Shown in pieces: positions 1 through 37,337 of a DNA stretch of 37,337 nt. The stretch comes from Desulfovibrionales bacterium (lineage in GTDB: Bacteria; Desulfobacterota; Desulfovibrionia; Desulfovibrionales; Desulfonatronaceae), in the NCBI GenBank assembly GCA_007693505.1, contig REDL01000038.1:1-37337 (forward strand), written 5' to 3'. Position 1 is the stretch's first letter. Every line of letters begins with the position of its first letter. The notes below the pieces were generated by a model. It searched no databases. It was not told the origin of the DNA and saw only the letters and a program-made list of their open reading frames with translations. Position numbers and translations under genes: made by a program.

Positions 1-90
1 TGCCCAAAATTCGGCCAAAAAACATGATTTTGGCCTTGCTTCGAGTAAACTTGGGTTAACAGGCTGTCCAATTTTTGGGGTCCACTATAC
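1..90 (-). mobile_element. Possible insertion-sequence end at the window edge
   Basis: Read on the minus strand from position 84, the sequence begins TGGACCCCAAAAATTGGACA. This resembles the terminal inverted repeat of IS3-family elements of the IS150 type, whose ends typically carry CCCCAAAA followed by TTGGACA. If so, the element extends leftward out of the window and only its last ~84 bases are visible. A perfect 8-bp inverted repeat (ggccaaaa at 13-20, ttttggcc at 28-35) lies inside and could be a terminator of the lost transposase gene. No transposase reading frame or second end can be seen here, so the call rests on the end motif alone. Confidence 0.3.
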
Positions 91-475
91 TGCTTCGCCA
101 GGGCAGCACGGGTATTTACCCGCTGAAGTACTCCGCACCGGTCAGTCTTAAAACAATTTCACGGCCTGACTGAAAATCTCACGCACGCACGATACTCTGC
201 TGGACGCCATGCTCCGGGAGTCCTCACCCGCAAGGGAAATCCTTGAACGTTGTGGACTTGTACGATTTCAATTTTCTGGTTGACACGATTGCAAAAGGCA
301 GGAACAAAGGTCTAAAATGACATAACTGTAGCAACTCTGACCTGCGTTTCGGACATTCATGCAGGGCTTGATCAGGAGCATTACGCGTTTATGACACAAT
401 TCTGCGCTTGCTGAGGTAGGTCGCCCTTGCAGGGCTCTTCCTGCTTTCCCATCCTTGTCCCAGGCTGTATACATG
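91..475. other. Non-coding stretch with no recognisable gene
   Basis: Between the possible IS end and the first repeat element I see no open frame with coding character. Long minus-strand frames through this stretch have no recognisable domain and run through the repeat element. The last seven bases (469-475, atacatg) form the left direct repeat flanking the MITE copy that follows. Confidence 0.4.
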
Positions 476-607
476 ATGTTACTGCAGAAAGTCGCAAGAC
501 CTTGAAATTCCTCATTCCGGCGAAAGCCGGAATCCAGTCTTTCCAAGGTGTTGAGCAAAATCACATCACACGTTTTCGCGGGAAAAGGGACTTTTTGCAG
601 TGACCGC
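476..607 (-). mobile_element. MITE copy A (about 132 bp)
   Basis: This is a member of a repeat family found five times in the window. In this orientation it begins with gttactgcagaaagt and ends with actttttgcagtgac, which are imperfect terminal inverted repeats. A central hairpin has arms attccggc and gccggaat around a four-base loop. The element is flanked by the direct repeat atacatg at 469-475 and 608-614, as expected for a target-site duplication. It encodes no credible protein, so it would have to be mobilised in trans. Confidence 0.75.
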
Positions 608-660
608 ATACATGTTGCCCCTTTGGGGCTGAAATCAAGCCCTGAAACGGCAAAACAGGT

Positions 661-813
661 ACAGCCCAGAGCAACATCGCCCTGACTGCCTACGCCAAGG
701 CCGGAGATCGAGAGAAGTTCCTGGAGGCCGGAATGAACGATTACCTGGCCAATCCGGTAAAGATGGATGAATTGGTGAAGGTGCTGGAGAAGAATCGCCA
801 AACCGAGACATGA
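661..813 (+). pseudogene. C-terminal remnant of a response-regulator receiver domain
   Basis: This frame reads IALTAYAKAGDREKFLEAGM, then NDYLANPVKMDEL, then a short charged tail to the TGA at 811-813. It is the alpha4-beta5-alpha5 end of a CheY-like receiver (canonical form ALTA-A--GD-EK-L-AGMDDYLAKPV---EL). The phospho-acceptor aspartate and the N-terminal two thirds are missing, and no start codon with a ribosome site is present. The normally invariant lysine of the K-P pair is replaced by asparagine (ANPV), consistent with decay. MITE copy A sits about 50 bases upstream. It may be the broken tail of a hybrid histidine kinase or stand-alone regulator; the intact kinase that follows has no receiver of its own. 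Confidence 0.7.
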
Positions 814-908
814 TGCGCAATGTACCCGTGAACACGTCGATGGGTGTCACAACCCAATCCTAATTTCATGACAACACCGTCTCAGACTGGAGTCGCGAGG
901 TACGCCAC

Positions 909-2684
909 ATGAGTGAGATCGTTTACATCCTGGGGATTGTGCTGCAGGCCGCCGCCGGGATCATGGCTCTGATGCAGGTGCGCAGCGCGCCTCACCGCCT
1001 GCCGTGGTTTTTGATCGCGATATCTTCGCTGCTGATTGTTTTTCGCCGTTCAGCCACGTTGGGCGAGTTCATCCAGGCGGAACGTGAACTGGCCCCAGCC
1101 GAGGTCATCACTCTGATCGTCTCTCTGCTTTTTTTTCTCGGAGTCCTGCTCATGGCCCGGATGTTTCGCGATATTTCCGTGGCACAGGAAGCCTTGAAGG
1201 AGAACGAACAACATTTCAGGCTGCTGGCTGACAACGCGCCCGATGGAATTTTTATCCAGGTAAATTATCGCTTTGCCTATCTGAACAAGGCCTGCCTGCG
1301 GCATTTTGGCGCCCAGTCTGAAGAAGATCTCCTGGGCCAGTCCGTGATTGATCGCTTTCATCCGGACATCCAGCACATTGTCCGGGAGCGGATACGTCTG
1401 CTCAATGAAGATCGTCAGCCTGTGGCTTTGATGGAGCAAAAACACATTCGCCTGGACGGAGAGCCCATCAATGCCGAAGTATCCGCGGCTCCGTTCCAGT
1501 TCAAGGGGGAGAAGGGGGCGCTTGTTTTTGTGCGCAACATCGAGAAGCGGAAGAAGCTGGAACTGGCCTTGACTGAGAGTGAGAAAAAATTCAGGACGTT
1601 CGCCGATTTCACAGCCGACTGGGAGTATTGGCAAGGTCCGGATGGCCGGTTTATTTATGTTACACCGTCCTGTGAAGGGATTTCAGGGTATGCACCCGAC
1701 ATGTTCATGCAGGATCCGAAGCTGATGCTACGCATCATCCATCCTGAGGACCGGGCAACCATGACCTGCCTGGATAGCCAGCAAAATAGACCGGTTGAGG
1801 GGGTGCATGTCGGAACGGACCTGCGCATCATTACCCGTGCACAGGAAATTCGATGGATTGCTCATCGCTGCCATGCAGTCTCCTCCTCTGACGGAAAATT
1901 TCTTGGCCGCCGCGGCAGCAATCGGGACATCACCGAGCACAAGCTCCGCGAAGATGAAATCAGGAAGATCAATCAACAGCTTCAGCAAGCCAATTCTGAG
2001 AAAGATATGCTCTTTTCCATTATCGGGCATGACCTGAGGTCGCCCATGTCAGGGATCCTGGCTTCAACGACAATGCTGGTGAACGATCACGATACGCTCT
2101 CCCGAAAAGACAGTCAGGCCCTTTTTAACGCGTTGCGAGACAGCGCCGTGAATATCATGGCGCTCCTGGAGGACCTATTGCAATGGGCACGCATGAACCA
2201 GGGGGGAATCGAGTACGAACCCTCACCATGCAGTCTGCACGCCCTGTTCGAACAAAGCCTGGCCATGGCCCAGAATGTGGCCAACCGCAGGCAAATCACT
2301 CTTCATATGGAGATTGCGCCACATTTGAGCGTAGTGGTCGATAAACCAATGATCAAAACCGTGATCCGCAATATCCTCCTCAATGCGATCAAGTTTACCC
2401 ACCAGGGCGGTGCAATCCACATCACGGCCAGGCTTGAAGACCAGAAGGCAATTGTTGCTGTACAGGACAACGGCATCGGCATGGATAAGCACGTTCTGGC
2501 CTCGATCTTTTCCCTGGAAAAGAAGAATAAACGCCAGGGTACGGACGGCGAAAAGGGCACCGGCCTGGGGCTCATTCTCTGCAGGCAGTTCATTGACCAG
2601 CACGGCGGGCGCATCTGGGTTGAGAGCGAGCCGGACAAGGGCACAACGGTGTTTTTCACGCTGCCGATTGCAGAAAAACACTGA
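909..2684 (+). CDS. PAS-domain sensor histidine kinase
   Basis: A 591-residue membrane histidine kinase. Three hydrophobic segments occupy roughly residues 5-24, 33-48 and 60-86. Two PAS sensor domains follow (about 100-225 and 226-345), the second with the FxxxxADWEYWxxPDGxF pattern typical of PAS folds. The HisKA dimerisation domain has the H-box IIGHDLRSP with phospho-acceptor His374. The ATPase domain shows the N-box around Asn492, DNGIGM near 520 and GTGLGL near 550, so it should be catalytically active. It acts at the cytoplasmic membrane and would transfer phosphate to a response regulator. No intact regulator gene is adjacent, so it is an orphan kinase with unknown signal. The ATG at 909 is chosen because the hydrophobic N terminus starts there; a weak gaggt lies upstream. 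Confidence 0.9.
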   Translation: MSEIVYILGIVLQAAAGIMALMQVRSAPHRLPWFLIAISSLLIVFRRSATLGEFIQAERELAPAEVITLIVSLLFFLGVLLMARMFRDISVAQEALKENEQHFRLLADNAPDGIFIQVNYRFAYLNKACLRHFGAQSEEDLLGQSVIDRFHPDIQHIVRERIRLLNEDRQPVALMEQKHIRLDGEPINAEVSAAPFQFKGEKGALVFVRNIEKRKKLELALTESEKKFRTFADFTADWEYWQGPDGRFIYVTPSCEGISGYAPDMFMQDPKLMLRIIHPEDRATMTCLDSQQNRPVEGVHVGTDLRIITRAQEIRWIAHRCHAVSSSDGKFLGRRGSNRDITEHKLREDEIRKINQQLQQANSEKDMLFSIIGHDLRSPMSGILASTTMLVNDHDTLSRKDSQALFNALRDSAVNIMALLEDLLQWARMNQGGIEYEPSPCSLHALFEQSLAMAQNVANRRQITLHMEIAPHLSVVVDKPMIKTVIRNILLNAIKFTHQGGAIHITARLEDQKAIVAVQDNGIGMDKHVLASIFSLEKKNKRQGTDGEKGTGLGLILCRQFIDQHGGRIWVESEPDKGTTVFFTLPIAEKH

Positions 2685-3052
2685 ACGCAACTTTCGCTGT
2701 TGCTGCTCCAGTCCGGCTCAGGATCAAAGATATTGGTATTGTTGCCATGCAACGGGGGAACATCCTGCTTACGTAGAATACCGGACACGGCTGAAACAGT
2801 GTCGCCCTCGGACTGAAGGCGGCTGAAAGGCTGTCGCTTTGAACGGGAGTATTACCACTACAGTGAAACTTACAAGAATTACGCGTTCTTTTCCTGTAAA
2901 CCATCAGTCCAGGAAAGATACTCTGTGAACAATCAAGGCCGCAGAAGAATGAACCACGGGGCACACGGGGGGCACGGAGGAGCATATTGCCAAAAACCTG
3001 GATTTCTTTCCCCTCTTTTCCCATTGGCCTAAAACCAACCCGACAATCCAGA
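2685..3052. other. Intergenic region between kinase and DUF1643 gene
   Basis: I see no gene here. Around 2950-2980 there is a low-complexity run of accacgggg-like units (gaaccacggggcacacgggg and ggcacggagg), a kind of short degenerate repeat found between genes in many environmental genomes. The ggagg at 2976-2980 lies six bases before a TTG at 2987 that would extend the next reading frame by 22 codons, but it is part of this repeat and may be fortuitous. Confidence 0.4.
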
Positions 3053-3562
3053 ATGCGTTTCAACCACATTCCAGACGTCACGGTCACGGCTGACTTTGCC
3101 ATGGAGAACGGACAGCGGTACCGTTACCGTCTGGACGTCGCGCTGGAGAACCCGCCCCCGGCCAACGCGACCGCCTGCGTGATCATGATGAATCCGAGCT
3201 ACGCCTGCGTCGAGCATGCGGACAAGTCGGTCCAGTTCATGGAACGTATCGTCTTTCTCAAACAACTGCCGGAATTTGCCGATGTCGGAAGGCTGATCGT
3301 GGTCAACCAGTTTGCCAAGATCCAGACCAGAAATTTTCAGGGACTGCCCCAGGATATCGGTTCGCGCAACAACGCGGCAATCCAGACGGCTTTTGCGGAA
3401 TCGGGCATCATCATTGCTGCCTGGGGATGTGCCAATCCGTTTCACAACCGGATCGCCCTTATCAGCGAGCTTCTGGCGACCATGATGCCAGGCAAGCGCC
3501 TGTACCGGACCAGCAAGCATCCCTCCCGGGGCAAATACGCGGGCTTCATCCTGCCCTGGTGA
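3053..3562 (+). CDS. DUF1643 family protein
   Basis: A 169-residue soluble protein of the DUF1643 family (Pfam PF07799), whose function is not known. The diagnostic region is VIMMNPSYACVEHADKSV followed by a segment on naming and position (GRLIVVNQFAKIQT), then IIIAAWGCANPF and a C-terminal RTSKHPSRGKYA segment. I start it at the ATG at 3053 because the family usually begins shortly before the RYRYRL strand. A TTG at 2987 with a ggagg six bases upstream would add 22 poorly conserved residues and cannot be excluded. The stop is five bases before the acetyltransferase start, so the two are probably co-transcribed. Confidence 0.8.
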   Translation: MRFNHIPDVTVTADFAMENGQRYRYRLDVALENPPPANATACVIMMNPSYACVEHADKSVQFMERIVFLKQLPEFADVGRLIVVNQFAKIQTRNFQGLPQDIGSRNNAAIQTAFAESGIIIAAWGCANPFHNRIALISELLATMMPGKRLYRTSKHPSRGKYAGFILPW

Positions 3563-3567
3563 CAACC

Positions 3568-4659
3568 ATGCCAACCATTCGCGAACTATTCCCTGACGAC
3601 TGGCCGGCTGTGCAGGCCATGGCCCAGCGCTCATTTCCCGCTCCCCAGGGCAAGTTTATCCGCCCCACCGAGGAAGGAACCCTGGCGCTCGTTGATGACA
3701 CTCCTGCCGCTGCCGCCCTCTTGCGGACATTCCCCCTTCGTGACGGTCGCCGGGTTGGATACATCGCCTGGCTGTTCACCGACCCTGCGTTCCAGAGCCA
3801 AGGGCTGGCTAAACGTCTGATCGCCGCCTCTGTTGCCCGTCTGGAGGACTTGGGCTGCCGGCATATTCTGACCGACATCGAAGGTCACAACACGGCCTCT
3901 GCGTTTTCTTTTGTCGGCAATGGCTTCCGGCGCATTGGCTTTGCCGATCAGTGGCGGATAATCGGACCGTCCAACTTGCCCCGTCTTTGGTTGAGAACCG
4001 TTGACCCGGGTCATTTCATCTGGATGAGGGACGTGAACCCGGCATTGCCCCGACCAGACCTGCAACGCCTGAGCACCTGGGGCATCAACTGGCTCTTCGC
4101 CTTGACAGCCACCCTCTTCGGCACAAGCCTGCTTTCCTTCATTTCCTTGAACCGGCCTTCGGGCACGGATGCCCTGGCTCTGCTCCTGGGTGTCGTTCTG
4201 GTGTTCGGCTTCCGGGAGGCGGCCATGCGCATGACGGCCAAGGCCAAAGGCTGGCCGTTGGAATACCGAATATGGGATTCGGCATTCATCTTCGCCCTGC
4301 CTGTCGCCGTGCTCTTTGGCAAGCTCTTCCCGTTGCCGGGAGGACTGTATCCCCGGCAGGACAGGTGGCGCTATCCAGATGCCCTGCCCGCACTGGGCCT
4401 TGCCGCGGTTGCCGGGACCATATCCGTCATGGCCCTTGTTGCACTGTCATTGGTCGTCTCCAGGATGCAGGTCCAAGGCTTTATGCAGGCCCTGGCCAGC
4501 GCCGTGCTGTTCATCGGAAAGCCCCTGCTGCTGTTCGATTCCATCCTGGCCTTCCCCCCGTTCTCCTGCTTCAATGCCCGACGTATTTTCGACCTGCACC
4601 GTGGACTCTGGGCCGGGTTCGCGGTTCTCGGGGCTATTCTGTTCCTGTGGCGAATATGA
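3568..4659 (+). CDS. GNAT acetyltransferase fused to a degenerate site-2-protease-like membrane domain
   Basis: A 363-residue two-part protein. Residues 1-150 form a GNAT N-acetyltransferase domain, with the acetyl-CoA-binding segment TDPAFQSQGLAKRLIAASV and the N-x-ASAFSFVGNGFRRIGF helix-strand at its end. From about residue 170 there are roughly six hydrophobic segments. The layout resembles membrane metalloproteases of the M50/site-2 type: FREAAMRMTAKAKGW falls where HExxH-R-ARR-G is expected, followed by EYRIWDSAFIFALPVAVLFG and PLPGGLY. The metal-binding histidines are not present (R216-E217-A-A-M220), and the LDG aspartate position reads Asn336 in CFNARRIF. It is therefore likely non-catalytic as a protease. 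The substrate of the acetyltransferase is unknown. The start follows the DUF1643 stop by five bases. Confidence 0.75.
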   Translation: MPTIRELFPDDWPAVQAMAQRSFPAPQGKFIRPTEEGTLALVDDTPAAAALLRTFPLRDGRRVGYIAWLFTDPAFQSQGLAKRLIAASVARLEDLGCRHILTDIEGHNTASAFSFVGNGFRRIGFADQWRIIGPSNLPRLWLRTVDPGHFIWMRDVNPALPRPDLQRLSTWGINWLFALTATLFGTSLLSFISLNRPSGTDALALLLGVVLVFGFREAAMRMTAKAKGWPLEYRIWDSAFIFALPVAVLFGKLFPLPGGLYPRQDRWRYPDALPALGLAAVAGTISVMALVALSLVVSRMQVQGFMQALASAVLFIGKPLLLFDSILAFPPFSCFNARRIFDLHRGLWAGFAVLGAILFLWRI

Positions 4660-4719
4660 GGATGGCGTAGAGCAGGTCAGGCCTGCCCCTTACCCAAAAT
4701 ATTTTCCGGAACATCCATG

Positions 4720-4850
4720 CGGTCACTGCAAAAAGTACTTTTTCACGCGAAAATGTGTGATGTGATTTTGCTCAACACCTTGGAAAGACTGGATTCCGGC
4801 TTTCGCCGGAATGACGAATTTCAAGTTTTTGCGACTTTCTGCAGTAACGT
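4720..4850 (+). mobile_element. MITE copy B (131 bp)
   Basis: Same family as copy A in the opposite orientation. It has gtcactgcaaaaagt at the left and actttctgcagtaac at the right, and a central attccggc-tttc-gccggaat hairpin. It is flanked by the perfect 8-bp direct repeat catccatg at 4712-4719 and 4851-4858. It lies just after the acetyltransferase gene. Confidence 0.8.
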
Positions 4851-4858
4851 CATCCATG

Positions 4859-5004
4859 ACGATTTTTGTAAGCTCTCCGCGGGGAGACACAAAACCAAAT
4901 CAAACGGACATTGGCCCAGCCCGAAAATCTTCAGTATCTTTGTGGGCAGATTGGATTGCAGGGCAGCTTCCCAGACGGCTTTGCTGCCAAGGATGCATGC
5001 TCAC
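4859..5004. other. Intergenic sequence after MITE copy B
   Basis: No gene is supported. On the minus strand a short frame reads AVWEAALQSNLPTKILKIFG, which has coding-like composition but matches nothing I recognise. It could be the tail of a decayed gene downstream of the toxin. Confidence 0.3.
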
Positions 5005-5277
5005 TCAATACTCTCCATAAACCTTGCTTTTATGGCCGACCCTGACGATCAGGACGGTAACTTCCTGGTCCTGGATATCGGCAATGACCCGAAAAGCGTC
5101 AACTCGATATTTCCAGAGGCCAGTCAGGTTGTGTCGTAATGGATTGCCAAACCGCCTGGGATCTTCGTCTGTGGCAATACGCTTGCGTAAAAAATTCAGG
5201 ATATTGCTTCTGGCCTTTCGATCCAGTTTGGCCAATTCTTTTCTGCCCGGACCGGCAATCCTAGCGGACCAAGACAA
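5005..5277 (-). CDS. RelE/ParE-family toxin (type II toxin-antitoxin system)
   Basis: A 90-residue protein of the RelE superfamily. It has the usual signature KELAKLDRKARSNILNFLRK, a central NPLRHNLTGLWKYRVDAFRV (the GLWRYRVGDYRVI motif), and the final strand VLIVRVGHKSKVYGEY. RelE-type toxins generally cleave mRNA at the ribosome; whether this one is active cannot be read from sequence, but the fold is full length. The start appears to be TTG at 5277, which overlaps the end of the upstream antitoxin-containing frame by 17 bases, the usual arrangement for such pairs. What is unusual is that the upstream partner is a chimeric, probably damaged gene. Confidence 0.85.
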   Translation of the reverse strand: MSWSARIAGPGRKELAKLDRKARSNILNFLRKRIATDEDPRRFGNPLRHNLTGLWKYRVDAFRVIADIQDQEVTVLIVRVGHKSKVYGEY

Positions 5278-5602
5278 GGTCGCTCTCTACCTCATCCAGG
5301 GAGTACGTCACGCTCCTGCCGGCCCGGATGTCCTCCACCACGTTGTCTGAACTAAGGTGTTTAAAACGTAGGTGGTCTCTCCCGGCCTGGGCTGATTGGG
5401 CAGTCAGTTCGGCAACCGCGGCCTCGGCCTGGGCAACGACGTTCTCGTATTCTTGCAAGGCAAGCGTGGCCAGAACCTGCTGGTCCTGAACCCGGTCACC
5501 CCCTTCCTTCACGACCAAACAATCCATTCCCCTGACGGGAAAACGACCTTTCGCCTCTTTGTGAAACATATCTGTGCCACCTACACATGCCATTAGTAGC
5601 AC
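5261..5602 (-). pseudogene. Chimera of an efflux periplasmic-adaptor N terminus and an antitoxin C terminus
   Basis: A 113-residue open frame made of two unrelated parts. Residues 1-75 look like the beginning of an RND/HlyD-type periplasmic adaptor lipoprotein: a lipobox-like LLMAC, then FPVRGMDCLVVKEGGDRVQ and QQVLATLALQEYENVVAQAE, the usual biotinyl-lipoyl strand and hairpin start. Residues 82-113 (SSDNVVEDIRAGRSVTYSLDEVESDL) look like the toxin-binding tail of a RelB/CopG-type antitoxin, whose DNA-binding domain is missing. Upstream codons in frame continue a signal peptide (KNIIFFFV) back to an ATA where an ATG would be expected, so the adaptor start may be mutated; GTG at 5602 is the first usable start. 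Translation could still supply an antitoxin tail to the overlapping toxin gene. Confidence 0.6.
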
Positions 5603-5957
5603 GAAAAAAAATATTATATTTTTTATTTGCCAATAATACTAAAATTATCTATTTGAATTTGCTGTCCGAGGCAAAATAGAATTACAAAAGCGAAGAACGT
5701 TTCACCTTGAGTAACGAAAGAGATCATGGCCTACCTTGGGCATACTCAAAAAAATAATAAATCAGCATAGTTTGAGTACAACCATATTCCTGAACTGGAT
5801 TCCCTCCTCTGCGGGAATGACTTGCTGTTCCCTGCCGAGCCCGAATCAGTCATGCCGATGAACCCTTTCCTCGTGTAGACGGAAAACGGGTGTCCAGACC
5901 GTTTTTACTCGGATGTACCGAGCAACTTCCCCATAAAATAACCAGAAGGACCATATC
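5603..5957. other. AT-rich intergenic region before the TonB2-type operon
   Basis: Positions about 5600-5775 are clearly richer in A and T than the surroundings and hold no gene. Around 5793-5832 there is a short fragment resembling the genomic repeats elsewhere in the window (ctggattccctcctctgcgg followed by gaatgactt). The promoter of the uptake operon should lie between here and 5957, but I cannot name a convincing -35/-10 pair. An agaagga at 5944-5950 is the ribosome site for the next gene. Confidence 0.4.
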
Positions 5958-6845
5958 GTGAGGTCGCGTCATTTTTCGTTGTGGATTCCACTGTTGCTGT
6001 TTCTGGGGGCGCTGACCCTTTACCGGCCGTCACCCCTCAACGCTTCAAATCGACTGACCCAGGCCCTCGATGCCGAGGATGCCATCCTCCGCCAGACCCA
6101 GGAATCCCAGGCTCGGGTGAACGCCATGGCCGACGAGACCCTCCGGCTGGTCCAGGAGTATCGGGCTTTGCGGCGGGAGCAGGAGAACCTGGCCGTGTAC
6201 AACGCCAACCTGGAAGACATGGTCCGGTCCCAGGTGGCCGAGGTGGTTTCGCTGGAGCGGCAGATCGAGGAGATCAAGGTCACCCAGCGGGAGATCGTGC
6301 CCTTGATGCTGCGCATGCTGGGCGGACTGGAGGCCTTGGTGGTCGCGGACCTGCCGTTCCTTCTGGAGGAGCGGATGGCCCGGGTGGAGGGGTTGCGGGC
6401 CTTGATGCGCCGGGCCGACGTGGATGTTCCGGAGAAGTTCCGCCAGATCATGCAAGCCTATCAGACCGAGGCCGACTACGGGCGAACCATTGAGGCCTAT
6501 CAGGGCGAACTGATCGCGGACCACGAACCAGGGCGCAGCGTCGAGTTCCTGCGGATCGGCCGGCTGGTCCTGGCCTATCAGACCCTGGACCGAAGCGAGA
6601 GCGGCTTCTGGGATGCCCGGCACCAAACCTGGACACCTCTGGATAACCGCCACAATCAATCCATTCGCCAGGGTTTGCGCATCGCGGCCCGACAGGCCGC
6701 GCCGGAGTTGATCCAGGTTCCGGTGAACGTCTCCACGCCGTGGATGGAACCGGTTCTTCCCGGTTCTCCAGATGCCAACGCCGAATTCGAAGGCCTGAAC
6801 AACACGGAAACGGAGACTGAAAATGGCCTGGAGGCGCGACGATGA
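5958..6845 (+). CDS. DUF3450 periplasmic coiled-coil protein of a TonB2-type system
   Basis: A 295-residue protein with an N-terminal signal peptide or anchor (about residues 6-25). A long heptad-rich coiled coil follows (30-115: LRREQENL, VSLERQIEEIK), and then a globular part with LPFLLEERMARVEGL, GRLVLAYQTLDRSESGFWD and LRIAARQAAPELIQVPV. This is the DUF3450 (PF11932) pattern. In vibrios and related bacteria the family is encoded directly ahead of TtpC-ExbB-ExbD-TonB operons and is thought to assist them in the periplasm; its biochemical role is not settled. Start is GTG at 5958, seven bases after agaagga. The stop overlaps the next start by four bases (ATGA), indicating translational coupling. 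Confidence 0.85.
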   Translation: MRSRHFSLWIPLLLFLGALTLYRPSPLNASNRLTQALDAEDAILRQTQESQARVNAMADETLRLVQEYRALRREQENLAVYNANLEDMVRSQVAEVVSLERQIEEIKVTQREIVPLMLRMLGGLEALVVADLPFLLEERMARVEGLRALMRRADVDVPEKFRQIMQAYQTEADYGRTIEAYQGELIADHEPGRSVEFLRIGRLVLAYQTLDRSESGFWDARHQTWTPLDNRHNQSIRQGLRIAARQAAPELIQVPVNVSTPWMEPVLPGSPDANAEFEGLNNTETETENGLEARR

Positions 6846-8203
6846 TCGGCTTTTTCCCGGTATCCGTTGCCATACTGATCGTTTTGACACTTCTTGGCTC
6901 CCCTCTCCCTGCTCAGCCATCCACCGGCCTGGACGTCTTCCTGGAGCAGGTCCGCCAACGGGCCAAGAACGAGGAACGGATCAACCAAGAGCGGGAACAA
7001 GAATTTGGCGCTGATCTGGACGCGGCCCGCGCGCGTATCCAGAAGGCCCGCTCAGCTGTCCGTGCGGAGCAGGATCGCCAGGAACTTCTACTCAAGAACT
7101 TCGAGGCCAACGAGGCAATTCTCACGGAGTTGGAAGCCCTCCTGCACGAGGAGCAGGGCGGGCTGGGCGAGATGTTCGGCGTGGTGCGCCAAAGTGCCGG
7201 GGATTTTCATGCCCAGTTTGTCGGCTCCCTGGCCATGGCCGACAGGCCCGAGGCTCTGGAATTCCTCGACGGGCTGAGCGACAGCCGGACCCTGCCGGGC
7301 ATGGCCGAGCTGGAGCGGATGTGGATTCTGGTCCTGGAGGAAATGGTCGACTCGGGCCGGGTGGACCGCTTTGTCGGCGAGGTGGTTCTGCCGGACGGCA
7401 CGAAGCAGGACAGTGAGGTGCTCCGGATCGGCGCGTTCAATGCCGTGGCCGATGGGCGGTACCTGTCCCACGTTCAGGGCCGCAACCAATTTCTGGAACT
7501 GCCGCGCCAACCCCGAAACCGACACCTGCGTTTAGCTCGTGAACTGGAGCAGGCCGAGCCGGGGGAAACGCGCTTCTTCGCCCTGGACCCTTCCCGGGGC
7601 GCGATCCTGGCTCACCTGGTCCAGTCGCCAACGCTCATCGAACGGATCAAGCAGGGCCGGGAGATCGGGCTGATCATCCTCGGCCTGGGCCTGTTCGGGC
7701 TGATCCTTTTTCTGGTCCGCTTCACCATCCTGGCCGTCATGGACCGCCGTATCCAGCGTCAACTGCGTTCCGAAACGCCCCTGGCGGACAACCCTCTGGG
7801 ACGGATCCTCCAGATCAGCGGCGCCAGTCGTCGCGTGGACCCGGAAACCCTGGAAATCCGCCTGGACGAGGCCGTACTCAAGGAAATTCCTTCTCTGGAA
7901 CGGGGCTTACGGACCATCAAGATCCTGGCTGCCATGGCCCCGCTTCTGGGCCTGTTGGGCACCGTGGTGGGGATGATCGAAACCTTTCAGGCCATCACCC
8001 TCTTCGGCACCGGCGATCCCCAGCTCATGGCCGGGGGCATCTCCCAGGCCCTGGTGACCACAGCCCTGGGCCTGTCCGTTGCGATTCCGCTGCTTTTCCT
8101 GCACAGCCTGGCCGCGGCCAAGAGCCGGACACTGGTGAACATCCTGGAGGAGCAGGGGGCGGGGTTGCTGGCCGAGCATATTCAAAGGACGCGGGAAAGA
8201 TGA
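6842..8203 (+). CDS. ttpC: TtpC-like MotA/TolQ/ExbB-family channel protein with long periplasmic coiled coil
   Basis: A 453-residue inner-membrane protein. It has an N-terminal signal-like segment (2-22) and a periplasmic coiled-coil and globular region to about residue 270. Three membrane helices follow near 275-300, 361-385 and 403-425; the last two carry the proton-channel core of the ExbB/TolQ family (MAPLLGLLGTVVGMIETF and ALVTTALGLSVAIPLLFLH). The size and layout match TtpC, the extra component required by TonB2 systems of Vibrio. It should couple the proton gradient, with ExbB, ExbD and TonB, to outer-membrane transport. It overlaps the DUF3450 gene by four bases and its TGA overlaps a small histidine-rich frame. 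The symbol is given by family resemblance. Confidence 0.85.
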   Translation: MIGFFPVSVAILIVLTLLGSPLPAQPSTGLDVFLEQVRQRAKNEERINQEREQEFGADLDAARARIQKARSAVRAEQDRQELLLKNFEANEAILTELEALLHEEQGGLGEMFGVVRQSAGDFHAQFVGSLAMADRPEALEFLDGLSDSRTLPGMAELERMWILVLEEMVDSGRVDRFVGEVVLPDGTKQDSEVLRIGAFNAVADGRYLSHVQGRNQFLELPRQPRNRHLRLARELEQAEPGETRFFALDPSRGAILAHLVQSPTLIERIKQGREIGLIILGLGLFGLILFLVRFTILAVMDRRIQRQLRSETPLADNPLGRILQISGASRRVDPETLEIRLDEAVLKEIPSLERGLRTIKILAAMAPLLGLLGTVVGMIETFQAITLFGTGDPQLMAGGISQALVTTALGLSVAIPLLFLHSLAAAKSRTLVNILEEQGAGLLAEHIQRTRER

Positions 8204-8283
8204 GTTCTTTCGAGGACGTTCACGTACCCGCCCACGCCCACGCCCACGTTCACGTTCACGTTCACGAAACAAGCCATGCTTGA
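8200..8283 (+). CDS. Possible 27-residue histidine-rich peptide
   Basis: An ATG at 8200 overlaps the stop of the TtpC-like gene as ATGA and opens a 27-codon frame that ends at the TGA at 8281-8283, beyond the ATG of the following exbB (8276). Its middle is made of tandem hexamers (gcccac repeated, then gttcac repeated) that encode alternating Ala-His and Val-His; eight of 27 residues are histidine. It could be a real metal-binding or leader peptide, or simply a spacer whose translation carries ribosomes to exbB, which has no ribosome site of its own. Similar hexamer runs occur as non-coding noise in other genomes, so confidence in a functional product is low. Confidence 0.35.
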   Translation: MSSFEDVHVPAHAHAHVHVHVHETSHA

Positions 8284-8857
8284 GCCGATCCTCAACCTGC
8301 AACGATTTCTGGACGCCGGAGGTCCGGTCCTGTGGGCCATTCTTCTGGTGGCCGTGATCCTCTGGACCCTGATTATCGAGCGCTACTGGCATCACTGGCG
8401 GATTTTCCCGCAAGAACTAGCCGCAGTGCGCGCCCGACGGGCCGAACAGCCACCTCAGGAACGCCGCATCGCCCGGATGCTGCTGCGCAAGGACGTCTCC
8501 GAACTGCGCCAGGGCCTGACCCGCTCCCTGACCGCCATCCGCACCCTGATCGCGGCCTGCCCGCTGCTGGGCCTGCTGGGCACGGTCACCGGGATGATCC
8601 ATGTCTTCGACGTGATCGGCTTCAGCGGCACGGGCAATCCCCGGGCCATGGCCGCGGGCGTGTCCATGGCCACCATCCCGACCATGGCCGGACTGGTGGT
8701 GGCCCTCTCCGGGTTCGTGTTCAGCATCCGCTTGCAACGCGGCGGCGAGGCCCATGTCCGGGAGGCCGAGGACGTGTTGAAGCGGGATATGCTGGAGGAG
8801 AAAGAAGTCAGGAGTCAGAAGTCAAAACCATTTAACCGCAGTTATTTCAACCGTTGA
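8276..8857 (+). CDS. exbB: ExbB-type proton-channel subunit
   Basis: A 193-residue MotA/TolQ/ExbB-family protein. Membrane helices lie at about 15-37 (GPVLWAILLVAVILWTLIIE), 89-115 (CPLLGLLGTVTGMIHVFDVI) and 130-152 (TIPTMAGLVVALSGFVFSI). The GLLGTVTGM and TMAGL motifs are the conserved pore-lining segments. It is the second channel protein in this operon, corresponding to ExbB2 next to TtpC in vibrio TonB2 systems. The ATG at 8276 lies inside the histidine-rich micro-frame and lacks a Shine-Dalgarno sequence, so translation probably depends on coupling. The last ~15 residues (VRSQKSKPFNRSYFNR) are polar and unlike the family. Confidence 0.88.
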   Translation: MLEPILNLQRFLDAGGPVLWAILLVAVILWTLIIERYWHHWRIFPQELAAVRARRAEQPPQERRIARMLLRKDVSELRQGLTRSLTAIRTLIAACPLLGLLGTVTGMIHVFDVIGFSGTGNPRAMAAGVSMATIPTMAGLVVALSGFVFSIRLQRGGEAHVREAEDVLKRDMLEEKEVRSQKSKPFNRSYFNR

Positions 8858-8892
8858 ACCCTGAGCCACTGAATCTTTGACCCCATCAGCCT

Positions 8893-9297
8893 ATGCGACG
8901 CAGACGACGATACGACGACCAGGAAAGCGCCCAGATCGACATGACCTCGATGATGGATGTGGTGTTCATCATGTTGATTTTCTTCATCGTGACCACATCC
9001 TTCGTCAAGGAGGCGGGGATCGAGGTGAATCGGCCCATCGCGGCCAGCGCCGAGCGCCAGGAGCGGGGCAACATCATGATCGCGGTTTCCGAATCCGGCG
9101 CGGTCTGGATCGACGGGCGGCAGGTGGACGTGCGGGCCGTGCGGGCCAACGTGGAGCGGCTGCGGGTCGAAAACCCGGAGGGAGCCGTGGTCATCCAGGC
9201 CGACGAGGCGTCGCGTACGGGAATCCTGGTCCAGGTCATGGATCAGGTCCGACTGGCCGGGGTGCATAATGTGGCCGTGGCCGCGAGCAAGCCATGA
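8893..9297 (+). CDS. exbD: ExbD/TolR-family biopolymer transport protein
   Basis: A 134-residue single-pass protein. A cytoplasmic arginine-rich start (MRRRRRYDD) is followed by DMTSMMDVVFIMLIFFIVTTSF, where the aspartate of MMDVVF is the conserved protonatable residue of the ExbD/TolR helix. The periplasmic domain ends in VMDQVRLAGVHNVAVAA, the usual C-terminal motif. It forms the proton channel with ExbB and TtpC. Its TGA overlaps the tonB start by four bases. Confidence 0.9.
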   Translation: MRRRRRYDDQESAQIDMTSMMDVVFIMLIFFIVTTSFVKEAGIEVNRPIAASAERQERGNIMIAVSESGAVWIDGRQVDVRAVRANVERLRVENPEGAVVIQADEASRTGILVQVMDQVRLAGVHNVAVAASKP

Positions 9298-9950
9298 ACA
9301 CCCCGGTACGATTCAGCGTTTCCCTGGTTTGCGGCCTGCTGGCCGCGGTGGGACTGTTCCTGCTGATGCACTTTCTGGTCAGCCGGGGAGAAGCGGGAGT
9401 CGAGGCCCAGCGCCGCGACCCACTGCCCCAGTTCATCCGCATGGAAGAGCAAAAGGAAATCGTGCGTCGCCGGGAACGGGAAAAGCCCGAACCACCCGAG
9501 GAAATCAAACCCATCCCCCGCCTGGAGGCCATGGCCACGCCCACACAACCTACACCCCAACCGCCGACCGTCGACCTCCCCCGATTCGACTTTCCAACGG
9601 ACCTGGCCCTGGCCGGGTTACCCATGGCCGTGCCTCCGCCCGCGCCCAGTGCGCCCAGCGGCCCTGTGGCCTACAGCCAGTCCCTGACACCCATTTCCCA
9701 GGTGCCGCCGCAGTATCCGGTCCGGGCCAGACGCCAGGGCATCTCCGGCTGGGTACGTCTGGAATTCATCGTCAATCCTGACGGATCGGTCCGTGACATC
9801 TCGGTTGTGGAGGCCGAGCCCAGAAAAGGCATCTTCGACCAGGAAGCCGTCCGCGCCCTGAGCCGCTGGCGCTTTCATCCCCAGATGCAGGACGGCCAAG
9901 CCGTCCCGGCCATCGCCACCATCACCATTGTCTTTAATCTGGAGGGGTGA
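9294..9950 (+). CDS. tonB: TonB family energy transducer
   Basis: A 218-residue TonB protein: membrane anchor at residues 7-28, a periplasmic linker rich in Pro, Glu and Lys (REREKPEPPEEIKPIP), and the C-terminal TonB domain from about 140. That domain carries YPVRARRQGISGWVRLEF, NPDGSVRDISVVEAEP, FDQEAVRALSRWRF and a final ATITIVFNL. It should contact the TonB box of an outer-membrane receptor, most simply the one encoded downstream at 11579. Start overlaps exbD by four bases; the next gene follows after three bases with a strong ggagggg inside the tonB end. Confidence 0.9.
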   Translation: MNTPVRFSVSLVCGLLAAVGLFLLMHFLVSRGEAGVEAQRRDPLPQFIRMEEQKEIVRRREREKPEPPEEIKPIPRLEAMATPTQPTPQPPTVDLPRFDFPTDLALAGLPMAVPPPAPSAPSGPVAYSQSLTPISQVPPQYPVRARRQGISGWVRLEFIVNPDGSVRDISVVEAEPRKGIFDQEAVRALSRWRFHPQMQDGQAVPAIATITIVFNLEG

Positions 9951-9953
9951 ACC

Positions 9954-11498
9954 GTGAAAGCAGGTCGTCTGAAGATGAACGCACCAGGGCGCACTCTCGG
10001 CATGGAAATGAGTACAGCCGCGCATGCCGACCCAACCGCCCGCTCCCGTTGGTCGCTCAAGACGCCAGGTTCGCCAAGCAAACCATTTTGGAAAGCAGGG
10101 AAAAAGCTGCTTTCCAAAAGACTGCCGGACCCTGACCGGGCGCGGAACACAACGCCGTCAGGCGTGAAGCCTTTTGGCTTCCGCATCTTTCCAGCGGAAG
10201 CCAAAAATTTCTTCTTGGCATCCTCCGCGCCTTTAGCGAAGCGAGCGGTTCAAACCTTTCTTTTTCTTCGCTGCTCCATCCGCACAATAGCCGCTCTGGC
10301 ATTCATCCTCTGGCTCGCCATTACCACCTTTCCCGCCGAAGCATCAGCCTCAAACGACGCCCCAACGATCTCCCACGGCGCGCACCAGAAGCTCAGCGCG
10401 GCCCAGGACCTGCTGCACGCAGAAAAGTGGTCCGATGCCGATGCTCTCCTGGAGGGCTTTCTTCAGGAATTCCGCCAGGAACCCTTTGCCCTGGCCCTGG
10501 CCTGGCAGATGCGCGGCTTTTTGTTCAGTGAGACCGACCGCCATGAAGAGGCCTTGGAGGCCTTTGACAAGGCCCTGGACCTGGACAGCCTGGACGAGGC
10601 CTCGCGCTTGCGGGTTTTGGCCAACACGGCCCTGATCCTCGTGCTCCTGGGTCGCCATGACGAAGCCTCCCGGCGGATGTCCGCCTGGCTGGACCAGGCC
10701 GATGTCGTCGCCCCGGAACAGTGGGTCCGGGCGGCCTGGGTCTTTTTCGAGGCTGAACGGTACGAGGCGGCGGCCCGCCACCTGAAGACGGCCATCCAGG
10801 AATTGCTTCAGGCCGGGTCCAAGGCTCCGCTCGAATGGTACGACATGCTCCTGGCCGCCCTGCACCACGACGGGCAATACGCGGAAATGATCCGCCTGCT
10901 GCCCGGAATCATGGAACAGCGACCCAACGACAAGCGCTACTGGCAACAGCTCGCCGCCGCGCACCTGCAACTGAACCAGGAGCGCCGAGCCGCCGCCGTC
11001 CTTGCCGCCGGTCATCACAAGGGCGTCTTCAATCAGCCCCAGGACATCATCCAGGTGACCCAAATGCTCCGTCAGGCCGAAACCCCGCACCTGGGGGCCA
11101 GAATTCTGGAGCAGGCCCTGAACAACGGCCAGCTCCGGAGCACGAAGGACAATCTGAACCTGCTGGCCGACGCCTGGCTCCAGGCCCGGGAAATCCAAAA
11201 GGCCGCGACAATCCTGGTCCAAAAAGTCGAACAGAGCGAGGACTGCGCCACCCGCCTGCGCATCGGCCGGTTGTTCGTGCAGATCGAGGACTGGAGCGCC
11301 GCGGCCGGGCAGTTGGAGCACGCCACCGGGGCCAGATGCGCGGAAGTCCGGCCCGACGCTCTGCTCTTATTGGGCATGGCCGCGTTTCACCAGGGCCGCA
11401 TGGAGGAAGCCCGCAAGACCTTTACCCAGGCCAGGGAGGAGCCCAGGGTCCGACTTCAAGCCGAGATTTGGCTGGAGGGCATCGGCTCCGGGGGATGA
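9954..11498 (+). CDS. TPR-repeat periplasmic protein with an inserted N-terminal region
   Basis: A 514-residue protein. From about residue 140 it consists of tetratricopeptide-like helix pairs (for example HEEALEAFDKALDLDSLDEA, YEAAARHLKTAIQEL, GRMEEARKTFTQAREEP). TPR proteins are the usual last member of TtpC/TonB2 operons and are thought to act in the periplasm. The GTG start at 9954 is well supported by ggagggg six bases upstream. Oddly, the signal-peptide-like segment (TIAALAFILWLAITTFPAEA, residues 111-130) lies 110 residues inside. The stretch before it is rich in Lys, Pro and Ser and is encoded by DNA with two strong palindromes (10086-10119 and 10172-10206). I infer an in-frame insertion between start codon and signal peptide; export may be impaired. 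Confidence 0.75.
   Translation: MKAGRLKMNAPGRTLGMEMSTAAHADPTARSRWSLKTPGSPSKPFWKAGKKLLSKRLPDPDRARNTTPSGVKPFGFRIFPAEAKNFFLASSAPLAKRAVQTFLFLRCSIRTIAALAFILWLAITTFPAEASASNDAPTISHGAHQKLSAAQDLLHAEKWSDADALLEGFLQEFRQEPFALALAWQMRGFLFSETDRHEEALEAFDKALDLDSLDEASRLRVLANTALILVLLGRHDEASRRMSAWLDQADVVAPEQWVRAAWVFFEAERYEAAARHLKTAIQELLQAGSKAPLEWYDMLLAALHHDGQYAEMIRLLPGIMEQRPNDKRYWQQLAAAHLQLNQERRAAAVLAAGHHKGVFNQPQDIIQVTQMLRQAETPHLGARILEQALNNGQLRSTKDNLNLLADAWLQAREIQKAATILVQKVEQSEDCATRLRIGRLFVQIEDWSAAAGQLEHATGARCAEVRPDALLLLGMAAFHQGRMEEARKTFTQAREEPRVRLQAEIWLEGIGSGG
10086..10206. repeat. Palindromic insert inside the TPR gene
   Basis: Two perfect 13-bp inverted repeats with related outer ends (ttttgg and ccaaaa) lie in the coding sequence: ttttggaaagcag (10086-10098) with its complement at 10107-10119, and ttttggcttccgc (10172-10184) with its complement at 10194-10206. 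A smaller acgcc-gtca-ggcgt hairpin lies between them. The block is in frame and stop-free. It does not resemble the MITE family found elsewhere in the window. Confidence 0.6.
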
Positions 11499-11531
11499 AA
11501 TTTCAACAGAGGCGATCACCGCCGTGGATAG

Positions 11532-11548
11532 TCCACCACTGCGGTGGA
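11532..11548 (+). promoter_or_regulatory. Small hairpin between TPR and receptor genes
   Basis: The sequence tccacc-actgc-ggtgga forms a six-pair stem 30 bases before the receptor start. It has no T-tract, so it is more likely an intercistronic RNA-processing or stability element than a terminator. A ggagg at 11567-11571 then serves the receptor start. Confidence 0.3.
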
Positions 11549-11578
11549 GTTCAAACACACAACCAGGGAGGTTGGGGA

Positions 11579-13558
11579 ATGCGCTTGTCATGGAAATTTG
11601 GAATTGCCTTGCTGTCGGCCCTTTGCCTGGCGGCGGCGGCCTTTGCGGAGGATGCCCCCAGGCGGACAACGGAGGTTGAAGAGTACGTGGTCACGGGGAC
11701 CAGGACCCGGCACACTCTGGAGGACGTACCCGTAGAGACCCGGGTGATCACCCGTGAGGACATCGATCGTTCGCCATCGAAAAACATTCTGGACATCCTG
11801 AACACCGTCCCGGGGATCAACACGACGCTGCTGGACGACGTGATCGGGTCGGACAATCTGCGGGCCACGATGCGTGGTTTGCAGTTCAACGAGGGGTACG
11901 GCCTGATCCTTATCGACGGGCAACGCGCCCACGGTGAACTGGGGGCGCATGGAGATTATGGGATCAGCCTGAACCAGATACCACTGAGTATGGTTGAGCG
12001 CATCGAAATCGTCAAAGGTGCTGCCTCGGCCCTCTACGGCTCCGACGCCCTGGCTGGAGTTATCAACATCATCACCCGCAGAGTTCCCGATGAATTCACG
12101 ACACACGCCGGTGCGGGTTACAGCCGGTATGAAGTAACGGATCGCCAAGGTGTCTCGGCGAACAGCTCTTCCCGGGACGCCTACCGTGCCAGTGCCGGCC
12201 TGGGAGGCCCGCTTCTGGCTGCTTCAGGATACTACCTCCACTATAGCTATGAACAGGATGAAGGCGTTGCCGTTGATCCGGCCACAACCTACCGCCATTC
12301 CGTATTGGGTCGCTGGCAGACGGCGATCAGCGATGCGCTCCGCCTGGATCTGGGCGCGAACTTCGGGCTGGCACGCCGGGAATTGGATCTTCCCGTAGCG
12401 AACTATGACCGCGAATACGACACCTACCGTTTTTCCGGGGCCCTGAACTACCAGTTCGGGGAGCACCGTGACCACGAGCTGACCCTCAGCGGGTATACCT
12501 ATTGGCAGGATTTCATCAACGGCTACCCCGGCTTCCAGCATGGCTTCCGCGATGGAACGATTGGATACGACCAGGCTGAACTGCTTTATAACTGGTACAC
12601 GAACTGGAACATTCTGACCGTTGGGGCATCAACCCAACGCCAGCACATGGATTATTTCTCCATAAATTACCAACGAGACGGCGGCTCGTCCAAAGTCACT
12701 GTAGACGAAAACATCACCACCAACAGCATCTTTGTTCAGGACGAACTGATGCTCTTCGACCACCGTCTGACCCTGGTGCCTGGTTTTCGCCTTGAGGACC
12801 ACTCCACGTTCGGCACGGAATTCAATCCGAAATTCAGCGCCATGCTCAAGGCGGCTCCATCCACGACCATCCGGGGCTCCGTTGGTCGCGGATTCAAGTC
12901 CCCTACCATCCGTCAGCTCTACTACGACGGCCTCTTACGTCACGGATCGCACTATGTTCGATCCAACCCAGACCTGAATCCTGAAATTGCCTGGACCTAC
13001 TCCTTGAATCTGGAACAGAGCTTCCTGGACAACCGTTTGACGGCAAACCTGGGGTATTTCTTTAACGATGTGAACGATATGGTCGTGCGGCAATCCACAG
13101 GTGAGTTCGCGGTGGATGGCCTCCCCATCGAGAGCTACGTCAACGTGGAGAAAGCCCAGATCCAGGGAATCGAACTCTCGGCCCGACTCACATTGAACGA
13201 CTCCTTCTTCGTGAATGCCGGTTTCAACTATATGGATTCGGAAAACAAGGATACGGGCAAGGACCTGCCCTATGTTCCCGAGTACAGTGTGTCTTTGGCT
13301 CCAACATACATCTTCCAACCTTGGGACGTGGGCACGACCGTGATCTTCTCCTACGTGGGCAAGCAGTACCGCAATACCGCCAACACACAGGAAGTCGGTG
13401 AGCACGGCATCATCGACACCCGCATCTGGAAGAACTTCTCGGAGTTGTTGCGGGTTTCCCTTGATGCCAAAAACATCACCAACTCCGACCGGGGTGACGG
13501 GGATTTCTCCCATCGCATGGGCCGAAGCATCGGCTTGAACCTGGAATTGCAATTCTAG
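11579..13558 (+). CDS. TonB-dependent outer-membrane receptor
   Basis: A 659-residue receptor. Signal peptide at residues 1-23 (LLSALCLAAAAFA), then the TonB box EEYVVTGTR at 34-42. The plug domain follows (VPVETRVITREDIDRSPS, LDILNTVPGI, RGLQFNEGYGLILIDGQR, VERIEIVKGAASALYGSDAL, GVINIITRR). A beta-barrel runs to the terminal phenylalanine (LNLELQF) typical of barrel insertion signals. The frame is open far upstream, but the ATG at 11579 has ggagg at the right distance and begins the signal peptide. It lies directly after the TonB2-type genes and ahead of NikK- and NikL-like genes, which points to metal or metal-complex import. Sequence alone does not identify the ligand; vitamin B12 or a siderophore are alternatives. 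Confidence 0.9.
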   Translation: MRLSWKFGIALLSALCLAAAAFAEDAPRRTTEVEEYVVTGTRTRHTLEDVPVETRVITREDIDRSPSKNILDILNTVPGINTTLLDDVIGSDNLRATMRGLQFNEGYGLILIDGQRAHGELGAHGDYGISLNQIPLSMVERIEIVKGAASALYGSDALAGVINIITRRVPDEFTTHAGAGYSRYEVTDRQGVSANSSSRDAYRASAGLGGPLLAASGYYLHYSYEQDEGVAVDPATTYRHSVLGRWQTAISDALRLDLGANFGLARRELDLPVANYDREYDTYRFSGALNYQFGEHRDHELTLSGYTYWQDFINGYPGFQHGFRDGTIGYDQAELLYNWYTNWNILTVGASTQRQHMDYFSINYQRDGGSSKVTVDENITTNSIFVQDELMLFDHRLTLVPGFRLEDHSTFGTEFNPKFSAMLKAAPSTTIRGSVGRGFKSPTIRQLYYDGLLRHGSHYVRSNPDLNPEIAWTYSLNLEQSFLDNRLTANLGYFFNDVNDMVVRQSTGEFAVDGLPIESYVNVEKAQIQGIELSARLTLNDSFFVNAGFNYMDSENKDTGKDLPYVPEYSVSLAPTYIFQPWDVGTTVIFSYVGKQYRNTANTQEVGEHGIIDTRIWKNFSELLRVSLDAKNITNSDRGDGDFSHRMGRSIGLNLELQF

Positions 13559-13616
13559 ACAACTCCAGCATGCACGTTTTTTTGGTGAATCTTACATGAA
13601 ATAAAGGATATACAGG

Positions 13617-14387
13617 ATGTTCAAGAAGCCTCTTTTCTTTTCGACCGTATTGCTGACCCTTGTCGCAACTCTGCCCGTTCTCTGCATGGCGCACTACCCC
13701 TGGATCAACATGCAGAGCTATCAGGCGCGGGAAGGCCGTCCGGCCAATCTGACCATCGGCTGGGGGCATGTCTTTCCAATGGACGGATTCATGAGCCAAG
13801 ACAGGATCGAGGAACTGGTCATTCTCACCCCGGATGGCTCCAAGACCGAGGTGGAAGCAAAATCTGATCTGGAATTCGCCTCGGCCACATCCTTGGCTGC
13901 CGGGAGCCACCTGGTTTTTGGTCAACCCAAGAGCGGATACTGGACAAGAACGGCCACAGGAGGCCGAAGACAATCCAAGGAGGACCTGGACAATGTCCTT
14001 GGCTGCTCTTTTTCCGTGAACACCATGAAGGCCGTGCTCAATGTCGGCGATGCCGTCGGAGCTGTGGACCACGCCGTGGGGCACCCATTAGAGATCATCC
14101 CCATGGCCAACCCCGGAACACTCAGGGTGGGCGATTACCTGCCCATTCGCATTCTCCTAAGTGGCAAACCGTATAGCGGCTTCTTCCATGCCACCCATGA
14201 AGGATTCTCTTCGCAATCGGATGTGTTCGCGTATACAGCTCGAACCGATGCCGACGGCAATGGCCGGCTGCGCCTTCTCAACCGGGGACGCTGGCTGGTA
14301 AAGGTCGAGCACCAGGAAGACTATCCAGACTCCAATATCTGCGACATCAGGACCTATCGCGGAACGCTCACCTTCGGGGTGGACTAA
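13617..14387 (+). CDS. DUF4198 (NikK-like) periplasmic protein
   Basis: A 256-residue exported protein with a signal peptide at 1-24, giving a mature N terminus close to AHYPWINM. DUF4198 features follow: histidine right after the cleavage site, GRPANLTIGWGHVFPMDGF, LRVGDYLPIRILLSGKPYSG, DADGNGRLRLLNRGRWLVKVEH and a final RGTLTFGVD strand. Members of this family accompany nickel/cobalt ECF transporters (NikK) and TonB-dependent receptors and are thought to bind or hand over metal in the periplasm. The presence of a NikL-like gene immediately downstream supports that. ATG at 13617 has aagga eight bases upstream. I infer a role in passing metal from the receptor towards the inner membrane; no inner-membrane permease is encoded here. 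Confidence 0.75.
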   Translation: MFKKPLFFSTVLLTLVATLPVLCMAHYPWINMQSYQAREGRPANLTIGWGHVFPMDGFMSQDRIEELVILTPDGSKTEVEAKSDLEFASATSLAAGSHLVFGQPKSGYWTRTATGGRRQSKEDLDNVLGCSFSVNTMKAVLNVGDAVGAVDHAVGHPLEIIPMANPGTLRVGDYLPIRILLSGKPYSGFFHATHEGFSSQSDVFAYTARTDADGNGRLRLLNRGRWLVKVEHQEDYPDSNICDIRTYRGTLTFGVD

Positions 14388-14407
14388 CTCATTTCCCAAA
14401 AACGATT

Positions 14408-14435
14408 GCCCGGACCCGCAAGGCGGAGTCCGGGC
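14408..14435 (+). terminator. Intercistronic hairpin
   Basis: gcccggac (14408-14415) pairs perfectly with gtccgggc (14428-14435) around a 12-base loop, shortly after the DUF4198 stop. There is no T-run behind it, so it may attenuate or stabilise the transcript rather than end it; the NikL-like gene follows 46 bases on. Confidence 0.35.
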
Positions 14436-14481
14436 GCATTCATTTGCCTCGAAGAAAACCATGACGCTTGGAGAATCCATC

Positions 14482-14931
14482 ATGTCGGCACGTTCAATCA
14501 TCTTAACATTGGCCTTTTGCCTTGTATTCCCCGTCGCCACCGCCTCTGCCCACGGCATGTACTATCGCGTGGACGAGCATGGAGTCAGCGCCCGCTTCTT
14601 CTACACCCAGACCGACCCAGCGAGCTATTCCGCCTACGAGGTCTTCGGTCCGGAGGACACCATCCCGCATAAGACAGGACGCACGGACAAAAACGGCTTC
14701 GTCTCCTTTCTGCCGGACAGGGCCGGAACGTGGATCGTCTCCGTTGCAGGGGAGTCGGACCACGGCCTGCATCCCAAGACCGTCTCCATCGAAATCGGTG
14801 AAGGAATGTTCGTAGACTCCTACAAAAAGCCCCTGGTGGCTGAATACCTCACGGTGTTCATGGGCCTGACCATGATCCTGTTTCTGTACAGCCTGTGGGT
14901 GCAGTTCGGGAGAAGAAAGCGAGGTGGTTGA
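14482..14931 (+). CDS. NikL-like membrane-anchored periplasmic protein
   Basis: A 149-residue protein with a signal peptide ending in TASAHG and a small beta-sandwich domain. That domain shows YYRVDEHGVSARFFYTQTDP, AYEVFGPEDTIPHKTGRTD and FVSFLPDRAGTWIVSVAGES followed by DHGLH. A single C-terminal membrane helix (about 118-140) with a basic cytoplasmic tail (GRRKRGG) completes it. This layout matches NikL, an accessory subunit of nickel/cobalt ECF transporters. I choose the ATG at 14482 because ggag lies eight bases upstream; an in-frame ATG at 14461 is less well placed. The NikMQO permease and ATPase are absent nearby, so the pair may serve a permease encoded elsewhere. Confidence 0.7.
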   Translation: MSARSIILTLAFCLVFPVATASAHGMYYRVDEHGVSARFFYTQTDPASYSAYEVFGPEDTIPHKTGRTDKNGFVSFLPDRAGTWIVSVAGESDHGLHPKTVSIEIGEGMFVDSYKKPLVAEYLTVFMGLTMILFLYSLWVQFGRRKRGG

Positions 14932-15014
14932 GACTGATAATATCTATACTATGGTCAGGGACCAGATGCGTAAATGTTGACTGTTCCTGCACGCCTCGAC
15001 GACCTGTTTTCGCT

Positions 15015-16157
15015 TCACCCCTCTTCCCCTTCTGCCCCCATTTCCCGCCCTAACCCGAGGGCTTCCCGGTGTTTGCGGTACAAAGCGCGAAACTGGTGGT
15101 AGCGCAGGCCGAGATGTTCCGCGGCCCGGCGCTGATTGAAGCGGGCATGGAGTAGGGCCTCATGCAGTGCCCGGCGCTCCAGCTCCGCCACGGCATCCGG
15201 CAAATCGAGTGACGCGGGCAAACTGTCCCGCGAAAATGTTGGCTGAACCGGATGGTCCTGGGCATGGTCGCACTGGGGCGGGCCAGAGACGTCACCAGAG
15301 GGCGGAGGCTGTGCTTTAGGCTGCGCACATTGCCCTGGCTGCCTGGGGAGAATTTCCTGCTTGCCGTTTGATGCCGCGAAGGGGTCCAGGTTCACCGTGG
15401 AAATCACGGCTGCATCGCCGGCCCGGAACACGGCCCGCTCCACCACGTTTTTCAACTCCCGCACATTGCCCGGCCAGCAGTGGCCTTCCAGTGTCTTCAG
15501 TGCTGACGTGGAAAACCCAGGCGGTTCGGGTCGCTCCAGTTCAACGGCCATCCGTGCGGCGAAGTGCTGTGCGAGCAACACCACATCTCCGATCCGCTCG
15601 CGCAGCGGCGGGACGCGTAGCACCTCAAAGGCCAACCGATCCAGAAGGTCGGGTTTGAAGCGTCCCTGGGCGACCAAGGATGGCAGATCGGCATTGGTGG
15701 CCGCAATGATCCGCACATCCACTTCCAGGGCTTTGGCCCCACCGAGGCGCTCCAGAACCTGGTATTCAACCACGCGCAGGATCTTCTCCTGCATCTCCAG
15801 TGGCATGGTTCCGATCTCGTCCAGAAAGAGCGTGCCCTGGTCCGCGGTTTCAAACCGTCCGCGGCGCAGGCGTACCGCGCCGGTGAATGCACCAGGTTCG
15901 TGGCCGAAGAGTTCGGATTCCAGCAGGGATGCGGTCACCGCGGAACAGTTCACCGCGATCAGCGGCCCCTGCCAACGCCGGGAATGGTAGTGCAGCCGAA
16001 TCGCAGCCAGTTCCTTGCCCGTACCCCGCTCACCGACCAGGACGACTGGCCGATCCACCTTGGCCACGGTGGAAAGACGCTCCTGAAAGTCCAGGAAGGC
16101 GTCCGACCGGCCCAAGGCTTCGGGCCCAGTGGAATAAGCAGAAGCATTATTAACCAT
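15015..16157 (-). CDS. pspF: PspF-type sigma-54 transcription activator
   Basis: A 380-residue enhancer-binding protein with no N-terminal receiver domain, as in PspF. The AAA+ domain starts almost at the N terminus: Walker A GERGTGKE at 42-49, the sigma-54-contacting GAFTGA at 89-94, Walker B FLDEIG near 111-116, and FKPDLLDRLAFEVLRVPPLRERIGD and HCWPGNVRELKN later. A Fis-type helix-turn-helix (NQRRAAEHLGLRYHQFRALYRKH) lies near residues 335-365. It is longer than E. coli PspF because of a linker rich in Gln and Pro (about 270-315). Divergent orientation to pspA, with a sigma-54 promoter between them, supports activation of pspABC on envelope stress, with PspA acting as its inhibitor. Confidence 0.9.
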   Translation of the reverse strand: MVNNASAYSTGPEALGRSDAFLDFQERLSTVAKVDRPVVLVGERGTGKELAAIRLHYHSRRWQGPLIAVNCSAVTASLLESELFGHEPGAFTGAVRLRRGRFETADQGTLFLDEIGTMPLEMQEKILRVVEYQVLERLGGAKALEVDVRIIAATNADLPSLVAQGRFKPDLLDRLAFEVLRVPPLRERIGDVVLLAQHFAARMAVELERPEPPGFSTSALKTLEGHCWPGNVRELKNVVERAVFRAGDAAVISTVNLDPFAASNGKQEILPRQPGQCAQPKAQPPPSGDVSGPPQCDHAQDHPVQPTFSRDSLPASLDLPDAVAELERRALHEALLHARFNQRRAAEHLGLRYHQFRALYRKHREALGLGREMGAEGEEG

Positions 16158-16250
16158 GGATTGGTTTTTGATGCCAAATATTATATAAATATGTCAATCA
16201 ATGCCTTCTTATTTTTTTCCTAACCAGGCAAGATATCATACTATTATGTT

Positions 16251-16266
16251 TGGCACACTGCATGCT
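16251..16266 (+). promoter_or_regulatory. Sigma-54 (-24/-12) promoter of pspABC
   Basis: tggcacactgcatgct has GG and GC exactly 12 bases apart, as in the sigma-54 consensus TGGCAC-N5-TTGC. Transcription would start near 16278, about 60 bases before pspA. The AT-rich 16170-16250 stretch between it and pspF is the likely place for PspF and integration-host-factor sites. Confidence 0.8.
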
Positions 16267-16340
16267 AAACATACACCAAACGTGATCATTTTAAACACGA
16301 TCAACACTTGTGATCCGAAATTGCCAAGGAGGAACGCATC

Positions 16341-17054
16341 ATGGGTATTTTTACCAGATTTCGCGATATCATCAGTTCCAACATTAATGCCATGCTGGAA
16401 CGGGCCGAGGACCCGGAAAAGCTGTTGCGCCTGATGATCCAGGAGATGGAGGAAACCCTCGTGGAACTGAAGGCCTCTTGTGCCGGGGCCATGGCCACGG
16501 CGGTCAAGGTGCGCCGGGAGTGGGAACAACTGGATGCCAAGATTGGCGGATGGGGCGAGAAGGCCGCCCTGGCCGTGGATAAGGGCCTGGAGGATTTGGC
16601 CCGGGAAGCCTTGCTGGAAAAACGACGACTGGAGGCCAAGGCCGAAACCCTGGACCGAGAGCTGCGGGAGAACGAGGATATTGTTGAGGGCTACAAGGCG
16701 GACATCGCCACGTTGGAGGAAAAGCTGGTCACGGCCAAGGAAAAGCAGCGCCAGCTCGTCCAGCGACACATCCGGGCCAAGGGGCGGAAGCGGGCCGGCC
16801 ACGATATGCGCCGAACCGATTCACACGCCGCCATGATGCGCTTCGAGGAGTTCGAACAGCGCATCGAGCGGATGGAAGCCGAAGCGGACCTGTCCGGCCC
16901 CTGGCCCGGCAAGGAACAACGGGGCACGGACAGGGAACACTTTACGCTGGAGGAAAAATTCGCCAAGTTGGCCGTGGACGAGGACATTGAACGCGAACTG
17001 GCCGCCTTGCGTTCGCGTCATGCCGCTTCATCCAGGACGGAACGACCCGAATGA
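16341..17054 (+). CDS. pspA: Phage shock protein A (PspA/IM30)
   Basis: A 237-residue PspA/IM30 (Vipp1) protein. It begins with the amphipathic helix MGIFTRFRDIISSNINAMLE, followed by AEDPEKLLRLMIQEMEETLV, the diagnostic family motif. Long charged coiled-coil helices run to the end. It binds stressed inner membrane as oligomers and restrains PspF. Ribosome site aaggagg at 16326-16332. It heads the pspABC operon behind the sigma-54 promoter. Confidence 0.93.
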   Translation: MGIFTRFRDIISSNINAMLERAEDPEKLLRLMIQEMEETLVELKASCAGAMATAVKVRREWEQLDAKIGGWGEKAALAVDKGLEDLAREALLEKRRLEAKAETLDRELRENEDIVEGYKADIATLEEKLVTAKEKQRQLVQRHIRAKGRKRAGHDMRRTDSHAAMMRFEEFEQRIERMEAEADLSGPWPGKEQRGTDREHFTLEEKFAKLAVDEDIERELAALRSRHAASSRTERPE

Positions 17055-17103
17055 CCTGCCCTGAAAAGCCTCTCCCGGCTGAACAACTCCGAAGGACACG
17101 ACC

Positions 17104-17352
17104 ATGATCGGCTTTCTGACCACCTTGGTCCTTGCCGGAACGGCATTGATCATCGTATTTTTTCTGGGCGTCATCGTCCTCACGGGCATCCGCCACTTCC
17201 GCTCCGCACCGGACAGCCACGGCTTCGCGGAACAAACCGATGAGACCAGAATGATTCAGGAAATCTATCGCAACCTGGAAAAACTGGATGCCCGGGTGGA
17301 CAACCTGGAATCCATTTTGATGCGCCAAAGCGAAAATGGTGACCCGAAATGA
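17104..17352 (+). CDS. pspB: PspB-like small membrane protein
   Basis: An 82-residue protein with one N-terminal membrane helix (about 4-28) and a C-terminal amphipathic helix with heptads (IYRNLEKLDARVDNLESILM). This is the PspB arrangement, a partner of PspC in relieving PspA inhibition. It has gaagga upstream, and its stop overlaps pspC by four bases. Sequence similarity is modest, so the name rests largely on topology and place. Confidence 0.75.
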   Translation: MIGFLTTLVLAGTALIIVFFLGVIVLTGIRHFRSAPDSHGFAEQTDETRMIQEIYRNLEKLDARVDNLESILMRQSENGDPK

Positions 17353-17726
17353 ACACTCCTGTCGGCCGGCAACGGCTCTACCGCTCCAGAAGCGGCATGA
17401 TTCTCGGGGTCTGCAAGGGCCTGGCCCAACACTTCGACGTGTCCCTTTTCTGGACCCGGATCATCGTCGTGCTCTTGATGATTTTTACGGGCTTCTGGCC
17501 CGTGGTCGGCCTCTACCTGCTGGCCGGCTTTCTGCTCAAACCCGAGCCCGTACTGCCCTTGCACAACGCAGAAGAAAGCGATTTCTACCAGGCCTACACT
17601 CGCTCCCGTAACGAAGGCCTCTCCCGGATCAAGTCCAAGTTCGACCGTCTGGACAAACGCATCCGTCGCCTGGAGGATGTGGTCACGTCCAAGGAGTACG
17701 ACTGGGACCGCCGGTTCAAGAAATAG
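17349..17726 (+). CDS. pspC: Phage shock protein C (PspC domain)
   Basis: A 125-residue PspC protein. The PspC domain at 8-70 contains RLYRSRSGMILGVCKGLAQH followed by FDVSLFWTRIIVVLLMIFTG, with membrane helices at about 37-68. A cytoplasmic coiled coil (FDRLDKRIRRLEDVVTSKEY) lies at the C terminus. It senses or transmits membrane stress together with PspB. It overlaps pspB by four bases. Confidence 0.92.
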   Translation: MNTPVGRQRLYRSRSGMILGVCKGLAQHFDVSLFWTRIIVVLLMIFTGFWPVVGLYLLAGFLLKPEPVLPLHNAEESDFYQAYTRSRNEGLSRIKSKFDRLDKRIRRLEDVVTSKEYDWDRRFKK

Positions 17727-17742
17727 CCACTCAAGGCGGATC

Positions 17743-18012
17743 TTGGGCAAAGACAAGTTATCGAAAGAAGAGAAATCTCTGCTTGATGCCGTGGAGGCCG
17801 GCGAATTTGAATCTGTATTCACTCAAGACCGCAGAAAAGATCTGGAGGCAATTACCGGCAATACGTCCAGAAAACACGGTATGGTTCGGAATTGGTTGAC
17901 AAATCCAGACAACGCGTCAAACCCGCAATGGGCGCACACGCAGGTGCGCCCCTACGGAAAAACGTCACCCATCACGTTCAATCCGGGTATCCGAAAAAAT
18001 GTCACCCAATGA
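17743..18012 (+). pseudogene. Truncated antitoxin-like remnant
   Basis: From a possible TTG start the frame reads KDKLSKEEKSLLDAVEAGEF, then ESVFTQDRRKDLEAITGNTS. This resembles the N-terminal half of BrnA/CopG-type antitoxins (pattern EEK-LLDS-E-GE--SV-----R---LE--A--T). The ribbon-helix-helix part that should follow is replaced by unrelated sequence running through a genomic hairpin (gggcgcac-acgcag-gtgcgccc, 17930-17951) to the TGA at 18012. No partner toxin gene is present. I read it as a decayed gene. Confidence 0.5.
17930..17951. repeat. Short palindrome in the antitoxin remnant
   Basis: Perfect eight-base arms gggcgcac and gtgcgccc around a six-base loop, a REP-like hairpin. It marks the point after which antitoxin similarity is gone. 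With no T-run it is not a convincing terminator for pspABC, although no other terminator is visible for that operon. Confidence 0.4.
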
Positions 18013-18124
18013 ATTCGATGCCATGAACCATCCCAAAAAGACAAAAGCATAAATATTCGAATCTCAAACAAGCAGATACTCCCGACGCACAATATGTGCA
18101 GCTGATTTGCAGTGCTGCCCGGCC

Positions 18125-19582
18125 TCAGACCGAGTACGTCGACGAGGCCGTTTTTCCGCCTTTTCCCGTCCAGTTGGTGTGGAAGAATTCCCCTCTGGGC
18201 CTGTCGATGCGCTCGTAGGTATGGGCCCCAAAATAATCCCGCTGGGCCTGAAGCAGATTGGCCGGGAGACGCTCACAACGATAGCCGTCGTAGTAGCTCA
18301 GGGAGGCGGCCAGCACCGGGACAGGCACGCCCTGGCCCACCGCCGTGGTCATCACGGTGCGCCAGGCTGCCTGCGCTCCGGCAAGGACTTCCCGGAAATA
18401 CGGGGCGAGCATCAGGTTGGCCAGCTTGGGGTCAGTCTCGTAGGCTTCGGTGATCGTCCCCAGAAATCGGGCCCGGATAATGCACCCCTCACGCCAAATC
18501 TTGGCGATATCGCCGTAATTCAAATTCCATCCGTGCTCCATTGAGGCTGTGCGCAGAAGTTGGAAGCCTTGGGCATATGAGCAGATCTTGGCAGCATAGA
18601 CCGCTTTTTCCAACTGATTCACAAAAACGGGTGCATCTCCGGCAAAGGTGACTTCCGGTCCGGAGAGATAGGGTTTTGCCGCAACCCGCTCTTCCTTGAC
18701 CGCGGACAGGCAGCGGGCGAACACCGCTTCGGCGATCTGGGGGATGGCCACCCCCAGTTCCAGGCCAACCTGGGAGGTCCATTTGCCCGTTCCTTTCTGA
18801 CCGGCCGTATCCAGGATCAGATCCACCGTCGGCTTACCGGTCTCCGCATCCATGTGCCCGAGAATGTCCGCGGTAATCTGAATCAGGTAGGAATCCAGCT
18901 CACGGGTGTTCCAGTCGGCGAAAATGGGCTGGATATCTTCTGCAGCCATGCCCAGCCCCTGGGACAGCAACTGATAGGCTTCACAGATCAGCTGCATGTC
19001 CCCGTACTCGATCCCGTTGTGCACCATCTTTACGAAATGCCCGGAACCGTCCGCCCCGATCCATTCGCAGCAAGGAGCTCCGTCTACGGCCTTGGCCGCA
19101 ATGGCTTGCAAGATCGGCTGCAGGGCCGGCCAGGCCGCGGCGTTGCCGCCGGGCATGATGGATGGGCCGTGCAGGGCTCCTTCTTCACCGCCGGAAACCC
19201 CGGCACCGACATAGAGCAGCCCCTGCTTTTCCAGGTCCGCGCAGCGGTGGGTGGTGTCATGATAGGAGCTGTTACCGCCGTCCACGAGAATATCGCCTGG
19301 CTCCAACAGCGGAGCCAGGGCATCGATAAGCTGATCCACGGCCGCCCCGGCTCGAACCATGAACATGATCCGGCGCGGTCGTTCCAGACTGGCGACCAGT
19401 TCTTCCAGACTGCGGCACCCGACCAGATTCTTGCCTTGGCCTCGGCTGGACAGGAAGGCATCCACCTTGTCCACGGTCCGGTTGTAGCATGCCACTCGAA
19501 ATCCCTTGCTTTCCATGTTCAGGATGAGGTTTTCACCCATCACCGCCAAGCCGACGACACCGATATCCGCGAGCTTTTCCAT
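18125..19582 (-). CDS. gnd: 6-phosphogluconate dehydrogenase (decarboxylating)
   Basis: A 485-residue enzyme of the long bacterial Gnd type, full length. The Rossmann N terminus IGVVGLAVMGENLILNMESK binds NADP. The substrate and catalytic segments follow: GAGVSGGEEGALHGPSIMPG, then KMVHNGIEYGDMQLICEAY carrying the catalytic lysine and substrate-binding HNGIEY, then DTAGQKGTGKWT. The C-terminal tail FHTNWTGKGG is typical. It converts 6-phosphogluconate to ribulose 5-phosphate with release of CO2 and NADPH in the oxidative pentose phosphate route. It stands alone; the next gene upstream on the same strand (DUF1622) is 34 bases away and may share its promoter. Confidence 0.96.
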   Translation of the reverse strand: MEKLADIGVVGLAVMGENLILNMESKGFRVACYNRTVDKVDAFLSSRGQGKNLVGCRSLEELVASLERPRRIMFMVRAGAAVDQLIDALAPLLEPGDILVDGGNSSYHDTTHRCADLEKQGLLYVGAGVSGGEEGALHGPSIMPGGNAAAWPALQPILQAIAAKAVDGAPCCEWIGADGSGHFVKMVHNGIEYGDMQLICEAYQLLSQGLGMAAEDIQPIFADWNTRELDSYLIQITADILGHMDAETGKPTVDLILDTAGQKGTGKWTSQVGLELGVAIPQIAEAVFARCLSAVKEERVAAKPYLSGPEVTFAGDAPVFVNQLEKAVYAAKICSYAQGFQLLRTASMEHGWNLNYGDIAKIWREGCIIRARFLGTITEAYETDPKLANLMLAPYFREVLAGAQAAWRTVMTTAVGQGVPVPVLAASLSYYDGYRCERLPANLLQAQRDYFGAHTYERIDRPRGEFFHTNWTGKGGKTASSTYSV

Positions 19583-19616
19583 TCACTCCTCTCCTTCGTG
19601 CACCCTACTTGTTGCA

Positions 19617-20006
19617 TCAGACATAATTGCCATTTTTATTGACTTCAATGGGTCTCCGCCAGGGCAGATAGCCGTTCAACTCGATCTCCAGGGAAAAGCT
19701 GAGAAAGGTGCGGATCAGCACCAGAAGCCCCAGCAGGGCGACATGGTGCAGATTGAAATTGTGCGTTGCCGTCATGATGATGTCTCCGGCAACCAGCAAC
19801 TCAAGCCCCAGCAAGATGGACTTGCCCATGCCCCGTCGATAGCTATGATAGAATTGATCCGCGCTGCGATGCATCCAGGCCCGGTAAAGAAAAATTCCAG
19901 TGGTCGCGACAACGCCGACGCAAATGATGGCCACGCCCATGCCTTCCATGGCCAACGCAGCGTAATACATAGCATTCTTGAACAACCCACCTGATTCACC
20001 AACCAC
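19617..20006 (-). CDS. DUF1622 family membrane protein
   Basis: A 129-residue protein with three hydrophobic helices. The strongest signature is GKSILLGLELLVAGDIIMTA followed by LLGLLVLIRTFLSFSLEIEL, which matches the DUF1622 family (PF07784) of unknown function. Start is GTG at 20006 with aggtg just upstream; an ATG at 20008 is in another frame. It lies upstream of gnd on the same strand and divergent from the rhodanese gene. Confidence 0.8.
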   Translation of the reverse strand: MVGESGGLFKNAMYYAALAMEGMGVAIICVGVVATTGIFLYRAWMHRSADQFYHSYRRGMGKSILLGLELLVAGDIIMTATHNFNLHHVALLGLLVLIRTFLSFSLEIELNGYLPWRRPIEVNKNGNYV

Positions 20007-20339
20007 ATTTCACCTCATGTGTTTCCTCCAGGCGGGGAGCCAGGGGCTTGATTCCGGCCCCGGAGGGTCTTAGATTCTGTTCATTCACTGTGCCGTGACG
20101 AATTGATCCCCAGGGGAACCTGAGGGCACACCTGAGGGTACACCTGCGATGAGGGTGTGTCGACGCACCGTGAACCGAAATGGATATCCGCAAAACACCA
20201 CAGCCACTTCCCGTCCCAAAGGCCACGGAGAAGTATCAACCGGCATATACCAACGGTTATTTTATGCATCCAGGGCTTGAAGAGGCTGGCCCGCCCTCCG
20301 GTTTACCAGCCTGAAAAAGCCAACCAGAAAAGGAGTACC
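20007..20339. other. Divergent intergenic region
   Basis: This separates the DUF1622 gene (minus) from the rhodanese gene (plus) and should hold both promoters; none is obvious. A tandem 12-base repeat, cctgagggcaca (20119-20130) and cctgagggtaca (20131-20142), with a partial third unit, is the only structure I see. Open frames crossing it have no recognisable content. Confidence 0.35.
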
Positions 20340-20813
20340 ATGCACCTGCGCTCTGCCAAATTTTTCTTGCTGCCTGTTGTCATCCTCGGCTTACTGGTCG
20401 GGTTCCTGATCTACCAACATGGGGTCAACCAGCCCTCAGCCGCGCCAAGCTCCCCAGGTTCCCTCACGGCTCAAGAGGCCTGGGATCGTGTTCAACAGGG
20501 CGAATTAACCATTGTGGACGTCCGACGTCCCGAGGAGTGGCGGCAAACCGGAACCCCGCAGGGGGCAGTCCGTTTGTCCTTCGAGACCCATCCCGGCGGG
20601 CCGGAGGGGTTTACGCATGATTTGGCCACGGCTTTGGGCGAGGACAAAACCAAGCCCTTTGCCATTATCTGCCGCACTGGCAACCGCACCGGCCTGCTCC
20701 TGCCTTTTTTGCAATCCAAGGGGTTCACCGCGGCCAAGGCTATTCCCGAGGGCATGGTCGGCAGCAGCGCCGGCCGGGGCTGGCTCCGCCACGGTCTGCC
20801 CATAGACAGCTAG
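20340..20813 (+). CDS. Membrane-anchored rhodanese-domain protein
   Basis: A 157-residue protein with an N-terminal membrane anchor or signal (about 8-25) and a single rhodanese domain. The domain shows LTAQEAWDRVQQGELTIVDV, RRPEEWRQTGTPQGAV and the active-site loop CRTGNRTG with Cys111. The six-residue loop after the cysteine suggests a sulfurtransferase rather than a phosphatase. It would act on the periplasmic side of the membrane. The frame is open upstream, but the ATG at 20340 has aaggag at the right distance and begins the anchor. It converges on the flagellin-like gene. Confidence 0.88.
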   Translation: MHLRSAKFFLLPVVILGLLVGFLIYQHGVNQPSAAPSSPGSLTAQEAWDRVQQGELTIVDVRRPEEWRQTGTPQGAVRLSFETHPGGPEGFTHDLATALGEDKTKPFAIICRTGNRTGLLLPFLQSKGFTAAKAIPEGMVGSSAGRGWLRHGLPIDS

Positions 20814-20848
20814 CCGGTTGGAGGACAAACACAGCGGTTCGTTACGCT

Positions 20849-21658
20849 TCACCCAGTCGCGTCCACAATCCGTCCGGAATTGCGAAACAGTAAATCCAGA
20901 AGAATCTCCTCCAGGGACTTTGTCGGCACCTGTCGCCGGGCTTCCACGGCCTGATCCAGGAGGTCGGCCTGGGACTCCAGGGCAACGGCCTGGAACTCCA
21001 GGCCCTCCTGGCGGCGGGTATAGATATCCCCGATGGTGGCCATGTCGCTGATAAATCCGGACAGCGCTTCCAACTGGCCCTGAAGATCAGTGTCCAGATC
21101 GCCCCCGTCCAACACACCGAACTGATTCAGATCGCGAAAGGTCAGATCAAAGCCGCCGTTCTGGAAGCCCTGGATAAAGACCCTGCCGTCCGTGTCGATC
21201 TGGTTCGTACCCCATTGGTCCCTGTCCAGCAGGGCAATCCTGTTGAACGTTGTGGACGTGACGAGGCCCTCGATCCTTGACCGCAGCGCGTTGTACTCAT
21301 CCTTAACGTCCGCGGAATCCGCCTCACCCTCGGCAACGGATTTGGCCAAGGCCTGCATTTCCTTCAAGAAGCTCTTGATCGTGCCCACGCCCTGCGCGGC
21401 AATCCCCATCATCACCGCACCTTCCCGGACATTGCGGGCATTTTGCCGGATGGTCCGGCTATCCGCGCGCAATTGTCCCGTGATGGCCTCGTCAAACGGG
21501 TTTGTCAGAGGTTGAACCGGCTGTCTGCCCAGGATCATGGAACGCAGATTGGCACCTACGCTGGAGCCGTGAAAGTAGGCGTTCATCAGCAGATCCTGCT
21601 GCCAAAGCTGGGTGGCCGTATCGTAAACCACAAGACGCTGCAAGTCGCCAAGTGCCAT
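20849..21658 (-). CDS. Flagellin-like protein (orphan)
   Basis: A 269-residue protein with flagellin N-terminal-domain character between residues about 65 and 150 (IRQNARNVREGAVMMGIAAQ, then IKSFLKEMQALAKSVAEG, then YNALRSRIEGLVTSTTFNRI). This corresponds to the SAADD/LQ-I---L-EM--LA--A--G and FN---LLDG region of flagellins and FlgL. Its first 60 residues are not flagellin-like, and the C-terminal helix (ALESQADLLDQAVEARRQV) may pack with it. No other flagellar gene is present in the window. A ribosome site ggggg lies eight bases before the start, and a candidate sigma-28 promoter is about 100 bases upstream. It could be a minor filament or hook-associated protein. Confidence 0.7.
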   Translation of the reverse strand: MALGDLQRLVVYDTATQLWQQDLLMNAYFHGSSVGANLRSMILGRQPVQPLTNPFDEAITGQLRADSRTIRQNARNVREGAVMMGIAAQGVGTIKSFLKEMQALAKSVAEGEADSADVKDEYNALRSRIEGLVTSTTFNRIALLDRDQWGTNQIDTDGRVFIQGFQNGGFDLTFRDLNQFGVLDGGDLDTDLQGQLEALSGFISDMATIGDIYTRRQEGLEFQAVALESQADLLDQAVEARRQVPTKSLEEILLDLLFRNSGRIVDATG

Positions 21659-21760
21659 GGCGTTATCCCCCCTGGTGGAGATGGAAGATCAACATGCCGT
21701 TCGTTGTCAATCGGATACCATGCGGTCTCCTGCCGTCCCAACGACAATCGTCTCCATATC

Positions 21761-21788
21761 TGATCGGCGGGTCAAGGGGGAAACTTGA
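21761..21788 (-). promoter_or_regulatory. Candidate sigma-28 (FliA) promoter of the flagellin-like gene
   Basis: Read on the minus strand: TCAAGTTT (21788-21781), 12 bases, then GCCGATCA (21768-21761). The flagellar sigma-28 consensus is TAAAGTTT, about 11 bases, GCCGATAA. Two mismatches and one extra spacer base. It is positioned about 100 bases before the flagellin-like start. Confidence 0.55.
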
Positions 21789-21948
21789 TGGCCTTCACCC
21801 CAGGACATTGATTTATTCATTTCCTATCCCCCGTATCCACACTGGCATCGAAATCGAATCATTTTCGTAAACCGCTTCTGATTTTGATCACGATTTCGAC
21901 CTTGCGTGAGCGAAACGTTCATTATGGGAAATGCGCTCTTGCATATCA

Positions 21949-22079
21949 GATGTTACTGCAGAAAGTCGCAACACCTTGAAATTCGTCATTCCGGCTTTCG
22001 CCGGAATGACGAATTTCAAGGTGTTGCGCAAAATCACAGCACACGTTTTCGCGGGAAAAAGGACTTTTTGCAGTGACCT
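21949..22079 (-). mobile_element. MITE copy D with an extended perfect palindrome
   Basis: Same family as the other copies, with termini gttactgcagaaagt and ggactttttgcagtgac and 7-bp flanking direct repeats (catatca at 21942-21948 and 22080-22086). Unlike them, its centre is a perfect inverted repeat: a 29-base arm at 21967-21995, a four-base loop tttc, and the complementary arm at 22000-22028. In the other copies the second half of this stretch reads aatccagtctttccaaggtg or its equivalent, so one arm here has been rewritten to mirror the other. Confidence 0.8.
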
Positions 22080-22261
22080 CATATCAAACAAATACTGAAG
22101 GGCATGATTCGATTACTCTGAGAAGAGCATTGCCCGGTCGTCAGCTGTGCTCTGGTGGGTGCTCCGGGTTGGACATGCCCCGCGCCTCGCGTTAGCTTCC
22201 CGTTGTTCACCATGGAGAAACACTTGCCGTTCTCACCCTTTCTATTGACGAGCCATTCACC

Positions 22262-22729
22262 ATGCAAGGATTTTTTGACCGTTTCGCATTGTTCATCGCC
22301 ACCCTCGGCCCATTCGGGCACCTGCCCAAGGCACCGGGAACCTGGGGGTCCCTGGCAGCGGTGGTCGCCGCGCCCTGGCTGTTCATGCCGCTGTCGTTTC
22401 CGCTGCGTGTCCTGGTCTTGCTGCTGGTGCTGGCAATCGGCACATGGGCCGCGAATCGGGCTGAAGCCCTCTATGGGCGCAAGGATCCAGGAAGCGTGGT
22501 GGTGGATGAGCTTCTGGGCCAGTGGCTGACTCTGCTGCCCTTTGCCGCATTGGCTCCACTGGAACTCGCCGCGGGTTTCGTGCTCTTCCGCATCATGGAT
22601 ATCCTCAAACCCTGGCCGGTGCGCGCGGTGGAGCGCCGGATACCCGGTGGGTTGGGCGTGATGCTTGATGATGCGGTGGCCGCGATCCCGGCTGCCGGCT
22701 TGCTCTGGTTCTTCATTGCCCTGACCTAG
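22262..22729 (+). CDS. pgpA: Phosphatidylglycerophosphatase A
   Basis: A 155-residue membrane enzyme that dephosphorylates phosphatidylglycerol phosphate in phospholipid synthesis. Family motifs are clear: FGHLPKAPGTWGSL near the N terminus, KDPGSVVVDELLGQW in the middle with the acidic active-site residues, and FRIMDILKPWPVRAVERR. Then comes GGLGVMLDDAVAAIPAAG, with a second acidic cluster. Three to four membrane helices are predicted. It is monocistronic, ending at a strong bidirectional terminator shared with pal. Confidence 0.93.
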   Translation: MQGFFDRFALFIATLGPFGHLPKAPGTWGSLAAVVAAPWLFMPLSFPLRVLVLLLVLAIGTWAANRAEALYGRKDPGSVVVDELLGQWLTLLPFAALAPLELAAGFVLFRIMDILKPWPVRAVERRIPGGLGVMLDDAVAAIPAAGLLWFFIALT

Positions 22730-22754
22730 ATCAGAAATGACTGCACTGCCCGAC

Positions 22755-22806
22755 GCTCCAAAGAAAAACGCCGCCAGGCTTGCCCGGCGGCGTTTTTCTT
22801 TGGAGC
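22755..22806. terminator. Bidirectional intrinsic terminator between pgpA and pal
   Basis: A perfect 21-base inverted repeat: left arm 22755-22775, ten-base loop, right arm 22786-22806. The GC-rich inner part (cgccgcc/ggcggcg) is followed on each strand by a run of T (tttttcttt), so it can end both the rightward pgpA and the leftward tol-pal transcripts. Confidence 0.9.
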
Positions 22807-22838
22807 TACTTCAATAACGTGATGCGTCGTGGCCACCA

Positions 22839-23423
22839 CTACATATCAAGAATACGGAATTGGGCGCGGCGATTTTGGGCCCAGGCAGTCTCATTGCTGG
22901 CTGGGTTCAAGGGGCGTTCCTTGCCGTAGCTGACGATCTGCAGCCGATTGGGACTGATGCCAAGCAGGACAAGAAACTCGTAGGCAGCCCGGGCGCGGCG
23001 TTCCCCCAAGGCCAGGTTGTACTCGGACGTGCCCCGCTCGTCTGTGTGTCCTTCGATCAACAGCCGGACCTCCGGGTTCTGCTTCAGCAACTCGGACTTG
23101 GTCTGCAGGATCTCGCGCGCATCTGGCCGCAGATCATATCGGTCAAAATCAAAATGAATCATATTCGCGGTGATCATCTCGGCCACCTGGCCCAACCGGG
23201 CCCGCTCCGCCTCGGAGCGTTCCCTGGCCAATCGTTCCTCGGCCAGCTGCTGCTCTCGCAAACGCGCCTCTTCCCGCAGGCGTGCTTCTTCAGCAGCCCG
23301 CTCGGCATCCACCGCGCTGATGCCCAACGGATCGGATTCCACCTGCCGTTTGGCACAGCCTGGCCCCAAAACCATCACCATGGCCAAGGCCAGTCCCAGT
23401 CCAACCACCCAAATGCCCCTCAT
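22839..23423 (-). CDS. pal: Peptidoglycan-associated lipoprotein Pal
   Basis: A 194-residue outer-membrane lipoprotein. The signal peptide ends in the lipobox LGPGC with Cys23. A charged coiled coil rich in Glu, Arg and Ala (RAAEEARLREEARLREQQLA) spans about 38-80. The OmpA-like peptidoglycan-binding domain follows: MIHFDFDRYDLRPDAREIL, LLIEGHTDERGTSEYNLALG, ERRARAAYEFLVLLGI, RLQIVSYGKERPLNPA. The extended coiled coil is longer than in E. coli Pal. It is the last gene of tolQRAB-pal, and its binding to TolB and peptidoglycan helps constrict the envelope at division. Confidence 0.95.
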   Translation of the reverse strand: MRGIWVVGLGLALAMVMVLGPGCAKRQVESDPLGISAVDAERAAEEARLREEARLREQQLAEERLARERSEAERARLGQVAEMITANMIHFDFDRYDLRPDAREILQTKSELLKQNPEVRLLIEGHTDERGTSEYNLALGERRARAAYEFLVLLGISPNRLQIVSYGKERPLNPASNETAWAQNRRAQFRILDM

Positions 23424-23461
23424 ACCTTTTCTCCTTCAATAATGTTGATGAAAAACCTGCA

Positions 23462-24793
23462 TCACGGCTGGCGCGCCCAGGCCGGCGAGGCGAACTCCCC
23501 TTCACCCAGGGGCACCATCCGAGCTTCATCGCCATTGCGGGTCGTCAGATAAATCTTGTACTCCCCACTTCGATTGGAACTGAACGCGATAAAATAACTA
23601 TCCGGTGCCCAAGCCGGACTGACATCATTTCTCGGCCCAAATGTCAACTGGCGCTCTCGTCCCGTCTGCAGGTCGTGCATGAAAATGCGATGTCCTTCAC
23701 TGGTTTGGCGCGAAAAAACAACCAGCCGCCCATCCGGGCTGAGACTCGGATTGGTGTTGTAGGTGCCCTCGTAGGTCACCCGACGGGACTCCCCGGAGGC
23801 CGTGTCCACCACGAAAATATGCGGATTTCCAAGCCGGCTGGATACATAGGCCATTCTGGTGCCCGTGGCATCGAAACTCGGTGAAATATCGATGGCCCAG
23901 CTCTGAACCACCCGCGGCCCCATGCGCAGGTCGTCGGAAAGCCGGTAAATATTCGGACTCCCGTCCGGATTCAGGCTGACGTAGATATTTCCCCTTGGGT
24001 TGAATACAGGGGAAATCACACTGTTCCCAGGCAGCTGAACACGACGAACATCTCCGCTTTCCCTGTCAAGAATCCCCAAATAGTGCCGACCATCGTTGAT
24101 CAAGGTGAACGCCAGCTGCCGCCCATCCTGGGACCAGGCCGGGCTCATGCTGATGCCCCCAAGGCTGGTCAATTGACGCATGCCATGCCCCAGGGGAGAG
24201 GCGGCCCAGAGTTCCTTGTTTTCGCCATGGGTTCGGACGACAGCCAGGGTGGAACGGAAAAAATCTCCCTGCCCGGTTAATTCCGCCATCAAATCCGCGC
24301 AGAATCTGGCGGCAATCTCCGACAAATCCGCGGGAGTCACCCCGGTGTAGGCCCTGCCCAAAATCAAACGCTGTTCAAAGGTCTCAAACACGCGCAGTTC
24401 CACCGGACCGCCTGGACTACCCCATCCGGCAGTGAGCACCAGATCGACCCGTTCCAGACGAAAACGTCGAAAATCCACATCCTGGGCCGTAACCCCAGGC
24501 AGCACGTCACCTCCAAGAATCCGGGAGCCGGGCACCAGGCGTAAAAATGGCATAAACCCAAGAAATTCTTCCAGATAATTGGCCAACGTCTCTGCTTCGG
24601 GTGGCACCTGTTGCCCGGATGCCAGCCCCAAGGGTCTGGTCAGGGCCATGTTCAGCTGGGTTTGCCCGGGGCCAAATATATCAATGCTCAAGGTCTGCTG
24701 CGCGTCGACATTCCGGACTGGAAGCAGGAGACACAGGAGTACGATCACGATGACCAGCGCACGCGGCGCAATGAATACGGAAAACAGGGGCAT
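23462..24793 (-). CDS. tolB: Tol-Pal system beta-propeller protein TolB
   Basis: A 443-residue periplasmic protein. Signal peptide at about 10-31 (VIVIVLLCLLLPVRNVDAQ), an N-terminal domain that binds TolA, and a C-terminal six-bladed propeller of PD40 repeats. Examples of the repeats are SPAWSQDGRQLAFTLINDGR, SPSFDATGTRMAYVSSRLGN, NPSLSPDGRLVVFSRQTSEG and SPAWAPDSYFIAFSSNRSGE. It links TolA with Pal. It lies five bases after the TolA-like gene and 38 bases before pal. Confidence 0.96.
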   Translation of the reverse strand: MPLFSVFIAPRALVIVIVLLCLLLPVRNVDAQQTLSIDIFGPGQTQLNMALTRPLGLASGQQVPPEAETLANYLEEFLGFMPFLRLVPGSRILGGDVLPGVTAQDVDFRRFRLERVDLVLTAGWGSPGGPVELRVFETFEQRLILGRAYTGVTPADLSEIAARFCADLMAELTGQGDFFRSTLAVVRTHGENKELWAASPLGHGMRQLTSLGGISMSPAWSQDGRQLAFTLINDGRHYLGILDRESGDVRRVQLPGNSVISPVFNPRGNIYVSLNPDGSPNIYRLSDDLRMGPRVVQSWAIDISPSFDATGTRMAYVSSRLGNPHIFVVDTASGESRRVTYEGTYNTNPSLSPDGRLVVFSRQTSEGHRIFMHDLQTGRERQLTFGPRNDVSPAWAPDSYFIAFSSNRSGEYKIYLTTRNGDEARMVPLGEGEFASPAWARQP

Positions 24794-24798
24794 TGGCT

Positions 24799-25719
24799 CT
24801 ATAACTCCTGAAGATTGAACGTAATGCGAATGGTACGCAAATCAGCTCGCGGTGGCGGTGGAAGTTGGGCGGTCTCTTCCACCGCACGCTCCGCGGAAGC
24901 ATCGAAACCAGAGTGTCCGGAGGAGCGAACCACACGGCTGCCCAGCACCCGGCCGTCCTGGCCCAGAGAAATTTCCAATACAGCGCTCAAATCCTGACGG
25001 GACGCCCCCTTGGGAAAGCGCCAATGCGCCTTGATCCGGCTCTCCACCATCTGGGCGTAGACTTCCAGCAATCCCCCGTAGCCGCTGCCGGCCTGACCGT
25101 CCGCTCCCCCCGGTCCCGTAGCTCCGCTTTGGCGCAAGCTGGCCAGGGCCTGATCCCGGGCGTCCGGCTCGACCCGCTGCGCAACATCGCGCTGTACAGC
25201 GCCAAGAGCCGCGGCCAATTCCTCATCCCTGGTCGGCCCGGTTCGCTGGGGTTGAGGCTGTGGCGCCGGCTCAGGCGGCCTAGGCGGCGTGGGAGCCGGC
25301 CTGGGAGGTTCCGGCCTTGGTTCAGGCTGGGGCTCAGGCTGGGGCTCGGGCTGGGGCTCCGGCCTGGGTGCCGGTTTTGGTTCAGGCTTGGGTGGTTCCG
25401 GCACAGGCACTTCTTCCGCGGGTTGTTGCGGCGGCGGTGCAGGAGGTGTCTCCCTCGGCGCGGGAGCAGGAACGGGCTGTTCTTGAGCCGCCGGACGCGG
25501 CGGAGCCGGAGCAGGAGCAGCCGGTGCCAAAGGTGCCGGCCTTCCGGGAGCCGGCGGCTCCAGGCTGACCAGGTCCACCTGGTAGACCACCGGCCTGCTC
25601 AGATCAACGCGAATCTGTTTACTGGAGGAGAGTTGAAGCAACCCGAGCCCCACAACACCGATGTGGAGCAGCAAGGAGAGTCCAACAACCAAAACCTGGG
25701 TGGAAACGCCCACACGCAC
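24799..25719 (-). CDS. tolA: TolA/TonB-like energy-transducing protein
   Basis: A 306-residue protein with a membrane anchor (8-30). A long linker rich in Pro and Glu includes tandem Pro-Glu-Pro-Gln units (about 110-140, encoded by a ggctggggctc-like repeat at 25320-25375). A small C-terminal TonB/TolA fold follows (YAQMVESRIKAHWRFPKGAS, AVLEISLGQDGRVLGSRVVR, SSGHSGFDASAERAVEETAQ, and a final RTIRITFN). E. coli TolA has an Ala/Lys helical linker instead, but in many deltaproteobacteria the tol gene at this place has a Pro-rich linker, so tolA is assigned by operon position. Start is GTG at 25719. Confidence 0.85.
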   Translation of the reverse strand: MRVGVSTQVLVVGLSLLLHIGVVGLGLLQLSSSKQIRVDLSRPVVYQVDLVSLEPPAPGRPAPLAPAAPAPAPPRPAAQEQPVPAPAPRETPPAPPPQQPAEEVPVPEPPKPEPKPAPRPEPQPEPQPEPQPEPRPEPPRPAPTPPRPPEPAPQPQPQRTGPTRDEELAAALGAVQRDVAQRVEPDARDQALASLRQSGATGPGGADGQAGSGYGGLLEVYAQMVESRIKAHWRFPKGASRQDLSAVLEISLGQDGRVLGSRVVRSSGHSGFDASAERAVEETAQLPPPPRADLRTIRITFNLQEL

Positions 25720-25752
25720 CTCGAAAATCCGACCTGTTGAGACGGCCCTGGT

Positions 25753-26163
25753 TCAGGGCTCTCTGGGTTCGGTCTCGGCGACAATACCGAGCCGTTCCAC
25801 GCCGGCTGCGCGGGCCTCGGCCATAACCTGGACCACCAACCCATAGGGCACGGTTTTGTCCGCCCGAAGGTAGAGAATCCGATCACGGGTCTGGATCAAG
25901 CGTGCCACGTGCTCGCCCAGCTCTCCCAGAACCACTTCATATTGATCCAGAAAAATGGAGCCGTCATCGCGGATGGTCAAAACAAGGGTATCTTCATCCT
26001 GGGGCAAAGTCTGCACGGTCCGGGTCTGGGGCAGATCCACTTCCAGCCCCTCGGTCATGAAGGGCGCCGTGACCATGAAGATCACCAGCAGAACAAGCAT
26101 GACGTCGACGAACGGAACCACGTTCATCTGATCCATGTACCCTTGGCCGGTATGTCCTTCCAT
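25753..26163 (-). CDS. tolR: TolR
   Basis: A 136-residue ExbD/TolR-family protein. After a short N terminus comes MNVVPFVDVMLVLLVIFMVT, with the conserved channel aspartate in FVDVML, then TAPFMTEGLEVDLPQTRT, and a periplasmic domain ending in LVVQVMAEARAAGVERLGIV. It forms the Tol proton channel with TolQ. A ribosome site (ggagag) precedes the ATG. Confidence 0.95.
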   Translation of the reverse strand: MEGHTGQGYMDQMNVVPFVDVMLVLLVIFMVTAPFMTEGLEVDLPQTRTVQTLPQDEDTLVLTIRDDGSIFLDQYEVVLGELGEHVARLIQTRDRILYLRADKTVPYGLVVQVMAEARAAGVERLGIVAETEPREP

Positions 26164-26190
26164 ATCGTTGCTCTCCTCGACCGACAGGAC

Positions 26191-26928
26191 TCAGATTTGA
26201 TGCTCCGGCAGGCCGTTCTCTTCGGGCGGCTCCACCTGCCCGGAAACCCAGGGCAGTTCGCGCTGGACCCGATTCAGGAACGCCCCGGCGAAGTTGATCA
26301 ATTCCACCTCGATGCTTCCCAGCATCCCCCTGAAGAAATTGTAGGCCACGGATGCGGGAATGGCCACGGCCAAGCCAATGGCCGTGGCCACCAGGGCTTC
26401 GGACAGCCCGGGAGCCACGGTGGCCAGGGAGGCGCTCCCCATCTGTCCGATGGCATAAAAGGAGTGCATAATGCCCCACACCGTGCCAAAGAGCCCAATA
26501 AACGGGGCGGAGCTGGCACAGGTGGCCAGGAATGAAAGCGAGGAAGCCAGGTTGCGCATGGAACTGCTGACATTTTGGCGCAAGACCCGACGCAGATTAT
26601 CCATGGCGATCTTGCTTTTCTGAACCGAGGGCATGGTTGCGCCCTCCAGCCGTTTCAGTTCGGCAACAGCCTGATAGGCCAGGGGATACAGCGGAGAATC
26701 CGCGCCACGGGCCAGGATCTGGACGGCCGAGCCCAGATCCGGTGCGCTTTGAAAACGCTTGAAATCCACCAGGGCCTGCTGCTTGGCTCGGCGCAGAATG
26801 AGGATTTTGTAGAAAATGATGCTCCAGCTGGCCAGAGACATGCCTACCAGCAGCAGCATGACCAATTGTACCACGATGGTGGCCTGGCGTACCAAGTCCC
26901 ATATGCCGGTCTGCGGCAGAAGCTCCAT
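26191..26928 (-). CDS. tolQ: TolQ
   Basis: A 245-residue MotA/TolQ/ExbB-family inner-membrane protein. First helix near the N terminus (VVQLVMLLLVGMSLASWSII), second and third helices later (SLSFLATCASSAPFIGLFGT, VWGIMHSFYAIG, ALVATAIGLAVAIPASVAYN). The GLFGTVWGIM and EALVATAIGLAVAIPA motifs are canonical for TolQ. I start at the ATG at 26928, preceded by agga nine bases away, rather than the upstream in-frame ATG at 26985 whose extra 19 residues look non-coding. First gene of tolQRAB-pal. Confidence 0.94.
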   Translation of the reverse strand: MELLPQTGIWDLVRQATIVVQLVMLLLVGMSLASWSIIFYKILILRRAKQQALVDFKRFQSAPDLGSAVQILARGADSPLYPLAYQAVAELKRLEGATMPSVQKSKIAMDNLRRVLRQNVSSSMRNLASSLSFLATCASSAPFIGLFGTVWGIMHSFYAIGQMGSASLATVAPGLSEALVATAIGLAVAIPASVAYNFFRGMLGSIEVELINFAGAFLNRVQRELPWVSGQVEPPEENGLPEHQI

Positions 26929-27049
26929 GAATATATTTCCTGTACTAATTATGATTATTGTTGCTGTTTCGTGCATCCGATGCACGATCGGATCACACTC
27001 CCGGCCCCTGAATCCAAAACCTGACTTCTAAACCCTGTTTCCCGGCTCT

Positions 27050-27793
27050 TCATCCCAATCGATCCGCCAGTTCCGGCAAACAGCTCTCGGCCGGCAGATC
27101 CAGACGGATGTCGGCCAGATCGCCGTAACTGGTCGATCCAAGATTGATTTCCAGAACTCGACCACCACCGGCCTTGACCTGATAGGGGATGATGTTGGCC
27201 GGAGCCACATCTCCGGAAGTGCCGATGATCACGGCCAGATCGGCCTGGGTACTCCAGCGTTGGCTTTCGACCAGAGCATTCTGCGGGATGGCCTCGCCGA
27301 AAAAAACCAGTGACGGACGGACCACGCCGCCACAGGCAGCACACATCCAAGGCAAATCCGCGAAGGTCAGGCTCAGTGCCGCCGAGGCCGGGTAGTCCCG
27401 GCGGCAGGCGTTGCAGTAAAAACCTCGGCAGTTGCCATGGAACTCGATTACATTGTTCGTTCCGGCCTGCTGGTGCAAGCCATCGATATTCTGGGTGATC
27501 ACCATGTCCAAACGGCCAGCCTGCTCCAATCTGGTCAAGGCCTTGTGGGCCGGATTGGGCGCGGCGTTCCCGAACATGGTCAGGGCGTCCAGCAGAAACT
27601 CCCACACCGCCTTGGGATCGTGCTCCAGCCCCCAGGTGCTGGCGACCACGTTGGCGTCGAAACGGGACCACAATCCGCCGGGGCTGCGAAAATCCGGAAT
27701 GCCGCTGGGCACGGAAATTCCGGCCCCGGTCAAGGCAACGACGCTCCGCGCGGAGCGCCAGAGGTCGGCTGCCTGATCAATGCGATTTGGCAT
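27050..27793 (-). CDS. Sir2-family NAD-dependent protein deacylase
   Basis: A 247-residue sirtuin. NAD-binding segments LTGAGISVPSGIPDFRSPGG (21-40) and TQNIDGLHQQAG (100-111), the catalytic histidine His119 in EFHGN, four zinc-binding cysteines (127, 130, 151, 154), then GTSGDVAPAN. It removes acyl groups from protein lysines using NAD. The ATG at 27793 gives the expected N terminus; an upstream start would add 21 residues of no family character. It lies between the PHP gene and tolQ on the same strand. Confidence 0.94.
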   Translation of the reverse strand: MPNRIDQAADLWRSARSVVALTGAGISVPSGIPDFRSPGGLWSRFDANVVASTWGLEHDPKAVWEFLLDALTMFGNAAPNPAHKALTRLEQAGRLDMVITQNIDGLHQQAGTNNVIEFHGNCRGFYCNACRRDYPASAALSLTFADLPWMCAACGGVVRPSLVFFGEAIPQNALVESQRWSTQADLAVIIGTSGDVAPANIIPYQVKAGGGRVLEINLGSTSYGDLADIRLDLPAESCLPELADRLG

Positions 27794-27936
27794 TTTTTTG
27801 GGAGGTTCCAGGTTTACGGTTCTGCGGTTCACGATTGGCGATCTTGCCGCGCACATACGTCGTCATTGCAGGGAGTCGGAGCAAGCCGCCCCCTTGCCTT
27901 CAGGTCTCAGGTTTCAGCCCTGATCCTTCCCCCCTC

Positions 27937-28590
27937 TCACGTCCGTCTGCCCCTCTCCACCAAAGCCCAGGAATTGGCCTCTGCTTGCAGGTACTCATCC
28001 TGGGTCAGGCCGGCACCCAGGGCGACACGCTGCCGGCGATCACGAGAAACAAGGTCTTCGGGGGCATGGGCGTCGTTGTTGATGACCAGCTTCGCACCAA
28101 AACGCCGGGCCATGGCCGCTACATGGCCGTTGGTCAGGCTGTGGCCCTTGCGGGTTGTAATCTCCAAATAGACACCACGCTCGACGGCCAGTTCCATCTC
28201 CTCCGGGGTGATCAACCCGGGATGGGCCAGAATATCGACGCCGGCATCGATGGCCGCCAGATTTGTACCCCGTTCCACAGGTTCAACGATGGTCTCGCCA
28301 TGGGCAAGTACCAGCTGGGCCCCGTTCATGCGCGCAGTAGCGACCAACTCCGGGATCAGGCCGGGAGGAACATGGGTCAGTTCCACACCCAGCAGGATGT
28401 CCAGGCCAAGATATGCCGCACCCTGGGCAGCCACGCGGCCCACGTTTTCCAGGACCAGAAACAAATTGCTGGAGTCCACGTGGTCGGTAAAGGCCATGGC
28501 CTGATAACCGGCAGCCTTGGCCCGCCGGGCCAATTCCGCAGGAAGCAGTGCACCGTCGCTGAACAGGGTGTGGGTATGCAGATCAATCAT
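27937..28590 (-). CDS. PHP-domain metal-dependent phosphoesterase
   Basis: A 217-residue PHP (polymerase and histidinol phosphatase) protein. Metal-binding motifs appear in order: MIDLHTHTLFSDG at the N terminus, FTDHVD, a conserved Glu/His in GVELTHV, LAHGE, DILAHPGLI and INNDAHAPED. These give the full trinuclear metal site, so the enzyme is expected to be active on a phosphate ester. The specific substrate is unknown; it resembles stand-alone histidinol-phosphatase-like proteins. Starts eight bases after the stop of the bifunctional-nuclease gene and is probably co-translated with it. Confidence 0.9.
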   Translation of the reverse strand: MIDLHTHTLFSDGALLPAELARRAKAAGYQAMAFTDHVDSSNLFLVLENVGRVAAQGAAYLGLDILLGVELTHVPPGLIPELVATARMNGAQLVLAHGETIVEPVERGTNLAAIDAGVDILAHPGLITPEEMELAVERGVYLEITTRKGHSLTNGHVAAMARRFGAKLVINNDAHAPEDLVSRDRRQRVALGAGLTQDEYLQAEANSWALVERGRRT

Positions 28591-28597
28591 TGATGGG

Positions 28598-29092
28598 TCA
28601 CATCTTGTACTTGGTATCGTCAATGGTGTATTTTTCCAAAATTTCATTCCACTGTTGCGCGTCCTCGGTCTTCAAAACCGCCTGGTAGCGTTTTTCCCGA
28701 ACCTCGACGATATGGGCCAGAACCTCTTCGCTGACGCGGATGGGTACCTGGGCCCGCAACCCCAAGGCAATGGCGTCCGAGGGACGCGAATCAATCCGCT
28801 TCACGGCCTCACCTTGCAGCACAACGATCTCGGCAAAATAGGTATTGTCCTGCAACCGGACCACATCCACGTTGCGCACCTCGCCGCCCAGAGCCTCGAT
28901 GGCCTGGAGAAGCAGGTCATGAGTCATGGGGCGGGGCAGGCGGACATCGTTCAGGACCATGGAAATGGCCACAGCCTCCATGGCGCCGATCCAGATCGGC
29001 AGGACCTGCTTTTCCTCCTTGTCCTTGAGGATCAGCACCGGCACCTGGCTGTCCTCGTCCAAAGCCAGCCCATAGATATGCATTTCAATCAT
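28598..29092 (-). CDS. Bifunctional nuclease (BFN, DUF151) family protein
   Basis: A 164-residue protein with the BFN/DUF151 domain: MHIYGLALDEDSQVPVLILK, VLPIWIGAMEAVAISMVL, PRPMTHDLLLQAIEALGG, YFAEIVVLQG and the signature RIDSRPSDAIALGLRAQVPI. A C-terminal helical tail follows. Plant and bacterial members have reported nuclease activity, but the physiological role in bacteria is unclear. The ATG at 29092 overlaps the miaB stop by four bases, which decides the start over a longer in-frame alternative inside miaB. Confidence 0.92.
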   Translation of the reverse strand: MIEMHIYGLALDEDSQVPVLILKDKEEKQVLPIWIGAMEAVAISMVLNDVRLPRPMTHDLLLQAIEALGGEVRNVDVVRLQDNTYFAEIVVLQGEAVKRIDSRPSDAIALGLRAQVPIRVSEEVLAHIVEVREKRYQAVLKTEDAQQWNEILEKYTIDDTKYKM

Positions 29093-30456
29093 CCGACCAC
29101 CTCCACGCATCCCCAGAGCGAATGCTTTTTGGCCTCCTGAATCCGTACCGGAACGATCTTGCCGATCAGATCCTGAGCCGGCCCTGACGGCACCGAGAAA
29201 TTCACGGTCTGCCCGAATTCGTCCCGACCACGCCAACTCGGCAACCCCCGCGCGCTCCTTTTGCTCTCCCCCTCCACCAGTACTTCACAGTGGCGCCCGA
29301 CACGACGACGCAACCAGTCCTCGGAGAGTTCGGTTTGCAAATCCTGCAGAACCTTGAGCCTCTCGGCCTTCACGGCCTTGTCCAGCTTGCCTTCCATGGT
29401 CGCGGCCCGTGTTCCGGGACGATCCGAATAGACAAAGGAAAAACTGCTCGCAAACGTAACCATGCGCATGGCTTCGAGGGTCGCCGCAAAATCCTTCTCC
29501 GTCTCCCCCGGAAAACCGACAATCAGGTCGGTGGTCAAGGCGATTTCCGGACGGACCCGGCGCAGGTTCATGACCAGATCCAGATAATGCTCAAGTGTAT
29601 ATTTTCGGCCCATGGCCCGCAATACCGCGTTGGAACCGGATTGCATCGGCAGATGCAAATGCGGGCAAAGCGTATCGTGAGTTCCAAAAGCGGCGATGGT
29701 TTCCAAAGACAGGTCCTTGGGATGGGAGGTGGTGAAACGCAATCGCCGCAGTCCAGGGAGGGAGGCAACGGCATCAAGCAAGGCCGGGAACCCGGGATCT
29801 CCCTGGCCGGTGTCTTTGTCCGTCGCGTCAAGTCCGTAGCTGTTCACGTTTTGGCCCAGGAGGGTAATTTCTTGGGCCCCCCTGTCAATCAGTTCCCGGC
29901 ATTCAGCGAGAATCGTCTCGCGTGACCGGGAACGCTGGCGTCCCCTGGTCAGCGGAACGATACAGTATGCGCAGAAATTGTCGCATCCCTGCATGATGGT
30001 GACGTAGGCTTGGCGTTGTACGCCATGCTCCGGATGCGCCGGAGCCCGTTCGGGAAAGGCCTCCGAGAAATCCAGAAGGCTCAGCCGCAACCCGGGCTCC
30101 CGCATCAAGCGGGCCAGCGCGCCGGGAACCATGGGCAGCCCGTCCGGCCCGAAAACCAATCGAACATATGGAAAACGCGCAAAAAAGGCTTCCCCCACCT
30201 GCTGGGCCACGCACCCTCCCACGGCCACCACCAGATCAGGATTGCGCAACCACGCGTCCCGCAAACGGCCCAAGTGGCTGTAGACCTTTTGCTCCGGTTT
30301 CTCCCGAACACTACAGGTGTTCAGGACGAGAACGCCGGCATCGCTTTCCGCTCCCTGTTCCCAGCCCAGGCCTTCCAGCGATTGGCCGAGCCACTGGGAA
30401 TCATGGACATTCATCTGGCAGCCGAACGTCGTAAGGTGGAATATGGGCGCACTCAC
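29089..30456 (-). CDS. miaB: tRNA-2-methylthio-N6-dimethylallyladenosine synthase
   Basis: A 455-residue radical-SAM methylthiotransferase that adds the 2-methylthio group to i6A37 of tRNAs reading UNN codons. The N-terminal UPF0004 domain has its three cluster cysteines (Cys13, Cys48, Cys82). The radical-SAM cluster is CDNFCAYC (158, 162, 165), followed by IVPLTRGRQRSRSRE, LLGQNVNSYG and HLHLPMQSGSNAVLRAMGRK. A C-terminal TRAM domain (about 385-450) is present. It overlaps both neighbours by four bases. Confidence 0.97.
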   Translation of the reverse strand: MSAPIFHLTTFGCQMNVHDSQWLGQSLEGLGWEQGAESDAGVLVLNTCSVREKPEQKVYSHLGRLRDAWLRNPDLVVAVGGCVAQQVGEAFFARFPYVRLVFGPDGLPMVPGALARLMREPGLRLSLLDFSEAFPERAPAHPEHGVQRQAYVTIMQGCDNFCAYCIVPLTRGRQRSRSRETILAECRELIDRGAQEITLLGQNVNSYGLDATDKDTGQGDPGFPALLDAVASLPGLRRLRFTTSHPKDLSLETIAAFGTHDTLCPHLHLPMQSGSNAVLRAMGRKYTLEHYLDLVMNLRRVRPEIALTTDLIVGFPGETEKDFAATLEAMRMVTFASSFSFVYSDRPGTRAATMEGKLDKAVKAERLKVLQDLQTELSEDWLRRRVGRHCEVLVEGESKRSARGLPSWRGRDEFGQTVNFSVPSGPAQDLIGKIVPVRIQEAKKHSLWGCVEVVG

Positions 30457-31037
30457 TTCAGCCAGCTCTCCAAAAATTGCAGCACCTGGTCCCTGGCCTG
30501 GTCAGGGGTCAGGACGGCCACGTCCACCACGCATTCCGCATGAGCATCCTCCTCAAAGGGTACGTCCACCCCGATCACCGGCCCCAGGCCGGGATACTGG
30601 CGACCGGTACGTCGGCGGTCCAGGGCCTTTGCATACAACCCGGCCATGACCAAGCCCTCGGGACGCTCCTGCTCTCGGGCCATGGCCAGGTCCAGGGGAC
30701 AACGAATAAAGACTTCGGCGAACCGCTGAATCTGCTCCCGGGCAGCGGACCGTACCGCCAGGCGATGGGCCGTGCCGTCCATGAGAACGCCATGGCCATG
30801 GCTCACCAGATCCGCTGCTTCCTGGATAAAGCGTTCGTAGGCTTGGGCACGCTCTTCAGGGGTATAGGTCGGATTTGGAAAATAGAACTTGCGGCGGGCG
30901 TCCATCTCCAGATAAATAATCGGCATTCCGCGCTCTTCCAGGCAGCGGCCCACGGCCCTGGCCAGGGTGCTTTTCCCGGAGCCGGGCAAACCGGTGAACC
31001 ACACCGCCCAACCGCGGCGGCCTGGAGCGTTCTTCAT
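30453..31037 (-). CDS. Adenylylsulfate-kinase-like P-loop kinase
   Basis: A 194-residue P-loop kinase of the APS-kinase (CysC) superfamily. It has AVWFTGLPGSGKSTLARAVG (Walker A at 16-23), a strand ending in IIYLEMDARRKFYFPNPTYT where CysC has LDGDxxR, EERAQAYERFIQEAADLVSH, GVLMDGTAHR and EVFIRCPLDLAMARE. The DGDNVR motif and the lid differ clearly from true APS kinases, so the substrate is probably not adenylylsulfate. It is paired with the APH-like phosphotransferase directly upstream, which suggests a shared small-molecule or carbohydrate substrate. I start at the ATG at 31037; a start at 31091 would add 18 Pro/Glu-rich residues. It ends in a four-base overlap with miaB. Confidence 0.8.
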   Translation of the reverse strand: MKNAPGRRGWAVWFTGLPGSGKSTLARAVGRCLEERGMPIIYLEMDARRKFYFPNPTYTPEERAQAYERFIQEAADLVSHGHGVLMDGTAHRLAVRSAAREQIQRFAEVFIRCPLDLAMAREQERPEGLVMAGLYAKALDRRRTGRQYPGLGPVIGVDVPFEEDAHAECVVDVAVLTPDQARDQVLQFLESWLK

Positions 31038-31097
31038 GGTGACAATAGGTTCAGGCTCAGGAACAGGGCCGGAACCAGCCAGCGGGGCCACTCCAAC

Positions 31098-32204
31098 TCA
31101 GCCCATGTAGGTATTAATCCGATCATAGGCAAACCGTTCATCGTTTAAGACGTTTTCCATGAACCGGAACAATCCGAGGCGTACGTCCAGGGGATGACGA
31201 GGATACCATTCAGGAGAAGCGATGACCAGGGTGCGAAAGACCTGAAACGGAGCAATGACGTCCAGAATTTCCTTGTCATTGGTCAAATCCAGATAGGTAT
31301 CCCAAAATGTCCGGTATAGTCGTTCAAAATCTCCGGAAAGTCGGGGGTGGTCGTACAGCCCGAAGAGCAGGTAGTTGCAACTCATGGTCGCGACATCATC
31401 CGCTCCTTCGCCCCATTCGCCCCGACTGCGGTCCAGCACCCGAAAATCCCCGTCTTCCAGGATCAGCACGTTCCAGGGATGAAAGTCCCCGTGGACGGCG
31501 GCCAGCCGATGCGTGTAGTCTCGCAGTTTCCAGCGCCAATCGATCAACCGCCGCTCCAGTGCCTGAAAACGATCCGGCAGGAAATGCTCGTAAGGATGCG
31601 GGTAGGCGTCAACCAACCCGAAAATACATTCCGAGGCCCCGATCAGGTTCCGGACTCGCCGCCAATAGAGATCCGGATCCTGCTTCTTTTGGCCGTGAAT
31701 GCCGGCCAGCCACCGGGCGAACGCCTCGGCTTTGGCCAGATCTTTCGACTCCAGTCCGGTTTGCCGGATCCGTTCCAGATCCTGATAATAGTCATAACCC
31801 TGGACCATCTCGTTGACCATGAAGAATTCTCGGGGATCCCGTACCGGAATCATCGCTCCCTGGCGATCCACATAGCCCAGCCCCAAGGGCCGGACATGCT
31901 TGTCCATCACTGCACCGGCCTCGTACTGGAACATCAAAATAGCGGCCCGGTCCCAATAGTACTGATGCCCGTACTTGTCTCCCCGCATGGTGGAGAGCAC
32001 TGCTTCTCTGGTTTCACCGCCCTGCTCAAAGCGGATGTACACCGGCTTGCCGTAACCGAAGTCTTTCATCCCCTGGGTTCCCTGAGCACCCATTTCCCGT
32101 GCTTCCCGCAGCCGGGCATCAGGGCCGAACTGACCCTGGAGATACTGCTCCAATCTGTTCAGGTGCATCTGCAGGGCCGGGCGTTTCTGATTGCGCATGG
32201 GCAT
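31098..32204 (-). CDS. APH-family phosphotransferase
   Basis: A 368-residue protein with the aminoglycoside phosphotransferase/choline-kinase fold. The catalytic loop is AAVHGDFHPWNVLILEDGDF, with His238 and Asp240. It is followed by VLDRSRGEWGEGADDVATMS, which sits where the metal-binding aspartate (D-W--A--G) is expected. The N-terminal lobe is long and atypical (GYGKPVYIRFEQGGETREAV). A resistance role is unlikely; housekeeping members of this fold phosphorylate sugars or amino alcohols. It is co-oriented with the CysC-like kinase, 60 bases apart. Confidence 0.8.
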   Translation of the reverse strand: MPMRNQKRPALQMHLNRLEQYLQGQFGPDARLREAREMGAQGTQGMKDFGYGKPVYIRFEQGGETREAVLSTMRGDKYGHQYYWDRAAILMFQYEAGAVMDKHVRPLGLGYVDRQGAMIPVRDPREFFMVNEMVQGYDYYQDLERIRQTGLESKDLAKAEAFARWLAGIHGQKKQDPDLYWRRVRNLIGASECIFGLVDAYPHPYEHFLPDRFQALERRLIDWRWKLRDYTHRLAAVHGDFHPWNVLILEDGDFRVLDRSRGEWGEGADDVATMSCNYLLFGLYDHPRLSGDFERLYRTFWDTYLDLTNDKEILDVIAPFQVFRTLVIASPEWYPRHPLDVRLGLFRFMENVLNDERFAYDRINTYMG

Positions 32205-32277
32205 GGGGACCTCCCGTGGAATGTCGGTTGGCGAGCCGAAGGTCAGGGTGACTACAAGAAAAACAGTGCTTTTTTAC

Positions 32278-32305
32278 CCCCCGCTCCCCTTGGGGGAGGG
32301 TTGGG
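32278..32305. repeat. Small GC-rich palindromic repeat
   Basis: The cccccgctccccttggggga block with the ggg run after it forms an imperfect hairpin of a kind widely scattered in bacterial genomes. It lies between the phosphotransferase and the PfkB kinase genes and could act as a weak terminator for the latter. Confidence 0.35.
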
Positions 32306-32351
32306 GCGAGGAAGCGCTTTCGGGGCAGCTTTCATCCCGAAAATCGCCTCA

Positions 32352-33278
32352 TCAGAAGTTTTCCGCGTACCTGGCCCAGAACTCCTCAACGGTGAAGTGG
32401 TGCACCTGGGTGCCGTGGTGCTCCACGGCATAGGCCGCGCTGGTCAAGGCGACCTTGGCGGCTTCGGTCACATCTCGACCATCCACCAGTCCCTTGATCA
32501 GTCCGGCCCGAAAGCAGTCCCCGGCACCGGTGGGATCGACCACCTTGGAGACTTTGGCCGCGGGAAGGCGGGTTTCCTCCCCGGAGCCGAGCACCACGCA
32601 CCCGTGTTCGCCCAGTGTCGTGATAATGGTCTGAACCCTGGTCAGCAATTCATCTTGATTTGCTCCGGTATTTTTCATGATCATCTCCAACTCGTAGTCG
32701 TTGGAGATGAGGATCTCCGCGCCGGTGAGCATCTCCAGCATCTGCTCGCCGGAAAAAGCCGGGATATTCTGACCAGGATCAAAGATATAACGCACGCCTT
32801 TTTCACGATAGATCCGGCTGTATCCAGCCATGTCCTGGAGGTTGCCCGGCGCAACGACGGCCAGGGTGTCCTGGGGGGCCACCGTGGAGAAATTGTACTC
32901 CGAGGAATGGTTCATGGCCGCGGGATTGAAGCCGGTGATCTGATTGTCGGACTGGTCCGTGGTAATGTACGCCGATGCCGTGAGCTCGCCCGGAATGACC
33001 CGGATACCCGCCTTGTCCATCTCCAGTTCCTCCAGCCACAGGTCGTAATTTGCGAAATCCTTGCCGCCCACTGAAGCGAGAATCCGCGGCTTTTCCTGGA
33101 GCAGGCGCAGGGTGTAGGCGATGTTTCCGGCCGTGCCCCCAAATTTTTCATTCACGCCGTTGACCAGAAAGCAGACGTTCAGGATGTGGATCTTATCCGG
33201 CATGATGTGGTCGGCGAAACGGCCGGGAAACGGCATGATCCGGTCATAGGCGATGGACCCGGAAACAAGAATCTGCAT
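32352..33278 (-). CDS. PfkB-family carbohydrate/nucleoside kinase
   Basis: A 308-residue ribokinase-like enzyme. N-terminal ILVSGSIAYDRIMPFPGRFA, the substrate-side GGTAGNIAYTLRLLQ motif, and the C-terminal PfkB signature DPTGAGDCFRAGLIKGLV with the catalytic aspartate. Within the family it resembles adenosine-kinase-like proteins found next to central-metabolism genes, but the substrate cannot be set from sequence. About 147 bases separate it from the phosphotransferase, so it may or may not belong to the same transcript. Confidence 0.92.
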   Translation of the reverse strand: MQILVSGSIAYDRIMPFPGRFADHIMPDKIHILNVCFLVNGVNEKFGGTAGNIAYTLRLLQEKPRILASVGGKDFANYDLWLEELEMDKAGIRVIPGELTASAYITTDQSDNQITGFNPAAMNHSSEYNFSTVAPQDTLAVVAPGNLQDMAGYSRIYREKGVRYIFDPGQNIPAFSGEQMLEMLTGAEILISNDYELEMIMKNTGANQDELLTRVQTIITTLGEHGCVVLGSGEETRLPAAKVSKVVDPTGAGDCFRAGLIKGLVDGRDVTEAAKVALTSAAYAVEHHGTQVHHFTVEEFWARYAENF

Positions 33279-33374
33279 GATTGCCTCTCTTGTGAATGTT
33301 GAGCGTGATAGGGAAATATGGTCAACCCCTTGCGTTCCGTTGCAAAGGATTTTGGGGAACGGCTTGACAATGAA

Positions 33375-33402
33375 ACCTGGCCGGTAAGCCTACCGGCCAG
33401 GT
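33375..33402 (-). terminator. Intrinsic terminator-like hairpin after cutA
   Basis: A perfect 12-base inverted repeat (acctggccggta at 33375-33386 with taccggccaggt at 33391-33402) around the loop agcc. On the minus strand it is followed by ttcatt only, a weak T-run. It separates the cutA transcript from the pfkB gene. Confidence 0.65.
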
Positions 33403-33454
33403 CGAGGCTGTTGTGAGTTTTTGATCTCTCACCTGAGGACCAAGGTGAAGCGCA

Positions 33455-33527
33455 ATGATTCCCCTCTTGAAACGGCTTTGGCCAACTCTGTAACGATGCT
33501 TCTCTCCCCTGGGAAAAGGGGAATCAT
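33455..33527. repeat. Long-range inverted repeat downstream of cutA
   Basis: atgattcccct (33455-33465) is exactly complementary to aggggaatcat (33517-33527). A smaller cccc/gggg pairing lies inside near 33506-33520. It has no protein content and its role is unknown; it may help end cutA transcription. Confidence 0.4.
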
Positions 33528-33546
33528 GGACTTGATGAGAAAAAGG

Positions 33547-33873
33547 CTATCCAGCCAGGGCATCGGTTTCCTGACAGATCCAATCCAGAAAGGGTTGGTG
33601 ACCGCCGGTCAAGGGCCAGGAAACAATGCAGGGGCAGTCGTAGGAATGGATGGCGTTGACTCGTTCGACCAGGGAAGGCATCAGTTCAGCCCGGGTTTTG
33701 GCGACGACCACCACTTCGCTGCCCTCCTCCACCTTGCCTTCCCACCAATAAAGGGATCGCATGGTGTCCAGAATATTCACGCAAGCCGCCAGACGAAGGG
33801 AAATCAGTTCCCGGGCGATCATCGTGGCCTGATCCGAATTTTCCGCGGTCATATAGACCAGAACCGGCTGCAT
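33547..33873 (-). CDS. cutA: CutA divalent-cation tolerance family protein
   Basis: A 108-residue CutA protein: VLVYMTAENSDQATMIAREL, AACVNILDTMRSLYWWEGKV, EEGSEVVVVAKTRAELMPSL and a VNAIHSYDCPCIVSWPLTGG end. These are the family's conserved parts (the usual form is R-SWHPYE-PE). CutA forms stable trimers, and a role in copper tolerance has been proposed in E. coli. The ATG at 33873 is preceded by gggagg at good spacing, so I prefer it to 33903, which would overlap the upstream stop region. Confidence 0.93.
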   Translation of the reverse strand: MQPVLVYMTAENSDQATMIARELISLRLAACVNILDTMRSLYWWEGKVEEGSEVVVVAKTRAELMPSLVERVNAIHSYDCPCIVSWPLTGGHQPFLDWICQETDALAG

Positions 33874-33903
33874 CGGTCCCTCCCGTTGGATTTGCGTCAC
33901 CAT

Positions 33904-34173
33904 CTACCTGTTGGCCAAGAAGTCCAAAACCGCGGTACGCTCTTCATCATTGAGCAACCCGGCACGCCTGCCGACCATCCGATCCACTGTCCGCTCCCAC
34001 CAGGCGTGATCCTGCCCGAAACGGCGCTCCACCCGAACCAGGTCATGACATTGCGTGCACCGGTCCTGCACCAGTTGCTCGCCGTCCAGCGGTTCGCTGG
34101 AAACCGCCACCGTGGCCGTAATCAATGCCACGCCAAGTAGGGATAGTCCAACTGTCGATACAAATCTGTTCAT
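33904..34173 (-). CDS. Small periplasmic c-type cytochrome
   Basis: An 89-residue protein with a signal peptide (about 1-25) and one haem-binding CTQCH motif (Cys39, Cys42, His43). A WWERTVDRMVGRRAGLLNDE segment supplies a candidate axial methionine in RMVGR. The last 12 residues (ERTAVLDFLANR) form the usual C-terminal helix. It is a monohaem electron carrier acting in the periplasm. Located directly upstream of cutA and probably co-transcribed with it. Confidence 0.88.
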   Translation of the reverse strand: MNRFVSTVGLSLLGVALITATVAVSSEPLDGEQLVQDRCTQCHDLVRVERRFGQDHAWWERTVDRMVGRRAGLLNDEERTAVLDFLANR

Positions 34174-34728
34174 CGTCCTGCTCCTTGTTCATTTTCCATC
34201 ATGGTTACCGCGAGATATCCGGATATATCGTGATTGCTCAAAAAGGCCGGACAAAGTCTGAAATTGTTTCTGCCCCTGGATTCCCGCCTGTCTGTCACAG
34301 GCAGGCCTGCGCGGGAATGACAGAAATGGCATGTTCTCTCAAGCTCGTCATGCCCGCGAAGCCTGTCCCCGTGCAAGCGGGGGGGCGGGAATCCAGGTCA
34401 TGGTGAGCACACGTTTTTGAGACGTTGCGATCCGACTGCAACACAGGAAAAAAAGCTGACTGCGTCTTGAAAAAGTCCTTATCCGCAGTCCATTCACAAA
34501 CCCCAAGTGCACGGAGCAAAAAAAGCTATCCGGACACGTCCTGTGTCCGGCACCTAGGGCTGTGACTTCGCCACATTTTCGATTTGCCGTCGTGGCAATC
34601 GAATCAAGGTCGAAGCATATTTATTCATACGTGAAAGTTTGAACTTTTTGTGGCGACGCAGCATTTGGGATTTTTTCAACGGACTGCTGCAGGCATTCCA
34701 GGGATACCTGCATAACGGCACATAAAGG
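34174..34728. other. Intergenic region with genomic repeats
   Basis: No gene is visible. Around 34270-34320 and 34345-34400 there are imperfect palindromes of the attcccgcc...gcgggaat type (a second repeat family, distinct from the MITE), with the variants ggattcccgcctgtctgtca and ggcgggaatccagg. The remainder to 34728 shows nothing recognisable. Confidence 0.5.
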
Positions 34729-34861
34729 AGGTCACTGCAAAAAGTCCCTTTTCCTGCGAAAACGTGTGTGATGTGATTTTGCTCAACACCTTGGAAAGAC
34801 TGGATTCCGGCTTTCGCCGGAATGACGAATTTCAAGATTTTGCGACTTTCTGCAGTAACAT
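34729..34861 (+). mobile_element. MITE copy C (133 bp)
   Basis: Same orientation as copy B, with gtcactgcaaaaagt left and actttctgcagtaac right, and the central attccggc hairpin. Perfect 8-bp flanking repeats cataaagg at 34721-34728 and 34862-34869 fit a target-site duplication. It lies about 85 bases beyond the end of the MarR-family gene. Confidence 0.8.
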
Positions 34862-34944
34862 CATAAAGGCGTCAGATACCTCCGGGCATCATGCACCCGC
34901 CGCATTCACAGGCTATGAGCTTTCCAGACAGAAATCAACGCTCA

Positions 34945-35454
34945 TCAAGTCTGTTTTAGCTTCTCCTCGATCCGAGCGTTTGCCTCCCTGGGCGAGGCAC
35001 CGTTCAAATTGGCGTAGACCAGGCGCAGTATTGCCTTGAAGTCCTCAACCTGTTCCTCATTCAGCCCGTTGTAGGCCCTTTCGGCCAGCTGTCCGGCAAC
35101 CGTCAGAATTCCTTCACGAACGGCCCGCCCCTCCGCGGTCAGAAAAATTCGGCTGCAGCGACGATCATGCTCGTCGCGTTTCCGTACCACCAAGCCTCTG
35201 CGCTCCAGGCCATCAAGGATACGTGTCATGTTGGTCATATCCTTGAACGTGATCAAAGCCAATTCACGCTGCACCCCGCCATCATGACTCCAAAGCTCCC
35301 AAAGCACCACGCACTGCTCAGGAGTGACCCCAAATCCCTGCTCATCCAGCAGACGATGAAACTCCTTCTTGATGCGCAACGCTGTCCTGTTGACCAGAAA
35401 ACCTGGCGAATCCTCCAGGTCCATGTCCAACATTTTCTCCATCCATGACATCAT
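34945..35454 (-). CDS. MarR-family transcriptional regulator
   Basis: A 169-residue winged-helix regulator. The core is FGVTPEQCVVLWELWSHDGG, then QRELALITFKDMTNMTRILD, the recognition helix region, then GLERRGLVVRKRDEHDRRCS and RIFLTAEGRAV, the wing. A helical dimerisation C terminus follows. MarR proteins usually repress neighbouring genes and respond to small hydrophobic ligands. It is divergent from the fadL-type gene at 35763, making that gene the natural target. The start ATG at 35454 is preceded by ggag about 11 bases away. Confidence 0.92.
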   Translation of the reverse strand: MMSWMEKMLDMDLEDSPGFLVNRTALRIKKEFHRLLDEQGFGVTPEQCVVLWELWSHDGGVQRELALITFKDMTNMTRILDGLERRGLVVRKRDEHDRRCSRIFLTAEGRAVREGILTVAGQLAERAYNGLNEEQVEDFKAILRLVYANLNGASPREANARIEEKLKQT

Positions 35455-35762
35455 TTTAGTTGCCGCTCCAATTATTTGATGACATCTTCCCGGCCACCCA
35501 GGCAGAGGTCGAAACGTATCGCATTGACCGGATCAGCGCTCTCCGGCAAAAAAAGTGCTTCCATGGGGACCGTCTTCCGCTTTATCGACTTCACCGCGGA
35601 TAGAGATATGATCCATAAGCATGCATCCCCAAAAGGCAAACACGCATGCCCGCGATCCAAGGAACGGCGGGCATGAGGTCGATCGCTTTCACTGGCAAGA
35701 AAAGGGGATTACGTCGGAGGCAAGGTCCATTTCATTGACCGTTAACCGCAACAGGAGGATGT
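35455..35762. other. Divergent MarR-fadL intergenic region
   Basis: Should contain both promoters and a MarR operator. The octamer atgacatc occurs at 35445-35452 and 35479-35486, close to the MarR start, and is part of an imperfect inverted repeat there. A minus-strand frame ending at 35472 (MEALFLPESADPVNAIRFDL then CLGGREDVIK) lies just before the MarR start and may be a small upstream gene or the end of a lost one; I do not recognise it. Confidence 0.35.
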
Positions 35763-37097
35763 ATGACGCGCACTGCTGGTTCAAGGCCTTTCCAAGGCAT
35801 GGTTTTTTTCCAGGGGAGGAGCCTGGCAAGAGGTCAGGCCCTGCTTCGTGGGTTCTTGATGGTTCTGTTTTCGGGGTTCATGATGGTTTTGGGACCAACC
35901 GGGGTGAAATCGGTGCATGGCGCCGGTTTTGCTTTGTATGAATTCGGTGCCCGAGGCACCTCCATGGCCGGAACGTTGCTTGGTCGAGCGGATGATCCAT
36001 CGGCCGTGGCCTATAACCCGGCAGGCATCACCCAGTTGGCGGGCACCCAAACCATGATCGGCTTTTCCCTGGTGATGCCGGAAGGAACCGTGGAGACTCC
36101 GGGGGAATCCACCAGCATCAAGAACAACACCTGGGTGCCGCCACATGCTTACATCACCCATGAAATCAGCGACAGGGTTTGGCTTGGGCTGGGCGTGTAC
36201 AATAGATTCGGCCTGGGAACGGAGTTTCCAGACGGTTGGCCGGGGCAGTACAACAACCTTTTTACCCGTGTCAAATCACTTTCCCTGAATCCAAACCTTG
36301 CGTATAAAGTGACGGATTCCCTTTCCTTGGCCGTGGGCGCCGAGGTGATGTGGTTCGAGTTTTACCAGAAGCGCATGGTCGGCAGGCCGCTGGGCGGCAT
36401 CAAGGCCGAACTCGACGGGGATTCCTGGGGCATTGGCGGAAATATCGCCCTGCACTACAAACCGAGCGACACCTGGGCACTAGGTCTGACCTACAAAAGC
36501 CGCGTCAAACAAAACATCACGGGCGATGCGACCTTTCAACGCAACCCCGCGGCCATGGCTCTGGGATATTTCAACAACACGACGGCTGAGGGCGATATTA
36601 CCCTGCCGGACTCATTCGGACTCGGCGTAATGGTCCGCCCACACGCCAGGCTGAGCCTGGAGGCCAATGCCATCTATACCTTGTGGAGCACCTACGACAA
36701 GCTGGAAATCACCTACGGCGCCCCCCTGACTCCAGGGTCACCCCTGGGAGACAACACGGTTTTCTCCACCGAGAAGCAGTGGAACGACGTCTGGCGCTTT
36801 CAGTTCGGGGTGGAATACGACCTGACCGACCTGGTTCGACTGCGGCTCGGCTACGTCTATGATCAGATTCCCGACAACGACGAACATGCCGACTACATGA
36901 CCCCCACCAACAACCGCAACATCGTCACCACCGGAATCGGCTTCGCAAAAGACAAGTTCAGCCTGGACTTCTCCTACTCGTACCTCTGGTTCGGCGAGCG
37001 CAACATCCAGGGCAGACCAGCCGATGGCGTGCTGGACAGCACCTTCAAGGACGGGCGGACCCACTTGGTCGGGGCAAGCCTGAGCTACCGTTTCTAA
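35763..37097 (+). CDS. FadL/OmpP1/TodX-type outer-membrane hydrophobic-substrate porin
   Basis: A 444-residue outer-membrane protein. The hydrophobic signal segment lies at about 29-48, and the mature chain begins AGFALYEFGARGTSMAGTLL, the N-terminal plug motif of FadL proteins. Then come GRADDPSAVAYNPAGITQLA, NTWVPPHAYITHEISDRVWL, GLGVYNRFGLGTEFPDGWPG and barrel strands to the terminal SLSYRF. FadL proteins let long-chain fatty acids or aromatic hydrocarbons through the outer membrane. The ATG at 35763 follows aggagg closely; the extra 28 residues before the signal segment are unusual, and an internal ATG near residue 33 would give a more standard signal peptide. No fatty-acid degradation genes are adjacent. 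Confidence 0.93.
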   Translation: MTRTAGSRPFQGMVFFQGRSLARGQALLRGFLMVLFSGFMMVLGPTGVKSVHGAGFALYEFGARGTSMAGTLLGRADDPSAVAYNPAGITQLAGTQTMIGFSLVMPEGTVETPGESTSIKNNTWVPPHAYITHEISDRVWLGLGVYNRFGLGTEFPDGWPGQYNNLFTRVKSLSLNPNLAYKVTDSLSLAVGAEVMWFEFYQKRMVGRPLGGIKAELDGDSWGIGGNIALHYKPSDTWALGLTYKSRVKQNITGDATFQRNPAAMALGYFNNTTAEGDITLPDSFGLGVMVRPHARLSLEANAIYTLWSTYDKLEITYGAPLTPGSPLGDNTVFSTEKQWNDVWRFQFGVEYDLTDLVRLRLGYVYDQIPDNDEHADYMTPTNNRNIVTTGIGFAKDKFSLDFSYSYLWFGERNIQGRPADGVLDSTFKDGRTHLVGASLSYRF

Positions 37098-37103
37098 ATG
37101 GAC

Positions 37104-37145
37104 GAAAGGGGACCCGGCACATCCTCTTCACCCCGGGCCCCTTTC
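37104..37145 (+). terminator. Terminator of the fadL-type gene
   Basis: gaaaggggacccgg (37104-37117) pairs with ccgggcccctttc (37133-37145), with one bulged base, around a 15-base loop, seven bases after the stop. The T-content after it is low, so termination may be partial. Confidence 0.65.
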
Positions 37146-37259
37146 ACAAACCCTTACGCAACAGTGCCAACCAGTAGCACAGGCCAGGAGGGGAAGCGGC
37201 TGAAGCATGCTGCCCTGAGCATATTGCCCCGCGTCCATTCCCATGGTCGGCCTGTAATG

Positions 37260-37337
37260 ATGTTACTGCAGAAAGTCGCAAAACCTTGAAATTCGTCATT
37301 CCGGCGAAAGCTGGAATCCAGTCTTTCCAAGGTGTTG
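37260..37337 (-). mobile_element. MITE copy E, cut by the window end
   Basis: Begins with atgttactgcagaaagtcgc and matches copy A through the central hairpin (attccggc, with one substitution in the other arm giving agctggaat) and on to the end of the window. Its right terminus and flanking repeat lie outside. It follows the fadL-type gene by 160 bases. Confidence 0.75.

Follow-up and report, generated by a model that had tools for sequence, protein, structure and literature searches.

A dispersed palindromic element lies in frame between the start codon and the signal peptide-like core of a ttpD-like gene

Introduction

In the stretch of DNA analysed here (the window; 37,337 nt of contig REDL01000038.1 from a Desulfovibrionales bacterium of the Desulfonatronaceae), the gene for a 514-residue TPR protein (9954-11498, forward strand) has a well-marked start codon, and a segment resembling a signal peptide appears only some 110 residues further on. 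This raises the question of what the intervening DNA is and whether it is translated. A first-pass annotation had proposed that a palindromic sequence at 9954-10350 was inserted in frame and displaced the signal peptide, in a manner resembling the Rickettsia palindromic elements (RPEs). We have followed up this proposal by analysing the locus, its orthologues and the dispersed relatives of the palindromic DNA.

Results

The TPR protein gene is the last of six genes in a TonB2-type cluster. On the forward strand it follows the genes for a DUF3450 protein (ttpB-like; 5958-6845) and a long MotA/ExbB protein (ttpC-like; 6842-8203), exbB (8276-8857), exbD (8893-9297) and tonB (9294-9950), and a TonB-dependent receptor comes next in the window. 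The same order is described for Vibrio vulnificus, where it ends in ttpD2, encoding a TPR-motif protein reported as essential to the TonB2 system (PMC6957404); the two clusters share the DUF3450-TtpC-ExbB-ExbD-TonB-TPR order and the terminal TPR gene, but they belong to different lineages and the likeness was judged solely from the arrangement of the genes and their TPR content. When 348 genomes of the order were searched with a profile, five ttpD-like orthologues were obtained at E 1e-30, all in the six-gene order (5/5 loci). Weaker TPR matches in genomes G010, G013 and G027 (E 1e-8 to 1e-5) were excluded as orthologues, and G021 has an additional ttpD-like fragment of 92 residues. Within the genus, which is probably Desulfonatronum, the gene is present in 3 of 8 genomes. 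Beyond its leader the window open reading frame is intact and 64% identical to the protein of the sister species (UBA663, G001), and its best stretches for the Pfam TPR families begin at residue 181 or later.

The proposed start of the gene is well marked. A GTG (9954-9956) follows the tonB stop at a distance of 3 nt, compared to 2 nt in G001 and G004, and a Shine-Dalgarno sequence, GGAGGGG (9941-9947), lies within the end of tonB. With a pairing energy of -13.0 kcal/mol, this GTG has the best Shine-Dalgarno pairing of the start codons in frame, which bears out the first-pass annotation; ATG 9975 has -8.9 kcal/mol. The three orthologues of the genus share a GGAGGGGTGA motif and a start 2-3 nt past the tonB stop, with pairing energies of -13.0, -13.0 and -16.2 kcal/mol. 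A functional start just before the signal segment would tell against a long leader. Two in-frame candidates do exist between the left end of the element described below and the signal segment, and they are the only ATG, GTG or TTG codons there, but both GTG 10164 (-3.3 kcal/mol) and TTG 10215 (10215-10217, in the right arm of the element; -3.5 kcal/mol) are far weaker than GTG 9954. As a separate observation, the start region AGGGGTGAACCG (9943-9954) is 83% complementary to the right end of the element, CGGTTCAAACCT (10246-10257), in a 12-nt pairing that may occlude the start of the gene in the transcript or have arisen by chance. A local hairpin hiding the start was considered and rejected, as the 71 nt round it are no better folded than shuffles (z 0.91).

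The signal peptide-like segment spans residues 109-132 (10278-10349), with a hydrophobic core and an AEA-type end. The most hydrophobic 15-residue window begins at residue 112, in agreement with the earlier placement at residues 111-130. The residues ahead of it had been said to lack domain character, and this holds: at E 0.001 the leader has no match to any Pfam family. The net charge over residues 28-101 is +13, and AlphaFold, with three sequences only, gives residues 1-100 a pLDDT below 50 while predicting the TPR domain well. The first 80 nt of the leader (9954-10033) have no second copy in the window's genome, and the family profile described below stops short of them. A 9-nt match, GAAAGCAGG, at 9956 and 10091 was judged to be chance.

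A long N terminus is not universal among the orthologues. Counted up to the conserved block, the N terminus is 137 residues long in the window, 85 in G001, 43 in G004, and 42 in both G021 and G025, which makes two long and three short leaders. The 85 residues of G001 are explained by a different palindromic repeat that sits inside the leader, also in frame. When the elements are subtracted, the two long leaders are still approximately 15-20 residues above the short ones.

The two perfect 13-bp palindromes that the first-pass annotation had noticed, with their TTTTGG/CCAAAA ends, are both present (10086-10098/10107-10119 and 10172-10184/10194-10206). They are the inner hairpins of a single dispersed repeat of 221 nt (10034-10254, forward strand), bounded by a family search and profile match and narrower than the insertion first proposed. 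Hairpin A (10086-10119) has an 8-nt loop and compensatory changes in 4 of 10 family-helix pairs, and hairpin D (10172-10206) has a 9-nt loop and such changes in 5 of 11. The element has inverted ends, AACCGCCCGCT.../...AGCGAGCGGTT, corresponding to TGAACCGCCCGCT.../...AGCGGGCGGTTCA in the consensus of 36 aligned copies. A profile built from these copies matches the window at 10034-10253 (envelope to 10254) with 220.2 bits on the forward strand, and the same stretch with 60.7 bits on the reverse strand, showing that the whole element is an imperfect palindrome. Many of the long matches from a DNA search of the genus likewise span 10034 to 10252-10254. Two subtypes of the element can be told apart according to whether the left arm contains 8 nt resembling CCCGTTGG (A2 columns 14-21; window 10045-10052).

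The fold of the element is also more stable than expected (-100.4 kcal/mol versus a shuffle mean of -77.7; z -4.59). In the family structure, which was predicted from the same 36-copy alignment that was used for counting pairs, 95.3% of the pair cells hold standard pairs and 17 of 42 pairs show compensatory changes, a number reached by none of 500 shuffles; control structures slid by 1 to 3 columns have only 5-9 such pairs. The covariation term that RNAalifold assigns to the family fold is small (-0.9 of -30.8 kcal/mol). The window copy retains 40 of the 42 family pairs, so that its hairpin is intact. No Rfam family comes near its gathering score for the element; the sole match listed, TCL6_1 (19.5 bits versus 60 needed), is located next to the element but on the opposite strand and was discarded.

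Other copies in the genome had been called for, and they are plentiful. The DNA search matched the element in 8 of 8 genus genomes, with at least 56 matches in G003, at least 33 in G007 and at least 9 in the window's genome (counts that include partial and reverse matches), more than chance would give. Across the wider order, 16 of 199 genomes have a match at 1e-5; 8 of these are the genus itself and the other 8 have short matches only. The loci fetched, mostly stronger matches, contain 74 non-redundant matches, 63 of which are 190 nt or longer; dropping L057, which is cut by a contig end, leaves 62 full-length copies. The 36 aligned copies were picked from these to spread over the genomes, at a time when open frames were already known; open frames were not a criterion.

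By a home-made codon-usage gene caller, 56 of the 62 full copies are intergenic, 5 overlap a gene end and 1, the window copy, lies within a gene. Single calls may be wrong, since the caller missed the TonB receptor gene of the window and called reverse frames there. Thirty-six other frames span an element match, and 19 of these, mostly the longer ones (137-586 aa), were inspected. Eighteen match nothing in Pfam and have the appearance of frames that arise spuriously in GC-rich DNA. The exception, an ALO oxidase frame at L007, is the sole one with Pfam domains and was rejected as a second coding insertion, as it has an apparent ATG of its own after the element.

The distribution of copies points to past movement. 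At two intergenic loci, the flanks are joined in relatives with no full copy between them. At one, this is seen in G003 and G001, and the flanks lie roughly 110-240 nt apart in G004, G002 and G005; at the other it is seen in G002 and G000, where a short left-end remnant may persist. These vacant-site alignments are too diverged to give exact junctions. The supposedly vacant sites at L121 and L122, near 1750, retain a left-end-like stretch, which suggests deletion of a former copy. Some copies are old, given that pairs occupy the same place in two genomes with similar flanks (88-90% identical in three pairs, 73-84% in a fourth). No target-site duplication was found when the flanking words of the 48 of 62 copies with exact ends were compared with shuffled pairings at four offsets; such duplications may have been lost from old copies.

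We then asked whether the element is translated. In the register of the window, 34 of the 35 other aligned copies contain a stop (32 when counting only codons wholly inside the element), and the window copy contains none. Where the window reads TTA in the right arm (10233-10235), 30 of the 35 have TGA or TAA in register; a codon at the left end, two thirds of which falls outside the element bounds, is a stop in 25 of 32 copies and CCA in the window. When the 61 other full copies were swapped into the place of the window copy in both orientations, 7 of 122 swaps (about 6%) were open and in phase, making the open frame weak evidence on its own. Shuffled leaders are open in 1.9% of cases for the window and 11.9% for G001, before phase is counted, and when each copy is read in its own frame, beginning at the left end, 8 of 35 stay open. 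The intact hairpin (40/42 pairs) would also fit a non-translated element. With the evidence combined, a chance reading of the open frame is unlikely: a frame that is open against closed relatives, together with the few swaps that keep it, favours translation from GTG 9954 through the element over a restart at TTG 10215.

Two further repeats occur near the same start codon in relatives. That in the G001 leader has 27-nt arms that are 89% complementary (fold z -5.98) and is unrelated to the window element. Matches to this second family occur in 6 of 7 other genus genomes, many of them only about 27 nt long, and within G001 the leader copy is the sole one to reach E 0.001. Since the family is mostly open (12 of 15 copies have no stop in the frame of the G001 leader), the sister case adds mainly a coincidence of phase. 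Half-sites resembling this family, CTGGATTCCCGCC...GGAATGAC, are present in the window at 511-537, 4789-4816, 34800-34827 and 37292-37321, as weak profile matches (E 0.04-0.2); the frames round the first three share a peptide, CDVILLNTLERLDSGFRRN, pointing to a longer repeat scattered in the window.

The third repeat lies between tonB and the ttpD start codon in Desulfonatronospira (G025; L102, 1247-1415). It is 152 nt long, has a terminal repeat that is perfect over 18 bp, and is accompanied by a target duplication of 9 bp, CCCGCCAGA; the site is vacant in G021, and about 100 matches to the family are found in each of G025 and G021, partial and reverse matches included. Three repeats at the tonB-ttpD boundary might indicate a hotspot, a notion that we have toned down: measured to the nearest ATG, the exbB-exbD and exbD-tonB gaps of G025 (L153, reverse strand) are 73 and approximately 402 nt, whereas those of G021 are 4 and 23 nt, possibly as a result of further insertions in G025. 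As other cluster boundaries of Desulfonatronospira are thus longer too, these data do not single out the tonB-ttpD boundary as a target.

Discussion

We consider it probable that a small palindromic element, dispersed in the host genus and resembling a MITE in form, inserted into a ttpD-like gene behind its start and before its signal core, and that it is read through, with the leader being exported and removed. Whereas the element, its copies, the short orthologues, the conserved start and the open frame are observed, the start at GTG 9954, the reading through the element and the export of the long leader are what we infer. The insertion would have entered the n-region, behind the start codon and before the hydrophobic core of the signal peptide. 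Ribosomes would start at GTG 9954, whose Shine-Dalgarno sequence lies within the tonB end, and read on through the element, producing a leader of about 110 residues of which approximately 74, positively charged and disordered, would be encoded by the element. The hydrophobic segment is predicted to serve still as a Sec signal, and the leader would be removed together with the signal peptide. An n-region could tolerate such an insertion because it has few requirements other than positive charge and because it does not stay on the exported protein, and the insertion would have been kept only because the window copy is open and in phase. Autotransporters offer a partial precedent, with signal sequences reported to be extended at the N terminus by a domain of about 25 residues (PMC2805444); the leader of 110 residues goes far beyond this.

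Of the other accounts, the one that keeps the element out of the protein makes it in effect a 5' untranslated insertion, with translation restarting further in, for which TTG 10215 is the likeliest codon. The n-region would then comprise about 24 residues, and the open frame upstream would be a leftover or due to chance. In favour of this, a start at TTG 10215 would keep the frame and produce a plausible signal peptide, and the element upstream of the apparent ATG of the ALO oxidase at L007 is probably not coding. However, the context of TTG 10215 is weak (-3.5 versus -13.0 kcal/mol) and it lies inside a stable hairpin, the window frame is open against the family trend, and the native start and its Shine-Dalgarno sequence are intact in the window and in G001. 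G001 would, moreover, need a restart as well, at TTG 1510 of L101, which is weaker still (-1.4 kcal/mol). We therefore regard a restart as unlikely. It is more improbable again that the gene is damaged, i.e., that the leader blocks export, leaving the protein cytoplasmic or uncleaved in the membrane and the gene heading for loss. Sec signals usually stand near the N terminus, and only 3 of 8 genus genomes carry the gene; on the other side, the remainder of the frame is undamaged and its product shares 64% identity with the sister protein, the frame has been kept in two lineages, and N-terminally extended signals exist in autotransporters, though these are far shorter than 110 residues (PMC2805444).

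The hairpin might instead matter as RNA, lowering or delaying ttpD translation or marking the mRNA for processing, and so tuning ttpD against tonB, with the peptide merely tolerated. This is compatible with translation through the element and has several points in its favour: the fold is very stable, family-supported and intact here (40/42 pairs), unrelated palindromic repeats lie at the tonB-ttpD boundary in three lineages, and NEMIS and ERIC are reported to affect the mRNA of adjacent genes (PMC2229807). We nevertheless doubt it, as the fold of the 71 nt round the start is no better than that of shuffles (z 0.91) and the longer gaps elsewhere in the Desulfonatronospira cluster mark the boundary there as no special target. 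Finally, two of the five orthologues have long leaders, as would be expected if the long N terminus were an ancestral, real domain with the palindromes as its codons. This we find barely credible, given that it is already contradicted by the dispersed copies, that the two long leaders hold unrelated repeats, both found elsewhere, that three orthologues are short, and that the leader contains no domain.

Should translation through the element and export of the long leader be right, this gene would show how much can hang before a Sec signal, and it would illustrate a simple route for mobile repeats into proteins. In the sister species, a second, unrelated repeat occupies the same leader. Going further, and speculatively, the stretch between start and signal core may be a place where palindromic repeats can generally land without harm, entered independently by two unrelated families in sister species; the intact hairpin might, in addition, adjust how much TtpD is made relative to TonB. 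Repeats would enter this stretch in frame and be kept there, as it is translated but then lost together with the signal peptide, and the secretory leaders of repeat-rich genomes would then be built partly from mobile DNA. We hold this broader proposal to be rather unlikely.

Rickettsia provides the best-known cases of palindromic repeats that lie in frame; here one is found in sulfate reducers, before the signal peptide of a conserved gene. RPEs have been described as small palindromic repeats of 105-146 nt that lie in frame within genes (Ogata 2000, 2002, as described in PMC10969869 and PMC2229807). The resemblance that the first-pass annotation saw covers the generally small size, the palindromic form with its inverted ends, and the in-frame insertion into the gene of a conserved protein, which is left unbroken; this comparison was made by described features and not by sequence. 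It breaks down in exact length (221 nt versus 105-146 nt; PMC10969869, PMC2229807), in placement, as 56 of 62 copies are intergenic and 1 of 62 in a gene, whereas nearly half of the RPEs are described as lying in genes, and in frame, which in the element family is normally closed, with a stop in 34 of 35 copies (32/35 inside the element).

The MITEs NEMIS, ERIC and RUP, as described in PMC2229807, are likewise small and mostly intergenic, with inverted ends and a stable folded transcript. The element has the terminal inverted repeats of a MITE (consensus ends TGAACCGCCC/GGGCGGTTCA), its dispersed copies, and presence or absence at orthologous sites; it differs from these three in that a target duplication was not found for it (48 exact-end copies). 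Because features that define RPEs and MITEs were looked for and are lacking, we assign the element neither to the RPEs nor to the MITEs in the strict sense. Among the titles listed by a literature search, no description of the element or its repeat family was found, and its position before a signal core is unusual. A related case is that of the YPAL/RU-2 fusions of Yersinia, where a dispersed repeat is likewise read in frame beside a signal peptide (PMC2229807). In the account given there, a putative exported protein has a signal peptide made up in part of the hydrophobic peptide of the repeat itself, whereas the present element is hydrophilic and stands before the native signal of a conserved gene.
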